Assembly (NCBI GenBank): GCA_903906365.1
Contig: CAIVKC010000069.1
Location: 62,001-126,000, forward strand
DNA: 64,000 nucleotides
Source: an uncultured Bacteroidota bacterium
Lineage (GTDB): Bacteria; Bacteroidota; Bacteroidia; Chitinophagales; Chitinophagaceae
Direction of reading: 5' to 3'
Every line of letters begins with the position of its first letter. Positions within the stretch are counted from its first letter, which is position 1. This document shows positions 1 to 64,000 of this stretch, piece after piece. The translations under genes and the position numbers were made by a program. Below the pieces are notes generated by a model, which had not been told where the DNA came from, searched no databases, and saw only the letters and a program-made list of their open reading frames with translations.

Positions 1-416
1 CCTTTCTTATATGGAATACCCTGTTTTTGGGCCAGTCGCTTTGCCCTCAATTTGAGATAATCATCCACAAATCCAATGATGCCAAGCCACAGGGTGCTGA
101 AAATCATAAGCCGGATATACGCCTTATTCAAATTGGCCAATAACAGCGTTGGTATGAGTATGGCAAGAATTATTATGATACCGCCCATAGTGGGAGTTCC
201 CTTCTTCTGTTGTTCGCCAGCCAGGCCCAGTTCCCGAACACTTTCACCCACCTGTTTGCGGCGGAGGATACTAATAAGCCTCTTTCCGTAAACCATGGTG
301 ATCACCAGGGAGAGCAGTACAGCCAGCAATACCCGAAAGGTTATATAGAGGAATAATGCTCCCCCGGGTATCTTTATGCCGCTTTGTTTAAACCAATCAA
401 ATAAATGGTAAAGCAT
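1..416 (-). CDS. mraY: Phospho-N-acetylmuramoyl-pentapeptide transferase, N-terminal part (cut by window edge)
   Basis: MraY transfers phospho-MurNAc-pentapeptide from UDP to undecaprenyl phosphate on the inner face of the cytoplasmic membrane, giving lipid I. About 138 N-terminal residues are visible, starting MLYHLFDWFKQSG at 416 on the minus strand. They contain a first membrane helix, then the family segments KGTPTMGGI and FVDDYLKL; the double Asp of the second belongs to the active site. The gene lies 56 bp after murE in the same direction, the usual order of a division and cell-wall cluster. The C-terminal part lies outside the window. The motifs make the assignment secure. Confidence 0.95.
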   Translation of the reverse strand, partial: MLYHLFDWFKQSGIKIPGGALFLYITFRVLLAVLLSLVITMVYGKRLISILRRKQVGESVRELGLAGEQQKKGTPTMGGIIIILAILIPTLLLANLNKAYIRLMIFSTLWLGIIGFVDDYLKLRAKRLAQKQGIPYKK

Positions 417-472
417 CCTGTTTTCTGTTTCTGGTTTCGTTTATTACCTTAATTCTTGTTTTGTTCGCACAT

Positions 473-1939
473 TTATTTTCCGAACACGCTGAAAGTTTCC
501 CGGAGAACCTCCTTGTCATCAAAGGGGTACTTTATTCCCTTTATATCCTGGTACTTTTCATGCCCCTTCCCCGCAATCAGGATGATATCTTCGGGTTTAC
601 TCAGACTCACTGCGGTTTTAATCGCCTCCCTCCTGTCAACAATGGATAAAAATTTTCTTTTTGCAGCGGTGTTTAGGCCCTCTTCCATTTCCTTTAAAAT
701 CTGTTCAGGCTGTTCACTTCTTGGATTATCGGAGGTGAAAATGACCCGGTCGCTATATTCACAGGCCGTAGCCCCCATAATGGGACGCTTGGTCTTATCC
801 CTGTCCCCTCCGCATCCTACCACGGTTATAATTTGTTCATGCCCTTTCCTAAGCTTCTGGATGGTTTCTAAAACATTAACCAGCGCATCCGGGGTATGCG
901 CGTAGTCTACTATACCGATCACCTTTTGCTTTTCAGAAACGATATAGTCAAACCTGCCCTCCGCGCCGCTTAACATACTCAGACACCGTAACACTTCCTG
1001 TTTGTCCTCACCCAGGCAAATGGAGGCGCCATAGACGGCCAGCAGGTTATAGGCATTGAATTCCCCGATCAGCCGGAAATGAACTTCCTGGTCGTTGACC
1101 GTCATCACCAGGCCCGTTAAATTGTTTTCCAGGATTTTCCCTTTAAACTCTGCCACAGTTTTGAGGCTGTACAGGTATTTGGAGGCATGTGTATTCTGAA
1201 GCATCACCGCCCCTCTTTTGTCATCCGCGTTGGAGATGGCAAAAGCCCCGGAGGGTAAGGAATCGAAGAATGATTTTTTTACGCGGATATATTCCTCAAA
1301 AGTTTTATGGTAATCCAGGTGGTCATGGGTAATATTGCTAAAAATCCCCCCTGCATAGTGAAGGCCTGCAATCCTGTGCTGGTGGATCGCATGTGAGCTG
1401 GTTTCCATAAACACATGGCTGCAGCCAGCATCGGCCATCTGTTTTAACAGGGCATTCAGGCTGATGGCGTCAGGCGTCGTATGGGTGGCGGGCAGGATAT
1501 CTGCACCCACGTGATTCTGCACGGTACTTAACAAACCACACTGGTATCCCAGGACTGTAAATAATTTATATAATAGGGTCGCAATCGTCGTTTTCCCATT
1601 AGTTCCGGTCACTCCGACCAATTTCATTTTTTCCGAAGGCTGCCCATAAAAATTATGCGCTATGAATCCGGCCGCTATCGCTGAATTTTCCACCTGAACA
1701 TAGACTACCGCCGGGTTTAGGGAGGCAGGCAAAACTTCACAAACGATGGCTATGGCGCCCTTTTCAATAACTGAGTTAATATATTGGTGACCATCGGCGC
1801 TCACTCCCTTGATGGCAATAAACAGGGATCCTGCGGAGACTTTCCTGGAATCCAGCTGAAGATCCCCGATTTGCAGATCAAGGCTGCCTATCACTGACCT
1901 GAGGCTTACTTTATACAATATGTCCTGTAGCGTATTCAT
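473..1939 (-). CDS. murE: UDP-MurNAc-L-Ala-D-Glu:meso-diaminopimelate ligase
   Basis: This cytoplasmic ATP-dependent ligase adds the third amino acid to the peptidoglycan precursor. The 488 residues show the Mur ligase layout: an N-terminal UDP-binding domain, a central ATPase domain with the P-loop GVTGTNGKTT near residue 109, and a C-terminal domain. The motif DNPRSEQP near residue 400 is the signature of enzymes that add meso-diaminopimelate rather than lysine, so the cell wall is inferred to be of the mDAP type. The start codon overlaps the ftsI stop codon by one base (TAATG), which points to translational coupling. The length is normal for the family. Confidence 0.97.
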   Translation of the reverse strand: MNTLQDILYKVSLRSVIGSLDLQIGDLQLDSRKVSAGSLFIAIKGVSADGHQYINSVIEKGAIAIVCEVLPASLNPAVVYVQVENSAIAAGFIAHNFYGQPSEKMKLVGVTGTNGKTTIATLLYKLFTVLGYQCGLLSTVQNHVGADILPATHTTPDAISLNALLKQMADAGCSHVFMETSSHAIHQHRIAGLHYAGGIFSNITHDHLDYHKTFEEYIRVKKSFFDSLPSGAFAISNADDKRGAVMLQNTHASKYLYSLKTVAEFKGKILENNLTGLVMTVNDQEVHFRLIGEFNAYNLLAVYGASICLGEDKQEVLRCLSMLSGAEGRFDYIVSEKQKVIGIVDYAHTPDALVNVLETIQKLRKGHEQIITVVGCGGDRDKTKRPIMGATACEYSDRVIFTSDNPRSEQPEQILKEMEEGLNTAAKRKFLSIVDRREAIKTAVSLSKPEDIILIAGKGHEKYQDIKGIKYPFDDKEVLRETFSVFGK

Positions 1940-4062
1940 TAGTTTAACTCCAGTCTGACATTTTGATTCTTAACCAACAATGATCCCGGCTCTATGCTTT
2001 GTGCGCTTACTTTTCCTTTACCTTTTGCCACAACCTTCATATTCATATTTTCAAGCAGGAATAATGCGTCTTTAAGGCCCATTCCCTTTAGATCAGGCAT
2101 TTTTTGCTTTACCATTATTTCCCTGTTTAAAACCGCACCCGACCCGGATGTGGCATAAAGGCGGCCCCAGGAACTTCTGGATGAAGAATCAGCGTAATTC
2201 ATATTGAGGGTCTGCATTACTTTTTTGATATCTTCTGTGGCACCCGCGTAATAGAACTGGGCGCTGTCTTTCTTAAGTACCGGCATGGACGGGTTTAAAA
2301 CATAATGATCTTCCATGCCTGAAGGGATGCTCATAAGTTTATCAGCGACCTCCTTAAAGACAGGGCCGGCAACGGCGGCGCCATAAAATTTTTTTGCAAA
2401 GGGCTTGTTTTTGATAACCACAATGCAGGAATACTTAGGGTGGTCTGCCGGGAAATAGCCGGCGAATGAGGATTGATAAATGTGATCGGCATATCCTCTG
2501 TTGCCATTTGCTACAAGGGCAGTTCCTGTTTTTCCGGCTACCTTGTAGAAAGCGTTCTTGAATACATCTTTGGCCGTGCCCTCTATACAAACTCCTTCCA
2601 GGCATTCCTTCAATTGTCTCAGCGTTTCATCACTGCAGACCTTTTCAATAGCGACGACCGGTTCATTTCTTTTAATGGTTCTTCCTGATTCCTGAAGGGC
2701 TTCAACGAGGTAAGGCCTCATCATTTTACCGTTGTTTGCGATGGAGTTGTAAAGGGAAAGAGTCTGCAAAGGGCTGACCAGCACCTCATAACCAAATGCC
2801 ATCCAGGGAAGTGTGGTGGCACTCCAGGTCTTGGATTTGGGAGTTTTAATAATAGGGGGAGTCTCACCCATCAGGTCAACCCCTGTCAACTGGTTTAGGT
2901 GAAGTTTTTTGAGATGGTTAATGAAAAGATTGGGATCTTTTGAATAATAGGTCCAGGCCAGTTTAGCCATCCCGACGTTGGAGCTCAATTCAAAAGCCTG
3001 TTTGATCGTTACATTCGTCCTGCCGTGCTTCTCGCTGTCATATACGGTTCGCCTGGCCACCTGCCAGACTCCGCCTTCAAGGTTGACATTATCGGAAAGA
3101 TTCACATTCTTATCTTCCAACAGGGAAAGCAGGGTAGCCAGTTTGAAAGTGGAACCAGGCTCTGAAGCCCGGATAGCATGATTGAGATCCTCCCAATAAG
3201 TACCATCCGGCTGCAGTCCCAGGTTGGCAATCGCCTTGATCTTACCGGTAGCAACCTCCATTACGATACAGGTCCCATGATCACAATTATTTCCCTGCAT
3301 CATTTTCAGCAGCGCATTTTCAGCGATATCCTGAATATTTACGTCAATGGTCGTTACGATATCCTTCCCGTTTTCAGGCTCAATTTCGGAGCCCTCCACG
3401 GGTATATAGGCTCCTGCAGCCATATATCTCACGAGCCTGCTGCCATCCTCGCCTTTCAACAGGGTATCGTAGGTTCTTTCCAAACCGACATTCTGTGCGT
3501 TTTGCCTGGCCAGGCCAATAGTTCGGTTCGCCAGCAGGCCAAATGGATTAAGCCGCTTACTCCTGATATCTGTAATGAATCCGCTTTTATTTTTTCCCAG
3601 TCTGACCAGGGGAAAAGACCGGAGTGCCTTATACTGCTCAAAGGTGATGTTGGACTGGAGTTCCAGATATCGGTCCTTTTCCCGGTACCCTTTTTGCAGT
3701 GCCCGCTTATAGGCGGCGGCCGGCTGGTCCCTGAATAAACCGGCCAGACAAACAGACAACGAATCGAGGTTTTCACGGAATCGCTTACCGTTTTTCTCCC
3801 TCAGGCCATCGGCTCCAAAATCGATATAAATATTAAAATAGGGAATGGACGTGCTGAGCATGCTGCCATCCTCGCTGTATATGGTACCCCGCTCGGCCCC
3901 CAGGTGGACAAACTTTTCATGCAGGCTGTCACTCAGGCTCCGCCAGTGATTGCCTTCAATTCGCTGGATATAAACAGCCTTACCAAGCACAAAAAGGGCT
4001 ATAATAACCATGCCTAAAAAACACAGATAGACTCTCCATAATATGTCACGCTTGACTTCCAT
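1939..4062 (-). CDS. ftsI: Septal transpeptidase (penicillin-binding protein 3 / FtsI) with C-terminal PASTA domain
   Basis: FtsI crosslinks septal peptidoglycan from the periplasmic side. The 707-residue protein has one N-terminal membrane anchor (about residues 9-31), a dimerisation domain and a transpeptidase domain. The catalytic motifs are STFK near residue 302 (the acylated Ser), SSN in ELSSNVGMAK, and KTGTA near residue 508. A single PASTA domain ends the protein from about residue 655 (MPDLKGMGLKDAL). PASTA tails are common on Bacteroidota FtsI but absent from the E. coli enzyme. It sits between ftsL and murE, with 99 bp to ftsL and a one-base overlap with murE. Confidence 0.96.
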   Translation of the reverse strand: MEVKRDILWRVYLCFLGMVIIALFVLGKAVYIQRIEGNHWRSLSDSLHEKFVHLGAERGTIYSEDGSMLSTSIPYFNIYIDFGADGLREKNGKRFRENLDSLSVCLAGLFRDQPAAAYKRALQKGYREKDRYLELQSNITFEQYKALRSFPLVRLGKNKSGFITDIRSKRLNPFGLLANRTIGLARQNAQNVGLERTYDTLLKGEDGSRLVRYMAAGAYIPVEGSEIEPENGKDIVTTIDVNIQDIAENALLKMMQGNNCDHGTCIVMEVATGKIKAIANLGLQPDGTYWEDLNHAIRASEPGSTFKLATLLSLLEDKNVNLSDNVNLEGGVWQVARRTVYDSEKHGRTNVTIKQAFELSSNVGMAKLAWTYYSKDPNLFINHLKKLHLNQLTGVDLMGETPPIIKTPKSKTWSATTLPWMAFGYEVLVSPLQTLSLYNSIANNGKMMRPYLVEALQESGRTIKRNEPVVAIEKVCSDETLRQLKECLEGVCIEGTAKDVFKNAFYKVAGKTGTALVANGNRGYADHIYQSSFAGYFPADHPKYSCIVVIKNKPFAKKFYGAAVAGPVFKEVADKLMSIPSGMEDHYVLNPSMPVLKKDSAQFYYAGATEDIKKVMQTLNMNYADSSSRSSWGRLYATSGSGAVLNREIMVKQKMPDLKGMGLKDALFLLENMNMKVVAKGKGKVSAQSIEPGSLLVKNQNVRLELN

Positions 4063-4161
4063 TTATTTTCCTAGTAGCGGTTATATTTAAATTTTGTCTG
4101 AATGGTTTTTATCTTTTTTCCGGAATCCTTTGAACGACATCCGGCCTCTGTGTCTTTTTTC

Positions 4162-4491
4162 CTACCTGCCTGCACTGTCTCCAAGAATGATGGGCGGAGT
4201 GACAATTTCTTTGAGCCCTACGGGTTCTACCGCCCTGGCCAGCTCACTTTGTTTACTTCGGAACATCACTTCACTCTTGAGGGTCTTATATTCATATTTT
4301 AATTCCTTCAGGTCGTTATTAGCCTTGTTAATATCTCTGGCGGTTTTGTCTGCATAATGTCCGTTATAGATATAAAAGACCGCCAGAACAGTCAGGAAAA
4401 GGAAGAATGGAATATTTTTCACAATCCAGCGCTGGGAAAAGAACCTTTTCCATTCCGGCCTTGGTTGCTTGATTTGATTTGTTTCACTCAT
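4162..4491 (-). CDS. ftsL: FtsL-like cell division protein
   Basis: This short bitopic membrane protein (109 residues) has a charged cytoplasmic N-terminus, one membrane helix (about residues 28-44, IPFFLFLTVLAVFYIY) and a periplasmic coiled coil rich in Lys, Glu and Leu. Sequence similarity within the FtsL family is always low, so the call rests mainly on size, topology and position between rsmH and ftsI, the usual place of ftsL. In the known family it forms a complex with FtsB and FtsQ and activates FtsWI. No FtsB-like gene is visible in the window. Confidence 0.85.
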   Translation of the reverse strand: MSETNQIKQPRPEWKRFFSQRWIVKNIPFFLFLTVLAVFYIYNGHYADKTARDINKANNDLKELKYEYKTLKSEVMFRSKQSELARAVEPVGLKEIVTPPIILGDSAGR

Positions 4492-4560
4492 ATCTCCATT
4501 GCTGCTTTGTTATACAAAACCTCTGTGATTCCATGTACCCGGCTTTACTGGCATCAACCC

Positions 4561-5547
4561 TTACATCCTTTCAGCAATGCGCAATTTTGCGCTCCGGGAT
4601 CTCGGGTTGTTTTTCAGTTCTGCGTCTCCTGGTGTTATGGGTTTTTTTGTTACTACCTTAAAAGGGGGTGTTACCGTACTTTGACCGAATGGGTCTTTTT
4701 GGTCCTGTTCTTCGAAAGTTCCTTTTTTAAAAAAATTCTTTACAATCCTGTCTTCCAGTGAATGGAAAGTGATGATGGCGGCCCTGCCTCCCGGTTTTAG
4801 CAGGTCCGGCATTTGTTGCAGCAGGTCCTTCAAGGCACTTAGTTCATCATTAACTTCAATTCTTAATGCCTGAAATACTTGGGCAAAGTACTTGTTGGGA
4901 TTCCCTTTCACCACAGCACTCAGCGCACTTTTGAAGTTCTGGATGGTCCTAAGCGAGGTAGTATGACGGACTGCAACGATGGTCCTGGCCAGTGTCCTTG
5001 CATTGGTAACTTCCCCATACTGCTCAAAGATTTTATGTAACTGCTGTTCACTGAATGTATTTATCACGTCGTATGCGGTCCTGTCCCCCCTTTTATCCAT
5101 CCGCATGTCCAGCTCTCCTTCAAACCTTATGGAAAAACCACGGTCAGGTTCATCGAATTGGTGGCTGCTTACACCCAGATCTGCCAGAATACCATCCACC
5201 TTTACTGCTCTATGGAGCCGAAGGAAGCGCGTGATATGACGGAAATTACTCGCTACAAAAATGACCCGGGGATCATCTGGCACATGCTTTCTGGCATCTC
5301 CATCCTGGTCAAAGGCGAACAGCCGGCCTTTATCACTGAGTTTTTCCAGGATTTTCAAAGAATGACCCCCTCCGCCAAAAGTGCAGTCCACATAGACACC
5401 GTCTTCCTTCAAATCAAGGCCTTCCAGTGTCTCGTTCAGTAAGACCGGAATATGATAGACCGGACCTGGCTGGCTGATGGAATTACCGGTTGTCTGGTTT
5501 AGATCCTTGTCAATATTTTCAGATTCACTCATACTTAAACCATTCAA
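4561..5547 (-). CDS. rsmH: 16S rRNA (cytosine1402-N4)-methyltransferase
   Basis: RsmH (MraW) methylates N4 of C1402 in 16S rRNA, tuning the P site. The 328 residues show the SAM-binding motif DCTFGGGGHS near residue 54, the segment GILADLGVSSHQFD, and the C-terminal FHSLEDRIVKNFF and SRSAKLRIAE segments. About 25 residues before the conserved core look poorly structured and may include a late start; an alternative Met lies five codons in. It follows mraZ by 20 bp, in the standard dcw order. Confidence 0.96.
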   Translation of the reverse strand: MNGLSMSESENIDKDLNQTTGNSISQPGPVYHIPVLLNETLEGLDLKEDGVYVDCTFGGGGHSLKILEKLSDKGRLFAFDQDGDARKHVPDDPRVIFVASNFRHITRFLRLHRAVKVDGILADLGVSSHQFDEPDRGFSIRFEGELDMRMDKRGDRTAYDVINTFSEQQLHKIFEQYGEVTNARTLARTIVAVRHTTSLRTIQNFKSALSAVVKGNPNKYFAQVFQALRIEVNDELSALKDLLQQMPDLLKPGGRAAIITFHSLEDRIVKNFFKKGTFEEQDQKDPFGQSTVTPPFKVVTKKPITPGDAELKNNPRSRSAKLRIAERM

Positions 5548-5567
5548 CAGTTAATTCCTTGGTCATT

Positions 5568-6023
5568 TCAGCTTGAAGCCCTGTTCATGACATCATTTGC
5601 CAGATTGCTGAATGATTCAGGTGAAAAAGATTCAAAGAGCTGTTGGTACTTAACTTTATCCCAGATTTCTATCTTGTTTACGGCAGAGACCAGCACAATA
5701 TCCTTCTCCAGGCTGGCGTGTTCCTTCAGATTGGGGGGCACCAGCAACCTGCCGGCCGAATCCAGTTCAGTCATGATGGCCCCGTTAAAAAAGCGCCTCC
5801 TGAATTCCCGTACTTTTGGGTCAAAATCATTCAACTTGCTGATTTCGTTAAATATGGGCTCCCAACTCTTCATAGGATACAGCGTCAGGCATTTTTCCAG
5901 TCCACGGTTAATGACGAATTGGGCATTCCCATCCTCAGGGAGCTGCTTTTTAAGGCCAACAGGCAATAAAAAACGCCCTTTGGGGTCGAGAGTTGCTTCA
6001 TATTCACCAAGAAAACCAATCAT
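5568..6023 (-). CDS. mraZ: Transcriptional regulator MraZ, first gene of the dcw operon
   Basis: MraZ is a ring-forming DNA-binding protein that regulates the division and cell-wall operon from a site ahead of its own gene. The 151 residues contain the two tandem SpoVT/AbrB-like repeats, each with a DxxxR motif: DPKGRFLLP near residue 13 and DSAGRLLVP near residue 91. It is the first gene of the minus-strand run mraZ-rsmH-ftsL-ftsI-murE-mraY. Two GTGGAAAAA sequences stand 36 bp apart upstream (see the regulatory entry). The C-terminal tail is Ser-rich and slightly longer than in E. coli. Confidence 0.96.
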   Translation of the reverse strand: MIGFLGEYEATLDPKGRFLLPVGLKKQLPEDGNAQFVINRGLEKCLTLYPMKSWEPIFNEISKLNDFDPKVREFRRRFFNGAIMTELDSAGRLLVPPNLKEHASLEKDIVLVSAVNKIEIWDKVKYQQLFESFSPESFSNLANDVMNRASS

Positions 6024-6750
6024 TTATAATTCTTTAAATCAAAATTCCCATAAATAAACACAAAATAACCTTTTTTTCCACTTTCTAAACGGGTTTTTGG
6101 AAATTTAATTTTTCCACAGTTGGTTTTTTGCCCTAAAGTGAACAGGGGTATAGTTTTCCCAGTTCCTGGCCGGAACAATTGAGAAAACCAGTGTGCATAA
6201 GACGTGAATTACCGTGAAAAAATGGGGATAAGCCGGAAAAACACGGCAAAGGGGGGTATAGGTGCATGGAAATGGCAGATCTTCCTCCCCCCGGGATCCT
6301 GCTAAAAAATGGTAAGACAAGCCGGCCGGAGAATGGCCTATTCGCCCTATCGGGGAACCCAGTTAGATAAAAATCCGGATAACGGAAAGGGCATAAAAAA
6401 ACCGATGTCTCATCCGCAGGATCACTAGATTGGTCTAAGGAAAAAGTTATTTCAGGCAGCTTGTCAACGATGATCAAATTCCAGACATGGTAACTATTTT
6501 TGCCGGCTCTTACAGGCAAATGGATTAGGGTCTGGGGGCAATCAGTTCAATGGTACCTGTTAATACTATAATCGTAAGCCGAGGGTATCCTTAAGCAGGA
6601 TATCCAGGAATTTTGTACCGGCCAGCGGGTTGTTTGAAATAAAAGTATGTTCAGCTAATCAACAGGCATTGGCCTGAATCTGGTTATCCCTCAGGCAAAA
6701 TCCCCGAGGGTGGAAATTGGCATTACCAACCAAATAGGAAGCGCATTAAA
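6024..6750. other. Gene-poor spacer between divergent mraZ and queA
   Basis: These 727 bp hold the two divergent promoters but no convincing gene. Two minus-strand reading frames (6105-6320 and 6133-6519) have arginine-, proline- and phenylalanine-rich translations with no family resemblance and overlap the mraZ promoter. At 6566-6658 on the minus strand a stretch of 30 codons without an ATG reads like protein (it includes NNPLAGTKFLDILLKD) and ends in TAG; it could be a decayed gene end. I see no tRNA or strong hairpin. Confidence 0.5.
6061..6117 (-). promoter_or_regulatory. Candidate MraZ binding and promoter region of the dcw operon
   Basis: On the minus strand GTGGAAAAA occurs twice (6117-6109 and 6081-6073) with start points 36 bp apart, followed by TATTTTG (6067-6061), close to the Bacteroidota -7 box, 37 bp before the mraZ start. 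MraZ is known in other bacteria to bind repeated TGGG/GTGG motifs ahead of its own gene. The repeat is seen in the sequence; its role as operator is inferred. Confidence 0.45.
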
Positions 6751-7986
6751 ATGGATCAGAAAAATATTGCAATACAGGAATTTAACTACGAACTGCCGGA
6801 AGAGAAGATCGCACTCTTTCCGCTGGAAAGGCGGGATGCTTCCAAGCTGCTGGTGTACAAAAAAGGAAGTATATCGGAAGATACTTATCTGGGTTTGGAT
6901 TCGCATATTCCTGCGAAATCACTGCTTATTTTTAATAACACCAGGGTACTGGAAGCGAGGATAATATTTAAGAAGACCAGCGGGGCGGAGATTGAATTGT
7001 TTTGCCTTGAATCTGCTGACCTTCAGAAAGACATTTCCCTGTCCATGATGAAGCAACAGAAAATACGCTGGAAATGCATGATTGGAGGTGCCTCCAAATG
7101 GAAGCCGGGGGAGATCCTGATAAAAGAAGTAGCCCTGGCAGGTGAACCGCTGGTTTTACGGGCATCTTATGTAGAAAAGAGGCAGGATGGCTTTATAATT
7201 GAATTTTCCTGGACACCCGAACTACTAAGCTTTGCGGAGGTACTCCACCTGGCCGGCCAGGTTCCACTGCCCCCTTACCTAAAAAGGGCCGTGGAAGCCA
7301 CGGATGCAGAACGTTACCAAACCATTTATGCCCAGCATGAAGGTTCGGTTGCTGCCCCTACTGCAGGGCTTCATTTTACAGATAATATTTTCAGCAGGCT
7401 ATATCAAAAAGGAATATCTCATGGGTACGTTACCCTGCATGTTGGAGCGGGCACATTTAAACCGGTGAAAAGTCCGACCCTGGCATCCCACGAAATGCAT
7501 GCTGAAATCATAGAAGTCAGGGCAGATGTCCTCAAAAAGCTCCTGGAATTTACCGCCGCTGATATCATTGCGGTGGGAACCACCTCCATGCGAACCCTTG
7601 AAACCATTTACTGGCTGGGTGTAAAAACCTATACTGAAAAAGATTTGAAACCGGAATCTCTGGACCTTGACCAATGGGAGGTTTACCAGGGAAAAACGCC
7701 TTTACCGTCCCGGGAGGAAGCGCTGGAATCACTGCTGAATTGGATGAAACTACATAAACTCAGTACCCTGCTGAGCCGCACCCGATTGCTGATTGTGCCA
7801 GGCTATCAGTTTAAAATGGCCAGGGGCCTGATCACCAATTTTCATCAACCCCAATCCACCCTGTTGCTTCTGGTGGCCGCCATGGTGGGTAACGATTGGA
7901 AGCGGATTTACCAGTATGCCCTTACGCACGACTTCCGTTTTCTGAGTTATGGGGATGGTTGCCTGCTGTTCAACCAGGAACTTTAG
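6751..7986 (+). CDS. queA: S-adenosylmethionine:tRNA ribosyltransferase-isomerase
   Basis: QueA transfers and isomerises the ribosyl group of SAM onto 7-aminomethyl-7-deazaguanine in tRNA, giving epoxyqueuosine at the wobble position of Asp, Asn, His and Tyr tRNAs. The 411-residue sequence carries the family segments FNNTRVLEAR, SVAAPTAGLHFT, HVGAGTFKPV, GTTSMRTLE and the C-terminal FHQPQSTLLLLVAA. It is longer than E. coli QueA (356) because of an insertion around residues 85-130. Its last four bases overlap the end of the convergent histidine kinase gene. No other queuosine gene is in the window. Confidence 0.96.
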   Translation: MDQKNIAIQEFNYELPEEKIALFPLERRDASKLLVYKKGSISEDTYLGLDSHIPAKSLLIFNNTRVLEARIIFKKTSGAEIELFCLESADLQKDISLSMMKQQKIRWKCMIGGASKWKPGEILIKEVALAGEPLVLRASYVEKRQDGFIIEFSWTPELLSFAEVLHLAGQVPLPPYLKRAVEATDAERYQTIYAQHEGSVAAPTAGLHFTDNIFSRLYQKGISHGYVTLHVGAGTFKPVKSPTLASHEMHAEIIEVRADVLKKLLEFTAADIIAVGTTSMRTLETIYWLGVKTYTEKDLKPESLDLDQWEVYQGKTPLPSREEALESLLNWMKLHKLSTLLSRTRLLIVPGYQFKMARGLITNFHQPQSTLLLLVAAMVGNDWKRIYQYALTHDFRFLSYGDGCLLFNQEL

Positions 7987-9332
7987 GCCGTTTCCTTTGC
8001 CAGTGGAAATTCAAGGGTAAAAGTGGTGCCTTTTCCGACCACGCTTTCCACTTTGATTTTAGCATGGTGGGCATCTATAATGGTTTTAACGTAGCTTAGT
8101 CCAAGCCCAAATCCCTTCACATTATGTATATTACCCGTGTGGGCACGGTAGAATTTCTCAAAGATCCGCCTCTGGGTTTCCTTGTTCATCCCAATTCCAT
8201 TATCTTCCAGGCGGATAACAAGGTTCTTATTGGTACTGTGGGTGGTAATCCTGATAACGACTTTATCCTTGGAATACTTAACTGCATTATCGATCAGGTT
8301 GGATATCAGGTTGGTGAAATGGACCTCGTCGGCGAGCAACAGATCGTTTTTTGCATTTAGCTGTAATTCCGCCCTGCCCTCCTTATCCTGCAACTGAAGC
8401 AGAAAATTATCGGCTACCTCCTGTATAATGTTATGAACATGGATGGGCTGAAGTTTAAGCTGAAGCTCCTGCCGATCCATCAGGGCGGCCTGCAAAATGG
8501 TTTCAACCTGTTTGTTCATCCGCTTGTTCTCTTCTTTGATGATCCCGCTGAAGTAATCCGACTTATTCCTGTCCTGGATCACCTTCTCATTTCTTAATGC
8601 ATCCACTGCAAGGGAAATGGTGGCAAGAGGCGTCTTGAACTCATGTGTCATGTTATTGATAAAGTCATTCTTTATCTCGCTCAGCTTTTTTTGCTTAAGC
8701 AGTGTCAGGACGGTAATATAAAATGCCGTGATGATCATGAGGGTAAAGAAAATCACTCCGGCAATTTTCCAGTACATCTGCCTGATTACAATATTTTTAT
8801 AATTGGGGACAATAACAGAAAGTGTTTCGGCGGGAACAAGGTTATCCATATCATAACCTCCGGAAACTTGCAGAAGGTATATGGCCGTCAGGTTGTGAAC
8901 GGTATCTTCGAGGGCCGTCAGGAAGTTCTTTGATTTTTTTTCATAGGTCAGCAGATTAACATCCGCACTCACCCCGAATTCAAACTTTGTATCCTTCAAT
9001 CCCAAGCGGTTGAAGGATTTCTTGATTTTATCATCGATCTCGTTGACGGAAAATTTCTCAGCGATCGTGGGCGGTTTCATCAACTCCTTAATGAATTCGT
9101 CCGAAGGCCTCCAGGTAGTGCCAGGATTGAACCGAAGAGACCGGGGATTAGGGGATATACCCTTTTGATCCATTAACTCCTGTCCCACTTCCTTCATTAC
9201 ATCTATTAGCTTGTGATGCAATTCTTCCTGCTTATTTTCCACCATCGTAAATATCCAGTTGATCTGGATATAAATAATACCGACCAGTGAAAGCGTAATC
9301 AGTATAAAAATGATGGGGAAATTTTTTTTCAT
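7983..9332 (-). CDS. Two-transmembrane sensor histidine kinase without a neighbouring response regulator
   Basis: This membrane-bound kinase (449 residues) has an N-terminal helix (about 5-25), a periplasmic sensor region of roughly 160 residues, a second helix (about 190-212), then the HisKA domain with NNMTHEFKTPLATI (phospho-acceptor His near residue 230) and a HATPase_c domain with NLIDNAVKYS and GFGLGLSYVK. No HAMP domain is evident. Kinases of this type in Bacteroidota (RprX-like) are usually paired with an OmpR-type regulator; here queA is convergent at the 3' end and nothing follows, so the partner must be encoded elsewhere. The signal it senses cannot be read from the sequence. Confidence 0.92.
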   Translation of the reverse strand: MKKNFPIIFILITLSLVGIIYIQINWIFTMVENKQEELHHKLIDVMKEVGQELMDQKGISPNPRSLRFNPGTTWRPSDEFIKELMKPPTIAEKFSVNEIDDKIKKSFNRLGLKDTKFEFGVSADVNLLTYEKKSKNFLTALEDTVHNLTAIYLLQVSGGYDMDNLVPAETLSVIVPNYKNIVIRQMYWKIAGVIFFTLMIITAFYITVLTLLKQKKLSEIKNDFINNMTHEFKTPLATISLAVDALRNEKVIQDRNKSDYFSGIIKEENKRMNKQVETILQAALMDRQELQLKLQPIHVHNIIQEVADNFLLQLQDKEGRAELQLNAKNDLLLADEVHFTNLISNLIDNAVKYSKDKVVIRITTHSTNKNLVIRLEDNGIGMNKETQRRIFEKFYRAHTGNIHNVKGFGLGLSYVKTIIDAHHAKIKVESVVGKGTTFTLEFPLAKETA

Positions 9333-9626
9333 TCATGCAATTATTAGCTAACCCTCAAAAACAACATTTGTCCGGAATCATTGAATTTCCTGCCTCCAGG
9401 TCATAAAAGGGCCGACTGCAAATTTATTAAAGAGAATATCGTTTAATTCATTCCAGGCAACGCGGTTAGGTTATTTAACGAAGGTTTCACAAAGAAACTG
9501 AATTTAATTGCTCGCCGGTTTTTTTTCGATAGATTCTTCATTGCCCCAAACGGGGCGATTTTGGCGAAAAACTAATTTTTTTACATTCCAATTTATTATA
9601 GGCCCGGATTACTTAATTTAGTCCTC

Positions 9627-10178
9627 ATGGAAAGCCCCGCTCCAGGCATATTGTTGATTGCAGACCCCTTTTTAAAGGACCCCAACTTTATGAGGACCGT
9701 CGTGTTTTTATGTGAACACAAGGATGAGGGGAGTTTTGGTTTTGTTCTTAACAAACATTACGAATACACCCTTGATGAACTGGTAAACGGGGCTGAAGAC
9801 CTTAAATTACCAGTTTACCTGGGAGGGCCCGTGCAAATGGATACCATTCACTTTCTTCATCAGTATCCCGAAACCATTCCGGGCGGATACGAGATAGGCA
9901 ACGGAGTGTTCTGGGGCGGGGATTTTGAAGTTGCTCTCACGCTGATACGTTCGGGCAAAATTGATACCGGCAGGATTCGGTTCTTCATTGGATATTCAGG
10001 CTGGGGAAGCGGACAGCTCGCAGATGAACTGAAGGAAAAATCCTGGCTGGTTGCCGATGCCACGGAAAATCTTGTTTTCCATAAAAAAGTGGATGATATC
10101 TGGAAGGATTCCCTGCGCCACCTGGGGGGAGACTATGAATTGCTGGTAAATTACCCGATTGATCCCCAACTCAACTGA
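9627..10178 (+). CDS. YqgE/AlgH family protein (UPF0301)
   Basis: The 183 residues match the small cytoplasmic YqgE/AlgH family. Recognisable segments are PGILLIADPFLKDPNF at the N-terminus, VVFLCEHKDEGSFGFVLNK, YLGGPVQMDT, and FIGYSGWGSGQLADEL in the second half. The molecular function of the family is not settled; AlgH was named from an alginate regulation phenotype in Pseudomonas. The gene stands alone, with 294 bp of AT-rich spacer separating it from the divergent kinase, and it converges on atpC. Confidence 0.93.
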   Translation: MESPAPGILLIADPFLKDPNFMRTVVFLCEHKDEGSFGFVLNKHYEYTLDELVNGAEDLKLPVYLGGPVQMDTIHFLHQYPETIPGGYEIGNGVFWGGDFEVALTLIRSGKIDTGRIRFFIGYSGWGSGQLADELKEKSWLVADATENLVFHKKVDDIWKDSLRHLGGDYELLVNYPIDPQLN

Positions 10179-10187
10179 TTCCAGGAC

Positions 10188-10213
10188 AAAAAACCCCCAA
10201 CTTTCGTTGAGGG
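10188..10213 (-). terminator. Intrinsic terminator of the atpD-atpC operon
   Basis: Read on the minus strand, an eight-base stem with one mismatch (CCCTCAAC pairing with GTTGGGGG) closes a GAAA tetraloop and is followed directly by TTTTTTG. It lies 51 bp after the atpC stop codon and is well placed to end that transcript. On the plus strand the same hairpin follows yqgE but lacks a T tract. Confidence 0.8.
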
Positions 10214-10263
10214 CAAACTAACATTTTTCGAAGGGATGATGGACCGTATGAGATTCTTCTATG

Positions 10264-10527
10264 CTATTTGGCTTCCACAGGTAAGGCACCTTCCACCAAT
10301 ACGGTCACTTTGTTATTGATCACCTCTACAAATCCGCTCTGTATATCAAAAAAAGCAAGATGATTGTTCTTATCCTTCAAAACCTTCAGACGGCCTGTCT
10401 TTAAAGCGCTGACCAGTGGTGCATGTTTGGCCAGGACCTCAAAGGATCCGCTGATTCCTGGTAACTGGACCCCGTATACATCCCCGCTAAAGAGTTTTTT
10501 CTCGGGAGTGAGTATTTCTAAATTCAT
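10264..10527 (-). CDS. atpC: F1Fo ATP synthase epsilon subunit, short form
   Basis: This is the central-stalk epsilon subunit of the ATP synthase. The 87 residues cover the N-terminal beta-sandwich only (MNLEILTPEKKLFSGDV, then LPGISGSFEVLAKHAPLVSA, then VEVINNKVTVLVEGA). The C-terminal two-helix domain that makes up the last third of the E. coli protein (about 138 residues) and acts as an inhibitory ratchet is missing. Short epsilon subunits are usual in Bacteroidota. It follows atpD by 50 bp; the other ATP synthase genes are not in the window, which matches the separate atpDC operon seen in this phylum. Confidence 0.95.
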   Translation of the reverse strand: MNLEILTPEKKLFSGDVYGVQLPGISGSFEVLAKHAPLVSALKTGRLKVLKDKNNHLAFFDIQSGFVEVINNKVTVLVEGALPVEAK

Positions 10528-10577
10528 AATACTATGGATGGGTTCTGAACTGTATGCAAAAAGAATATTTTTTTCTC

Positions 10578-12089
<1,512 letters not shown>

Positions 12090-12117
12090 TTAAATGTCAG
12101 GAGTATAAAATCGGCTG

Positions 12118-12125
12118 CAAAGGTA
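12118..12125 (-). promoter_or_regulatory. Candidate -7 promoter box of atpD
   Basis: The minus strand reads TACCTTTG, an exact match to the Bacteroidota TAnnTTTG box, 41 bp before the atpD start. No clear TTTG lies at the expected -33 position (TTTCG is the nearest). The predicted leader is about 35 nt. Confidence 0.6.
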
Positions 12126-12217
12126 AGGGAGTGGAGGGAAAAATCCGAAATCCTGTCTTTATTATTGTAAAAAATATGGATATGGTGTCAAAAAAAACAA
12201 TAAGCCGCGGTAAACTT

Positions 12218-12225
12218 TACATTTG
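12218..12225 (+). promoter_or_regulatory. Candidate -7 promoter box of the acyltransferase-dnaX unit
   Basis: TACATTTG matches TAnnTTTG and ends 17 bp before the start codon at 12243, giving a leader of only about 10-13 nt. The -33 element is not recognisable. Confidence 0.5.
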
Positions 12226-12242
12226 CCCCTTTAAATCATACT

Positions 12243-13409
12243 ATGCAACTGATAGAAGTCAGGGATAAAACAACGGCTGGTGATTTTATACGTGTGAATG
12301 TGGAACTGAACAAAGGTTTTCCCGGATATATCAGGCCGCTGGACGCGGAGATCAATGAGGTTTTCGATCCGGGGAAAAACAAGGCTTTCCGGCAGGGAAA
12401 ATGTATTAGGTGGATACTCAAAGACGATGAAGGCCGGTTATGTGGCCGAATTGCCGCCTTTACCAACAAGAAATACCGTAATAAAGGGGATGAATTTCCC
12501 GCGGGGGGGATTGGTTTTTTTGACTGCATACGCAACCAGGACGCTGCCGATATGCTTTTTGATGTCGCCAAACACTGGCTGATGCAACAGGGGATGGAAG
12601 CCATGGACGGACCGATCAATTTCGGAGAGCGGGATAAATGGTGGGGGCTGGTCATAGAGGGATTCCATGAGCCACCCTATGGCATGAATTTCAATCAGCC
12701 CTATTACCGGGATTTATTTGAACAATATGGTTTTCAGACCTATTTCAAGCAAATCTGCTTTGGACTAGATCCCAAAAAGCCGCTGAGTGAAAAGCTGCAA
12801 AAAAGGCATGCGCAAGTGGAAATGGACCCGGCCTTCAGCGCAACCCACATTACCAAAAGCAGGCTGGAAAAATTTGCGGCTGATTTTACCACCGTATATA
12901 ATAAAGCCTGGGCTGGCCATGGAGGCTTGAAAGAACTCAAAAAGGACCAGGTGGTCCTGATGTTCAACAGGATGAAACCCCTCATGGATGAAAGGACCAT
13001 TTGGTTTGTTTACCACCACAAAGACCCCATTGCGATATTTGTCAACCTGCCTGACCTGAATCAGTATTTCAAGCATTTCAACGGACGGTTTGGCCTGTTG
13101 CAGAAAATTCATTTTCTGTGGTTAAAATATACCAAATCCTGCAAAAAGCTGACGGGTCTTGTTTTTGGGATCGTCCCGGAATTTGCCGGAAAAGGAATTG
13201 ACGCTTATATGATCGCGGAGGCGGCAAAAATAGTCCAGCATGCCACCCATTACACCGATTATGAAATGCAATGGGTGGGGGATTTCAACCCCAAAATGAT
13301 CAATATAGCCAAATCCCTGGGAGACAGCTATATCAGCAGGACGCTGGTTACATACCGCTACCAGTTTGACCGTACACGGGAATTCAAACGCCACCCTATT
13401 CTGCATTAA
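12243..13409 (+). CDS. GNAT-fold acyltransferase-like protein, function unknown
   Basis: This 388-residue cytoplasmic protein resembles a family of long GNAT-fold proteins (YghO-like) found in many Bacteroidota. Visible segments are GRIAAFTNKKY, GGIGFFDCIRNQDAADMLF, AMDGPINFGERDKWWGL and the C-terminal FGIVPEFAGKGIDAYM, which fits the acyl-CoA binding turn of GNAT domains. No substrate can be named. It lies 27 bp before the likely dnaX start and probably shares its promoter with dnaX. The fold assignment is fairly sure, the reaction unknown. Confidence 0.75.
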   Translation: MQLIEVRDKTTAGDFIRVNVELNKGFPGYIRPLDAEINEVFDPGKNKAFRQGKCIRWILKDDEGRLCGRIAAFTNKKYRNKGDEFPAGGIGFFDCIRNQDAADMLFDVAKHWLMQQGMEAMDGPINFGERDKWWGLVIEGFHEPPYGMNFNQPYYRDLFEQYGFQTYFKQICFGLDPKKPLSEKLQKRHAQVEMDPAFSATHITKSRLEKFAADFTTVYNKAWAGHGGLKELKKDQVVLMFNRMKPLMDERTIWFVYHHKDPIAIFVNLPDLNQYFKHFNGRFGLLQKIHFLWLKYTKSCKKLTGLVFGIVPEFAGKGIDAYMIAEAAKIVQHATHYTDYEMQWVGDFNPKMINIAKSLGDSYISRTLVTYRYQFDRTREFKRHPILH

Positions 13410-13436
13410 TAACAGATAATGTATCTTGCACCAGGT

Positions 13437-15239
13437 ATGGATAAATTCATTGTTTCAGCACGTAAATACAGGCCGCAGAATTTTTCGACAGTTGTTGGGC
13501 AATCCCATATTACCACGACGCTGAAGAATGCCATCAAAAATAACCAGCTTGCCCATGCCTTCCTGTTTTGCGGTCCCCGGGGTGTGGGTAAGACTACCTG
13601 CGCCAGGATCCTTGCCAAAACCATCAATTGCGAGTCCAAAACCCCGGATGGGGAAGCATGCGACCAGTGCAACTCCTGCATTTCATTCAATGAAGGCATT
13701 TCCCTCAATATTCATGAACTGGATGCCGCCTCCAACAACTCGGTGGATGACATCAGGACCCTGGTCGAACAGGTACGATTCGCCCCCCAGGCCGGCAAAT
13801 ACAAGGTATACATCATAGATGAGGTGCATATGCTCAGTTCCTCGGCCTTCAATGCATTTCTTAAAACCCTGGAAGAACCGCCCCCGTACGCCATTTTTAT
13901 ACTTGCCACGACCGAAAAGCATAAAATCATACCTACCATACTGAGCCGTTGCCAGATATTTGATTTTAAAAGAATTACGGTAAATGATACAGTTGAGCAC
14001 CTGTCGGAAATATGTACCAAAGAGGAAATCAGGGCTGAAAAAGCCGCACTCCAGGTAATTGCCCAGAAAAGCGAGGGCTGCATGCGTGATGCGTTGAGCA
14101 TATTGGACAAGATTGTGAGTTTCACCAATGGCGAACTTACCTATGCCAATACACTGGAACACCTCAATATCCTGGACGCTGACTATTATTTTAAACTGCT
14201 GGAAGCCATGCAGGGCCAGCACCTTTCGGATGCCTTGCTCATCTATGATGATATCAACCGCAAGGGCTTTGAAGGAGACCTGGTTTTGAATGGATTTGCC
14301 GAATTCATCCGTAACCTATTGGTTTGCAAGGACGAAAAGTGTGCCGTCCTGCTGGAAGCCGTGGAAAGCTTCCGGGAAAAATACAAGGGGGTAGCCAAAC
14401 AAACCAGTACCGTATACCTCATAAGTGCCCTCAATGTGCTCAATGAAGCGGAAATCAATTACAAGGCGGCGCGGAACAAAAAGCTGCACGTGGAACTGGT
14501 ATTGATCAAACTATGCTATCTGCAGCAGGCCCTGGAACTGACTTCCGCCGAACCGGCAGAGGCCAAAAAAAAATTAGCACAGTCATCCAGGCCCGTGGCT
14601 TTCCGGCAAATTCCGTCTTTCCAACTTCGCCGGTCTGAGGGCGGCCCTGCCAGGGCCGGCAGTGAATCCGGGGGCGCCCGGCTCATGGTAGAGAGTCCCG
14701 CACCTGAGAAAAAGGAACCTCTTCCCCTCCCCCAAAACAGCACACCCGCGCCGGCTGTATCAAAAAAGTCCCCGGAAATCACGCCCCCCCCGACCTTTGG
14801 GGCCCTTTCCAAGATCCGCCAGCAATTCACCAACAGGAGTCAGCAGGCCGAAGATGTTATTAAACCACTGGCCGAGGAGCCTCTTCAGGCGGCCTGGAAG
14901 GCATTCACCAAAATATTAAGGGAAAACAAGAATTCTGCGGTTCAAAGTTTCGAAAGGGCTGTTCTGGTCATCAAGGATAAGGGCCTATTTGAGGTTATCA
15001 CCAACAATAACCTGGAACAGAAATTCATCGAGCAGGAAAAAAGGAACCTGACCGATTTTCTTCAAAAGCAATTCAATAACAAAGCGCTTTCCCTCAGCAT
15101 TATTGTTGGGGAAAATACCCAGCAGGAGGAGACCGGCGAAAGGACCCTTACAAGAAAGGAACAATTTATGCAGATTTCGGAAAAATATCCCCTGGTAAAG
15201 GAATTGAAAGACAGGCTTAAACTGGACCTGGATTACTGA
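13437..15239 (+). CDS. dnaX: DNA polymerase III subunits gamma and tau
   Basis: DnaX is the clamp-loader ATPase that loads the sliding clamp; the long tau form also holds two core polymerases and DnaB. From the start chosen here the protein has 600 residues; MDKFIVSARKYRPQNF is the typical N-terminus, so the ATG at 13437 is preferred over the in-frame one at 13419. Seen are the P-loop GPRGVGKTTCARILAK near residue 45, the zinc-binding Cys cluster CDQCNSC, the Walker B IIDEVHML, and the sensor SRCQIF. After domain III a Pro/Ala-rich linker (about 380-480) leads to a tau-like C-terminal domain. A run of nine adenines at the border (14565-14573) may give a short gamma product. Confidence 0.97.
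   Translation: MDKFIVSARKYRPQNFSTVVGQSHITTTLKNAIKNNQLAHAFLFCGPRGVGKTTCARILAKTINCESKTPDGEACDQCNSCISFNEGISLNIHELDAASNNSVDDIRTLVEQVRFAPQAGKYKVYIIDEVHMLSSSAFNAFLKTLEEPPPYAIFILATTEKHKIIPTILSRCQIFDFKRITVNDTVEHLSEICTKEEIRAEKAALQVIAQKSEGCMRDALSILDKIVSFTNGELTYANTLEHLNILDADYYFKLLEAMQGQHLSDALLIYDDINRKGFEGDLVLNGFAEFIRNLLVCKDEKCAVLLEAVESFREKYKGVAKQTSTVYLISALNVLNEAEINYKAARNKKLHVELVLIKLCYLQQALELTSAEPAEAKKKLAQSSRPVAFRQIPSFQLRRSEGGPARAGSESGGARLMVESPAPEKKEPLPLPQNSTPAPAVSKKSPEITPPPTFGALSKIRQQFTNRSQQAEDVIKPLAEEPLQAAWKAFTKILRENKNSAVQSFERAVLVIKDKGLFEVITNNNLEQKFIEQEKRNLTDFLQKQFNNKALSLSIIVGENTQQEETGERTLTRKEQFMQISEKYPLVKELKDRLKLDLDY
14565..14577 (+). promoter_or_regulatory. Candidate slippage / frameshift site in dnaX
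   Basis: Nine consecutive adenines (14565-14573) read AAA AAA AAA in frame, just after the clamp-loader domain III. Losing one A gives KKN then TAG (14575-14577). A -1 shift gives 21 more codons and TGA at 14636-14638. Thermus dnaX makes gamma by RNA polymerase slippage on a nine-A run, and E. coli dnaX uses ribosomal -1 shifting on A AAA AAG. The run is seen; slippage here is inferred. Confidence 0.6.
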
Positions 15240-15327
15240 GTACTTTCCCTGAAATGCATTTCTGTTAAACTTTTCGGAACAATTTTGGCAAATCCACCAA
15301 TGATAGGAGATTTGCATATCTAATACT

Positions 15328-18300
15328 ATGGCAAACAGTCCGACAAACCAGGTTTTTCAAACAAACTCCCCTTCGAGGTGGCAACGGGTTAAATGGAGTA
15401 CACGTATTGTGCTGTTTTTCATTGTATTAGGTATTGTAGTGATCACCATTGCCCTAACCAGGGTGGATTTGCCCGCACTGCCCCGTATGATGAGTGCGCA
15501 GGAAAAACAGGTGCTGCTCGATACAAACAACAGCTGGCTCACCGGTAAAAGCCGGATCGCCAAGCAATATGGGGGATTTAGAAAATTCATCAACGAAAAG
15601 GAGGCCTACCGGGCGGGCGGTTTCCCCATTCCCAAAAGATTCAGAAAGAAAAACGGGGTCATTGTCCAGGCGGACTCCAGTTTCTATTCCTTCCGGAAGT
15701 TCCCGACAGGCATACGGGCGGCCTTTTATGTGGACTGGGACCCTCAGTCATTTTCCTCGCTGGAACAAAACATCCAGCATCTCAATATGGTCATCCCTGA
15801 GTGGTTCTTTATCAACCCGCAGGCAGATACCATGTATACCTCCATTGATGAGAAAGCCCAAACCATCATGACCAGTGCGGGGGTTAAGATCATTCCCATA
15901 CTGTCCAATAATTTCAACGAGGTTTTCCGCGGTGACGCCGTCCACCGTATCATCAATGATCCCCGCAAGAGGGAACGCCTGATCACGGACCTGATCCGGG
16001 TGCTGGAAAAAAACAATTTCGCGGGGGTCAATATCGATTTTGAAGACCTGCAGGAGAAAAGAAATGAAACGCTGGTATCCTTTCAAAAGGAGCTTTATAG
16101 CAAACTACATGCAAAGGGACTGCTGGTTACCCAGGACGTGGTGCCCTTTAATGAGGATTATAATTTTACGGAATTATCCAGGTACAATGATTACATATTC
16201 CTGATGGCCTATGATCAGTATTCTGAAAGTACCGTTCCCGGCCCAATCTGCCACCAGAAATGGATTGAAGGCGCGGTGGACCAGGCTGCCAAGAAAATAC
16301 CTACCCAAAAGCTGGTGCTGGCCGTCTCTGCTTTGAGCGGATACAACTGGAAACTGGGACCCGGCGGCAAACCACTGTCAGCCTCTCCGGTGACCTATCA
16401 GCAGGCCTTAACCCTGGCAAAAAGTTATGATGGGGATATTGATTTTGACAATGATTCCTATAACCTGCATTTTAGCTACACCGATGAAGAAGGCTTTAAA
16501 CATGAAGTCCATTTTACGGATGCCGCCACCACCTTCAACGGAATGCGCTTTGCCACCGAATACGGGCTCAGCGGTGTGGCCATGTGGAGGCTGGGTGCGG
16601 AGGATTCCAGGATCTGGGATTTCTACGACAGGGATATGTCCCGGGACAGCATTAAAAAATTCGATTTTGCCGCCTTCAGTTCGGTCAAAATGTCCCTGAA
16701 CAGTGAAACAGTCGATTACCAGGGTGAGGGCGAGATCCTCGATGTAATCGGGGGGCCTACCAGCGGAAGAATCACCCCCGAAGTCGACACAACCGAGATG
16801 CTCATCAGTGAGGAAACCTTCGACAGCCTGCCTTCCAAATGGGTAGCCAGGAAATACGGAACCCAGGATAAAAAGAAGCTGGTCCTGACCTTTGATGACG
16901 GCCCCGATCCTTTATATACGCCCCAGATCCTGGATATTTTAAGCCAGGAAAAGGTTCCAGCCACCTTTTTTGTGGTGGGTATCAACGCGGAAAACAATAT
17001 TCCCATAGTAAAGCGGATTTTCCGGGAGGGGCATGAAATAGGTAACCATACTTTCACGCACCCCAATATAGCCAAGGTCAGCAGGAAAAGGGCCATACTG
17101 GAAATGGAATCAACCCGGCTGTTGATAGAGTGTATAACCGGACATTCCACGGTCATGTTCCGGGCGCCATTTAACGCGGATTTTGAACCCCAGAAACCCG
17201 AAGAATTAATTCCGGTAGCCATAGCCCGGACCCTCAATTACCTGGATATCGGGGAATCCATTGATCCCCTTGACTGGGAGCCCGGAACCAGCGCGGATTC
17301 CATTGTTGCCCGCGTGATCAAACGCAAGGAGGATATGACAGCCCAGGACCTCAGCGGAAATATCATTTTGCTCCATGATGCCGGAGGTGACAGCAGGGCA
17401 GCCACCGTCAAGGCTTTGCCTGAAATCATCCGCTACTTCAAGGCCAAAGGATATACATTCACCACCATTGCAGACCTGCTGGGAAAGAAAAAGGAGGACC
17501 TGATGCCGGAGGTTCCCCACGGAAGCGGATATTACCTGCTGCAGCTTAACTATTACCTGGCCGAAATGGGTTATTGGGGCAGTCATTTTCTGTTTTCCCT
17601 GTTCATCGTCTTCATCCTGCTTTCAGTGGGAAGAATCCTCTTTCTTGCCGTGATTGCCACCCGGGAGTATTACCGGGAAAAAAAGGCCGCGCTGGGCCCC
17701 TTCTGGCTGAAAGGAGGCCCCCCGCCACCGCTGGTAAGCATTATTGTGCCCGCCTTCAACGAGGAGGTCAATGCGGTGGGTTCCCTCCAAAGCCTGCTTC
17801 AGACCGATTACCCGAATTTTGAAATCATTTTTGTCGACGACGGAAGCCGGGACAGCACTTTTCAGAAAGTAAGCGAAGCGTTTGCCTCCCATCCGAAAGT
17901 CAAGGTGTTTTCAAAACCCAACGGCGGAAAGGCTTCGGCCCTCAATTATGGTATCCAGCAATCTCAAGCCGAATTTGTGGTATGCATCGATGCTGATACC
18001 AAACTCAAACAGGATGCTGTTTCCAGGATGATGATGCATTTTTCACCTATTAGAAACTCCGGCCAAACAGCCGAGGTAGGGGCGGTTGCCGGAAATGTCA
18101 AAGTGGGCAATGAAGTGAATCTTTTGACCCGCTGGCAATCCATTGAATACATCAGCAGTCAGAATTTTGACCGCAAGGCCTTTGCCTACCTCAATGCCAT
18201 CACGGTGGTCCCCGGTGCTATCGGAGCCTTCAGAAAAAGGGCCATTGAGCAGGCGGGGGGATTTACCACCGATACCCTGGCCGAAGACTGTGACCTGACC

Positions 18301-18831
18301 ATCCGGATCATCCGCTGCGGCTATGTGGTGGAGAACGAAAACCAGGCCATTGCCCTCACAGAAGCGCCGGAAACCCTTAAAATGTTTTTTAAACAGCGAT
18401 TCAGGTGGAATTTTGGTGTTATGCAAACCTTTTGGAAAAACCGGGATGCCCTGTTCAACTGGAAATATAAATGGCTTGGATGGGTTGCCCTGCCCAATAT
18501 TCTGATCTTCCAATACATCATCCCTTCGGTCATTCCCTTTGCGGATTTCTTCATGGTGGTAGGTCTGCTCACGCAGAATTATGCAAAGATCGGCTTCTAC
18601 TACCTCCTTTTTATGCTGGTCGATGTGGCCGTGGCCATACTGGCCTTCAGCTTTGAAAAGGAGAAGAAATCAAAACTGGTATGGCTGATCCCCCAAAGAC
18701 TCATCTGGCGTTGGTTATTGTGGTATGTGCTTTTCCGGACCATACGCAGGGCCTTTAAGGGGGAACTCCAGCACTGGGGTGTTCTCAAAAGAACCGGTAA
18801 TGTCAAAGACATGGCAACTGCAGGCGCCTGA
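15328..18831 (+). CDS. GH18-like / polysaccharide deacetylase / GT2 synthase fusion protein
   Basis: One polypeptide of 1167 residues carries three enzyme modules. After an N-terminal membrane helix (about 26-43) comes a GH18-like TIM barrel (about 130-430) with AGVNIDFED near residue 235, which keeps the Asp-x-Glu of the DxxDxDxE motif but lacks its first two Asp. Next is a NodB-type deacetylase (about 515-700) with TFDDGP, NHTFTH, MFRAPF and ILLHD. A helix near 755 leads to a processive GT2 domain with PAFNEE, DDGS near 837, DAD, AEDCDL and QRFRW near 1023, then more helices. The layout joins in one chain the functions split between PgaC (synthase) and PgaB (deacetylase plus hydrolase) in poly-GlcNAc export. 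A secreted, partly deacetylated beta-GlcNAc polymer is the likely product, by inference. Confidence 0.88.
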   Translation: MANSPTNQVFQTNSPSRWQRVKWSTRIVLFFIVLGIVVITIALTRVDLPALPRMMSAQEKQVLLDTNNSWLTGKSRIAKQYGGFRKFINEKEAYRAGGFPIPKRFRKKNGVIVQADSSFYSFRKFPTGIRAAFYVDWDPQSFSSLEQNIQHLNMVIPEWFFINPQADTMYTSIDEKAQTIMTSAGVKIIPILSNNFNEVFRGDAVHRIINDPRKRERLITDLIRVLEKNNFAGVNIDFEDLQEKRNETLVSFQKELYSKLHAKGLLVTQDVVPFNEDYNFTELSRYNDYIFLMAYDQYSESTVPGPICHQKWIEGAVDQAAKKIPTQKLVLAVSALSGYNWKLGPGGKPLSASPVTYQQALTLAKSYDGDIDFDNDSYNLHFSYTDEEGFKHEVHFTDAATTFNGMRFATEYGLSGVAMWRLGAEDSRIWDFYDRDMSRDSIKKFDFAAFSSVKMSLNSETVDYQGEGEILDVIGGPTSGRITPEVDTTEMLISEETFDSLPSKWVARKYGTQDKKKLVLTFDDGPDPLYTPQILDILSQEKVPATFFVVGINAENNIPIVKRIFREGHEIGNHTFTHPNIAKVSRKRAILEMESTRLLIECITGHSTVMFRAPFNADFEPQKPEELIPVAIARTLNYLDIGESIDPLDWEPGTSADSIVARVIKRKEDMTAQDLSGNIILLHDAGGDSRAATVKALPEIIRYFKAKGYTFTTIADLLGKKKEDLMPEVPHGSGYYLLQLNYYLAEMGYWGSHFLFSLFIVFILLSVGRILFLAVIATREYYREKKAALGPFWLKGGPPPPLVSIIVPAFNEEVNAVGSLQSLLQTDYPNFEIIFVDDGSRDSTFQKVSEAFASHPKVKVFSKPNGGKASALNYGIQQSQAEFVVCIDADTKLKQDAVSRMMMHFSPIRNSGQTAEVGAVAGNVKVGNEVNLLTRWQSIEYISSQNFDRKAFAYLNAITVVPGAIGAFRKRAIEQAGGFTTDTLAEDCDLTIRIIRCGYVVENENQAIALTEAPETLKMFFKQRFRWNFGVMQTFWKNRDALFNWKYKWLGWVALPNILIFQYIIPSVIPFADFFMVVGLLTQNYAKIGFYYLLFMLVDVAVAILAFSFEKEKKSKLVWLIPQRLIWRWLLWYVLFRTIRRAFKGELQHWGVLKRTGNVKDMATAGA

Positions 18832-19008
18832 TCTGCCGTGTTGGAAATCATGCGGCCTTCCTGCACAGCTCTTTTGGGGACCGCTTGCTTGTATAGAACT
18901 TCCTCAAAACAGGGGCTGACCGGCCAGGGTGCATTCTCCTGGAAGGGCCGGCAACTAATATTTTTTTTCTACCACCTAAACCGGTATTTTTCCTGATTAT
19001 ACTCCCAT

Positions 19009-20307
19009 TTGAAAAAGAAGATCGGCATATATACTGCATCAGCCATCGTGGTGGCCAATATGATCGGCACCGGTGTATTTACCAGCGTCGGTTTCCAGCT
19101 CACTTCGGTGCAAAACACCTGGAGCATACTGCTGCTTTGGTTTGCCGGCGGACTGATGGCGCTATTCGGAGCCTTCGCCTATGCTGAACTCGGCACCCAT
19201 TTTAAGGAATCGGGCGGGGATTACATTTATTTGTCCCGTGTATTTCACCCGTTGTTGGGCTATTTGTCTGCCTGGGCAGGCCTTACCGTGGGATTTTCAG
19301 CCCCCGTGGCCCTGGCCGCCATGGCATTTACCAAATACCTGGCCCCCTTTGGACTGCAGAATAACGTGTGGCTTGCCATCGGAGTGATCGTGCTGATCGG
19401 ACTGATGCACAGTTTTACCATCCGGCATAGCAGCCGTTTTCAAAACCTGTCGACCATCATCAAGGTCCTGTTCATCGTTTGCCTGATCGTGATTGGTTTT
19501 GTGATTTCCGGCGATGGAAACAATGCCATTGACATGGGAGGTTCCTGGAAACATGAATTGCTCAAACCCGGATTCGCCGTCTCCATGGTCTACGTGTCTT
19601 TTGCTTATACGGGCTGGAATGCGGCTGCTTATGTGGTGGATGAAATCGATCAGCCCAAAAAAAATCTCCCCCTTTCCCTTATAGGCAGCACCCTGTTTGT
19701 GGCATTGGTGTATATCCTGTTCCAGTTTGTGCTGTTAAAGAACGCCACGGTGGCCCAATTGGAAGGTAAGGAAGAAGTTACTTTCATATCCTTTACCAGG
19801 CTGCTGGGAACCAACGGCGGAAAATGGGTAAGTATTTTTATTGCCATTCAGCTGATAGCTACCGTAAGCTCCTATCTATGGGTGGGACCCCGGGTTACCT
19901 GGGCTATGGCCAGGGAAAATAAGCTCTGGCAGCCACTGGCAAAAAAAAACCAGCACGGAATACCGGTGGCCGCCGTTTGGCTGCACGTATTCATAAGTAT
20001 CGTACTCGCCCTGAGCGGTTCATTTGAGAAGATATTATTATATGCCGGTTTCGTTTTGCAGTTTATGGCTTCCCTGACGGTTGCAGCCAGCCTTTTTATC
20101 CGGGGAGCGGAAGCCGATACCTTTAGAAGCCCCTTTAAGCCCCTTCTTCAGCTCATATTTCTGATTTTCAATGGCTGGGTACTCATTTTTACGCTTAAAA
20201 CCAGGCCCATGGAAAGTCTCATCGGTATTGGCATCCTTTTGGCAGGGTTGGTTATTTATTATTTTGACCAACCCTTTGGGGTATCCCTACCTGCTGATTC
20301 TGATTGA
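19009..20307 (+). CDS. APC-family amino acid permease
   Basis: This integral membrane transporter (432 residues, about 12 helices) carries the amino acid-polyamine-organocation signature near its N-terminus: ASAIVVANMIGTGVFTSVGF, with the GTG loop that binds the substrate backbone. Other family segments are YAELGTHFKESGGDYIY and FAYTGWNAAAYVVDEI. It starts at TTG (19009); no ATG lies upstream in frame and the next Met falls inside the first helix. The substrate cannot be told from the sequence. It stands alone between the synthase fusion and the PDH E2 gene. Confidence 0.9.
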   Translation: MKKKIGIYTASAIVVANMIGTGVFTSVGFQLTSVQNTWSILLLWFAGGLMALFGAFAYAELGTHFKESGGDYIYLSRVFHPLLGYLSAWAGLTVGFSAPVALAAMAFTKYLAPFGLQNNVWLAIGVIVLIGLMHSFTIRHSSRFQNLSTIIKVLFIVCLIVIGFVISGDGNNAIDMGGSWKHELLKPGFAVSMVYVSFAYTGWNAAAYVVDEIDQPKKNLPLSLIGSTLFVALVYILFQFVLLKNATVAQLEGKEEVTFISFTRLLGTNGGKWVSIFIAIQLIATVSSYLWVGPRVTWAMARENKLWQPLAKKNQHGIPVAAVWLHVFISIVLALSGSFEKILLYAGFVLQFMASLTVAASLFIRGAEADTFRSPFKPLLQLIFLIFNGWVLIFTLKTRPMESLIGIGILLAGLVIYYFDQPFGVSLPADSD

Positions 20308-20539
20308 GGCCATCCCTACAGGCGGGAAATTGACTTTCAAAGCCTTTGATCCGGCATCCGCCGAAGGGGAACGAACGAACAACCTGCAACAAAGCAATAC
20401 CCGCCTGAAACCGGCCGCCGGTATGCCCGGGAATACAACAAAGCGTGCAGTGGTTATTATTCTGTTTTACAAATATTCCGAATTGCTGTTTTTGCCTTAA
20501 TTTCGGGATTCGTTTTCAATAAAACCTACTTACAAAATT

Positions 20540-22159
20540 ATGGCTGAAGTTATTTTGATGCCCCGTTTGAGTGATACTATGACTGAAGGTGTTATAGCCG
20601 CATGGCATAAAAAAGTGGGCGACCAGGTGAAAAAAGGAGATCTGCTGGCAGAAGTGGAAACTGACAAGGCCACCATGGACCTTGAAAGTTACAAGGACGG
20701 CACCCTGCTTTTTACCGGTACAGAGAAAGGTGGGAAAATCCAGGTTAACGACCTGCTGGCCATTATCGGAACACCCGGCGAAGACATCTCCACTTTAATA
20801 CCGGGAGCTGCAAAAACACCCTCTGCCCAGCCTGCACCAGCCCCTTCCCCTGCTCCTGCAGCAGCACCTGTGGCTGAAGCGGTCAAATCCGACGAGGCCA
20901 TACTTATGCCCAGGCTGAGTGATACCATGACTGAAGGTGTGATCGCCGAATGGCATAAGAAAGTGGGTGAACAGGTAAAGAAAGGAGATGTGCTGGCTGA
21001 TATTGAAACCGATAAGGCCACCATGGAACTGGAAAGTTATAAGGAAGGGACCCTGCTGTATGTGGGGGCCAAAAAGGGAGAGAAAATAGTGGTAAATGAC
21101 CTGCTTGCCATCATAGGGGATGAAAAGAAGGTGGATGTACAAAAAATAATTGCTGCTTCAAAAAATACCCCGGTCGCCGGTGCTGCCCCTGCTGCACAGG
21201 CCCAGGCCCCGGCCCCCGGCCCGGAAGCAAAAGGGGGTCCTCAGGCCATGGCCCCTGCTCCCGGACAGGTGGCGGAAAACGGCAGGCTCAAAGCCTCCCC
21301 GCTGGCCAAGAAGCTGGCCGCCGAAAAGGGCATCGATATTTCCAGGGTGGCCGGAAGTGGTGACGGTGGAAGGGTCACCAAAAAGGATATAGACAACTTC
21401 ACCCCACAGAAGGTGGCTGCATCCGCCGCCGCACCTGCCCCTGCCGGTATTGCAGTGCCTTCAGTTACTTCCGGGGAGATCAGTTTTGAGGAAGTACCTG
21501 TTTCCCAGATGAGAAAGATTATTGCCAAACGCCTGGCAGAAAGCAAATTTACGGCCCCCCATTTTTATCTGACCATCAGCATAGATATGGATAATGCCGT
21601 TGCAAGCAGGGCCAAGCTCAATGAAGTATCCCCGGTAAAAATCTCATTTAATGACCTGGTGCTCAAAGCAACTGCGGTTGCCCTGAAAAAGCATCCTGCG
21701 GTAAACAGCAGCTGGCTGGGCGATAAAATAAGGATTAATCATCATGTGAATATCGGGGTGGCCGTTGCCGTGGAAGATGGCCTGCTGGTTCCCGTCGTGC
21801 GATTTGCAGATGGCAAGTCCTTGTCGCAGATAGCGGTTGAGGTGAAAGAATTCGCACAAAAAGCCAAGAATAAGAAGCTTCAGCCCAGTGACTGGGAAGG
21901 CAGTACCTTCACGATTTCCAATCTGGGTATGTTTGGCATAGATGAATTCACTGCCATAATCAATCCACCGGATGCCTGTATTCTGGCAATCAGCGCCATT
22001 CAGCAAATACCGGTAGTTAAGCAAGGGGCGGTGGTGCCCGGACAGGTCATGAAACTGACCCTGAGCTGCGACCACCGGGTAGTGGATGGAGCCACCGGTG
22101 CCGCATTCCTGCAGACGCTCAAGGGCCTGCTGGAAGAGCCGCTAAGACTGCTGATCTAG
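20540..22159 (+). CDS. pdhC: Pyruvate dehydrogenase complex E2, dihydrolipoamide acetyltransferase, two lipoyl domains
   Basis: E2 is the core of the pyruvate dehydrogenase complex and moves the acetyl group from lipoamide to CoA. The 539 residues contain two lipoyl domains that are near copies of each other (about 2-76 and 120-195), each with the DKATM motif whose Lys (residue 43 in the first) carries lipoate. Ala/Pro-rich linkers follow, then a peripheral subunit-binding domain (ASPLAKKLAAEKGIDISRV, about 252-287) and the catalytic domain with SCDHRVVDG near the end. Genes for E1 and E3 are not nearby. The motif content and the lipoyl type fit pyruvate rather than 2-oxoglutarate dehydrogenase, though the substrate is not proven. 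Confidence 0.93.
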   Translation: MAEVILMPRLSDTMTEGVIAAWHKKVGDQVKKGDLLAEVETDKATMDLESYKDGTLLFTGTEKGGKIQVNDLLAIIGTPGEDISTLIPGAAKTPSAQPAPAPSPAPAAAPVAEAVKSDEAILMPRLSDTMTEGVIAEWHKKVGEQVKKGDVLADIETDKATMELESYKEGTLLYVGAKKGEKIVVNDLLAIIGDEKKVDVQKIIAASKNTPVAGAAPAAQAQAPAPGPEAKGGPQAMAPAPGQVAENGRLKASPLAKKLAAEKGIDISRVAGSGDGGRVTKKDIDNFTPQKVAASAAAPAPAGIAVPSVTSGEISFEEVPVSQMRKIIAKRLAESKFTAPHFYLTISIDMDNAVASRAKLNEVSPVKISFNDLVLKATAVALKKHPAVNSSWLGDKIRINHHVNIGVAVAVEDGLLVPVVRFADGKSLSQIAVEVKEFAQKAKNKKLQPSDWEGSTFTISNLGMFGIDEFTAIINPPDACILAISAIQQIPVVKQGAVVPGQVMKLTLSCDHRVVDGATGAAFLQTLKGLLEEPLRLLI

Positions 22160-22207
22160 TCTGTTAAGCCCGGCATACAAAAAATTTAACAATAAAGACA
22201 TAAACCT

Positions 22208-22235
22208 AAAAGTCCTGCGTATACGCAGGACTTTT
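22208..22235 (+). terminator. Perfect 28-bp palindrome, likely terminator after the E2 gene
   Basis: AAAAGTCCTGCGTA is followed immediately by its exact reverse complement, 48 bp after the stop codon. A hairpin ending in CTTTTGCTTTT fits an intrinsic terminator for the E2 transcript. Because the arms are symmetric it would work similarly in both directions. Confidence 0.75.
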
Positions 22236-22502
22236 GCTTTTGAGTGTGCGAAGGAAACATGCAGTAAAACAAAGAATTAGAAAAATCCGATAAAATAGTA
22301 TACTTTTGCTTTAATTACATTCCTTTCTATCACCTTTCGTGACAACCTTCCTTCCGTGTAACCACTTTAGAAGGTAATTGATGAGCAGACAGGTTGTTTT
22401 CAAAATCCTTACAGCATTTATACAAGTAAAGCACAAGGTCTTACCGCTGGTACAGCTCAATGTTAGCCGTAGCCGGTTTTATTTCATTTAAAAAACAAAC
22501 AA
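22236..22502 (+). promoter_or_regulatory. Promoter and long 5' leader of the DEAD-box helicase gene
   Basis: TACTTTTG at 22301-22308 matches the Bacteroidota -7 box and leaves a leader of about 185-190 nt before the TTG start at 22503. No open frame fills it. Long leaders are typical of cold-induced RNA helicase mRNAs in other bacteria, so regulation through this leader is plausible but unproven. Confidence 0.5.
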
Positions 22503-23759
22503 TTGTCATTCGAAAATTTGCAACTCATTGAGCCCTTATTAAGGGCTGTGAAACAGGAAGGTTATACCCATCCTACTCCCATCCAGGAAAAATCCATACC
22601 CATTATTCTCAGCCGCAGGGACCTGCTCGGCTGCGCACAGACCGGAACCGGAAAAACGGCAGCATTTGCCATTCCGATGTTACAGATTCTGCACCAGGAA
22701 AAGTCATTGCCAAACAATACACGCGGTATCAAGGCCCTGATCCTGACGCCAACCCGTGAACTGGCCATTCAGATCGAAGAAAGTTTTGCCGCCTATGGCA
22801 AATATGCCGGTCTTCGTCACACGGTAATATTCGGGGGCGTTCCACAGGGAAGGCAAACCCAGATCCTTCAGCGCGGCGTGGATATCCTGGTAGCCACACC
22901 AGGCCGTTTGCTTGACCTGATTGACCAGGGTTATATCAGCCTTCGCGAGATACAGCTTTTTGTGCTCGATGAGGCAGACCGCATGCTTGACATGGGTTTT
23001 GTCCATGACGTCAGGAAGATTGTTTCCAAATTGCCGCAGAAAAGGCAGACCCTTTTCTTCTCGGCAACCATGCCGCCGGAAATTCAGAAACTGGCAAATA
23101 CCATTCTGGTCAACCCGGAAAAAGTAGAGGTTACCCCGGTTTCCTCCACGGCAGATACCATACAGCAACAGCTTTACTTTGTCGAAAAGAAAGATAAAAA
23201 ATCATTGTTGCTTCATTTGCTAAAAAACAATGCCATAAATACGGCACTGGTTTTTACCAGGACCAAACACGGCGCAGACAAGGTGGCCCAGGAACTGAAC
23301 CGGGCCGGAGTGCGTGCGGAAGCCATTCATGGAAACAAATCACAAAATGCACGTCAGGCTGCATTATCAAACTTCAAAAACCAGCAGACAAGGGTATTGG
23401 TGGCAACCGACATCGCCGCCAGGGGTATAGATATTGATGAACTTTCCCATGTCATCAACTACGAATTGCCCAATGTACCTGAAACCTATGTGCACAGGAT
23501 CGGAAGAACCGGAAGGGCGGGCGCCAGCGGTATTGCCCTGTCCTTTTGTGACCAGGAGGAAAAGGAATTTCTCAGGGATATACATAAAGTCATCCTGAAA
23601 TCCATACCCGTGGTAGAGGATCATCCCTTTCCCATGAGCAATACCTCATTGGTCCAATATCCTTCGATGCACAAAAAGCCGGTAAACCAGCGGAACAGTT
23701 CTTCCAACGGTTACAGGGGCGTACAACGTTCCTGGTCGGGCAGTCAAAGAAATCATTGA
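22503..23759 (+). CDS. RhlE-type DEAD-box RNA helicase
   Basis: This ATP-dependent RNA helicase (418 residues) probably remodels structured RNA or ribosome precursors. The motifs appear in order: Q motif ([12 protein letters not shown]), AQTGTGKT (residues about 45-52), PTREL, GG, TPGR, DEAD ([11 protein letters not shown]), SAT, then ARGIDI and [10 protein letters not shown] in the second RecA domain. A short basic, Ser- and Asn-rich tail (from about 395) ends the protein. The subfamily call RhlE is by overall layout. It starts at TTG (22503), where MSFENL gives the usual N-terminus, and is preceded by a long untranslated leader. Confidence 0.93.
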
Positions 23760-23780
23760 TTCCAAACCTGTTTTCATAAT

Positions 23781-23812
23781 AAAAAAAGTCCAGCACAGGC
23801 GGGACTTTTTTT
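23781..23812 (+). terminator. Intrinsic terminator after the DEAD-box helicase gene
   Basis: An 11-bp perfect stem (AAAAAAAGTCC with GGACTTTTTTT) with a 10-base loop stands 21 bp after the stop codon and ends in a run of T. The rest of the spacer up to 24061 shows nothing else I can identify. Confidence 0.85.
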
Positions 23813-24061
23813 ATTTCCGGGCTACCAACCCAAGCAAGCAATCCGGGAGTGTTCAACCCTTTCCCCAGTAAAAACCATTCCTGGCTACCTGGAAAATATA
23901 GGGAGTTCGGGGCGGGTCAAAAATATGCCAGGACCTTAAAGGAGCTAACTTTACCCTGGGGGCAACATAGCGGGATATCCATGATGGACATATAACCTCC
24001 GGACTTACGCCCATTCCCCTTACCCTTTGGGGTCCGGATCATTAAAAAAAAGGATTTGATC

Positions 24062-24859
24062 ATGAAAATTGTCTGCCTGGTCGTTTTGGTACTGGCCTGC
24101 GGGAGCCTAAGGGCTGCTTCGGATTCAGGGATAAATAAGATATTGAGCAGGGAAACCTATGAAAAACTATTCCCTAATCACCATGCCATCTATAGTTACA
24201 GGAACCTGATAAAGGCTGCGGCGGCATTTCCGGGCTTCGCCAATGAAGGAAGTCTGGAAACCCGGCTGGGAGAGCTGGCGGCCTTTTTTGCAAACATAGC
24301 CCACGAAACAACGGGAGGATGGTCGCTGGCAAAGGGCGGCCCCTATGTATGGGGGCTATACTACACCGAGGAGCAGGCCTGTAAAGATGGCCACTGCGTG
24401 CAATATAATACGGCCGGCACCAGCAGTTACCTGCCCGTTGAGGGAAAATCCTATTTTGGCAGGGGGCCTATTCAGCTGACTTATGCCTACAATTATGGAC
24501 TGGCCGGAGAGGAACTGGGGCTTCCGCTGTTGAAAAACCCGGAATTGGTATCCAGCGATGGGGTCATTGCCTTTAAAACCGCCCTTTGGTTTTGGATGAG
24601 GGCCCAAAAACCCAAACCTTCCTGTCATGACGTCATCTGCGGTAACTGGAAGCCCGCCGAGGAAGACCTCAAACTAAACCGCAGACCGGGCTTTGGCATG
24701 ATCATCAACATCATCAACGGCGGGCTGGAATGCAACACCACCGATCCGGGTCTCCAGGTCAAACGGGAGGAACGGATTGGTTTTTATAAATGGTTTGCTC
24801 AGATACTCCATATACAGGTACCGGATAACTGTGACTGTAAGGGAATGACCTCCTACTGA
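24062..24859 (+). CDS. Secreted GH19-family chitinase
   Basis: GH19 enzymes cleave chitin or related beta-1,4-GlcNAc chains with inversion. The 265-residue protein starts at the ATG at 24062 with an export signal (MKIVCLVVLVLACGSLRA); cleavage after LRA or lipid attachment at the Cys after VLA are both possible. The catalytic domain fills the rest: AHETTGGW contains the general-acid Glu, followed by KSYFGRGPIQLTYAYNYG and FGMIINIINGGLEC, all standard GH19 segments. Four or more Cys near the middle and end may form disulfides. No carbohydrate-binding module or type IX sorting domain is attached. It stands alone. Confidence 0.9.
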   Translation: MKIVCLVVLVLACGSLRAASDSGINKILSRETYEKLFPNHHAIYSYRNLIKAAAAFPGFANEGSLETRLGELAAFFANIAHETTGGWSLAKGGPYVWGLYYTEEQACKDGHCVQYNTAGTSSYLPVEGKSYFGRGPIQLTYAYNYGLAGEELGLPLLKNPELVSSDGVIAFKTALWFWMRAQKPKPSCHDVICGNWKPAEEDLKLNRRPGFGMIINIINGGLECNTTDPGLQVKREERIGFYKWFAQILHIQVPDNCDCKGMTSY

Positions 24860-24936
24860 AGGATCAGCCAACCAGGGGGCGACCCGCTTCAATAAGTGAA
24901 TAATTGTATAAATTACAGAGGTAAAATCTTCCCAAG

Positions 24937-25317
24937 ATGGAACTCAGCAACGCACTGAACTGGTTTGAAATTCCAGTGGCAGATTTCGATCGCGCCAAAA
25001 AATTTTACGAAACTATTTTTGACTACCAGATGCCTGAAAACAGGATGGGACCTACGCGGATGGGTTTTTTCCTTTATGACTTTAAGGGTGGAAAGGTCGG
25101 AGGTGCCATTTGCGAAGGTCCCAATTACCAGCCTTCACGCCAGGGATCGCTCGTGTATTTTAACTGCCAGCCTGATTTGCAGGTGGTGCTCGACAGGGTG
25201 GAAAAAGCCGGAGGAGAGATTCTTACCAGAAAATCCCAGCTGTCCCCTGATCTGGGTTACATCGCCTATATTACTGATTCTGAAAACAACCGCATTGCAC
25301 TTCATTCCATGGGATAA
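24937..25317 (+). CDS. VOC-superfamily (glyoxalase-fold) protein
   Basis: The 126 residues form one vicinal-oxygen-chelate unit: NWFEIPVADFDRAKKFYETI at the N-terminus, VYFNCQPDLQVVLDRVEKAGG in the middle, and DLGYIAYITDSENNRIALHS at the end, where the Glu/Asp and His positions usually bind the metal. Members of this subgroup are usually annotated as putative lyases or bleomycin-resistance-like proteins, and the substrate is unknown. The gene lies 73 bp before the UbiA-PKS run, so a role in that pathway (for example ring modification) is possible but not shown. Confidence 0.85.
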   Translation: MELSNALNWFEIPVADFDRAKKFYETIFDYQMPENRMGPTRMGFFLYDFKGGKVGGAICEGPNYQPSRQGSLVYFNCQPDLQVVLDRVEKAGGEILTRKSQLSPDLGYIAYITDSENNRIALHSMG

Positions 25318-25390
25318 CAGGAAACGCGAATCGGAACCCCGGCAGGGACGCCCGTTAATTGTTAGCCCGATAAATTTTTGCCTTCTCCAG

Positions 25391-26245
25391 ATGATTAAAC
25401 GTTCGACTTTTCAGCTGCTGCGCATTCATTTTTCCTTTTTTCTGATGCCGGTTTACTGGTTTGCCATCAGTCAGATTGAGCATAAGAACTGGCCCCGCGC
25501 GATCCTCATCTTCATTATTTTGCACCTGCTTGTATATCCTGCCAGCAACGGTTATAATAGCTATATGGACCGGGATCAGGGAAGTATCGGCGGCTTAAAA
25601 AATCCCTCCCTTCCCACCAGGCAGCTTTTCTGGATTTCACTGGGGATGGATATTGCGGCCGTCTGCCTGGGACTGTTTATAAGCCCCTATTTTACGGCCG
25701 GCCTCACCGCCTATATTCTTGCCTCCCGGGCTTACAGTTACAGGGGGATCCGCCTAAAAAGCCATCCGGTCACCGGGTACCTCACCGTCGTCCTATTCCA
25801 GGGGGCGCTGACTTTTTTCCTGGTTTATCATGGCGCCCAGTATGGCCTCACCCTCAATGTGCCCCCTGAAGGCATGCTGGCCAGTTCCCTGCTGGTGGGT
25901 GGATTCTATCCGCTCACGCAGATTTACCAGCATGAGGCCGATCTTAAGGACGGGGTGAAAACCATCAGTTACCTGTTGGGGTACCGGGGAACTTTTGTGT
26001 ATGCGGCCCTTGTTTATAGCCTGGCTTTTGGGGTACTGTCCTATTACCTGCTTTCCTCCCTAGAAATAAATGAATTTTTTGTCCTGGCAACCGCTATGAT
26101 TCCCGTTATCGTTTATTTTCTAATATGGGCTGCCCAGGTCTGGAAAGACAAATCTAAAGCAGATTATGAACATACCATGCGTATGAATATAATCGCTGCC
26201 ACCTGCACCAACCTGGGGTTTATTGCCGTTCAGGTCATGCAATAG
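25391..26245 (+). CDS. UbiA-family prenyltransferase of the type III PKS locus
   Basis: UbiA enzymes are membrane-embedded and attach isoprenyl groups to aromatic acceptors. The 284-residue protein has about eight helices. The first Asp-rich motif is NSYMDRDQGSIGG near residue 55, matching NxxxDxxxD; the second, HEADLKDGVKT near residue 180, is a variant of DxxxD. The frame is open further upstream, but that part overlaps the VOC gene in another frame, and MIKRSTFQLLRIHFSFF is the natural N-terminus. It lies 61 bp before the type III PKS gene, so its acceptor could be the PKS product; this is inference from position. Confidence 0.85.
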   Translation: MIKRSTFQLLRIHFSFFLMPVYWFAISQIEHKNWPRAILIFIILHLLVYPASNGYNSYMDRDQGSIGGLKNPSLPTRQLFWISLGMDIAAVCLGLFISPYFTAGLTAYILASRAYSYRGIRLKSHPVTGYLTVVLFQGALTFFLVYHGAQYGLTLNVPPEGMLASSLLVGGFYPLTQIYQHEADLKDGVKTISYLLGYRGTFVYAALVYSLAFGVLSYYLLSSLEINEFFVLATAMIPVIVYFLIWAAQVWKDKSKADYEHTMRMNIIAATCTNLGFIAVQVMQ

Positions 26246-26306
26246 CAGGTATATCCCATCCAATATGAAGCATGTTTCGTAAATTAACCTGACAGAAAAT
26301 ACTATT

Positions 26307-27395
26307 TTGAGTAAAATTATTTCAATAGGAAAAGCGGTTCCTGCATTCAGGCATAACCAGGAAGACATTCTGAATTTCATGCAGAAGGTGTTTGCCATGG
26401 AGGAAACCGACAACAGGAAATTAAGATTCCTTTACCACCAGAGTGCTATAAGCCACCGTTTTTCTGTAATAGGCGATTATAGCCGGCCCGTCAACGAATG
26501 GAAATTCTACCCGCAATCCGAGCACCTCGAACCATTCCCCTCCCTTGAACTCAGAATGGTCCATTATCAAAAGCACGCTGCGGCCCTTTCGGTAGATGCC
26601 ATCAGGAATTGCATTTCCGGGAAAATCCAGCCAAAAGACATTACTCATCTTATCACGGTCAGTTGTACCGGCATGAGTGCGCCAGGCCTTGATCTGCAGG
26701 TTGTTGAACTGATGGATCTTCCAAAAAATATTTTCCGGACCTCTATCAATTTCATGGGATGTTACGCTGCCATACATGCCCTGAAACTGGCTGATGTAAT
26801 CTGCAGGTCCACCAGGGGCGCCCGTGTTATAGTCGTATGTACCGAATTATGTACCCTGCATTTTCAGCGGGAACCCACCATGGACAATATTGCATCCAGC
26901 CTCCTTTTCGGGGATGGATCTGCAGCCGCTCTGATTACCAGCGGCGAAGGGGGAGCCAAAGGCATATCCATCTGTGATTTCTATTCCGAAATTTCACCAA
27001 AAGGGAAAAAGGATATGGCGTGGGAACTCTCTTCCTCCGGTTTCCTGATGACCCTGAGCGGTTACATTCCTGACCTCATTGAAGAGGATTTCGAATCCCT
27101 TACCGGCCGAGCACTGAAACAAAATAACCTGACCTGCCAGGAGATAACGCACTGGTGTATGCATCCCGGCGGGAAAAAAATCCTGGAAGCCATACACAAA
27201 AGCCTTCATTTTTCAGGGGGAGAACTGGAAGACAGCTATGAGGTCCTGAAGGAATACGGCAATATGTCCAGCCCCAGTATCCTGTTTGTACTGGAAAAAA
27301 TCATGAATAAACTCGATTATAATAAGCCAAATACCATTTTTGGTGCAGCTTTCGGCCCGGGTTTAACCATGGAAACCTTCCTGGCCAAAACGTAA
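26307..27395 (+). CDS. Type III polyketide synthase (chalcone synthase-like)
   Basis: This soluble homodimeric-type ketosynthase uses acyl-CoA starters and malonyl-CoA to build resorcinol, pyrone or related rings. The 362 residues carry the complete Cys-His-Asn triad: Cys152 in NFMGCYAAIHA, His286 in CMHPGGKK, and Asn319 in YGNMSSPSIL. The end GAAFGPGLTMETFLAK is the classical chalcone synthase C-terminal segment. Translation probably starts at TTG, as no ATG precedes MSKIISIGKAVPAFRH in frame. It is the core gene of the run UbiA-PKS-methyltransferase-oxidoreductase. The starter unit cannot be read from sequence; a fatty acyl starter is likely by analogy with other bacterial enzymes. Confidence 0.95.
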   Translation: MSKIISIGKAVPAFRHNQEDILNFMQKVFAMEETDNRKLRFLYHQSAISHRFSVIGDYSRPVNEWKFYPQSEHLEPFPSLELRMVHYQKHAAALSVDAIRNCISGKIQPKDITHLITVSCTGMSAPGLDLQVVELMDLPKNIFRTSINFMGCYAAIHALKLADVICRSTRGARVIVVCTELCTLHFQREPTMDNIASSLLFGDGSAAALITSGEGGAKGISICDFYSEISPKGKKDMAWELSSSGFLMTLSGYIPDLIEEDFESLTGRALKQNNLTCQEITHWCMHPGGKKILEAIHKSLHFSGGELEDSYEVLKEYGNMSSPSILFVLEKIMNKLDYNKPNTIFGAAFGPGLTMETFLAKT

Positions 27396-27468
27396 TCGGA
27401 ATGGCAGGGATCGGGCCCTGCTTTTATGGACCCGGTTGCCCCCCTCCTTTCCAAATCAACGCTGACAC

Positions 27469-28170
27469 ATGGATTTTTCAACACGTTCATATCAAACAGA
27501 GTTACTGGATGACCCGAAGGTCCCGGCGGACGATATTGTGCAAAACATGAAAGAGCTTGATTTCATCAATACTTTCCTGGGTGGTCATGCAGTAACCCTG
27601 AGCGGGTTCAGGAACCTGTTAACCGGTCAACGGGAAATAACTGTTTGCGAAATTGGCTGCGGGGGGGCTGATAATTTGATGGCCTTAAGGAAATGGACCC
27701 TCTCCCATGGGATTTCAGCAAGATTCATTGGTATAGATATCAATCCACACTGCCTGGAAGTGGCTAGAAGGAGATTTCCTACAGACTGCGGGGAGTTCAT
27801 TTTATCCGATTACCAACAGGTGGACTTTGGGGATCAAAAGCCGGACCTCCTGTTTTCGTCGCTTTTTTGTCACCATTTTACCCAGGAGCAGTTGCTGATC
27901 ATGCTTCAATGGATGAGGGATAACTCAACAATCGGGTTTTTCATTAATGACCTGCACCGGCATCCATTCGCCTACTATTCCATACGCGCGCTGACAGGTC
28001 TTTTCTCCAGGTCCTACCTGGTAAAAAATGACGCACCACTTTCCGTGCTGAGGGGATTTACCAAAAAGGAATGGGATGGCCTTCTGCAGGATTCTGGAAT
28101 CAGGCATTATTGCCTGCAGTGGAAATGGGCCTTCAGGTGGCTGATAACGGTAAAGCATATTGATGTATGA
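27469..28170 (+). CDS. SAM-dependent methyltransferase of the type III PKS locus
   Basis: The 233 residues are a class I methyltransferase: the glycine-rich SAM loop is VCEIGCGGADNL near residue 55, followed by the acidic end of strand 2 (FIGIDINPHCLE) and the segment DLLFSSLFCHHFTQEQ. A conserved N-terminal region ends in DDIVQNMKELDFIN. Its stop overlaps the start of the FAD oxidoreductase gene by four bases (ATGA), so the two are co-translated. The likely role is methylation of the polyketide ring carbon or a hydroxyl group, by analogy with the streptomycete phenolic-lipid operon (srsA-srsB-srsC), although SrsB belongs to a different methyltransferase family. Confidence 0.88.
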   Translation: MDFSTRSYQTELLDDPKVPADDIVQNMKELDFINTFLGGHAVTLSGFRNLLTGQREITVCEIGCGGADNLMALRKWTLSHGISARFIGIDINPHCLEVARRRFPTDCGEFILSDYQQVDFGDQKPDLLFSSLFCHHFTQEQLLIMLQWMRDNSTIGFFINDLHRHPFAYYSIRALTGLFSRSYLVKNDAPLSVLRGFTKKEWDGLLQDSGIRHYCLQWKWAFRWLITVKHIDV

Positions 28171-29348
28171 ATAAACAATCAGTATCTATGGAAGGAAAAC
28201 CCGGGAGTGGCCCGCCGAACCGGTTTACGGATGCTGTCATTGCCGGTGGCGGGCTGGCCGGACTGGCGCTTTCCATACAACTGGCCAGGGCCGGATACAG
28301 TGTGGTACTGTTTGAGAAGGAAAAGTATCCATTTCATAAAGTGTGTGGTGAATATATCAGCCTGGAAAGCTGGAATTTTCTGGAAGAACTTGGATTGCCC
28401 CTCAGCGACTGGAAACTGCCGGTCATAAAAAGACTGATGGTCTCATCGCCGAACGGAAGGGTGCTCAGCCAGGACCTTCCATTGGGTGGTTTTGGGATCA
28501 GCCGGTTCAAACTGGATGCCTGCCTGGCCGACATAGCCCGCCAGGCAGGAGTGTGCGTTATGGAAGAGGCCAGGGTTACAGATATCCATTTCCAAGACTC
28601 CTTGTTTTCAGTCCAGGCGGCAGGAACAGTATACCAGGCAAAAATAGCCTGCGGCACTTTTGGAAAGAGAAGTAACCTCGATATCAGATGGAAAAGAAAA
28701 TTTGTTGAACCGGCCCCCGGCAAACTCAATAATTACGTGGGCGTAAAATATCATATTGAAATATCTTTTCCCCAGGATTTGATTGCCCTGCATAATTTCG
28801 AAAACGGTTACTGTGGAATTTCAAGGATCGAAGATAATCGCTATTGCCTCTGTTATCTAACCACCGCTGCTAATCTTAAAAGGTGCGGCAATTCCATCAA
28901 AAAGATGGAGGAACAGATAGTGAGAAAGAACCCGCTGCTGGAGGAGATATTTTCAACAGCGAATTTCCTGTACGGGCAGCCACTGACTATTTCCCAGATC
29001 AGTTTTGCAAAAAAGACCCAGATTGAAGATCATGTGCTTTTAATCGGCGATGCCGCGGGTTCCATCACCCCTTTATGCGGCAATGGAATGAGTATGGCCC
29101 TGCATGGCAGTAAGGTCTGCTTTACCCTTATTGACCAATTTCTGCAGAACCGGATTACACGCGACCAAATGGAACAACAATACCGCGATACTTGGAATAG
29201 GCTCTTCGGAAATCGCCTGCAGACTGGAAGGATCATACAGCGATTTTTTGGTAACCGGATACTGACAAACTTTTTATTGAAAATCATGAAGCCATTCCCC
29301 AAATTAGTTACATATTTGATACGACAAACCCACGGCGATCCATATTGA
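28167..29348 (+). CDS. FAD-dependent oxidoreductase of the type III PKS locus
   Basis: This 393-residue flavoprotein has the N-terminal dinucleotide-binding motif VIAGGGLAGLALSIQLARAG (about 23-42), the segment KYPFHKVCGEYIS typical of the geranylgeranyl reductase / aromatic hydroxylase superfamily, and the second FAD motif LLIGDAAGSITPLCGNGMSM near residue 290. It could hydroxylate the polyketide ring to a quinol or quinone, or reduce an isoprenyl chain; both fit the superfamily and the prenyltransferase neighbour. It overlaps the methyltransferase by four bases and precedes the DUF5723 gene by 7 bp. Confidence 0.9.
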   Translation: MNKQSVSMEGKPGSGPPNRFTDAVIAGGGLAGLALSIQLARAGYSVVLFEKEKYPFHKVCGEYISLESWNFLEELGLPLSDWKLPVIKRLMVSSPNGRVLSQDLPLGGFGISRFKLDACLADIARQAGVCVMEEARVTDIHFQDSLFSVQAAGTVYQAKIACGTFGKRSNLDIRWKRKFVEPAPGKLNNYVGVKYHIEISFPQDLIALHNFENGYCGISRIEDNRYCLCYLTTAANLKRCGNSIKKMEEQIVRKNPLLEEIFSTANFLYGQPLTISQISFAKKTQIEDHVLLIGDAAGSITPLCGNGMSMALHGSKVCFTLIDQFLQNRITRDQMEQQYRDTWNRLFGNRLQTGRIIQRFFGNRILTNFLLKIMKPFPKLVTYLIRQTHGDPY

Positions 29349-29355
29349 GGACTTT

Positions 29356-30795
29356 ATGAAAATTACAATTTGCATTTTCACGGCGTGTATGGCAGTTTTC
29401 AATACTCTTTCAGGGCAGGATTATCATGCCGTTCAGGGATCCTCGTTTGCAGGAAGCCTGGGGGTATCCAATAATCCGGCTTCCATCACCAATACCCCCT
29501 ACTCCTGGGATATTAACATTTTGGCAGTCCAGCTAAAAACAATAACCAACGGATATCGGATCGATAACTACTCCCTGCTCACCTCTGCCAGCCAATCAAC
29601 GGCCAGCATGAACACCGGTGATTTCCATCGATACCTCGACTTGAACTTTAATCTAAACCTAATCAATACCAGGATTGCCCTTAACCGGACGCATACCCTG
29701 GCTTTTGGGGTAAACCTCCGTGGAAACGGGCGGGTTCTTACAAACAGGTATTTTTATGCCGACTCACTGCCAAGCGTAGACCAGTTCCTGGGATCCAACC
29801 TGAACCGGACCCTGGAGGGCCATTTCAGTTCCAGCAGCTGGCTGGAAGCATTTGCCACCTACAGCCAGACACTCTGGGATGATGACCAGGGAAGACTCAA
29901 CGGGGGCATCACCCTTAAGGCCACCCGCGGCCTTTCCGGGGCTTTTGCCCACCTGGTGGATTTCAGCTCGGTACCCACACCCAACGGAGGAGACACTTCA
30001 TTTACAGTCAACTCGGTTTCGGGTAAATATGGTTATTCCAATAATTACGACCAATGGCAAAATAGCAGGCCATCCAGCACCAACATCCGTGATTTTATCA
30101 CCAATACAAGGGGTGGATTCTGCTTCGACCTGGGATTGGAGTACCTGGTAAAAACCCAGGAAGTCAGTACCGTCTATGATGAGGATAATTTTTTTGATTA
30201 CGACTGGAAATTCGGTCTGTCACTGCTCGATGTAGGATATAACCAATACAGGTATGGTAATAAGAGCAGTATGTTTACCTCCCCTTCACCTCAGGTAACG
30301 GGTGCACTCCTTAATCAAAAATTCGATTCGCTTTCCTCTCTGGCAGATTTCAACGACAGTCTCTCCGGCATTGTCCGTGGCTTTTCCCCACTGGGGGGCA
30401 AATTCAGGGTAGAAAACCCAACCAGGCTGGTCATCAATGTAGACCGGGCCTTCCCCGCCGATTTTTATGTCAACGCAGAAATTTCCCTTAATATTCACCC
30501 TTCCCCGGAAAATAGTAACAGGTATTTTACCCAACAAATCAACCTGATTACCCTCACTCCCAGGTGGGAGACCAGGCGCTGGGGTTTTTACCTGCCCCTT
30601 CAATATACCATAGAAGGGCATTTTATGGCCGGGGCAGCCCTTAAGGCGGGGCCGCTGCTGCTGGGAATACATAACCTGGCTAACCTGTTTTTTAAAAACA
30701 GGATTCAAAACGGGGGCGGATACCTTGCCCTTCAGCTACGGGCACCCAGGAACCTCAGGGCCAGGGCTGATAAAAGGCTGGATTGCCCCAATTAG
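29356..30795 (+). CDS. DUF5723-type outer-membrane beta-barrel protein
   Basis: The 479-residue protein has a signal peptide (first 20 residues, ending LSGQ) and a barrel-like pattern of alternating aromatic strands. Recognisable features are the N-terminal GSSFAGSLGVSNNPASI and the GINLRGNGR-like turn typical of DUF5723, a family of Bacteroidota outer-membrane proteins of unknown role related in style to PorV/PorP. It begins 7 bp after the FAD oxidoreductase gene and is probably in the same transcript. That suggests, without proof, a link between the PKS product and the outer membrane. Confidence 0.78.
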   Translation: MKITICIFTACMAVFNTLSGQDYHAVQGSSFAGSLGVSNNPASITNTPYSWDINILAVQLKTITNGYRIDNYSLLTSASQSTASMNTGDFHRYLDLNFNLNLINTRIALNRTHTLAFGVNLRGNGRVLTNRYFYADSLPSVDQFLGSNLNRTLEGHFSSSSWLEAFATYSQTLWDDDQGRLNGGITLKATRGLSGAFAHLVDFSSVPTPNGGDTSFTVNSVSGKYGYSNNYDQWQNSRPSSTNIRDFITNTRGGFCFDLGLEYLVKTQEVSTVYDEDNFFDYDWKFGLSLLDVGYNQYRYGNKSSMFTSPSPQVTGALLNQKFDSLSSLADFNDSLSGIVRGFSPLGGKFRVENPTRLVINVDRAFPADFYVNAEISLNIHPSPENSNRYFTQQINLITLTPRWETRRWGFYLPLQYTIEGHFMAGAALKAGPLLLGIHNLANLFFKNRIQNGGGYLALQLRAPRNLRARADKRLDCPN

Positions 30796-30915
30796 CAGCC
30801 ACGGGACGGGAGACTGACATCCTCCCTGCAAGCGGCAATCGATATCAATGGGGCCTGCCCTTTTAGGGGGCACCCCCTGTAAAACATTTACGGTCGAAAA
30901 AATGTTATTGTAACA

Positions 30916-31287
30916 ATGGAAGCAGCAAAAAAGAAAACACTGGTTCTGGGGGCCTCAGACAATCCGGAACGCTACAGTTATCTCGCCGTAAACAGATTGC
31001 GGGGCAAAGATTATCCCGTTGTAGCCATTGGCGGAAAAAAAGCGACCGTTTCAGATGTTGAAATAACCACTGAAAAACCTCCATTTAAAGATATTGATAC
31101 CGTATCGATTTATCTGAACCCGGCCCATCAACCCGCCTATTACCAGTACATTCTTTCTCTGAACCCTAAAAGGATCATTTTCAATCCGGGAGCAGAAAAC
31201 CCGGTTTTTTATAACATGGCCCTTGAAAAGGGAATTAAGCCGATGGAAGCATGCACCCTTGTTTTATTAAGCACCGGCCAGTACTGA
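30916..31287 (+). CDS. CoA-binding domain protein (YccU-like)
   Basis: The 123 residues form a single Rossmann-like CoA-binding domain: TLVLGASDNPERYSYLAVNR at the N-terminus, then YPVVAIGGKK, VSIYLNPAHQPAYYQYI and IFNPGAENPVFY. Related domains occur in succinyl-CoA synthetase and protein acetyltransferases, but stand-alone members have no defined function. It appears to be a single-gene unit, with 120 bp to the upstream gene. Confidence 0.88.
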   Translation: MEAAKKKTLVLGASDNPERYSYLAVNRLRGKDYPVVAIGGKKATVSDVEITTEKPPFKDIDTVSIYLNPAHQPAYYQYILSLNPKRIIFNPGAENPVFYNMALEKGIKPMEACTLVLLSTGQY

Positions 31288-31744
31288 AGCAATAATTCAC
31301 CCCTCTGCACGTTCTAATTTGCTGCCCATAGAAGGCCGTCTGCCGGCACGGGTGGTTGTTGATTGTACCCTTTCATTACTCATCCTTAAAAACTTACCCC
31401 GATGAATTATCAGGAATTACGCCGTTCTCTGGCCATTAAACTCTTGTCTGTCAGGAAAATCAGTCTAACCAACCTGTTCCCAACACCACAGGCTTTCGAA
31501 GGCACACAAGGCCTCCGGCATGCATGGGGAGAGTCTAAGGATGAATCATCCGAAAAAAACGGACCCGCGCCACACCAGCCCTTTATCCTGAAAAAATAAA
31601 CAGCACGCTCCGGTTTCCAGGGCCCGGATCAGCCGCAAAAGGCTCATGAAGAGGCCTTGAAACCCAGGCGGGTTCATAAAAGTTTAACATACACGTCATT
31701 TTGCCATTATTGGGTTTTTCGGTAAATTCGAAAAACCCATTTTT
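31288..31744. other. Spacer between the CoA-binding protein and ykuK-like genes
   Basis: These 457 bp show no convincing gene. A 65-codon frame at 31402-31599 (starting MNYQELRRSLAIKLL) has no family resemblance and no promoter box; I leave it uncalled. The only clear structure is the inverted repeat at 31711-31739. Confidence 0.5.
31711..31739 (+). promoter_or_regulatory. Perfect inverted repeat overlapping the ykuK-like promoter
   Basis: TGGGTTTTTCG and its exact complement flank a seven-base centre (GTAAATT). The element contains TAAATTCG (31723-31730), close to the -7 box, and ends 5 bp before the ATG at 31745, with TTTT in between. It could be an operator covering the promoter, or a terminator for upstream transcripts. 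The symmetry is certain; the role is open. Confidence 0.6.
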
Positions 31745-32218
31745 ATGTTATGGCGAAAATTTAATGGCGACCAGATTGAACTGCCCATAGTAGACGCCGT
31801 TGAGCAGGCGATACGGCGGGAAACCGAAAAAGGCTTTCATTTGAAAGTTTGTGTAGGTACGGATTCACAGGTTAAAGGAGCTGAAACAGAATTTGCGACC
31901 GTTATTGTTTTTTTAAGGGAGGGGCACGGAGGTTTTATGTTCATCCACAATGAAAAAACGAAGACAAAGTACACCATCAAGGAAAGAATGCTGGTGGAGG
32001 TTGCCAAAAGTATTGAAATTGCCTATGAGCTCTGCAACCTGTTTAACAAGTACGATGTAGACATGGAAGTCCATGCCGACATTAACACCAACCCCCATTT
32101 CAAGAGCAACGATGCGCTGAAGGAAGCGATGGGCTATATCCTGGGCATGGGGTTCGCATTCAAAGCAAAGCCGGAGGCGTTTGCCAGCAGCAGCTGCGCC
32201 AACAAGGTGGTTAACTAA
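31745..32218 (+). CDS. YkuK-like ribonuclease H-fold protein (DUF458)
   Basis: The 157 residues match the YkuK/DUF458 family, which has an RNase H-like fold: VCVGTDSQVKG near residue 38 supplies the first acidic residue, YTIKERMLVEVAKSI follows, and VEVHADIN-type sequence (MEVHADINTNPHFKSNDAL) gives the later Asp. No activity is established for the family. It is a single gene whose promoter region carries a perfect 11-bp inverted repeat ending 5 bp before the start codon. Confidence 0.88.
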   Translation: MLWRKFNGDQIELPIVDAVEQAIRRETEKGFHLKVCVGTDSQVKGAETEFATVIVFLREGHGGFMFIHNEKTKTKYTIKERMLVEVAKSIEIAYELCNLFNKYDVDMEVHADINTNPHFKSNDALKEAMGYILGMGFAFKAKPEAFASSSCANKVVN

Positions 32219-32260
32219 GGCAAATAGGGTCAGCGTTTATAAGGGACTGTTGTGAAGATT

Positions 32261-32881
32261 TCACGACCCTGGAGAAAGTCTCCCCGCAAATTCAGCATTC
32301 ATTTCACCTATCAGCTGCAAAATTTTATCTTTTCCCATTTTCTTTACCGTGCTTGTCACAAAATGCTGTGGTAAAAACTGCCAGGTCTCGCGCATTTTCT
32401 GGAGGAAATTTTTTAAATTCAGACTGACGGTTCGCTGGTTTTCTTTATCCGCTTTGGTAAACACCAGGCAAAACGGTATGTTCCACTTACCCAGGTTATT
32501 GACGAATTCCAGGTCATTTTTCTGGGGGCTATGCCGGCTGTCAATCAGAACAAATACATTCATCAGGCTCTCCCGCTTGCGCAGGTAATCTTCGATCATG
32601 ATTTCCCACTTTTTCCGCTGGGAAATGGAAACCTTGGCAAATCCATAACCCGGCAGATCCACGATGTACCATTCACCGTTGATCAGAAAATGGTTGATCA
32701 ACTGGGTTTTCCCCGGCGTATTGGATGTTTTCGCCAGTTTTTCATTATTGCAGAGCATATTGATGAGTGAAGACTTTCCCACATTGCTCCTTCCAATAAA
32801 TGCATACTCCGGTTTGTCAGGCGGGGGGCACTGGGTATATTCCGGGCTGCTGATGATATAGGTCGAAGATTTTATTATCAT
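32261..32881 (-). CDS. yihA: Ribosome biogenesis GTPase EngB (YihA/YsxC)
   Basis: This small essential-type GTPase acts late in 50S subunit assembly. The protein shows the G1 loop GRSNVGKSSLIN, the switch I region SNTPGKTQ, G3 DLPGYGFAKVS, G4 FTKADK and a family-typical end. The frame is open to 32944, but the family N-terminus is MIIKSSTYIISSPEY, so the start is placed at 32881, giving 206 residues. A TATCTTG sequence on the minus strand at 32912-32906 lies upstream of that start and inside the longer frame, which supports the later start. Confidence 0.95.
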   Translation of the reverse strand: MIIKSSTYIISSPEYTQCPPPDKPEYAFIGRSNVGKSSLINMLCNNEKLAKTSNTPGKTQLINHFLINGEWYIVDLPGYGFAKVSISQRKKWEIMIEDYLRKRESLMNVFVLIDSRHSPQKNDLEFVNNLGKWNIPFCLVFTKADKENQRTVSLNLKNFLQKMRETWQFLPQHFVTSTVKKMGKDKILQLIGEMNAEFAGRLSPGS

Positions 32882-33042
32882 GGTACAATTCAATGAATAA
32901 GTACGCAAGATAGTGAAGATACCAGGAGCAGGCCCGATAAGCATGGGCTAACAGCTTAAATTAGCCGGGCACCTGTTGAATTAGGGGGTGGATTTTGCCC
33001 ATCGGGCCTGAAACAGCCTGCCGCCAACTCAATTCTCTGCCT

Positions 33043-33050
33043 TAACTTTG
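33043..33050 (+). promoter_or_regulatory. -7 promoter box directly ahead of menG
   Basis: TAACTTTG matches TAnnTTTG exactly and is separated from the ATG at 33055 by four bases. With the usual distance from box to start site, the mRNA would begin at or within a few bases of the start codon. Confidence 0.6.
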
Positions 33051-33054
33051 GCCC

Positions 33055-33798
33055 ATGTCAAAATACAGTCATGATTCGATCATGCCCTTCAAGGATTCCA
33101 AAATGGATAAAAAGGGGCAGGTGGCAGAAATGTTTGACCAGATTGCCTTTCGTTACGACTTCCTGAACCGGTTCCTCAGCGGGGGCATCGACAGGTTCTG
33201 GCGCCGCAGGGCCATCAGGGAACTGCAGGGCATCCATCCCGGGTTTATCCTGGATGTGGCCACCGGAACGGGCGATGTCGCCATTATGATGGCCAAATAC
33301 CTTCACCCCCGGAAAATTACCGGAATTGACATTTCCGAAGGAATGATGGCCATTGGAAGGGAAAAGATTGCCAAACTGGGGCTTCAGGGGACGATTGAAC
33401 TCCTAAAAGGGGACAGCGAATCCATTCAATTTGAAGACAACCGTTTTGATGCCGTCACCGTGGCTTTTGGGGTGAGGAATTTCGAAAATCTGGAAAAAGG
33501 GTTACACGAAATGCTGCGGGTGCTTAAACCGGGTGGCAAACTGGTCATTCTGGAATTCTCAAAACCAAGATCCCGGGCCTTTAAAGGCATCTACAATCTG
33601 TATATGAAGCGGATTACGCCGGGCATCGGCAAGCTGGTTTCCCGACATGGGGAAGCCTACCAATACCTCAACGAATCGGTACGGGCTTTCCCCGAAGGAA
33701 ATGACCTGTTGGAAATCATTGAAAAAGCCGGTTTTAAGAGCACCTACCTGCGCAGGCTCAGTCTGGGAATCTGCACCCTTTATTGCGGACAGAAATAA
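33055..33798 (+). CDS. ubiE: Demethylmenaquinone methyltransferase
   Basis: This enzyme (MenG/UbiE) does the last step of menaquinone synthesis, C-methylating demethylmenaquinone with SAM. The 247 residues include VAEMFDQIAFRYDFLNRFLS, the SAM loop LDVATGTGDVAI near residue 64, and the UbiE signatures YDxxN-like and VAFGVRNFENLEKGL. The N-terminal MSKYSHDSIMPFKDS is shared by Bacteroidota homologues, so the first ATG is kept, although it lies only four bases after a TAACTTTG promoter box; the transcript may be leaderless. It is followed by porT, an arrangement often found in this phylum. Confidence 0.96.
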   Translation: MSKYSHDSIMPFKDSKMDKKGQVAEMFDQIAFRYDFLNRFLSGGIDRFWRRRAIRELQGIHPGFILDVATGTGDVAIMMAKYLHPRKITGIDISEGMMAIGREKIAKLGLQGTIELLKGDSESIQFEDNRFDAVTVAFGVRNFENLEKGLHEMLRVLKPGGKLVILEFSKPRSRAFKGIYNLYMKRITPGIGKLVSRHGEAYQYLNESVRAFPEGNDLLEIIEKAGFKSTYLRRLSLGICTLYCGQK

Positions 33799-34118
33799 GA
33801 TGGCCAATCCTTTTCCCCGGTAAAATAGGGATCAGGCCTCGGCGGACCCCCTCCGCCGGTTCTTTTGGAAGACCAGGGGCGGCTTTTTTGGCCCCCCAAT
33901 ACATGGATAAGGCTGCACGGCAAGCCTCCCCCGGCAGATATAACGGCCGGTTTTGTTAACCAAGCCTTAAATATTGGGCTATTAAATTGGGTTTCAACAA
34001 TTATTCCAAGCTTCCCTGCGTTAAGTGCTTGTTCAGGCACCCGGTTTTTGCCTCTGGGATAGCCATGATATATATTTATCTTGAAAATATATCATAATTA
34101 ACCGATTTACAGCTACTT
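33799..34118. other. Spacer between ubiE and porT
   Basis: These 320 bp carry no gene. A GC-rich hairpin (CGGCGGA, loop, TCCGCCG; 33840-33858) followed by GTTCTTTTGG could end the ubiE transcript, though the T tract is poor. The last 60 bp are AT-rich, as expected of the porT promoter, and contain two copies of ATATATC-like sequence. Confidence 0.4.
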
Positions 34119-34871
34119 ATGATTTTTAATAGAACCATGCAGCGCATTAAAAAAGCCTCTTACGGCCTATTTCTTATTGGGTGCTTTTCTGCCTTGTTTT
34201 CCCTGGAAGGAAAAGCCCAGCTGCGCGATAACGAAAACCTCCCCGACCATGACGGCAAATTTTACCACCTGGGCATCGCCCTCATTTATAATAATTCCCA
34301 TTTTCAGGTAAGCGCCCATCCTTCTTTTCTGCAAAGTGACAGTGTGCTGTCGGTAAACCCACTCAATACGGGTGGATTTGGGCTGGCGGGTCTGCACACT
34401 TTCCGGATCAGTGACCACCTGGAATTTCGAGTGGTATTTCCCCAGCTAATGTTCTCTTACAAGAACCTGAGCTATAATGTAAAATATCCATCCAGCGGGG
34501 AGACCTACAAGGCAACCAAACAGGTGGAATCGATTTTACTGGGGTTCCCCACTCAGGTAAAATTCCTCTCAGACCGTATCCATAATTTTCGTGTTTATAT
34601 GCTTGGCGGGGTCAATTACCAGTATGACCTGGCTTCCAACGCTTCTTCCAGAAAAGCGCAGAACCTGGTCAAACTCAAACCCTATGATTTCAGCATTGAG
34701 GCGGGCATCGGTTTTCAGTTTTATTTTCCGGTATTTATACTGTCGCCGGAACTCAAAATAAGCGATGGACTGATCAATATCCACAGCAGGGACCCGAACC
34801 TCATTTATTCGAGCAGCATCGACAAACTCAATTCCAGGATGGTCGTATTCTCGCTTATCTTCGAAGGGTAA
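34119..34871 (+). CDS. porT: PorT-family outer-membrane protein of type IX secretion
   Basis: PorT is an outer-membrane beta-barrel needed for the type IX secretion system, which exports proteins with C-terminal sorting domains across the outer membrane. The 250-residue protein has a signal peptide ending near KAQ (about residue 34 from the first ATG; a second ATG lies at 34137). The family features are FYHLGIALIYNNSHFQV, the middle FGLAGLHTFRISDHLEFR, and the C-terminal barrel ending in MVVFSLIFEG, with an aromatic residue near the end. Its position after ubiE is conserved in Bacteroidota. No other core T9SS gene lies in the window. Confidence 0.87.
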   Translation: MIFNRTMQRIKKASYGLFLIGCFSALFSLEGKAQLRDNENLPDHDGKFYHLGIALIYNNSHFQVSAHPSFLQSDSVLSVNPLNTGGFGLAGLHTFRISDHLEFRVVFPQLMFSYKNLSYNVKYPSSGETYKATKQVESILLGFPTQVKFLSDRIHNFRVYMLGGVNYQYDLASNASSRKAQNLVKLKPYDFSIEAGIGFQFYFPVFILSPELKISDGLINIHSRDPNLIYSSSIDKLNSRMVVFSLIFEG

Positions 34872-34919
34872 GCAACGGCCTGAATCCAAGCTGGCTGCAG
34901 GACTCCATTCATTTCACTG

Positions 34920-36659
34920 TTAATAATCGTACTGCCTTCTGAACATGTTGACCCTTATTCCCAGGGTAAAGACGGAGGAAGAAGAACTGAACACCTCGGC
35001 TCCTGTGATGTTGGTGGGTGCATGGTAATTTCGCTGCAACACAGATAAATCGATGAAGAGATTCTCCTTGATTTCATAAGAAACGTTGGCAGAAAGGTTT
35101 ATGCAGTTAGCCGCTATGCCCGATCCGATTTTATACCCATAATCCCTCAGCCTTGTCTGATAGTCACTGAAAATATTGCCGCCAAAATTTTGGCCGGCTG
35201 AATCAGTACCCTGCTTAAAGCTGATTATTTTGGCTTCTATGTTCCATTTGGGGGAAGGCTGGTAGCGGACTATGGCCAGGAATTCCGAAAAATTAGCGCC
35301 CAGCGGGTGAGCCAGGGGCTGGTTATAATGGGAAAAATTGGATACGGTATCGTTGTGGGAATAGGTAAAGGGCCTCACAAGATTTGCCTCTCCCTGTATA
35401 TCCAGGTTCTTTATATTAAAGGCATCAATGTATTTGAAACCAAGCTGGAGTCCCTGCTTATTGGCCCAGTAACCCCTTCCATAATGAACTATCTGGCTCA
35501 GCACAAATTCATTGATCAGGAGCTGGCCGTAAAACTGCACCACATGGCCGACATTGGCCTTAAAATCAAGCCCCACGGTGGTTTTGTCCGGACTGCCATT
35601 TTGCTGTTGGGCGGAAACCAGGAAGATGACCGGGTTGAGATAGGTGAAATCAAAATGATCCGGCCGGCTGAACACCACATTTTCATACAAGCCCACATTA
35701 AGCCAGGGGGCTGCATTATAGCTCAGGTGATGGATCACGGCATATTTCCTGGGATAATAATAATCCCCCGGTCTGTGCTGGTTGACCAATTCCATGAACA
35801 GGTTCTGGTAATTGATTTTCCAGATCCGCGTGTTCAGTTTCAAAAACAGGTAGGGGGCGGCATAATCACTCAGGAATAGACTGCGGTATCCATTGCCGAT
35901 AAAATTCTTATCATACCCAAACTGGATATCAAAATATTTAAAGGCATTAAAATAGATGGAGGCCCTGTTATCGAAATAATCAAAAGCTGTCTTTTTAAAG
36001 GTCTTATAATACCCTGCACCGGGGACGGCATAATACCCCGTAGAGGTAACCCTGTCCTGGAAAAAACTGGGCCCTCTTTCCTGGTTATCGGTCAGATAAG
36101 CAGAAAAACCAAGTTTATTGGCAATCATTCCACGCATTGTCAGCCCCTTTGCATTGAGGAAAACGCGCTCCTTGTTCCCGGTCTCAATGGACTGGGTCTG
36201 CTGAACTACCGGGTCCAGCATCAGTAAGAAATCCTTTTCGTTGACAACATAGCAATTGGCCTTTTGCTTATAAAAGGAGTCCCAGAACGGTTTCTTACTC
36301 CTGAAATTATCCTGGCTTCCACTTACCCATTCCGCATTGTTCATCAGGAGATCCTGCAGGTTATACTGGTCGATCTTGGAGAGGCGGTAATAATAATCAT
36401 AGGGGTAAAACTTATGCAGGGAATCGGATAACTGCGCAACACTGACAGCCAATTTACGGCTGATGGGTTTAACCGTCGATATATTCAGTTCCGGGTTTGT
36501 CTGCAGCAGAATCTCCATCCTTTGCAGGAATTCCTCGGATTTGGATCCCTGGGGTAAAAAGGAGGATTGGGAAAATCCAAAGACAGGAAAAATCAGAATT
36601 ATGCAGTGTCTTAGTATGGTTTTTATAAATTGCGTCATGTTTGCGATTTGTTGTCTCAA
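34920..36659 (-). CDS. Wzi-like outer-membrane beta-barrel protein (capsule assembly family)
   Basis: The 579-residue protein begins with a signal peptide (cleavage after about GFSQ) and continues as a large beta-barrel: many alternating Tyr/Phe strands and the end SVFTLGIRVNMFRRQYDY. The overall pattern (N-terminal helical segment, then FIGNGYRSLFLSDYAAPYL and the LNPVIFLVSAQQQNGSPDK turn) resembles Bacteroidota proteins of the Wzi capsule-assembly family, which in E. coli bind surface polysaccharide. A start seven codons later (36638) is also possible. Its start is only 8 bp from that of the divergent pyrC. Confidence 0.7.
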   Translation of the reverse strand: MRQQIANMTQFIKTILRHCIILIFPVFGFSQSSFLPQGSKSEEFLQRMEILLQTNPELNISTVKPISRKLAVSVAQLSDSLHKFYPYDYYYRLSKIDQYNLQDLLMNNAEWVSGSQDNFRSKKPFWDSFYKQKANCYVVNEKDFLLMLDPVVQQTQSIETGNKERVFLNAKGLTMRGMIANKLGFSAYLTDNQERGPSFFQDRVTSTGYYAVPGAGYYKTFKKTAFDYFDNRASIYFNAFKYFDIQFGYDKNFIGNGYRSLFLSDYAAPYLFLKLNTRIWKINYQNLFMELVNQHRPGDYYYPRKYAVIHHLSYNAAPWLNVGLYENVVFSRPDHFDFTYLNPVIFLVSAQQQNGSPDKTTVGLDFKANVGHVVQFYGQLLINEFVLSQIVHYGRGYWANKQGLQLGFKYIDAFNIKNLDIQGEANLVRPFTYSHNDTVSNFSHYNQPLAHPLGANFSEFLAIVRYQPSPKWNIEAKIISFKQGTDSAGQNFGGNIFSDYQTRLRDYGYKIGSGIAANCINLSANVSYEIKENLFIDLSVLQRNYHAPTNITGAEVFSSSSSVFTLGIRVNMFRRQYDY

Positions 36660-36667
36660 TTTAAAAT

Positions 36668-38008
36668 ATGCAAAATTACCTGATTAAAAACATATCCATC
36701 GTAAATGAAGGGCAGACCTTTCATGGCGATGTACTCATCAAAATGGGGCGGATTGAAAAAGTAGCGGCAAATATACAACCTGCGATACATGTTCACGAAA
36801 TCAACGGGGAAGGGAAGCATTTATTGCCCGGGGCCATTGATGACCAGGTGCATTTCCGTGAGCCGGGATATCCCCAAAAAGCAACCATTTATTCAGAGGC
36901 CAAGGCCGCCGTGGCAGGAGGAGTTACTTCCTTTATGGAGATGCCCAATACGGTTCCCGCGGCTTTAACCCAGGAATTGCTGGAACAAAAATATGATATT
37001 GCTTCAGCCGGTTCCCTGGCCAACTATTCCTTTTATATGGGAACCTCCAACGAAAATGCCGAGGAAATCCTTAAAACCAATGAAAAAAAGAGTCAGGTTT
37101 GCGGCATAAAGATATTCATGGGTTCTTCCACCGGCAATCTGCTGGTGGACAATTTTCTCACCCTGGACAAGATATTCCGGGAATCCGAGTTGCTGATAGC
37201 CACCCATTGTGAGGATGAAAAAATCATCCGGGAGAACTTAAACCTGATCAGGCAGCAAAACCGGCCGCTGGTCGCAGCAGACCACCCTGTCATCCGTGAT
37301 GAAGAGGCCTGCTTTGAATCTTCCTTCAAGGCCATCCAGCTTGCCAAAAAACACAATAGCAGGCTGCACATTCTCCACCTTAGTACAGAAAAAGAAATGC
37401 AGCTTTTCACCAACATGATACCGCTGGGAGAAAAGAGAATAACCGCTGAAGTATGCGTTCACCACCTGCATTTCACCAGCGATGACTATGGCAGGTTGGG
37501 CAACCAGATCAAATGTAATCCCGCAATAAAAGCGCCCAGGCACCGGGAGGCCTTATGGAAGGCCCTCCTGGATGACAGGCTTGACCTGATAGCTACGGAC
37601 CACGCACCCCATACCTGGGAAGAAAAAAACCAGCCCTATGAAACGGCGCATGCCGGCCTGCCGCTTGTACAGCATTCCATGCCCCTGATGCTGCATTATG
37701 TAAGGCAGGGAAAGATCAGCCTGGAAAAAATGGTAGAAAAAATGAGCCATGCCGTAGCCGCCTGCTTTCAGATCGCCGACCGGGGGTACATCAGGGAAGG
37801 GTATTTTGCCGACCTGGTGATTGCAGACCTGACCCAGCCAACCACGGTGACCAGGGAAAACATATTGTATAAATGTGGCTGGAGCCCCCTGGAAGGCTTC
37901 CAATTTCCAGCAACCATTACCCATACTTTCGTAAATGGTCATATGGTTTATGGAAACGGCGTATTTGAGGAATCTTTTATGGGTAAGCGATTATTGTTCA
38001 ACCGGTAA
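36668..38008 (+). CDS. pyrC: Dihydroorotase (class I type)
   Basis: Dihydroorotase closes carbamoyl-aspartate to dihydroorotate, the third pyrimidine step. The 446-residue sequence has the amidohydrolase layout: DDQVHFREPG near residue 58 (the first His of the classical HxH metal pair is Gln here), KIFMGSSTG with the Lys that is carboxylated, ATHCEDE and HILHLSTEKE with the metal His residues, and ATDHAPHT with the catalytic Asp. The His-to-Gln change is common to Bacteroidota homologues as far as I recall. The gene may be translated with the downstream MutS-like gene, 17 bp away. pyrD lies 14 kb further on. Confidence 0.92.
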   Translation: MQNYLIKNISIVNEGQTFHGDVLIKMGRIEKVAANIQPAIHVHEINGEGKHLLPGAIDDQVHFREPGYPQKATIYSEAKAAVAGGVTSFMEMPNTVPAALTQELLEQKYDIASAGSLANYSFYMGTSNENAEEILKTNEKKSQVCGIKIFMGSSTGNLLVDNFLTLDKIFRESELLIATHCEDEKIIRENLNLIRQQNRPLVAADHPVIRDEEACFESSFKAIQLAKKHNSRLHILHLSTEKEMQLFTNMIPLGEKRITAEVCVHHLHFTSDDYGRLGNQIKCNPAIKAPRHREALWKALLDDRLDLIATDHAPHTWEEKNQPYETAHAGLPLVQHSMPLMLHYVRQGKISLEKMVEKMSHAVAACFQIADRGYIREGYFADLVIADLTQPTTVTRENILYKCGWSPLEGFQFPATITHTFVNGHMVYGNGVFEESFMGKRLLFNR

Positions 38009-38025
38009 AACCCAATGCTCCCTCC

Positions 38026-39342
38026 ATGCAAATTGACAAGATAACCTACGATGACCTGTCACTGTACAGCGGGGAGGAGGAGTTTTCCATATTCCATAAA
38101 ATCAACTTCACCACAACCCGGGGAGGGCGGGACTGGTTGCTTGAATACTTCAACAGCCCCTTCAGCCAGTTGAAGCCCATTGAGGAGACCCAGCAAATAC
38201 TCCAGATAATTATCCGACACCGGAATCAATGGCCCTCGACCATCAGTAACGGTACGATCATGGTCATGGAAAAGTTTTTTGAAACTTCGGTGGATGATAT
38301 CCCGGCGGGTGGCAATCTGGTTAACGCCGGGCTCTATAAAATCCTGCACGGGCCGGATTATTCCATCGTCCGGTATTCCCTTTCCCATTTTGCAGACTTT
38401 GTCCGAGGCATGCATGCAATCATTGACCTGTTTTCCCAGGAGGACTGTCCCAAATTACTGGGATCCCTGCTGGAACGCGCAGGCTATCTGCTAAGCAACG
38501 ACACTATTGAATCCCTGGCCAAAACCAGACCGGGCTCCAAATTTACCGTGTCCAGTGTAATACATTACGGAAGTTTTATCCGGTACAAATTCAAGAATGC
38601 CGCCCAGGAACTCATCAATATTTTTGGCAGAATCGACGCATGGTATTCCATGGCCATGGCTACCCAGCAACTTGGCTTTGCCTTTCCCGAATTTCTGGAA
38701 CAGGATCAGCCTGTCGTAGACGCCGTCGACCTTTATCATATCCTGCTCCCGGTACCGGTCTCCTATAACGTACAGCTTAATCAGAAAAGCAATTTCTTCT
38801 TTTTAACAGGAGCCAATATGGCCGGCAAGAGCACTTTCATAAAGTCTGTCGGCATTGCCGTTTTTCTGGCCCATCTCGGTATGGGGGTTCCTTCCAAACA
38901 GATGAAACTGACCATATTTGACGGAATCCTGAGTAATATTAATGTGGTAGATAACATTTCCAAGGGAGAAAGCTACTTTTTCAATGAGGTCCAGCGCATT
39001 AAAAATACGATTATTAAGATCAACGATAACCGGAAGTGGCTGGTTCTCATTGATGAACTCTTCAAGGGCACCAATGTCCAGGATGCCATGAAATGTTCTT
39101 CCACGGTAATCAAGGGGCTTATAAAAATCAATAATTCACTTTTCATTCTTTCGACCCATTTATATGAAATTGGCGAAGAATTGAAATCCTACCCGAATAT
39201 ATCTTTCAAATATTTTGAAACATCCGTCAAGGATGATCAGCTGGAATTCAGCTACCAGCTAAAGGATGGCATCAGTAATGACCGTCTGGGCTATTTGATC
39301 CTTAAAAGGGAGAAAGTCGTGGAGATGCTGGAGAAATTGTAA
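38026..39342 (+). CDS. MutS-related ATPase without mismatch-recognition domain
   Basis: The 438 residues correspond to the lever/clamp and ATPase parts of MutS only. The C-terminal ATPase shows the P-loop LTGANMAGKSTF near residue 262, then FDGILSNINVVDNISKGESYFF, the Walker B VLIDELFKGTN and the STHLYEIG segment. The N-terminal mismatch-binding and connector domains are absent, as is the endonuclease Smr domain of MutS2. Such short MutS-like proteins are widespread in Bacteroidota and have no known function; a role in DNA repair cannot be assumed. It follows pyrC by 17 bp. Confidence 0.88.
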   Translation: MQIDKITYDDLSLYSGEEEFSIFHKINFTTTRGGRDWLLEYFNSPFSQLKPIEETQQILQIIIRHRNQWPSTISNGTIMVMEKFFETSVDDIPAGGNLVNAGLYKILHGPDYSIVRYSLSHFADFVRGMHAIIDLFSQEDCPKLLGSLLERAGYLLSNDTIESLAKTRPGSKFTVSSVIHYGSFIRYKFKNAAQELINIFGRIDAWYSMAMATQQLGFAFPEFLEQDQPVVDAVDLYHILLPVPVSYNVQLNQKSNFFFLTGANMAGKSTFIKSVGIAVFLAHLGMGVPSKQMKLTIFDGILSNINVVDNISKGESYFFNEVQRIKNTIIKINDNRKWLVLIDELFKGTNVQDAMKCSSTVIKGLIKINNSLFILSTHLYEIGEELKSYPNISFKYFETSVKDDQLEFSYQLKDGISNDRLGYLILKREKVVEMLEKL

Positions 39343-39381
39343 TTTCAACCAGAAGAATTCAACCTGTTCAACCATAGTTTT

Positions 39382-40578
39382 ATGAAAAGTACCTGGCTCT
39401 TAATTACGGGGATACTGTATCTTTTTGCCCTTGAAATTCTGCGCGTATATTTTATCATGCCCTTCCCGGGCAGCCAGTATGGCAACACCATTGGGATAGC
39501 CTATTTCCTCAATACAAATATTACCTGGCTGAGATTACTCGGTTTTGCGGTAATCTTACCGTCTTTGTGGCATTTTATCCGCAACAAAAAAAGGCTTTCT
39601 AATATCGCACTGGCCATTTTCCTGGTGCTGTATGGCGTTGTTTTCTACTTATTCAATTTCCGGTTCCTCGCTGACAAAATGTTTTATCAGCCCAGGGAAA
39701 AACTCTTCTTGTCTGGCCTGCAGGATACCAGTCACCTAAATTCGCTGGTGATCGGGGTGGCCCTTGGCAGTCAGGCAAAGGCCTACCCTGTAGAAATCAT
39801 CGGGTACCATCACCAGGTGAAAGACACCATTGACCGGCAGCCGATCATGGTTACCTATTGCACCGTATGCAGGACCGGCAGGGTATACAGCCCCTTTGTC
39901 GATGGAAAATATGAAGAATTTCGCCTGGTGGGTATGGATCATTTCAACGCGATGTTTGAAGATGCGGGTACTAAAAGCTGGTGGCAGCAGGCAACCGGGA
40001 TAGCCATCGCGGGAAGCCTGAAAGGCAAACAGCTCAGGGAGGTGCCATCAGCCCAAATGCGCCTGGGGGACTGGTTGGCGCTTCATCCCAATAGTATGGT
40101 CTTGCAGCCCGATACCCATTTTCTGGCCAAATATGACAGTCTGAAAGGTTATGATGAGGGTACCATAGCAGGAAAACTGGAACACCGCGATACCGCTTCC
40201 TGGAAATTCAAATCCTGGGTAATAGGGCTACAATTCCAAGGGGTAACCCGCGCCTACGACTGGAATATGCTGGTCAAAAAAAGGGTTCTCCAGGATCACA
40301 TAAACGGGATACCCATATTAATTACCCTGGAACCCAATGGTCAGAGTTTTTATGTCTTCAGCCACGCCGACAGCCTGCATTTTACCTATGACTCCGTGCA
40401 GCACCTGATCCGGGAAACCGGGACTCAAGCCTGCTGGACTCCCCGGGGTGTCCGGCTGGGGGACACCCTGGCAAACAGGGGCGGGCCGAATCCTTTGACA
40501 TTGCAACCGCTTCAGGCTTACCAGGAGTTCTGGCATTCCTGGCAAACTTTTCACCCCAATACCACCCGTTTTCAGTAA
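39382..40578 (+). CDS. DUF3179 membrane-anchored protein
   Basis: The 398-residue protein begins with about three membrane helices (residues 5-27, 48-66 and 75-95) followed by a globular DUF3179 domain. The family hallmark YCTVCRTGRVYSPFVDG lies near residue 153, with the CxxC pair, and later YDWNMLVKKRVLQDHI. The biochemical role of DUF3179 is unknown; the CxxC could bind metal or be redox active. Its stop codon overlaps the start of the M1 peptidase by one base (TAATG). Confidence 0.85.
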   Translation: MKSTWLLITGILYLFALEILRVYFIMPFPGSQYGNTIGIAYFLNTNITWLRLLGFAVILPSLWHFIRNKKRLSNIALAIFLVLYGVVFYLFNFRFLADKMFYQPREKLFLSGLQDTSHLNSLVIGVALGSQAKAYPVEIIGYHHQVKDTIDRQPIMVTYCTVCRTGRVYSPFVDGKYEEFRLVGMDHFNAMFEDAGTKSWWQQATGIAIAGSLKGKQLREVPSAQMRLGDWLALHPNSMVLQPDTHFLAKYDSLKGYDEGTIAGKLEHRDTASWKFKSWVIGLQFQGVTRAYDWNMLVKKRVLQDHINGIPILITLEPNGQSFYVFSHADSLHFTYDSVQHLIRETGTQACWTPRGVRLGDTLANRGGPNPLTLQPLQAYQEFWHSWQTFHPNTTRFQ

Positions 40579-42209
40579 TGATCATTCAATCGCTTCGCAG
40601 CTTTTCCATGGAAAAAATTTTTGCCTTCCTCTGGTTATTGAGTTGTTATCCCCTTTGCAGCAAGGCTCAGCAAAACACCGGCCGGGTGGATATTCAGCAT
40701 TACCGGTTCAGCATTGAAGTAAGTGACTTAAATGATACCATCCGTGGAACAGCCGAAATCGAGCTGGAAATGGCAGGCAGCAGCCTCAGTCTGGACCTGG
40801 CAACCCTTGATTCTGCGGGCAGGGGAATGCATGTAAGCCAGGTAAAGGAAGATAACCGGGACCTGATGTTCACCCATTCAGATAATACCCTAAAGATTTT
40901 GTTTGCGGAAAATGGCAGCCTGTCAACCCACCGAAAATTGTCCGTCTCTTATTACGGCATCCCCTCTGACGGTCTGATCATTTCACGCAACAAATTCAAT
41001 CACCGTACTTTTTTTGCCGACAACTGGCCAAACCGGGCGCATTACTGGATTCCCTGCATTGATCATCCCTCAGACAAGGCTACTGTCGACTTTATTGTGA
41101 TGGCTCCTGATCACTACCAGGTAATCGCCAATGGACAAAAGACCGAAGAAATCAATTGGCCCGGGCACCTCCGGGAAACCCATTACCAGGAGAGTGTGGA
41201 ACTGCCCACCAAGGAAATGGCCATTGGGGTGGCCGATTTTGCGGTACATTATGCCGGAGCATATCAGTGTATTCCGGTATACAGCTGGGTATTTCCGGAA
41301 GAACGCGTCAACGGTTTCTTCGATTATGATCTGGCTCTGGACATCCTGCCCTATTTCATCACCCGTGTATGTCCCTACCCTTACAAAAAGCTGGCTAACG
41401 TGGAGTCCAGGACCCGGTTCGGTGGCGCTGAAAATGCGAATGCTATTTTTTATTCCGAAAATTCCATCCGCGGGGACCGCAGTAACGAATCCCTCCTGGT
41501 CCATGAAATTGCCCACCAGTGGTTTGGCAATTCAGCCACAGAAAAAGACTGGCGTCATTTATGGCTGAGTGAAGGATTTGCCACATACATGACCCATCTT
41601 TACCTTGAACATAAATACGGATCCGATACGCTCCGTTTTCGAATGAGCGCCGACCGGCAAAAAGTGATTGATTTTGCCAGGATACGCCATACTCCGGTGG
41701 TTGACAGTTCAGCGGCACCCGATTTCATGAAATTACTCAATGCCAACAGCTACCAGAAAGGCGGCTGGGTCCTGCACATGCTCCACCAAAAGATCGGGGA
41801 TGCTGCTTTTTGGATGGGTATACGCGCTTATTACGCCCGGTTTGCGGGCCATAATGCAGATACAGATGATTTCAGAAGGGAAATGGAAAAAGCCAGCGGG
41901 ACGGATTTGGGAAAGTTTTTTCAGCAATGGTTATGGACGCCCGGCCATCCGGTCCTTGATATCAAATGGAAATACCGGGCCAAACCGGCCGGCGTCGTAT
42001 TACAAATCACCCAATTGCAGTCCCCCCTTTTTGAGTTCCCCCTGCAGGTACTTCCCATTGCCGGCGGCGGCCCGCTGGTGGCAACTACTGTGGAAATTAA
42101 ACAAAAACGGACCGAGATCGTTATACCCATGGCAGAAAGGCCGTTGGAACTGAAATTTGATCCGGATGTAAACCTGCTGTTCGAAACAGCATCGCCCAAG
42201 CATCCCTGA
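40578..42209 (+). CDS. M1-family zinc aminopeptidase, exported
   Basis: M1 peptidases remove N-terminal amino acids. The 543 residues contain the exopeptidase motif GGAENANAIFY near residue 283, the zinc site HEIAHQW near 308 with the downstream third ligand in WLSEGFATYM, and a C-terminal beta/helical part that is shorter than in the long ERAP-like members. A signal peptide begins at the second Met (40608, MEKIFAFLWLLSCYPLCSKA), which may be the true start; the first ATG overlaps the previous stop. Periplasmic or outer-membrane location is inferred. Confidence 0.9.
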   Translation: MIIQSLRSFSMEKIFAFLWLLSCYPLCSKAQQNTGRVDIQHYRFSIEVSDLNDTIRGTAEIELEMAGSSLSLDLATLDSAGRGMHVSQVKEDNRDLMFTHSDNTLKILFAENGSLSTHRKLSVSYYGIPSDGLIISRNKFNHRTFFADNWPNRAHYWIPCIDHPSDKATVDFIVMAPDHYQVIANGQKTEEINWPGHLRETHYQESVELPTKEMAIGVADFAVHYAGAYQCIPVYSWVFPEERVNGFFDYDLALDILPYFITRVCPYPYKKLANVESRTRFGGAENANAIFYSENSIRGDRSNESLLVHEIAHQWFGNSATEKDWRHLWLSEGFATYMTHLYLEHKYGSDTLRFRMSADRQKVIDFARIRHTPVVDSSAAPDFMKLLNANSYQKGGWVLHMLHQKIGDAAFWMGIRAYYARFAGHNADTDDFRREMEKASGTDLGKFFQQWLWTPGHPVLDIKWKYRAKPAGVVLQITQLQSPLFEFPLQVLPIAGGGPLVATTVEIKQKRTEIVIPMAERPLELKFDPDVNLLFETASPKHP

Positions 42210-42373
42210 TTTCAGCTGTCTGTACTGGCCTGGGATGACTAGTGAATGAGAGGAATCGATTATAGCGTGCCGAACCGGCTCAGGAAACCTTTTATATTTT
42301 ATCTGTTTCAATCTTATCTTAACTTTACGGCTTTATCCCCATAATAAGCTAAAAAACCCCCTCCCGGATTATC

Positions 42374-44194
42374 ATGAAAATTTTGCTGCATTATATAAGA
42401 CCTTATCGCTGGCTTGTCTTCCTTGCACTCATCCTGGCTGCCATCAACCAGGTATTCTCCCTGTTTGCCCCCATGATCAGCGGAAGGCTGCTTGATCTGT
42501 TTGCAAATCATCCGCACACTTACCCGGACCATACGCCAAGGGACGAACAAGGATATCTATTCGGCAAAGGCACCTATCATGGATTGCTTTATTTCCTGAT
42601 GCTGCTAATCGGCACTGCCATGGTCAGCAGAATTGCCAAAGCCTTCCAGGATTATTTCGTAAACGTCATCATCCAGAAGTTCGGGGCCTCCATCTTTACT
42701 GACGGCCTGAAACATTCCATGCGGCTTCCCTATCAGGATTTTGAAGACCAGCGGAGCGGGGAAACCCTTTCCATTCTTACCAAGGTTCGGACTGATACGG
42801 AGAAATTCATCAGCAATTTTGTTAATGTCTTTTTCATTATAATAGTGAGTATCATTTTTGTATCGATCTATTCCTTTCAGCTTCACTGGGCCATCATGCC
42901 TGTATATGCCGGAGGAATCATCCTCATCGCATTTGTTACCAGTCTGCTGAGCCGAAAAATTAAGATCATTCAGAAAACCATAGTCCGGGAAACCACTTCA
43001 CTGGCGGGTTCAACTACCGAAAGCCTCCGCAATATTGAAATCGTTAAGAGCCTGGGCCTCACCGATCAGGAAGTAAACCGTCTCAATAACAATACCTATA
43101 AGATTCTGGGTCTGGAGCTGCGTAAGGTAAAAAGTATCCGCTCCTTGAGTTTCATACAGGGAACCATGGTCAATTTCCTCCAACAGGTGATATCCTTTAC
43201 CCTGCTGTGGCTGGTGTTCAGGAATTCCATCACCCCGGGTCAATACCTTTCCCTGATGTTTTATGGCTTTTTTATTTTTGGCCCCATGCAGGAAGTCGGT
43301 AACATCATTATTTCCTACCGGGAAGCAGAAGCCTCTCTGAATAATTTCCATAAACTGATGCTGAGACAAATTGAGCCAAAACCTGCCCAGCCCAAACATA
43401 TTGGTGTTATTGAGGAACTGGAGTTCCGCCATATTTCTTTCAAACATCAGACAGCCCAGTATAAAGCCCTCGATAACATTTCCTTCGATGTAAAAAAAGG
43501 GCAGACCATTGCTTTTGTTGGCCCCAGCGGATCAGGAAAGAGTACACTTGTTAAATTGCTTGTGGGATTATACCGGCCCCAGCAGGGTCAGATCTTCTAT
43601 GATGGCATTGATGGCAATGACATAGACTTTGATGAGCTCAGGAGCCAGATTGGTTTCGTAACCCAGGATACCCAGTTATTTGCCGGATCGATCAAAGAAA
43701 ACCTCCTGTTTGTCAATCCGCTGGCCAGCGAAAAAGATTTACAGGATGCATTGGAAAAGTCCAGCTGCAACGGATTGTTGAGCAGGGCTGAAAATGGCAT
43801 TGAAACCATCATTGGTGAAGGAGGTCTTAAATTAAGCGGTGGCGAAAAACAGCGCATTGCCATTGCCCGGGCCCTGCTTCGCAAACCCTACCTGCTTATT
43901 TTTGACGAAGCCACCTCTGCCCTGGATTCACTCACCGAAGAGGAAATCACCCAAACCATTCGGGAGGTTTCCTCCAAAGGCAACCAGATAACCGTACTGA
44001 TTGCCCATAGGTTATCCACCATCATGCATGCGGACCGCATCTTTGTACTGGAAAAGGGGGAGATTATTGAAACAGGTTCGCACAGCAGCCTGTTGCAGGA
44101 AAAGGGACTCTATTATGCCATGTGGCGTCAGCAGATCGGCGAAAGAAAATTTTCAGCCCTTACCCCGGGGCAACCTGCCATTGTTTCCAATTAA
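42374..44194 (+). CDS. MsbA-like ABC exporter (fused permease and ATPase)
   Basis: This half-transporter (606 residues) works as a homodimer. It has six membrane helices in the first 310 residues and a nucleotide-binding domain with the Walker A GPSGSGKST near residue 384, Q-loop GFVTQDTQLFAGSI, signature LSGGEKQRIAIARA near 488, Walker B LLIFDEATSALDS and the H-loop IAHRLST. The closest well-known relatives export lipid A or drugs, but the substrate is not determined by sequence. It is a single gene preceded by a 164-bp spacer. Confidence 0.92.
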   Translation: MKILLHYIRPYRWLVFLALILAAINQVFSLFAPMISGRLLDLFANHPHTYPDHTPRDEQGYLFGKGTYHGLLYFLMLLIGTAMVSRIAKAFQDYFVNVIIQKFGASIFTDGLKHSMRLPYQDFEDQRSGETLSILTKVRTDTEKFISNFVNVFFIIIVSIIFVSIYSFQLHWAIMPVYAGGIILIAFVTSLLSRKIKIIQKTIVRETTSLAGSTTESLRNIEIVKSLGLTDQEVNRLNNNTYKILGLELRKVKSIRSLSFIQGTMVNFLQQVISFTLLWLVFRNSITPGQYLSLMFYGFFIFGPMQEVGNIIISYREAEASLNNFHKLMLRQIEPKPAQPKHIGVIEELEFRHISFKHQTAQYKALDNISFDVKKGQTIAFVGPSGSGKSTLVKLLVGLYRPQQGQIFYDGIDGNDIDFDELRSQIGFVTQDTQLFAGSIKENLLFVNPLASEKDLQDALEKSSCNGLLSRAENGIETIIGEGGLKLSGGEKQRIAIARALLRKPYLLIFDEATSALDSLTEEEITQTIREVSSKGNQITVLIAHRLSTIMHADRIFVLEKGEIIETGSHSSLLQEKGLYYAMWRQQIGERKFSALTPGQPAIVSN

Positions 44195-44379
44195 ACGGGT
44201 TTCCCATGCAAACAGCGGGCTGCGCCCTAAATGGGCAAAATGGGCATGGCCTCTGAGCGTCATTACCAGGCAGCTGCCGGGGGGGAAATATGCACCCACT
44301 GATCAACGGGATTTTTCTTCCTCCAAGTGAATAATAGTTTTCTGTGTACATACAGGCTGTCAAAGGCCTGGTTTTGTCC

Positions 44380-44387
44380 TACCTTTG
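44380..44387 (+). promoter_or_regulatory. Candidate -7 promoter box of the DUF983 gene
   Basis: TACCTTTG matches TAnnTTTG and lies 74 bp before the start codon at 44462. No TTTG at -33 is evident. Confidence 0.5.
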
Positions 44388-44461
44388 CCGGGAATTTAAC
44401 AAACCCGGGTCCGAGTCATTGGCGGAAATCAAAGGACCCTCAGCAATAAACATCCATAAGC

Positions 44462-44923
44462 ATGTCAGCAGAGAACAAACCCAATTATTTTTGGAGCATA
44501 CTTACCTTCAAATGCCCCCGTTGCAGGAGGGGCGATATGTTTTCTAATAAAAACCCATGGCATCTCAAAGAGATTGTGAAGATGCCTGAAAAATGCGCGG
44601 AGTGCGGTCAGCCTTTTGAACTGGAAGTAGGATTCTGGTACGGTACGGGTTATGTGAGCTACGCACTCACTTTTGCCATGTCCGTGGCCACTTTTGTAGC
44701 CTGGTGGGTCCTCATTGGCATGTCCACCGAAGACAACCGCTTTTTCTGGTGGATGGGTCTCAATGCCATCTTCCTGATTGTCATGCAACCCTGGATTATG
44801 CGGCTCAGCCGGGTTGTATATCTGTATTTCTTTGTCGGTTATGATTCCAATTACAAACAAACTGATGTCAAAACTTTTGATTATCAGACTAAGGATTATT
44901 ATAAGAAGGACACGGGTCAATGA
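44462..44923 (+). CDS. DUF983 membrane protein with zinc-ribbon-like Cys pairs
   Basis: The 153 residues start with two CxxC pairs, CPRCRRGDMF near residue 17 and CAECGQPFELE near 43, which probably bind one zinc ion in the cytoplasm. Two membrane helices follow (about 65-85 and 95-115), then a charged tail. This is the DUF983 layout; the function is unknown. It has its own -7 box (44380-44387) and an intrinsic terminator directly downstream. Confidence 0.9.
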   Translation: MSAENKPNYFWSILTFKCPRCRRGDMFSNKNPWHLKEIVKMPEKCAECGQPFELEVGFWYGTGYVSYALTFAMSVATFVAWWVLIGMSTEDNRFFWWMGLNAIFLIVMQPWIMRLSRVVYLYFFVGYDSNYKQTDVKTFDYQTKDYYKKDTGQ

Positions 44924-44934
44924 ACCATAAAACG

Positions 44935-44964
44935 AAAGCCGGGAAAATATCCCGGCTTTTTGTT
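44935..44964 (+). terminator. Intrinsic terminator after the DUF983 gene
   Basis: A 10-bp perfect stem (AAAGCCGGGA with TCCCGGCTTT) closes a five-base loop and runs into TTGTTTTG, 11 bp after the stop codon. It lies between this gene and the convergent TonB receptor gene. Confidence 0.88.
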
Positions 44965-45067
44965 TTGTAACTATTGAAATGGGTTAGTAACACCGATATT
45001 AACGATAATATTTACCTATTATTATGTACTGACTGACCCGCCGCTGATGGCTGCTAAGCATTTCCCT

Positions 45068-47614
45068 TTAATTGATTTGATCTGTGTTTTTAGCCTGCTT
45101 CCAGGCAAAGTCAAAGGGGAAATCGAGCTTCAGGGCTATATTTCTTCCGATCCCGTAAATACCATGGGAAGGGTTGTTGTCGGAAGCATTGTAATAAAAA
45201 TATTTAAGCCGGCTCAGGTGATCAAAATAGGCAACATCAAAGAGGTTATTTCCCATGATATAGAAATTAAAGATCGTCTTTCCGGCTTTATTGGTAAATC
45301 CTGCCCCGGCTCCTGCATTGAAGAGGGTATATCCCGGAGTGGGCGTTTCGGTATTATCAGCCAGGTAGGCCCTTTGCTGGCTGGCGTAATAGGCCAGTTG
45401 AATCTTCAGGAAACCATTGATGATGTGGTGCTTTTTGCTTTCAAAATCATACCTCAGTTCTGAAATGCCATGAAAGGGGGGAATGAAAGGAAGATATTTA
45501 TTGCTGTCATTTTGCCTGGAGGGATCAATTCCCTTGTTGCGCCCATATACGGCAGAAAGGCTGTTTTCAAAATGGAGGGACTTCACCGGATGGATATCAA
45601 TGCTTAATTCCCCGCCAAAAAGTTGCGCTTTCCCCTGCTGGAACTTATAAGTCTGGTTGCCTGGGACGATCACCGAATCCCCTCCGGCTGCATTCAGCAA
45701 CCGCTGGTTGAAAATATAGTCCGAAATTGAATTATTAAATACACTGGCGCTGATTACCGCATATTTGGAGGAATAGGTAAACCCGATGTCCTCCTGCAGA
45801 CTGAATTCGGGCCTGAATGAAGCATTCCCGATCTGATAGACATTGGTACCCGGATGTACCCCGTTGGAGGATATTTCCGAGATATTGGGAGCACGGTATC
45901 CTCTGGAGATATTGGCCTTGAAGGACAGCTTTTCGGTAAAATTATAGGTTGCTCCCAGGCTGCCGGAAACACCGGAAAATCCATGCCTGTAGTTATCAAA
46001 GGCCTTCTGTGCGCCCATTGTGTCCTTACCGTAGACAGGCTCATCAAATCCGGTAACCGGGTTGGCCCTGATATACAGCTGGCTGTTGGAAAAAGTACGG
46101 CTGTCAAAGCGGACACCTCCGGAAACATCCAGTTTGTCAAAAGTTTTCTTGATCATTACAAAAGGTCCGATGTCAAACTGGTGATAGGGCGGTATGACGA
46201 ATTCAGTTCCTTTGGTAACGTTGTTGTCCTGAAACATGCCGTTGATGCCGGCTGTCGTGCTCCATCCGCTGAATTCCGGAAGAAAATATTTTATATCGTA
46301 GGAATACGTGTTGAGCTGCAAATACAATCCGGCGAGATCCTGGTAAGGCTCCTGGGGATGATTAAACTCCCGGCGCACACTTCGCTGAAACCCTGCATTG
46401 ACAGCCAGGCGTCCATTGTTTCCAATGGTGAAATTGTTGGCAGAATATATCCTGAAATGCTGCACCCGCTGATGGAGTGTTGTAATTGCATAGGACTTTA
46501 GTTCCTGCGGGGTCACAACCGGCCTGAAGGTATCCGCCTCTGTGATCTGTCGGGTGAACTTTCCTGTCAGGGAGTCCCGGCTTCCGTCGGGAATTTCCTG
46601 GAGGTCGTCGATCAGGGATGCATTGACATGGGAATAGCCCCAGGACCTGTGAAGCCCGACTGAAATATTGGCGTCTGTTTCATTAAAACCGGTATTATAG
46701 ACCCGTCCGTTAATCCTGTTCTGGTAATTGGTGGCTTCCTTATGCGAGAGCCTGCCCATCCATTCCAGCCCGTTTCTGGTGGAACCCAGCATGGCTGAAC
46801 CGCCTGCCATACCATTATTTGACTGATACTCAGTCACAATGTCCCCAATCAGTTTGCCTTCGGGGGCAGGCTGTGTGGGAATCAGGTTGACCACCCCGGC
46901 CAGTGCGTCTGATCCATAGGTGAGACTTGCGGGCCCCTTTATGACTTCAATTCTCTCTATACTATATTGATCCACTTCGATACCATGCTCGGCACCCCAT
47001 TGCTGACCCTCCTGGCGGACCCCGTCATAGAGGGTAAGTATGCGGTTGTATCCCAGGCCCCGGATAAAGGGTTTGGAAACATTCGGTCCCGTGGTAAGCG
47101 CGCTCACACCCGGAACCTTTGCAATGGCGTCAATGATATTGGTACTCAGGTTGGTTGTGAGGTAAGCATGGTTAATGGCTACGATGGGAACAGGGCTTCT
47201 CTTAATCTGGGTGGCCTTTGACAATCCGGTTACCACCACCGGGCTTTCTTCCACGAATTCATCAGCCAGTTCAAAATTGGCGATGGTTGAGCCATTTATC
47301 ACAATCGTCCTGGTCAGGGTCTTGAATCCAATGGAATGTACTTCTACCAGGTATTTGCCGGAAGGAAGGGAATGAATCATGTAATTTCCGTTGGAATCCG
47401 CAACCACTCCCAGTTTCAGATCTGAGATATAAACCGAGGCGCTGGGCAGTGGGGTACCCTTTCCTTTTTCGGTAATTCTCCCCGATAAGGACCCGTTATC
47501 CGGATTAGACAGGCCGGTATCTGGGTCCGCCAAAGCCTGTTGAGTCAGCAGAACCTGGCTTAAAACAAGGAGGGTGATACAACAGGATAACAGTCGGCGT
47601 GTGGTTGAATACAT
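45068..47614 (-). CDS. TonB-dependent outer-membrane receptor with carboxypeptidase-regulatory-like domain
   Basis: This receptor imports a bound ligand through the outer membrane using TonB energy. The 848 residues comprise a signal peptide (to about ALA, residue 29), a carboxypeptidase-regulatory-like domain (about 42-120, GRITEKGKGTPLPSASVYI), a plug (about 135-245) with RGLGYNRILTLYDGVRQEGQ, and a 22-strand-type barrel ending in LKLDFPFDF and a short tail. There is no SusD partner, so it is not a typical glycan-uptake pair. Plugs with this RGLGYNR...EHGIE pattern occur in receptors thought to take up metals; the ligand here is not known. The small gene 108 bp upstream probably belongs with it. 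Confidence 0.92.
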   Translation of the reverse strand: MYSTTRRLLSCCITLLVLSQVLLTQQALADPDTGLSNPDNGSLSGRITEKGKGTPLPSASVYISDLKLGVVADSNGNYMIHSLPSGKYLVEVHSIGFKTLTRTIVINGSTIANFELADEFVEESPVVVTGLSKATQIKRSPVPIVAINHAYLTTNLSTNIIDAIAKVPGVSALTTGPNVSKPFIRGLGYNRILTLYDGVRQEGQQWGAEHGIEVDQYSIERIEVIKGPASLTYGSDALAGVVNLIPTQPAPEGKLIGDIVTEYQSNNGMAGGSAMLGSTRNGLEWMGRLSHKEATNYQNRINGRVYNTGFNETDANISVGLHRSWGYSHVNASLIDDLQEIPDGSRDSLTGKFTRQITEADTFRPVVTPQELKSYAITTLHQRVQHFRIYSANNFTIGNNGRLAVNAGFQRSVRREFNHPQEPYQDLAGLYLQLNTYSYDIKYFLPEFSGWSTTAGINGMFQDNNVTKGTEFVIPPYHQFDIGPFVMIKKTFDKLDVSGGVRFDSRTFSNSQLYIRANPVTGFDEPVYGKDTMGAQKAFDNYRHGFSGVSGSLGATYNFTEKLSFKANISRGYRAPNISEISSNGVHPGTNVYQIGNASFRPEFSLQEDIGFTYSSKYAVISASVFNNSISDYIFNQRLLNAAGGDSVIVPGNQTYKFQQGKAQLFGGELSIDIHPVKSLHFENSLSAVYGRNKGIDPSRQNDSNKYLPFIPPFHGISELRYDFESKKHHIINGFLKIQLAYYASQQRAYLADNTETPTPGYTLFNAGAGAGFTNKAGKTIFNFYIMGNNLFDVAYFDHLSRLKYFYYNASDNNPSHGIYGIGRNIALKLDFPFDFAWKQAKNTDQIN

Positions 47615-47722
47615 AAATACATATATAATTAAATCTGCCGGATTAAAAAGGCAGTTTGATGAACAATGGGGGAAAGTTAAGGGGCAATCTGAAACAGCGA
47701 ACAGGATAAATGGGGGATGACC

Positions 47723-48127
47723 TTATGCCATGAACGCAAATCTGACAGCGGGAAAAACGGGCGGGCCGCGCAGGTGGGCCAGGTAGAGGTCCCTACCTAT
47801 AATAACCAGGAAATTTTCTGCATTTTTAGGTGACGGGGATCCTGACAAACTCGTCAAGTCAGGCTCCTGCGGGTCGGTAAATGGGGATTCCACCACCAGA
47901 TTGTCCGCATTGCAGTTAAACCCGGCATTATGAAGCTGCGCCTGCTTTTGCGCATTCGATTTGATGGGGGTATCCTTATGATTGGCGACAAAATCATGCA
48001 GGGCTATTTTTGGCGTTATGCTGAATGCAAAAACAGCCAGCACAAAAAAAGCGATGATTCTTTGAAAGAAAGAATGATATGTCTTGTTATTTGACACCAG
48101 GTTGCAAATTAGTTCATTTTTTTTCAA
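47723..48127 (-). CDS. Small membrane-anchored protein next to the TonB receptor, function unknown
   Basis: I do not recognise a named family. The 134 residues have a helix near the N-terminus (about 24-42, IIAFFVLAVFAFSITP) after a polar start, then ALHDFVANHKD with two His, GFNCNADNLVVESPF with a Cys, and an odd end LRGPPVFPAVRFAFMA. The His and Cys residues just outside the membrane could bind a metal ion; this is inference. It lies in the same direction 108 bp before the TonB receptor and is probably co-transcribed with it. I recall similar small HD...H...C proteins next to receptors in other Bacteroidota. Confidence 0.65.
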   Translation of the reverse strand: MKKNELICNLVSNNKTYHSFFQRIIAFFVLAVFAFSITPKIALHDFVANHKDTPIKSNAQKQAQLHNAGFNCNADNLVVESPFTDPQEPDLTSLSGSPSPKNAENFLVIIGRDLYLAHLRGPPVFPAVRFAFMA

Positions 48128-48187
48128 AACTATTTGACCTGTCCACCCTTTTGCATAATCATTGGTTAAAAGTACGCGGACCGGGGG

Positions 48188-50029
48188 TTATTTGCTGAAG
48201 ATAACCGTAAAAACAGACCCCCGGCCTTCCTCACTCTCACATTGTATGGTGCCGTTTAGTTCTTCGACAATGCGTTTCACTATGGCCAGGCCCAGGCCGG
48301 TGGAGGGTTCTCCTTCGGTGGAGTAGGATGAAATTTTTCCGTATTTTGAAAACAAATAAGGCAGTTCCTCCTTTTTTATTCCCACCCCTTCGTCCCTTAC
48401 AATGATGCTGATTTCGGCGGGTTGTTCCAGGACCTCCAATGCTACTTTTTTGCCGCGATGGGTAAACTTAATGGCATTGGACAGGAGGTTTTCGCAAATG
48501 CGGGAAAGCAGGTTGTGATCACTCAGCAGGTAAACCGGATGGTCTGGTAAAACCACCTCCAGGAGGATATCCTTCTTTTGAGCCAGATGCCTAAAGGTGT
48601 CGGCCACCGATCCAATACAACCATTCAATTCGATGTTTTCCAGGTTAAGACGGCTTCGGTTGGTCTGGGCCTTTTCCACGTCCAGTATACGGCGGATCAG
48701 GTTTTCTCCGTAAAGGGTGGCTTCCCGGATCCTTTTAACTGCCTTATGCTGCTCTTCATTGAGTTGACCCGCATCAGCCCCCAATACCTGGCTCCACATG
48801 CCGATACTGGCAAAGGGTGTCCCCAGGTCATGAGATACAATGCTGATCAGGGCGTTTTTTTCAAAATTAAGCTCCGCGAGTTTTTCATTTTGTTCCATGA
48901 TCAGCTTATTGGTAGACTGCAGTTCCCTGTTTGCATTGCGTTTGGTTATAAATCCCCAGGCAATAACAATCAGGATCAGCAGCAGGGCGATGGAAGTGAC
49001 CAGGGCCGTCCGGCTGCGGAATACCTGTTTATCGACCTCGGTCTGCAGCAGCAACTTTTCGTTTTCCCGCTGACGGGCATGATACTGTTCCTGGAGTTGC
49101 GCCACTTTCCGGGTGGTTTCACTATTGACCATCGAAGTATCCAGGTCATACCATTTCTGCTGATAATCGTAGGCTTTGGTGTAATCACCCTTTCGCTGGT
49201 AGAGTTTGGCTTCGATAGAATAACTTTCCGCCTCCTTGCTTTTTGCATGTAGTTCCCGGGCCATCGCAAGCGACATGTCCACATACTTGCGGGCAGAGTC
49301 GTAATGACCCATTTCAATGTAATTGTCTGCAATATTGAGACAGTCTATCCATAGATCTGCCATCTGGTCCGGCTTTTGGTGGCTGACATAATTTCTGAAA
49401 AAATAGGACAGCGCCACATCGTACTGCTTTTTGAAAAAATAGGTGTTTCCCAGGTTATTATACAGGGTGGATACATCCTCCGGCCTGGGATGGGTGAAGA
49501 CCTCCAGAACGGACAACCCCTTTTTGAGGAATACCAGGGCGCTGTCATGCATCTTGAGGTAATTGTACAGGGCGCCCAGGTTCGTGAACTTCTGGATCAT
49601 ATTGGCGGTATCATAGGCGTTGCTGACCGCCAGACTCTGCAGGTATACCTCCTTGGCCTGCACATACTCCTTCATCTCCGTATAAACAATGGCCAGATCC
49701 ACCAATTCCGCGGCTTCGTAATCCTTCCTTTTTAACTTTCTGGCCTGTTCGAGCGCCTGCAGGTAGTAATCGCTGGCTTTGCTGTAATCACTTTTGAACT
49801 CCTCACGCAAACCCTTCACGCGCAGCGCAAAATAATTCCCCGTTGGAAAATTAAGTCTTACCGATAATTTTGAAATATAGTCGCTGTAGTAATCAAGGGA
49901 GTCAATTTTTTCTTCTGAAAAATCCATACACCGTGTGTATATATTTTTCAGGTAATTGGTATCGGCCTGCGAAAAGCCAGGAAGGGAAATGCAGCAATAG
50001 AGTAATAAAAAAAATAACCTCACAGCCAT
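48188..50029 (-). CDS. TPR-containing sensor histidine kinase
   Basis: This kinase (613 residues from the start used here) begins with a signal sequence MAVRLFFLLLYCCISLPGFS, so the start is placed at 50029 rather than at the earlier in-frame ATG (50086), which would overlap the response regulator. A periplasmic array of about five TPR repeats (residues 60-330) leads to a membrane helix near 355-375, a coiled coil, the HisKA domain with VSHDLGTPFASI and a HATPase domain with NLLSNAIKFTHRG and GLGLAIVKRIV. It lies 34 bp after its likely partner response regulator. TPR sensors of this type are common in Bacteroidota; the signal is unknown. Confidence 0.92.
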   Translation of the reverse strand: MAVRLFFLLLYCCISLPGFSQADTNYLKNIYTRCMDFSEEKIDSLDYYSDYISKLSVRLNFPTGNYFALRVKGLREEFKSDYSKASDYYLQALEQARKLKRKDYEAAELVDLAIVYTEMKEYVQAKEVYLQSLAVSNAYDTANMIQKFTNLGALYNYLKMHDSALVFLKKGLSVLEVFTHPRPEDVSTLYNNLGNTYFFKKQYDVALSYFFRNYVSHQKPDQMADLWIDCLNIADNYIEMGHYDSARKYVDMSLAMARELHAKSKEAESYSIEAKLYQRKGDYTKAYDYQQKWYDLDTSMVNSETTRKVAQLQEQYHARQRENEKLLLQTEVDKQVFRSRTALVTSIALLLILIVIAWGFITKRNANRELQSTNKLIMEQNEKLAELNFEKNALISIVSHDLGTPFASIGMWSQVLGADAGQLNEEQHKAVKRIREATLYGENLIRRILDVEKAQTNRSRLNLENIELNGCIGSVADTFRHLAQKKDILLEVVLPDHPVYLLSDHNLLSRICENLLSNAIKFTHRGKKVALEVLEQPAEISIIVRDEGVGIKKEELPYLFSKYGKISSYSTEGEPSTGLGLAIVKRIVEELNGTIQCESEEGRGSVFTVIFSK

Positions 50030-50063
50030 TAAATTACTTGACCGGGGTAATTTAATAAAACTT

Positions 50064-50723
50064 CTAGTTGGAGGCGTCCAAATCAATGATTTTATATTTC
50101 AGGGCAAACTTTACCAGGCCTACCGTATTGTTTACGCCCAGCTTTGAAATGAGGTTCTTGCGATGGGTTTCTACCGTACTTACACTCAAAAAGAGCTGCG
50201 AGGCAATTTCGGCATTGCTGAACTCCCGGCAAATGAGTTTAAGCACCTCCTGCTCCCGCTTGGAGAGTATTTCGGTTATATGATTGCCCGAGATGGTTAT
50301 GCTGTTTCTGAAGTCTTCATCGGTATCTCCAATATTGATCTCCTTGCTGATGTAGGACTGACCGGAATTGATTTGGCGGAGGGCATGGTTCAACTCGTTA
50401 ATGGGGGCGTTTTTTAGGATGTAGCCCTGGATTCCATGCTTCATCAGTTTGTGAATATACCGGGTACCCCTGAGCAGAGTGAGGTAGGCGATCTTCTGGT
50501 CCGGCTTGATGCGCCTGATCTGTTTAAGCAGCTCCTCTTCCTCAACATCAGGCAGGTAAACATCCAGCAGCAGGATATCCACCTCCAGTTTTGGGAGTTG
50601 TTCCAGCAGGGAAGACCCGCTTAAAGCGGTTCCAACGACCTGAATGTTTTCTTGTTTGTTTAATAACAGTGCAAGGCCCTCCAGGTACATTTCATGATCG
50701 TCCGTCAAAAAAACTTTAATCAT
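50064..50723 (-). CDS. NarL/LuxR-type response regulator
   Basis: The 219 residues comprise a receiver domain with the acidic pair Asp8-Asp9, the phospho-acceptor Asp54 (LLLDVYLPD) and the conserved Lys in GYILKNA, followed by a LuxR-type helix-turn-helix (LSKREQEVLKLICREFSNAE to STVETHRKNLISKLG). It binds DNA when phosphorylated, most likely by the TPR kinase encoded 34 bp downstream. Target genes cannot be told; the TonB receptor and its companion lie next to the pair in the same direction and are candidates. Confidence 0.94.
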   Translation of the reverse strand: MIKVFLTDDHEMYLEGLALLLNKQENIQVVGTALSGSSLLEQLPKLEVDILLLDVYLPDVEEEELLKQIRRIKPDQKIAYLTLLRGTRYIHKLMKHGIQGYILKNAPINELNHALRQINSGQSYISKEINIGDTDEDFRNSITISGNHITEILSKREQEVLKLICREFSNAEIASQLFLSVSTVETHRKNLISKLGVNNTVGLVKFALKYKIIDLDASN

Positions 50724-50859
50724 GGTCCATATAGTTAGTTAATTCGATAAGGTACAGAATAACAGCAGACAGTGCTGGGCTTTATCGCATGACAAAGTAC
50801 AATCGCAGGAAGACTAAAATTACAAAATTTATTAATTAATTAGGGCCAAAAATTGGGTA

Positions 50860-52038
50860 TTAATCCAGATTTTCCAGTATTCCGGCAATACCCTGCCCCC
50901 CGCCTACACAGGCCGTAACAATGCCATATTTCTTATTGAGCCTTTTCATGTCATGGGTGATCTGAACGGACAGCTTAGCGCCTGTGCAGCCCAGGGGGTG
51001 TCCAAGGGCAATGGCTCCTCCATTAATATTAACCTTGGCGGGATCCAGTTCCAGTCCTCGTATTACCGCCAGAGATTGGGAAGCAAACGCTTCGTTGAGC
51101 TCAAACAGGTCAATCTGCCCCAGGTTCATGCCGGCCCGTTTCAGCACCCGGGGAACCGCTTCAATGGGGCCTATGCCCATAATGCGGGGATGTACCCCGG
51201 CACTGACGCAGGCCACCAGGCGGGAAATCGGCTTAAGCCCCAGTTCCTGCATCATTTTTTCTCCCATCACAATGACAAAGGATGCCCCATCACTGGTTTG
51301 AGATGAATTTCCCGCTGTAACGGAGCCTCCTGCGGCAAAAACCGGTTTTAACCTGGAAAGGGCCTCCAGGGAAGTATCTGCGCGCGGACCCTCATCGGTT
51401 TCCACGGTATAGGCCCGCTTTTGTTTCTTACCTCGTGCATCTACATATATCTCTTCGACTTTCACAGGCAGGATGCCTTTTTTGAAAAATCCGTTTTGGA
51501 TGGCATGAATGGCTTTTTGATGGGATTGATAGGAGAACTCGTCCTGGTCTTCCCGGCTGATCTGGTACTCTTTGGCCACGGCCTCTGCGGTCAGGCCCAT
51601 ACTCAGATAATAATCCGGCTCCTCGGTGGCAATGGAATAGGCGGGTACCGTTTTCCAGCCCGCTGTGGGCACCATACTCATGCTTTCCGTACCCCCGGCA
51701 ATAATACAGTCTGCCATCCCGGTCCTGATCTTGGCAGTGGCAATGGCGATGGTCTCCAGGCCGCTGGCACAATAGCGGTTAACCGTCATTCCCGGAGCAT
51801 GTATTCCCACCGCCCTGGCAGCAATAATGCGCCCGACCTGGAGACCCTGCTCCGCTTCGGGTACCGCATTGCCCACCAGGACATCATCGACTCGCAGGGG
51901 ATCAAGCTGGGGGACCGAGGAAAGAAGACCCCTGATCACCTCAACGGCCAGGTCATCCGGCCTAAAAAAACGAAGACCCCCCCGGCGGGATTTACCTACT
52001 GCGGTGCGGTAGCCGGCGATGATATAAGCTTCCTGCAT
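50860..52038 (-). CDS. Acetyl-CoA acyltransferase (thiolase)
   Basis: Thiolases cleave 3-ketoacyl-CoA with CoA or run the reverse condensation. From the start chosen (MQEAYIIAGYRTAVGK, 52038) the protein has 392 residues, the normal size. Catalytic residues are the Cys near residue 90 (NRYCASGLETIA), the His in ALGHPLGCTGAK near 350 and the Cys in TACVGGGQG near 380. It resembles FadA-type enzymes of fatty acid beta-oxidation rather than acetoacetyl-CoA thiolases, but no beta-oxidation partner is adjacent. An earlier in-frame ATG (52080) lies in the promoter region. A TTTG-N21-TATCTTTG promoter stands 52 bp upstream. Confidence 0.94.
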   Translation of the reverse strand: MQEAYIIAGYRTAVGKSRRGGLRFFRPDDLAVEVIRGLLSSVPQLDPLRVDDVLVGNAVPEAEQGLQVGRIIAARAVGIHAPGMTVNRYCASGLETIAIATAKIRTGMADCIIAGGTESMSMVPTAGWKTVPAYSIATEEPDYYLSMGLTAEAVAKEYQISREDQDEFSYQSHQKAIHAIQNGFFKKGILPVKVEEIYVDARGKKQKRAYTVETDEGPRADTSLEALSRLKPVFAAGGSVTAGNSSQTSDGASFVIVMGEKMMQELGLKPISRLVACVSAGVHPRIMGIGPIEAVPRVLKRAGMNLGQIDLFELNEAFASQSLAVIRGLELDPAKVNINGGAIALGHPLGCTGAKLSVQITHDMKRLNKKYGIVTACVGGGQGIAGILENLD

Positions 52039-52090
52039 ACATCTAAGATTTAATGAACAGCCAAAAGGTTGTCTATGCAACTTTCTATAC

Positions 52091-52123
52091 CAAAGATAAA
52101 ATTTTCAATCCACATCAGGCAAA
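52091..52123 (-). promoter_or_regulatory. Promoter of the thiolase gene
   Basis: On the minus strand TTTG (52123-52120) and TATCTTTG (52098-52091) are 21 bp apart, a good match to the Bacteroidota -33/-7 promoter. The leader to the start at 52038 would be about 45 nt. Confidence 0.65.
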
Positions 52124-52143
52124 AAACTATGTTTTAACTGATG

Positions 52144-52151
52144 TATCTTCG
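52144..52151 (+). promoter_or_regulatory. Candidate -7 promoter box of pyrD
   Basis: TATCTTCG, a variant of TAnnTTTG also seen before zapA and rny, ends 9 bp before the ATG at 52161. It lies inside the longer possible pyrD frame and so argues for the downstream start. Confidence 0.5.
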
Positions 52152-52160
52152 GGGCCCGTT

Positions 52161-53204
52161 ATGTATAAAATTATTCGTAATATATTATTTCTTTTTCCGG
52201 CTGAGCCTGTGCATCATTTCTCCATGACCCTGCTGAGCTGGGGATGCCGGACAGCGACCGGCAGAAAGTTTGTAAGCAGGTTTTTTTCCAAGGACTCTCC
52301 GGCGTATGAAAAAAAAGTTTTCGGGCTTGCTTTTCCCAACCCCATAGGGTTGGGAGCCGGCTTTGACAAGAACGCCCGTTACCTGAGGGAACTGGAAACC
52401 CTTGGTTTTGGTTTCGTGGAAATTGGCACCGTTACCCCGCTTGCGCAGCCTGGCAATGAAAAGCCAAGGCTTTTCCGTCTTCCAAAAGACAGGGCCCTCA
52501 TTAACAGGATGGGATTCAACAATGAGGGGGCCTTAGCCGTTGCACAGAGGCTTAGGCTATGGAAGGCACAGGGAAGCAGCCGGCTGGTCATAGGGGGCAA
52601 TATTGGCAAGAACAAACAGACCCCCAATGAGGAGGCCTGGAGGGATTATGAGCGTTGTTTTCTGGAGCTTACCGACTGCGTGGATTATTTTGTGGTAAAT
52701 GTCAGCTCCCCCAATACCCCCGGGTTGCGGGCACTCCAGGGAAAAGAATCCTTGAGAAAGATACTAACCCACCTGCAAGGGCTCAATGAATCACACCCGC
52801 CCAAAAAACCCCTCCTGTTAAAAATTGCCCCGGACCTGACTGCCCCCGAGGTGGATGATGTCATTGAACTGGCCGTGGAAATCAAACTGGATGGCCTGGT
52901 TGTTTCCAATACCACCGTCAGCCGGGACAACCTGCTCACCGACCCGGCCAAACTGGAACGTATTGGGGCGGGGGGGCTAAGCGGCGCACCCCTCCGGAAT
53001 AAATCCACCGAACTGGTAGGATACATACACCAAAAGACCGGTGGCAACATACCCATTATTGCTTCCGGAGGGGTCTTTACCCCGGAGGATGCCGTTGAGA
53101 AAATAGCAGCAGGGGCCTCCCTGTTGCAGGTATGGACAGGGTTTATTTATGAAGGTCCCGGTATTGTCAAAAAAATATTGTCAAAGGGGAAATTCCCATC
53201 CTGA
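52161..53204 (+). CDS. pyrD: Dihydroorotate dehydrogenase, quinone-dependent (class 2)
   Basis: PyrD oxidises dihydroorotate to orotate and passes the electrons to membrane quinone. The 347 residues from MYKIIRNILFLFPAEPVHHF include the N-terminal helical extension of class 2 enzymes, then GLGAGFDKNA, GTVTPLAQPGNEKPRLF, NRMGFNNEGA, the active-site stretch VVNVSSPNTPGLRALQ with the catalytic Ser, and the FMN phosphate loop ASGGVFTPEDA. The frame is open back to 52053, but the family N-terminus and the TATCTTCG box at 52144 support 52161. It is divergent from thiolase. Confidence 0.95.
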   Translation: MYKIIRNILFLFPAEPVHHFSMTLLSWGCRTATGRKFVSRFFSKDSPAYEKKVFGLAFPNPIGLGAGFDKNARYLRELETLGFGFVEIGTVTPLAQPGNEKPRLFRLPKDRALINRMGFNNEGALAVAQRLRLWKAQGSSRLVIGGNIGKNKQTPNEEAWRDYERCFLELTDCVDYFVVNVSSPNTPGLRALQGKESLRKILTHLQGLNESHPPKKPLLLKIAPDLTAPEVDDVIELAVEIKLDGLVVSNTTVSRDNLLTDPAKLERIGAGGLSGAPLRNKSTELVGYIHQKTGGNIPIIASGGVFTPEDAVEKIAAGASLLQVWTGFIYEGPGIVKKILSKGKFPS

Positions 53205-53258
53205 GATAAGTGACCTGAAAATAAATGAGACAGACTTTTCCCGGTTTTGGTCCCGTTT

Positions 53259-53966
53259 TTAGAAACCCGATAACAACACGGCCGCCACCATCCCGGCCGT
53301 TTCGGTTCTTAACCTGTTTTGACCCAGGCTGACAGGCTGGAAATGATGCCGGATGCAATAGTCAATTTCTTCCCGTGTAAAATCACCTTCAGGTCCGATC
53401 AAAATAATCCGGGATGTATCGGCGGGATTCAGGCAGGAAGACAGGGGATTTTTTTCTTCCTCCAGGCAATGGGCAATGAATTTACCATCCTCGGTACTTC
53501 TTTCTGCCAGTTCCTTTAGGGAAACCGCCTTTTGCAGGGTGGGCAGCCAGGCCTGCTGGGATTGCAGCATGGCGCTGATCATGATGTTTTTCATCCGATC
53601 CGGCCGAAACTGCTGCTTTTCGGTGCGTGTACAGATCAGGGGTATAATTTCCGTTATCCCGATTTCGGTGGCCTTTTCCAGAAACCACTCCATGCGTCCG
53701 GCATGTTTTATCAAAGAAATGGCGATGACCAGATTTCGGGTGCCCCTCGGGGTTAAACGGGTGCCGGTCACCCTGACCAGGGCCTTTTTTTTGGCCGCTT
53801 CCAGGATTTCGGCGGTCAGCACCGTACCCCTGCCATCGGTCAGGGAAAGGGCCTCCCCCGCCTGCATCCTCAGGACCTGTACCACATGCCTGGACGGCTC
53901 CTCGGGCAGGGTAATGGTCCCCTGGGGATGCGAAAGGTCTTCCAAATAAAAAAAAGGCAGTGGCAT
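53259..53966 (-). CDS. rsmE: 16S rRNA (uracil1498-N3)-methyltransferase
   Basis: RsmE methylates U1498 of 16S rRNA. The protein has an N-terminal PUA-like domain (HVVQVLRMQAGEALSLTDG) and a SPOUT-type knotted methyltransferase domain with MEWFLEKATEIGITEIIPL, SQQAWLPTL, ILIGPEGDFTREEI near residue 180 and SLGQNRLRTETAGMVA at the end. The family N-terminus MPLPFFYLEDL places the start at 53966, giving 235 residues; the open frame extends to 54032. Its stop converges with that of pyrD, 54 bp away. Confidence 0.95.
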   Translation of the reverse strand: MPLPFFYLEDLSHPQGTITLPEEPSRHVVQVLRMQAGEALSLTDGRGTVLTAEILEAAKKKALVRVTGTRLTPRGTRNLVIAISLIKHAGRMEWFLEKATEIGITEIIPLICTRTEKQQFRPDRMKNIMISAMLQSQQAWLPTLQKAVSLKELAERSTEDGKFIAHCLEEEKNPLSSCLNPADTSRIILIGPEGDFTREEIDYCIRHHFQPVSLGQNRLRTETAGMVAAVLLSGF

Positions 53967-54097
53967 ATAATAAGAAAAAATAGGAAAGATGCGGTTATTA
54001 TACAGACGCAGCAGGCGGGTCCTTAGATACACCTGGCTTTGAAGAAATGGATAAATTCAGCTCCGGCCCCTGCCCACCGGGCCGTGGCAGGATCTTA

Positions 54098-55654
54098 TCA
54101 GAATGGGGTTTCTTCCTCGTCCATGGGAAGGTCGTTCATCCGGCTTCCTGCCTGAATATAGAGTTTAGCCCCGCCCTCATCGTTGGGTACCGGCTTCCAG
54201 TTTCCTGCAGGCATACTGATTCCGCCAAAATCATCTTCCCCGTATTCAACAAATTTCTGAATATGCAGCAAAGCCCTCAGTTTGATGGTTTCCAGGGAGC
54301 CGTTTCGGTGTTTGGCAATTTTCACATGCGTCTCCCCCTTATTACTTTCACCGGATTCATTGGCGGTAATGCCGTAATACTCGGGCCTGTACAAAAACAT
54401 GACCATGTCTGCATCCTGCTCAATGGCTCCGGATTCACGCAGGTCACTGAGCTGGGGAATCTTCTCCCCTTCCTTCCTGGATTCAACGGCACGGCTCAAC
54501 TGACTCAGCGCTATGATGGGAACCTGCAATTCCTTGGCCAGCCCTTTCAGGTCCCTGGAAATCCGGCTGATTTCCTGCTCGCGGTTCCCGTTCTTGTTTT
54601 CAGAAGTTCCGCTCATCAGCTGGAGATAGTCAATGAGAATAATGCCGACATTGTGCTTGTTTTTCAAGCGACGACATTTGGCCCGCAGTTCAAAAATATT
54701 GAGGGCCGGTGTATCGTCAATGAAAATGGGTGCTTTGGAAAGCCGGTCAATTCCCTTTTTGTAAAGTTGTTTCATTTCATGCTCTACCAGACGGCCCCTG
54801 GCTATCTTCTCCATGAGTATTTCACTTTCGGCACTCAGAATTCTCTGTACCAGCTGCCCTGCGCTCATTTCCAGACTAAAGAAAGCAACTGCGGTCGGCT
54901 TGGTGGCATGGAGGGCCGCATTGCGGGCCAGGTTCAGGGCAAAAGCCGTCTTACCGACAGAAGGTCTGGCTGCCAGTACAATCAGGTCCGTGGGCTGCCA
55001 TCCGTAAGTGATTCGGTCCAGGGACGCAAAGCCGGTAGGCACCCCGGTAATATCCTCGTCCCGGTGACGCATATCCTCTATTCGCTGGATGGTTTTGACA
55101 AGCACGGTATCAATGGAGTCAAAGTTCTTGCGAAGATGGTTGTTGGTGATTTCAAACAGCTTGCTTTCCGCATCATCGAGCAGGTCAAATACATCGGTAC
55201 TGTCCTCATAGGCATCCCCGATGATTTCCCCGCTTATACGGATCAGTTCGCGTTGGATAAATTTTTGCAGTATGATCCTGGCATGTGTTTCGATATTAGC
55301 CGCCGAAACCACCGCGTTGGTAAGTTTGGTGACCAGATAAGGCCCGCCGATGATGCTGAGCTCCTCCCTGGTTCTGAGTTCCTCCACCACCGTGAGGATG
55401 TCAATAGGCTGGCTTTTTTGAGCCAAGCCCTGCATGGCCCGATAGATGCGCTGGTGGGAGTCTACATAAAAACACTCTGGTTTAAGTATTTCCACAACGG
55501 TATCAAAGGCGCTTTTCTCCAGCATGATGGCGCCCAGCACAGCCTCTTCCAGATCCTTGGCCTGGGGGGGTACTTTGCCATAGACCATCGTGCTCATGTC
55601 GATGGATGGTTTGCGCCTGAGTTTTCTGTCTTTGTTTAAATTAGTTAAATCCAT
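54098..55654 (-). CDS. dnaB: Replicative DNA helicase
   Basis: DnaB is the hexameric helicase that opens the replication fork. From the start chosen (MDLTNLNKDRKLRRKP, 55654) the protein has 518 residues: the N-terminal helical domain (PPQAKDLEEAVLGAIML), a linker, and the RecA-like ATPase with the P-loop AARPSVGKTAFALN near residue 230, ILIDYLQLMSG (Walker B) and SQLSRAVESR. A C-terminal extension of about 50 residues is acidic and not part of the core. No intein is present. A 530-codon open frame on the opposite strand covers almost the whole gene and is considered a shadow. Confidence 0.96.
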   Translation of the reverse strand: MDLTNLNKDRKLRRKPSIDMSTMVYGKVPPQAKDLEEAVLGAIMLEKSAFDTVVEILKPECFYVDSHQRIYRAMQGLAQKSQPIDILTVVEELRTREELSIIGGPYLVTKLTNAVVSAANIETHARIILQKFIQRELIRISGEIIGDAYEDSTDVFDLLDDAESKLFEITNNHLRKNFDSIDTVLVKTIQRIEDMRHRDEDITGVPTGFASLDRITYGWQPTDLIVLAARPSVGKTAFALNLARNAALHATKPTAVAFFSLEMSAGQLVQRILSAESEILMEKIARGRLVEHEMKQLYKKGIDRLSKAPIFIDDTPALNIFELRAKCRRLKNKHNVGIILIDYLQLMSGTSENKNGNREQEISRISRDLKGLAKELQVPIIALSQLSRAVESRKEGEKIPQLSDLRESGAIEQDADMVMFLYRPEYYGITANESGESNKGETHVKIAKHRNGSLETIKLRALLHIQKFVEYGEDDFGGISMPAGNWKPVPNDEGGAKLYIQAGSRMNDLPMDEEETPF

Positions 55655-56191
55655 GTCCTTATAGGTACAAAAAAATGAATAATCGGGTGTCAGGCTCATT
55701 CCGCCTGGTTCGGCCTTACCGGAACCGGTTTAAAAGTTCCCGGAAAAGGCCATTTTCGAGTATTTAACCAGAAAAAGGAGCCGCCCAAAGGGCAGGACCA
55801 GGTGCCTGGTGTTAAGAATTTGTTACTGCACTGTGAAGCCAATATTACCAGCGGCTGACAGGAGGGCGAATATAAAACGCAATTCCCCGTTCAAAACAAC
55901 TTTTCTTTTTTTATATTTTTCCTTTACTAATTCACAGAGTTATTGTATCAAATTTCCGACTTATACACAACCGGACCCCCTCTTTCCACAATTTAAAAAA
56001 GTTTTTCGCCTTTTTGAGGATTAAATGCACACCTGTTGTGCAGAAAGAATTCAGGGTTAAAATTTTGCCGGCATGCCGGGATTACCAGCAAAACACCATA
56101 AGCCGCGCCGAAATTACCCTTATAAACCATCCGGCCTCCCTTTAAAAAGGAGGCCGGGGATTTTTCCATATTATAAATTTTTAGATATAAA
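55655..56191. other. Spacer upstream of dnaB, AT-rich
   Basis: These 537 bp hold no convincing gene. The middle (55880-56020) is AT-rich and contains TTATACACA (55961-55969), a match to the TTATNCACA form of the DnaA box, and TTTCCACAA shortly after. A lone box near dnaB could be chance or a DnaA-regulated promoter; I see no cluster of boxes that would make an origin. The terminator-like hairpin at 56131-56157 lies at the right end. Confidence 0.5.
56131..56157 (-). terminator. Hairpin after the DUF6600 gene, likely terminator
   Basis: A 9-bp perfect GC-rich stem (CCGGCCTCC with GGAGGCCGG) with a 9-base loop lies 35 bp beyond the stop codon of the minus-strand gene. The T tract on that strand is weak (ATGGTTT), while the plus strand reads GGATTTTT, so it may act in either direction. 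Confidence 0.6.
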
Positions 56192-57643
56192 TCAGGGCTG
56201 GCCGGGCTTTGGGGGTTTATCCTTTTTGTTATTATCCTTATTGACCACCGCGGGTTTGGGAGCGGCAGGCTTAGGCTGCTGAAAGGCATTTTGCCGGGGA
56301 TTGGCGATGGCCGGCCTGTTGGGTACTGGCTGAATCGACGGACGGCCTGGATTTGCCGGCTGGCCTGCGGGAACTGCTCTCTGCGGTGGTGTATTCACTA
56401 CCGGCACCGGCTGGGCAGCGGGCCTCGGATTGGAGGGAGGTGGCTGCAGCGGGTTCTCCGTCCTTCCGGATGGCTGGTTGACCGGAATATTATCGGCAGG
56501 TCTGGCCACAGGCTGGTTGAAGGGCGGATTATTCACCGGATGTTGGTTTTGAACCGGCGGCGGTGGGGTATGCTGGACAGCGGGCGGTTCGGCGGAATTG
56601 TTACCCGGTGGAGGATTGTTCGCAGGGCGGGGCACCAAACTGCCCGGCCGAGGTTCGGCATTATTTCTGTTTTCTCTGCCGCTTGCCGGCTGGTTGTTAA
56701 TGGCAGGCTCCGCGTTGTTAACAACCGGCCTGACATTGTTAAGGGTCTGAACCCTGGCTGGCGCCATGCGCTGCTGGCTGGAGGATCCCGCAGCAGGCGC
56801 TGCTGCATTTACCCTCGGCCTGAATATACTGAGCTGACCATTGCTGATCTGCGTAGCCCCTGGCCGGTTGCTGGTCGCAATGGCCACCGGCCTTACTGCC
56901 GTGCCGGTTACCCGGGAAACCTCGGTTGCATCAGGCCCTGCGATATAGACATTATTCCTTGTATTGTTATTGACGATATTGTTATTGACGGTATTGTTAT
57001 TGGTGATCCGGTTGTTGGTAATGTTGTTGTTTACCACCGTATTATTGATGACGGTGGTATTGTTGATGATGGTAACGTTTCTGGTTTCATTCACGTAATA
57101 ATTATTGACATGGGGGCTGTTTACATACTGGTGTGGAACAAAACACCAGTAGTTGGAAGGGGGATTATAATCAGAGATTGAAACTCCCACGCTCACATGA
57201 GGCCCTAAAGGAGCCCATCCATAATAATCCGGGCTTCTTCTCCAGCTAACCCAGGCCGGGGCCCATTCATTGCCAGGCACCCACATCCAGCCGTGGAATT
57301 GATCAAAGAACCACCGTCCGTAATGGAAGGTAGCCCAGCCCCAGTTATAATCGGATGCCCAAACCCATCCCGCATCACTATACACCCAGTGGCCGTTAGT
57401 GGCATATGGCTTGAAGCCCGGCTCCACGTTGGGCATCCACACATACCCATAACCGGGGTAATCTATCCATTGGCCGTAGGGGCTCAGTTCATCGTAAAAA
57501 GTCTGGTAGGATACTTCCTCCGGCTCGGGTGACGGAGGGGGTGGCGGCTGGTAAGCCGGCGGGTTTTGAACAGTTATGTAGCTGGGACCGCAGGAGGACA
57601 GGGCCAGAAAAATGGCAACGATCAAAAGGAGGGGCTTAGTCAT
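56192..57643 (-). CDS. DUF6600-type lipoprotein with Trp/Tyr-rich domain, Asn-rich repeat and disordered tail
   Basis: The 483 residues form three zones. A lipoprotein signal ends in LALSSC (Cys near 18). A domain of about 150 residues follows, full of Trp, Tyr and Gly (YGQWIDYPGYGYVWMPNV, then repeated GHWVYSDAGWVWASDYNWGW and GWMWVPGNEWAPAWVSWR); this is the YXWGXW/DUF6600 pattern of Bacteroidota surface proteins. Residues about 190-232 are an Asn/Thr/Val repeat (TVINNTVVNNNITNNRITNN). The remaining 240 residues are rich in Pro, Asn, Gln and Ala and probably unfolded, ending in Lys-rich sequence. TAATTTTG lies only six bases before the ATG on the minus strand. The function is unknown; an envelope role is inferred. 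Confidence 0.85.
   Translation of the reverse strand: MTKPLLLIVAIFLALSSCGPSYITVQNPPAYQPPPPPSPEPEEVSYQTFYDELSPYGQWIDYPGYGYVWMPNVEPGFKPYATNGHWVYSDAGWVWASDYNWGWATFHYGRWFFDQFHGWMWVPGNEWAPAWVSWRRSPDYYGWAPLGPHVSVGVSISDYNPPSNYWCFVPHQYVNSPHVNNYYVNETRNVTIINNTTVINNTVVNNNITNNRITNNNTVNNNIVNNNTRNNVYIAGPDATEVSRVTGTAVRPVAIATSNRPGATQISNGQLSIFRPRVNAAAPAAGSSSQQRMAPARVQTLNNVRPVVNNAEPAINNQPASGRENRNNAEPRPGSLVPRPANNPPPGNNSAEPPAVQHTPPPPVQNQHPVNNPPFNQPVARPADNIPVNQPSGRTENPLQPPPSNPRPAAQPVPVVNTPPQRAVPAGQPANPGRPSIQPVPNRPAIANPRQNAFQQPKPAAPKPAVVNKDNNKKDKPPKPGQP
56945..57085 (-). repeat. Degenerate tandem repeat coding for the Asn-rich segment
   Basis: On the plus strand short units such as TATTGTTATTGACG (twice at 56966-56995) and related TTGTTGGTAATGTTG words repeat irregularly. 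On the coding strand they give [IV]NN[TN]-type units. The repeat keeps frame throughout, so it is selected at protein level, though slippage may have expanded it. Confidence 0.7.
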
Positions 57644-57965
57644 ATTTTCAAAATTAAGGTTTTAAGGCTACTGGTTTGAATAACAGGAATTATGCTAATC
57701 TGAGTATCAAAATTATCATTAACATTTTATTATCGCAACTTACTTACAGCACAAACCCTTCCGGGCGGCCCTTGAAATTCCGGCAAACAGCGGGAAGGGA
57801 GACTTTAGCCGGTGGCATATACAGGGCCGCCGCAGTTCCTGGCAGCCGGCAAGGGCGTGAGGCTAAAGCAGGCGGTATGATTTTCCGGGGCTGAAAACCG
57901 GACCTCTTTTTGCTTGCCGCGAAAAAACTATCTTTGCCATCCACGAAAACGGGGTTATTAAGAAA
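57644..57965. other. Spacer between DUF6600 and pheT with a long inverted repeat
   Basis: The 322 bp contain no gene. CTTTAGCC (57803-57810) and its complement GGCTAAAG (57861-57868) enclose 50 bp that contain further short complementary GC-rich words, so the transcript could fold into a branched hairpin. The right end holds the pheT promoter. I could not match the fold to a known riboswitch. Confidence 0.4.
57909..57936 (+). promoter_or_regulatory. Candidate promoter of pheT
   Basis: TATCTTTG (57929-57936) matches the -7 box; TTTG at 57909-57912 stands 16 bp upstream, shorter than the usual 19-21. The start codon is 29 bp downstream of the box. Confidence 0.5.
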
Positions 57966-60392
57966 ATGACTATTAGCTATAATTGGTTGAGCGAGTACCT
58001 GCCGGTCAAGGTCGAACCGGAAAGGCTTTCCAGAATCCTGACCTCCATCGGACTGGAAGTGGAAAGCCTTGAAAAATACGAATCCGTGAAGGGCGGGTTA
58101 CACGGCCTGCTTATCGGAGAGGTATTGACCTGTGTCCAGCACCCCAATGCGGACAAACTGAAACTGACAACCGTAAACACCGGCGGACCAGTGCCACTTC
58201 AGATTGTTTGCGGGGCCCCTAACGTGGCTGCCGGCCAAAAAGTAATCGTAGCACCGGCCGGCGCGGTGATTTACCCGGTCAAAGGGGATGCGCTGACCAT
58301 GAAACTGGCAAAGATACGCGGGGAGGAAAGCCAGGGAATGATCTGTGCCGAAGATGAAATCGGCCTGGGAGATCAGCATGCGGGCATTGTGATTCTTCCC
58401 CCGGAAGTCAAAGCCGGCAGCTCCTTTCGGGAATACTACAAACCTTATGAGGATTTTCTGTTTGAAATCGGATTAACGCCCAATCACATGGATGCGATGA
58501 GCCATATGGGTGTGGCCAGGGATGTATGCGCCTACCTGTCCCACCATGAGAACAGGGAATACCGGATAAAGACCCCACCGGCCTCGATGGCCAGGTCCGA
58601 AAAACCAGGAGAGGCCGTAACGGTAAGCATAGAAAACCAGAAGGCCTGCCGGCGTTATTCGGGCATTACCATGTCCGGCATACAAATCAAGGATTCGCCC
58701 CGCTGGATGCAGGATAAATTAAAAGCGATCGGTGTAAGGCCTATCAATAATATTGTTGACATCACCAATTTTGTTCTTCACGAAATGGGCCAGCCCCTGC
58801 ATGCCTTTGATGCGGAGCGGATCAAAGGGCATCACATTGTCGTAAAAAACCTGCCGGAAGGAACCCCTTTTGTTACTTTGGATGAAAAGGAAAGAAAGCT
58901 CTCGGCAGCAGACCTGATGATTTGCGATTCGGAGGGCCCCCTGTGTATAGCCGGCGTATTTGGCGGTCTGACCAGCGGGATCAGGCCTGAAACAACCCGT
59001 ATTTTCCTGGAAAGCGCCTGGTTCAACCCCACAGACATCCGAAAGACCTCCTTTAGGCACGGCCTGCGCACCGAAGCCGCTGTTCATTTTGAAAAAGGAA
59101 TGGACATATCCGTCACGGTCAATGCCCTTAAAAGGGCTGCCCATCTGATCAGGGAACTGGCAGGCGGGGAAGCTGTTTCGGAGATGGTGGACATCTATCC
59201 GCTGACGGCCGAAAAGACGCAGGTCACCCTTCGTCACCATTACCTCAAAAAATTAAGCGGCAAGAATTACCATCCCGATTCGGTCAAAAACATACTCTCC
59301 GCCCTTGGTTTTGAGATTCTCAAGGAAGGAATGGATGATATCCGGGTAGCCGTTCCCTCCCATAAACCGGATATCAGCCTGCCTGCGGATATCGTGGAGG
59401 AAATCATGCGTATTGACGGCTACGATAACATACAGATACCTGCTGCCATCACCATTTCCCCATCGGTGGAAACCGGTACGGCACAGGCCGCTTTCCGGGA
59501 AAAAATAAGCAATTACCTGGCGGGCCAGGGTTTTCATGAAATTTTCACCAACTCCATAACCAACAGCGCCTACTTTTCCAGCGAAGAGCTGGAACATGCC
59601 GTGCGTATGATCAATAACCTCAGCGCCGAACTCAACATCATGAGGCCTTCCCTCCTGGAGACGGGGCTGGAATCGATCTCATACAATATCAACCGGAAAA
59701 ACAACCATCTCCGGTTTTTTGAATTCGGAAAGACCTACCATTGCCGCGAAACCGGAAAATATACCGAAACCAACCACCTCTGCCTGTATGCGACCGGCAA
59801 TCTGTCTGCCGATTCCTGGCTGGCCAAAGGACAGCCTGCCAGCCTGTATTATATGAAGGGGATTTGCCAGGCTGTTTTCAGTCTTACCGGGCTGGAATTT
59901 CCGGGTTTCAAGGCAAGCGAAAACAACCGGCTCGAGTCCGGCCTGCAGGCTGAGCTGGGCAGCCGGCCCGTGCTGGAAACCGGAATGGTCAGCCAGCAGG
60001 TGCTGCGTACCTTCGATATCAGACAGCCTGTATTTTTTGCAGACTTCCAGTGGGATGTCCTGGCCGATGAGTTCCTGGAACGACGCATTGAGTTTCGGGA
60101 ATTACCCAGGCAGTTGCCCGTTCACCGTGACCTGGCGATGATTGTCCCTAAATCCCTTGCTTATGGCGCAGTGGAACAAACTGTGCAGAAAATCAAACTC
60201 GATAAATTACAGGAAGTACAACTCTTTGATATATTTGAAAGTGACAAACTGGGGGCAGACAGGAAATCCCTGGCGGTAAGTTTCAGCTTTCTTGATAACG
60301 AAAAGACCCTGACGGATAAGGAAATAGATTCGATGATGCAACAGATCATGAAGGCCCTGGAAAACGAACTGCAGGCAGAAATCAGGAAATAG
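57966..60392 (+). CDS. pheT: Phenylalanine-tRNA ligase beta subunit
   Basis: PheT is the large subunit of the alpha2-beta2 synthetase that charges tRNA-Phe. The 808 residues follow the family order: an N-terminal segment (ISYNWLSEYLPV), a tRNA-binding OB domain (VLTCVQHPNADKLKLTTVN), the B3/4 editing domain (GLTPNHMDAMSHMGVARD and later segments), the B5 domain, a catalytic-like core with RPSLLETGLESISYN, and the C-terminal anticodon-binding FDX-ACB domain starting near LPRQLPVHRDLAMIVP. pheS is not in the window, so the two subunits are encoded apart. Downstream lies the coiled-coil gene, 35 bp away. Confidence 0.97.
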   Translation: MTISYNWLSEYLPVKVEPERLSRILTSIGLEVESLEKYESVKGGLHGLLIGEVLTCVQHPNADKLKLTTVNTGGPVPLQIVCGAPNVAAGQKVIVAPAGAVIYPVKGDALTMKLAKIRGEESQGMICAEDEIGLGDQHAGIVILPPEVKAGSSFREYYKPYEDFLFEIGLTPNHMDAMSHMGVARDVCAYLSHHENREYRIKTPPASMARSEKPGEAVTVSIENQKACRRYSGITMSGIQIKDSPRWMQDKLKAIGVRPINNIVDITNFVLHEMGQPLHAFDAERIKGHHIVVKNLPEGTPFVTLDEKERKLSAADLMICDSEGPLCIAGVFGGLTSGIRPETTRIFLESAWFNPTDIRKTSFRHGLRTEAAVHFEKGMDISVTVNALKRAAHLIRELAGGEAVSEMVDIYPLTAEKTQVTLRHHYLKKLSGKNYHPDSVKNILSALGFEILKEGMDDIRVAVPSHKPDISLPADIVEEIMRIDGYDNIQIPAAITISPSVETGTAQAAFREKISNYLAGQGFHEIFTNSITNSAYFSSEELEHAVRMINNLSAELNIMRPSLLETGLESISYNINRKNNHLRFFEFGKTYHCRETGKYTETNHLCLYATGNLSADSWLAKGQPASLYYMKGICQAVFSLTGLEFPGFKASENNRLESGLQAELGSRPVLETGMVSQQVLRTFDIRQPVFFADFQWDVLADEFLERRIEFRELPRQLPVHRDLAMIVPKSLAYGAVEQTVQKIKLDKLQEVQLFDIFESDKLGADRKSLAVSFSFLDNEKTLTDKEIDSMMQQIMKALENELQAEIRK

Positions 60393-60427
60393 GTCCCGGT
60401 TGGGGTTGGGTATAAATATTTTTGAAC

Positions 60428-60715
60428 ATGAGTCAATTGTCGGACCAGATTACACGTATCTCCGAGAAGCTCCAGCTGGTGCTCAGGCAACTCCAGGTCC
60501 TTCAGAAGGAGAATGAGCGGCTCAGAGGGCAACTGGAGCAGGAGCGCCGCAACCAGCAGGTCCGGGTACTGGAGATCGAACAATTACAGCAGCAGGCAGA
60601 AATCCTTAAACTCTCCAGGGGAGAAATGAAGGAGTCAGAAAAAAAGGCGTTTGAAAAACGCCTTAATCAGTACATTAAAGAAATTGACCGCTGCATCAGC
60701 CTGCTCAACGAATAG
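60428..60715 (+). CDS. Small coiled-coil protein between pheT and zapA
   Basis: The 95 residues are almost entirely predicted coiled coil, rich in Gln, Glu, Leu and Arg (for example KENERLRGQLEQERRNQQV), with no signal peptide or membrane segment. The start is the ATG at 60428; a TTG two codons earlier is possible. It follows pheT by 35 bp and precedes zapA by about 400 bp, with one opposite-strand gene between. Size, composition and nearness to zapA suggest a ZapB-like division or chromosome-linked protein, but this is inference from context only. Confidence 0.75.
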   Translation: MSQLSDQITRISEKLQLVLRQLQVLQKENERLRGQLEQERRNQQVRVLEIEQLQQQAEILKLSRGEMKESEKKAFEKRLNQYIKEIDRCISLLNE

Positions 60716-60716
60716 A

Positions 60717-60971
60717 TTATACCCGTTTGACAAGCCTCATTTTCATTTCATCGCAGCCTCTTGAAATTTCAAGTGTGTACACGCCATATGGCAAATCGTT
60801 GAGGCCAACCCAGTTGAATACGTGCTGATCATTGGCGGCTTCCGTTTCCAGCGCACTGCAGACGCTTCCTTTGTCATCCTTTAATACGGCCCTCAGCATG
60901 CATTTTTGTGGTTGATCGAGTTCAAAGGTCAGCCGGTCGATAAAAACCGGAGACTTCATTTTTACAAACAT
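60717..60971 (-). CDS. Short protein resembling a free-standing type IX sorting / FlgD-like beta-sandwich domain
   Basis: The 84 residues look like the C-terminal domain found on type IX secretion substrates or the FlgD Ig-like fold: a strand-rich start (PVFIDRLTFELDQPQKCML), then VFNWVGLNDLPYGVYTLEIS and the end MKMRLVKRV, which mirrors the GxYxLxI...KxVK pattern of sorting domains. There is no signal peptide and no attached cargo. It is expressed towards the coiled-coil gene, one base separating the two stop codons, and divergently from zapA. I know no function for such solitary domains; it may be a cytoplasmic structural protein that merely shares the fold. Confidence 0.7.
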   Translation of the reverse strand: MFVKMKSPVFIDRLTFELDQPQKCMLRAVLKDDKGSVCSALETEAANDQHVFNWVGLNDLPYGVYTLEISRGCDEMKMRLVKRV

Positions 60972-61052
60972 GGTTTGGTTTGGGTTTAAATGTGGTCTAT
61001 AAAGAGCGATTTTGGGTTATTGATTTGATTATCAAGATTGTAAAGCCTGACT

Positions 61053-61060
61053 TATCTTCG
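61053..61060 (+). promoter_or_regulatory. Candidate -7 promoter box of zapA
   Basis: TATCTTCG lies 63 bp before the zapA start in the 152-bp spacer shared with the divergent 84-residue gene. The same octamer precedes rny and pyrD. Confidence 0.4.
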
Positions 61061-61081
61061 GTTTATGCCAATAATTACGAC

Positions 61082-61090
61082 TGTGGATAA
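61082..61090 (-). promoter_or_regulatory. Consensus DnaA box ahead of zapA
   Basis: TGTGGATAA is the exact complement of the strong DnaA box TTATCCACA. ACGTGTATAA, a one-mismatch relative, follows within three bases. Together they sit between the candidate zapA promoter and its start codon. One such box could occur by chance in 64 kb. Confidence 0.35.
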
Positions 61091-61123
61091 AACGTGTATA
61101 AATTTATAACAAGAATTTCACAT

Positions 61124-61408
61124 ATGCAAGAATTAATTCCATTAAATATCGTGGTTGCAGACAGGACCTACCGCATCCGGATCCTGCCGGGGGATGAGGA
61201 ATCCGTCCGTAAGACCCTAAAAACCATCAATGACAAATTGCTGGAATTCAAAACCAGTTTTTCGGGAAAGGACATGCAGGACTATGTGGCCATGGTCCTG
61301 CTCTGGTATGCCACGGAACTGCCTGCCATCCGGCAGGCGCAGGCCCCGGAGGACAAAATCACCGAATGGCTCCAAAAAATGGAAACGCAGCTGGACAAGG
61401 CATTATAA
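61124..61408 (+). CDS. zapA: Cell division protein ZapA
   Basis: ZapA binds and bundles FtsZ filaments in the cytoplasm. The 94 residues have the family layout: an N-terminal beta-rich globular part (IPLNIVVADRTYRIRILPGD) and a C-terminal long helix for dimerisation. The ATG at 61124 gives the conserved N-terminus; an upstream GTG in frame at 61094 overlaps the DnaA-box region and is not used here. It lies in its own unit between the 84-residue divergent gene and rny. Confidence 0.92.
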   Translation: MQELIPLNIVVADRTYRIRILPGDEESVRKTLKTINDKLLEFKTSFSGKDMQDYVAMVLLWYATELPAIRQAQAPEDKITEWLQKMETQLDKAL

Positions 61409-61450
61409 ATAGTTTTATTGTTTGGTGAAAATCGATCCGCCAAAAATCAG

Positions 61451-61458
61451 TATCTTCG
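61451..61458 (+). promoter_or_regulatory. Candidate -7 promoter box of rny
   Basis: TATCTTCG lies 77 bp before the rny start. TTTG occurs 26 bp upstream, further than the usual 19-21, so the match is partial. Confidence 0.4.
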
Positions 61459-61535
61459 CCAACTAACACATTTCCATGCAATCATGCGCCTGGAGAACAA
61501 ACATAGCATTGTCAACTTTTTAAATTACAGATTCA

Positions 61536-63101
61536 ATGGATTCGACTGTCATATACATAATTATCGGTGCGCTCTCCCTGGTAGTGGGAGTCGTTGCAGG
61601 CAGGTTCATCTTTGCCAAAAACACCAAAAAACAGCTGGAAGAGGCTGACCAGCAGGCCCGTAAGATCATTGCCGATTCCCAAACCACTGCGGAGAACCTG
61701 AAAAAGGAAAAGCTGCTGGAGGCCAAAGAAAGATTCGTACAGTTAAGGGCTGAACATGAAAAAGAGGTCCTGGAAAGGAACCGCAAGCTGGCGGAGTCCG
61801 AGAGCAGGATAAAACAGAAGGAACAGAGTATTAACCAGAAATCGGAGAACCTGGACCGCCAGTCCAAGGAAAATGATGCCATCAAAGAAAACCTCAACCG
61901 GCAAATTGAGGTGGTCAGCCAGAAGCGGACCGAACTGGAAAAACACCAGGAAGAGCATATCCGGCGCCTGGAAAAGATTGCCGCCCTGAGTGCCGAGGAT
62001 GCCAAAGCACAACTTATAGAGAGTCTCAAACAGGAAGCCCATACCCAGGCGCTGGCATTGCAGCAGGAAATCATCGATGATGCCAGGCAAAAGGCCAATA
62101 AGGAAGCCCGCAAACTCATCATACAGAGCATTCAGCGAACAGCCGCCGAACAGGCCATTGAAAATTCCATCACTGTTTTCAACCTGGAAAGTGATGAAAT
62201 CAAGGGACAGATCATCGGCCGTGAGGGTCGTAATATACGGGCCATCGAGGCAGCCACGGGGGTGGACCTCATCGTGGATGACACCCCGGAAGCCATTGTG
62301 CTTTCCTCCTTTGACCCCTTGCGCAGGGAAATCGCCAGGTTATCACTGCAAAGGCTGGTGAGTGACGGCAGGATCCACCCGGCCCGTATTGAAGAGGTGG
62401 TGGAAAAAACACGCAAACAAATTGAAGAACAGATCATGGAAATCGGTGAACGTACCGTGATCGAACTAGGCATACACGGCCTGCATAAGGAACTGGTGCG
62501 CATTGTAGGAAAGATGCGTTTCAGATCATCCTACGGCCAGAATCTGCTCATGCACAGCCGCGAAGTGGCCAATCTTTGTGCCATCATGGCCTCTGAACTG
62601 GGCATGAATGTCAAGCTGGCCAAAAGAGCCGGACTGCTGCACGATATTGGTAAAGTGCCCGATGAGGAAACAGAACTGAGCCACGCCCTGCTGGGGATGA
62701 AGCTGGCTGAAAAATACGGGGAAAATCCGGCGGTGGTCAACGCCATCGGAGCCCATCATGATGAAGTGGAAATGCAATACGTCATTGCCCCCATCGTGCA
62801 GGCCTGTGATGCCATCAGCGGAGCCCGGCCAGGGGCGCGCAGGGAAATCATGCAGCAGTACCTGCAGCGCATCAAGGATCTGGAAAGCCTCGCCATGGCC
62901 TATCCGGGTGTGGAAAAAGCCTATGCGATCCAGGCCGGAAGGGAACTCAGGGTCATTGTGGAGGCAGATAAAGTTACCGATGGTGACAGCGCCAAACTCA
63001 GTTTTGAAATCGCCCAGAAGATCCAGACCGAAATGACCTATCCGGGCCAGATAAAAGTTACGGTCATCCGGGAGAAAAGGGCAGTCAACGTCGCCCGTTA
63101 A
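61536..63101 (+). CDS. rny: Ribonuclease Y
   Basis: RNase Y is a membrane-anchored endoribonuclease that starts mRNA decay. The 521 residues show one N-terminal membrane helix (about 5-25), a long Glu/Lys/Gln-rich coiled coil (about 30-205), a KH RNA-binding domain with [19 protein letters not shown] near residue 228, and an HD phosphohydrolase domain with [10 protein letters not shown] near 369 and AHHDEVE further on. The length and order are standard. The presence of RNase Y instead of, or besides, RNase E as decay enzyme is usual in Bacteroidota. Confidence 0.97.
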
Positions 63102-63155
63102 AGGGGCCGGGCAGGGCGGGGCCCTGGCCGGAAAGGCAGGCGCTTTGATTTCTTT

Positions 63156-63186
63156 TTTGCTTTTTGGCGAAAGCTTATTACCTTTG
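63156..63186 (+). promoter_or_regulatory. Strong promoter of rplS
   Basis: TTTG (63156-63159), 19 bp, then TACCTTTG (63179-63186): an exact match to the Bacteroidota vegetative promoter in both boxes and spacing. The start codon is 20 bp downstream of the -7 box. Confidence 0.8.
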
Positions 63187-63206
63187 CAATCCTTAAATTT
63201 ATAGTC

Positions 63207-63566
63207 ATGAACTCGGCAGTAGCATTTGTACACGAACAGTTAACAGGCAAAAAAGAATTTCCGAAATTCAAAGCCGGTGATAATATATCTGTGAATTATA
63301 AGATTCTGGAAGGCAACAAGGAGCGTATCCAGGGATTCAAAGGCGATGTAATTAAGCGTCAGGGTGTTGGACACACTGCCACCTTTACCGTCCGCAAGAT
63401 TTCCGACGGAGTAGGCGTGGAAAGAACATTCCCCCTGTATTCCCCCAATATAGAATCCATCGAATTGAACAAAGCCGGACGTGTTCGCCGTGCCAAAATT
63501 TATTTCCAGCGCGAAAGAAGCGGAAAGAGCGCCCGCATCAAAGAAAAAAGAATGGCTGCAGAATAA
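63207..63566 (+). CDS. rplS: 50S ribosomal protein L19
   Basis: L19 sits at the interface of the ribosomal subunits. The 119 residues contain the family segments FKAGDNISVNYKI, GDVIKRQGVGHTATFTVRK, and the signature VERTFPLYSPNIESIELNK followed by a basic tail VRRAKIYFQRERSGKSARI. The gene is monocistronic here, with a near-ideal promoter (63156-63186) and an intrinsic terminator 21 bp after the stop; the usual rpsP-rimM-trmD partners are absent. Confidence 0.98.
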   Translation: MNSAVAFVHEQLTGKKEFPKFKAGDNISVNYKILEGNKERIQGFKGDVIKRQGVGHTATFTVRKISDGVGVERTFPLYSPNIESIELNKAGRVRRAKIYFQRERSGKSARIKEKRMAAE

Positions 63567-63587
63567 GGCAATGCCTGTTTATAAAGG

Positions 63588-63619
63588 AAGCGGAGGTCTA
63601 TGGATCTCCGCTTTTTTGT
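63588..63619 (+). terminator. Intrinsic terminator after rplS
   Basis: An 8-bp stem (AAGCGGAG with CTCCGCTT), extendable inward with one G-T pair, is followed by TTTTTGTT. A second small hairpin (CGGGG...CCCCG, 63664-63681) lies further on. Confidence 0.85.
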
Positions 63620-63713
63620 TGTCCTATGGTTAATGTTTCTTCCCTCCCTATATAAATAAATGACGGGGGTCTAAATCCCCGCTCCAAAAAAGCCTTTTAT
63701 ATTTTAAAACAGT

Positions 63714-63721
63714 TAACTTTG
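63714..63721 (+). promoter_or_regulatory. Candidate -7 promoter box of tatA
   Basis: TAACTTTG matches TAnnTTTG and lies 18 bp before the tatA start codon. Confidence 0.6.
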
Positions 63722-63739
63722 TCTCTCTAAATTTATTTT

Positions 63740-63982
63740 ATGTTTACGAACCTGTTACAATGCTTTTTTTTGATATCCGCCCCCGGTGGTAGTGAATGGA
63801 TTTTAATCATACTGGCCGTGCTTATCCTGTTTGGAGGCCGTAAAATCCCCGAATTTATGCGCGGACTGGGAAAAGGTATCCGTGAATTCAACGATGCCAA
63901 AGACAATGTCAAGAAGGAAATTGAAAGTGGAATGACCGACAAGGACAAACCAGCCAGCACCACCACTTCTTCCCAGCAGTAA
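63740..63982 (+). CDS. tatA: Twin-arginine translocase subunit TatA
   Basis: TatA forms the protein-conducting part of the Tat system, which exports folded proteins across the inner membrane. The 80 residues have a short N-terminal helix (about 18-33, EWILIILAVLILFGG), the conserved FGxxKIPE hinge (FGGRKIPEFMRGLGKGIREF), an amphipathic helix and a polar Lys/Ser/Thr tail. The 15 residues before the helix are unusually long and hydrophobic for TatA; an internal start is not obvious. tatC is not in view. The gene has its own TAACTTTG box. Confidence 0.93.
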   Translation: MFTNLLQCFFLISAPGGSEWILIILAVLILFGGRKIPEFMRGLGKGIREFNDAKDNVKKEIESGMTDKDKPASTTTSSQQ

Positions 63983-64000
63983 TACGGGCTGAACTTCATT

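Follow-up and report, generated by a model that had tools for sequence, protein, structure and literature searches.

Operons that join a type III polyketide synthase (PKS) with a methyltransferase (MT) and an oxidoreductase make polyketide quinones, as described for pkqABC of Mycobacterium smegmatis and Streptomyces sp. MNU77; srsABC of Streptomyces griseus likewise has these three enzyme kinds in one operon (PMC9927152). The hierridin genes hidABC of cyanobacteria (PMC8086630) and the mtr-fdo-t3pks genes of Planctomycetota (PMC10896814) encode the same three kinds of enzyme, with the PKS as the last gene and, in the cluster descriptions of these reports, without a UbiA-family gene. Alkylresorcinol products have been shown for the planctomycete PKSs (PMC10896814), and one Raphidiopsis cluster of the hierridin kind includes a prenyltransferase (PMC8086630). 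In the loseolamycin region of Micromonospora endolithica, the type III PKS gene losA has UbiA-family and MT genes two to three genes away; the route proposed there uses losA and host starters, and prenylation is not mentioned in the account of that route (PMC7587189).

The window analysed here, a stretch of 64,000 nucleotides from an uncultured Bacteroidota bacterium, carries a locus comparable to these cassettes in that its type III PKS has an intact triad and that MT and flavoprotein genes adjoin the PKS gene. Its gene order equals that of pkq, a likeness of enzyme kinds and order; unlike the window locus, pkq and srs have no prenyltransferase named in the description of these operons (PMC9927152). 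Where the window has its flavoprotein, the loseolamycin region has an acyl-CoA dehydrogenase (PMC7587189). The PKS-MT-flavoprotein part is therefore a known kind of cassette (srs, pkq, hierridin), and the dedicated UbiA-family gene is the new element. A UbiA gene near a type III PKS has precedent; so strict a UbiA partner across Bacteroidota was not found in searches of open-licence papers, which yielded no recognisable description of a UbiA-PKS-MT-flavoprotein set in this phylum. Two Bacteroidota papers tabulate clusters with a type III PKS, and neither main text contains the words prenyltransferase or UbiA.

Locus layout and gene calls

Five open reading frames (ORFs) follow each other on one strand (Table 1), with 61 bp between the UbiA and PKS genes, 73 bp between PKS and MT, a 4-bp overlap of the MT and flavoprotein genes, and 7 bp before the membrane-protein gene. 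The initial annotation had given the same coordinates, direction, gaps and overlap, all of which were exact on re-check. The unit is smaller than the five-gene reading proposed there and consists of the four genes for UbiA, PKS, MT and flavoprotein (25391-29348). The UbiA start was set at the ATG at 25391 because nearly all homologues align from residue 1-4; the mechanically called ORF begins further upstream. The PKS gene starts with TTG, in a context (TTGAGTAAAAT) that is the same in the four relatives compared. In the source genome, one protein matches PF00195 and six match PF01040. Three of the other five UbiA proteins reach specific NCBIfam names (heme O synthase, EboC, UbiA-like polyprenyltransferase), one reaches a generic prenyltransferase model, and one none. 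A promoter and terminator scan of the locus returned fewer sites than shuffled sequences did.

Table 1 Features of the locus and its surroundings (positions in the window)
Feature	Position	Strand	Basis or remark
UbiA-superfamily membrane protein	25391-26245	+	PF01040, 68.9 bits (cut-off 34.2)
Type III PKS, triad C152-H286-N319, Trp239	26307-27395	+	PF00195 and PF02797 above cut-off
MT, class I SAM-dependent methyltransferase (C- or O-)	27469-28170	+	PF13649 above cut-off; third in the conserved order
FAD-dependent oxidoreductase, likely a ring hydroxylase	28167-29348	+	PF01494 above cut-off
Membrane protein, DUF5723-related, signal-peptide-like start	29356-30795	+	without a Pfam match of its own
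VOC/glyoxalase-like gene, not a pathway member	24937-25317	+	PF00903
Pyruvate dehydrogenase E2 gene flanking the cassette	20540-22159		label read from sequence
CoA-binding gene flanking the cassette	30916-31287		
RNase-like gene flanking the cassette	31745-32218		label read from sequence

Conservation of the gene order

Gene order was compared in two sets of loci that overlap in many genomes, so that their counts are not additive. The family sample comprised 147 genomes, of which 81 had a PKS match at E ≤ 0.001 and 66 one of at least 240 bits. Sixty loci of this sample, including some with weaker PKS matches, were opened, and homologues of the PKS were present in 60, of the MT in 54, of the flavoprotein in 53, of UbiA in 52 and of the membrane protein in 10. 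The second set held the best 80 of at least 569 stretches encoding a relative. Under a strict automatic rule, the full order UbiA-PKS-MT-flavoprotein was recovered in 64 of these 80. Among the 16 misses, seven had overlong ORF starts with the genes still in order, six were cut by contig ends, and one had the UbiA and flavoprotein genes each split into two ORF pieces; one locus gave no MT match, and in another the MT match was weak, partial and close to a contig end. Loss of the gene order in relatives had been named beforehand as a refutation test of the grouping, and the order was kept.

The genes are also tightly packed across the best 80 of at least 569 loci. The gap was at most 100 bp in 73 of 74 cases between UbiA and PKS, in 64/73 between PKS and MT, and in 67/70 between MT and flavoprotein; the UbiA and PKS ORFs overlapped in 55/74, a count that is too high wherever mechanical ORF starts lie too early. 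The first four genes stay together far more often than expected by chance, and the proposed srsABC-like set with an added UbiA stands as one conserved gene set with a dedicated UbiA-family gene.

The three-gene core was also found outside this setting. PKS matches occurred in 191 plasmid records, six of which were opened. MT and flavoprotein genes adjoined the PKS gene in five, in the order PKS-MT-flavoprotein on the Deinococcus, Roseomonas, Mesorhizobium and Falsirhodobacter plasmids and with both genes beside the PKS on the other strand in Psychrobacter; on the Novosphingobium plasmid, the flavoprotein gene adjoined the PKS gene and the MT lay about 2 kb away. The UbiA query had no match among the plasmid records, and an annotated UbiA gene was present in none of the six opened stretches, for which the gene table is incomplete. 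The PKS-MT-flavoprotein set is more widespread than its UbiA-bearing version.

Co-inheritance of UbiA, PKS, flavoprotein and MT

With the PKS threshold at 240 bits, 64 of the 147 family genomes carried both UbiA and PKS, two the PKS without this UbiA (G062, G069), one UbiA without the PKS, and 80 neither. The genome with UbiA alone (G033) has fragments of a PKS on short contigs, and its UbiA gene adjoins one of these fragments. The phylum sample consisted of 395 Bacteroidota genomes, seven of them in common with the family sample, and 179 had any PKS match at E ≤ 1e-20. The UbiA profile scored 303-440 bits in 26 of the 395 and 161 bits or lower in the next. The genomes with a PKS of the window's clade were the same 26, with one family (f24) set aside: four of its PKSs score within the range of these 26 (up to 421.9 bits), and it was left out of the count because its three tree rows sit in another clade. 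The related UbiA of f24 (122-161 bits, 34 genomes) was excluded as well. Nineteen of the 26 genomes lie outside the window's family, nine placed by the tree and ten by family and score, a split partly chosen by the analyst. Fisher values for the UbiA-PKS association were 3.9e-38 (147 genomes) and 2.9e-41 (395 genomes), in both cases ignoring kinship.

A quick maximum-likelihood tree was calculated from 85 PKS rows (from a thinned family set, the phylum sample and plasmids). A single clade of 44 (SH-aLRT 98) took in all 38 rows with a linked UbiA, and the UbiA-linked label required six changes across the tree. The co-inheritance is owed in part to common descent.

The association extends to genomes where the genes are not neighbours. 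UbiA and PKS were unlinked in six of the 26 genomes, on separate contigs or more than 300 kb apart, and all six UbiA copies bear the family motifs. Seven PKS genomes had no adjacent same-strand flavoprotein gene, and a whole-genome search found the flavoprotein in all seven, six times at a distance or on another contig and once (G287) about 3 kb away on the opposite strand; it was found in none of seven PKS-free control genomes. The MT was searched in six genomes. It adjoined the PKS in one, lay beside the relocated flavoprotein in another and elsewhere in G287, and had no match in the remaining three, one of which is 86% complete; the seven PKS-free controls gave no MT match either. UbiA, PKS and flavoprotein are thus co-inherited even where they are not neighbours, the MT is associated with the PKS more loosely than the flavoprotein is, and the UbiA-family gene of the window is dedicated to the PKS pathway.

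Proposed pathway and its implications

The reading that we favour, at a probability of roughly 0.6, is that the four genes encode one pathway to a prenylated phenolic lipid or polyketide quinone. Judging from its family and Trp239, the PKS would use malonyl units to lengthen an acyl thioester and would close a resorcinol-type ring. By analogy with the srs, pkq and hid cassettes, the MT would methylate the ring product and the flavoprotein would hydroxylate it to a hydroquinone or quinone. The UbiA dedicated to this pathway may add a prenyl chain within the membrane, and the product would be a methylated, hydroxylated and prenylated resorcinol-type lipid or quinone.

Plant cannabinoid-type biosynthesis combines a type III PKS ring with a UbiA-type aromatic prenyltransferase and has no methyltransferase-flavoprotein pair. 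It works like the pathway proposed for the window locus by analogy, without membership in the same group, and a prenylated bacterial resorcinol, if true, would share its build logic with the cannabinoids. A quinone product, if true, would bring the polyketide-quinone idea to the Bacteroidota, which are usually described as menaquinone users. Quite tentatively, Bacteroidota may have here a polyketide pathway to prenylquinones: a type III PKS would supply the ring, a new UbiA subfamily whose metal site carries Gln in place of Asp would add the prenyl tail, and the compound would be a second lipoquinone or a lipid antioxidant. Since the PKS is present in 66 of the 147 family genomes, its product may be widespread among Bacteroidota of soil and freshwater. 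Carriers include Niastella yeongjuensis DSM 17621 and Segetibacter koreensis DSM 18137, and the presence of the gene set in such DSM-numbered strains makes it feasible to knock out a gene and analyse the lipids.

The UbiA-family protein

Canonical aromatic prenyltransferases carry the motifs NDxxDxxxD and DxxxD. The window protein belongs to the UbiA superfamily by its PF01040 match, does not have both canonical Asp-rich motifs as in the MenA, UbiA and ChlG types, and reached no NCBIfam model. The first Asp-rich motif ascribed to it by the initial annotation is present in part: N56-x3-D60-x-D62 (NSYMDRDQG) was found, and Gly replaces the final canonical Asp. In the second motif, QHxxD, D184 is kept and Gln180 stands in the leading position, where the canonical motif and the archaeal UbiA of 4od4 have Asp.

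These substitutions, the presence of Gln180 in 16/16 divergent copies and at least 95% of 131 rows, and the missing NCBIfam name would fit a UbiA-like protein that handles another acceptor or lipid needed by the pathway, with no usual prenylation of the PKS product. We consider this unlikely, since N56, D60 and D184 are retained, the protein is strictly co-inherited with a PKS that forms aromatic rings, and in the alignment the heme O synthase of the same genome likewise departs from the usual form of this second motif.

The flavoprotein and the PKS

Both FAD motifs reported for the flavoprotein (GxGGLxG and GDAAG) were confirmed. Its profile relatives are led by flavin halogenases and monooxygenases, which are also its best PDB profile matches, and include GG reductases. 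The best NCBIfam score was obtained for the GG-reductase superfamily TIGR02032 (95.6 bits), below the cut-off of 158.8. Reduction of the prenyl chain instead of hydroxylation of the ring would follow the chlorophyll logic, in which a UbiA is paired with a GG reductase. It appears improbable here: close homologues (463-497 bits, four loci) have an MT and a PKS from a different clade as neighbours, with no UbiA, and ring oxidation is favoured because of this, the missed TIGR02032 cut-off and the first rank of halogenases and monooxygenases.

For the PKS, the Cys-His-Asn triad was verified as C152-H286-N319. In the UbiA-type alignment, in which many rows come from the same genomes, Cys and His were present in 145/145 rows and Asn in 144, with one gap. 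Trp239 was likewise present in 145/145 rows. It also occurs in most other groups, among them PKS groups that have no MT and flavoprotein genes beside them; a flavobacterial PKS group has Phe at this position. PKS18, which we take to be an alkylpyrone enzyme, ranks within the top four PDB matches and aligns Leu with Trp239; comparison of its tunnel positions pointed to no clear chain length. The promiscuity of type III PKSs, together with the PKS18 match, would accommodate alkylpyrones in place of resorcinols, leaving no phenolic ring for quinone formation. Such an outcome is rather improbable given Trp239 in place of the PKS18 Leu, and UbiA, MT and a flavin hydroxylase would all have an aromatic ring as their substrate. 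In the ArsB/ArsC pair, Trp281 of ArsB versus Gly284 of ArsC switches the product from resorcinol to pyrone, and Met293 moves along (PMC6274091). Trp239 and Met248 of the window PKS are spaced in the same way, a mapping made by spacing and not by alignment. Trp239 may thus hint, indirectly, at a resorcinol-type product.

The membrane-protein gene and the site of the cassette

The protein encoded after the cassette had been labelled DUF5723 and counted as the last pathway member. Neither view was supported. Against PF18990 (DUF5723), the window protein gave no match even at E ≤ 1, and one of 20 homologues matched (E 1.4e-21). Homologues above 300 bits occurred in 54 of the 147 genomes, 28/66 with and 26/81 without the PKS (p=0.23). 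Twelve PKS-free genomes were opened: in seven, a pyruvate dehydrogenase E2 gene lies upstream of the membrane-protein gene, and six of these also have a CoA-binding and/or RNase-like gene downstream. Because the same flanking genes occur without the cassette, the cassette appears to sit where the membrane-protein gene resides anyway.

That an outer-membrane protein exports or anchors the product of a five-gene locus is very improbable: the gene directly follows the flavoprotein gene in 20 of the best 80 of at least 569 loci (at most 100 bp away in 19), but its distribution and its neighbourhood, kept without the PKS, speak against it as a fifth member. The membrane-protein gene probably lies outside the pathway. 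It may well be co-transcribed with the cassette, as the gaps are small where it adjoins the flavoprotein gene, and a functional link may have arisen later.

Other neighbours recur less. The VOC gene upstream, suggested earlier as a possible member, had a homologue in 0/60 family loci and in two of the best 80 of at least 569 loci, and a chitinase gene, also rejected, in 0/60 and 4/80 of the same sets. A MarR-like (c8) and an epimerase-like gene (c7) were each present in 11/60 family loci; both belong to the site, since in genomes that lack the cassette they also trail the membrane-protein gene.

Chromosomal site of the cassette

The window's cassette of UbiA, type III PKS, methyltransferase (MT) and flavoprotein (FAD) genes occupies a conserved chromosomal site, because the flanking block, running from the E2 to the EngB-like gene, was found again in relatives both with and without the cassette. 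Homologues of the nearby chitinase were detected in 4 of the 80 named loci (the best 80 of 569 stretches) and in none of the 60 loci opened in the window's family.

Features of the cassette's surroundings and a second PKS cassette
Feature	Position in window	Loci	Remarks
Gene block E2 / membrane protein / CoA-binding / RNase-like / EngB-like	20540-34871		Some labels are our own assignments
GH19 chitinase gene	24056-24859		Upstream of VOC gene; Pfam E 3.2e-78
Second type III PKS cassette, Bacteroidota		L093, L094, L096, L235, L236, L237, L241	

Related PKS and UbiA genes

At all seven loci of the second cassette, UbiA was absent. The genes stand in the order FAD-MT-PKS, and next come those for a FabA-like dehydratase and a ketoacyl synthase; L093, L094 and L096 have an SDR gene as well. 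Its PKS carries Phe at the position of Trp239 of the window PKS.

A further type III PKS (40.6% identity to the window PKS) is encoded on a Psychrobacter urativorans plasmid (L245), and was grouped by the PKS tree within the UbiA-type clade. No UbiA gene lies beside it, and FAD and MT are on the opposite strand to the PKS. Lateral transfer of this plasmid PKS is possible.

A related UbiA subfamily (pattern YPVSQ...Q..ED; 122-161 bits) was observed in 34 genomes of f24, another Bacteroidota family of the phylum sample, and did not adjoin the PKS in any of the four opened loci (L279, L280, L281, L282). The window's own genome also encodes an EboC-type UbiA-like protein (L035, G000:C43), scoring 384 bits versus a cut-off of 250.
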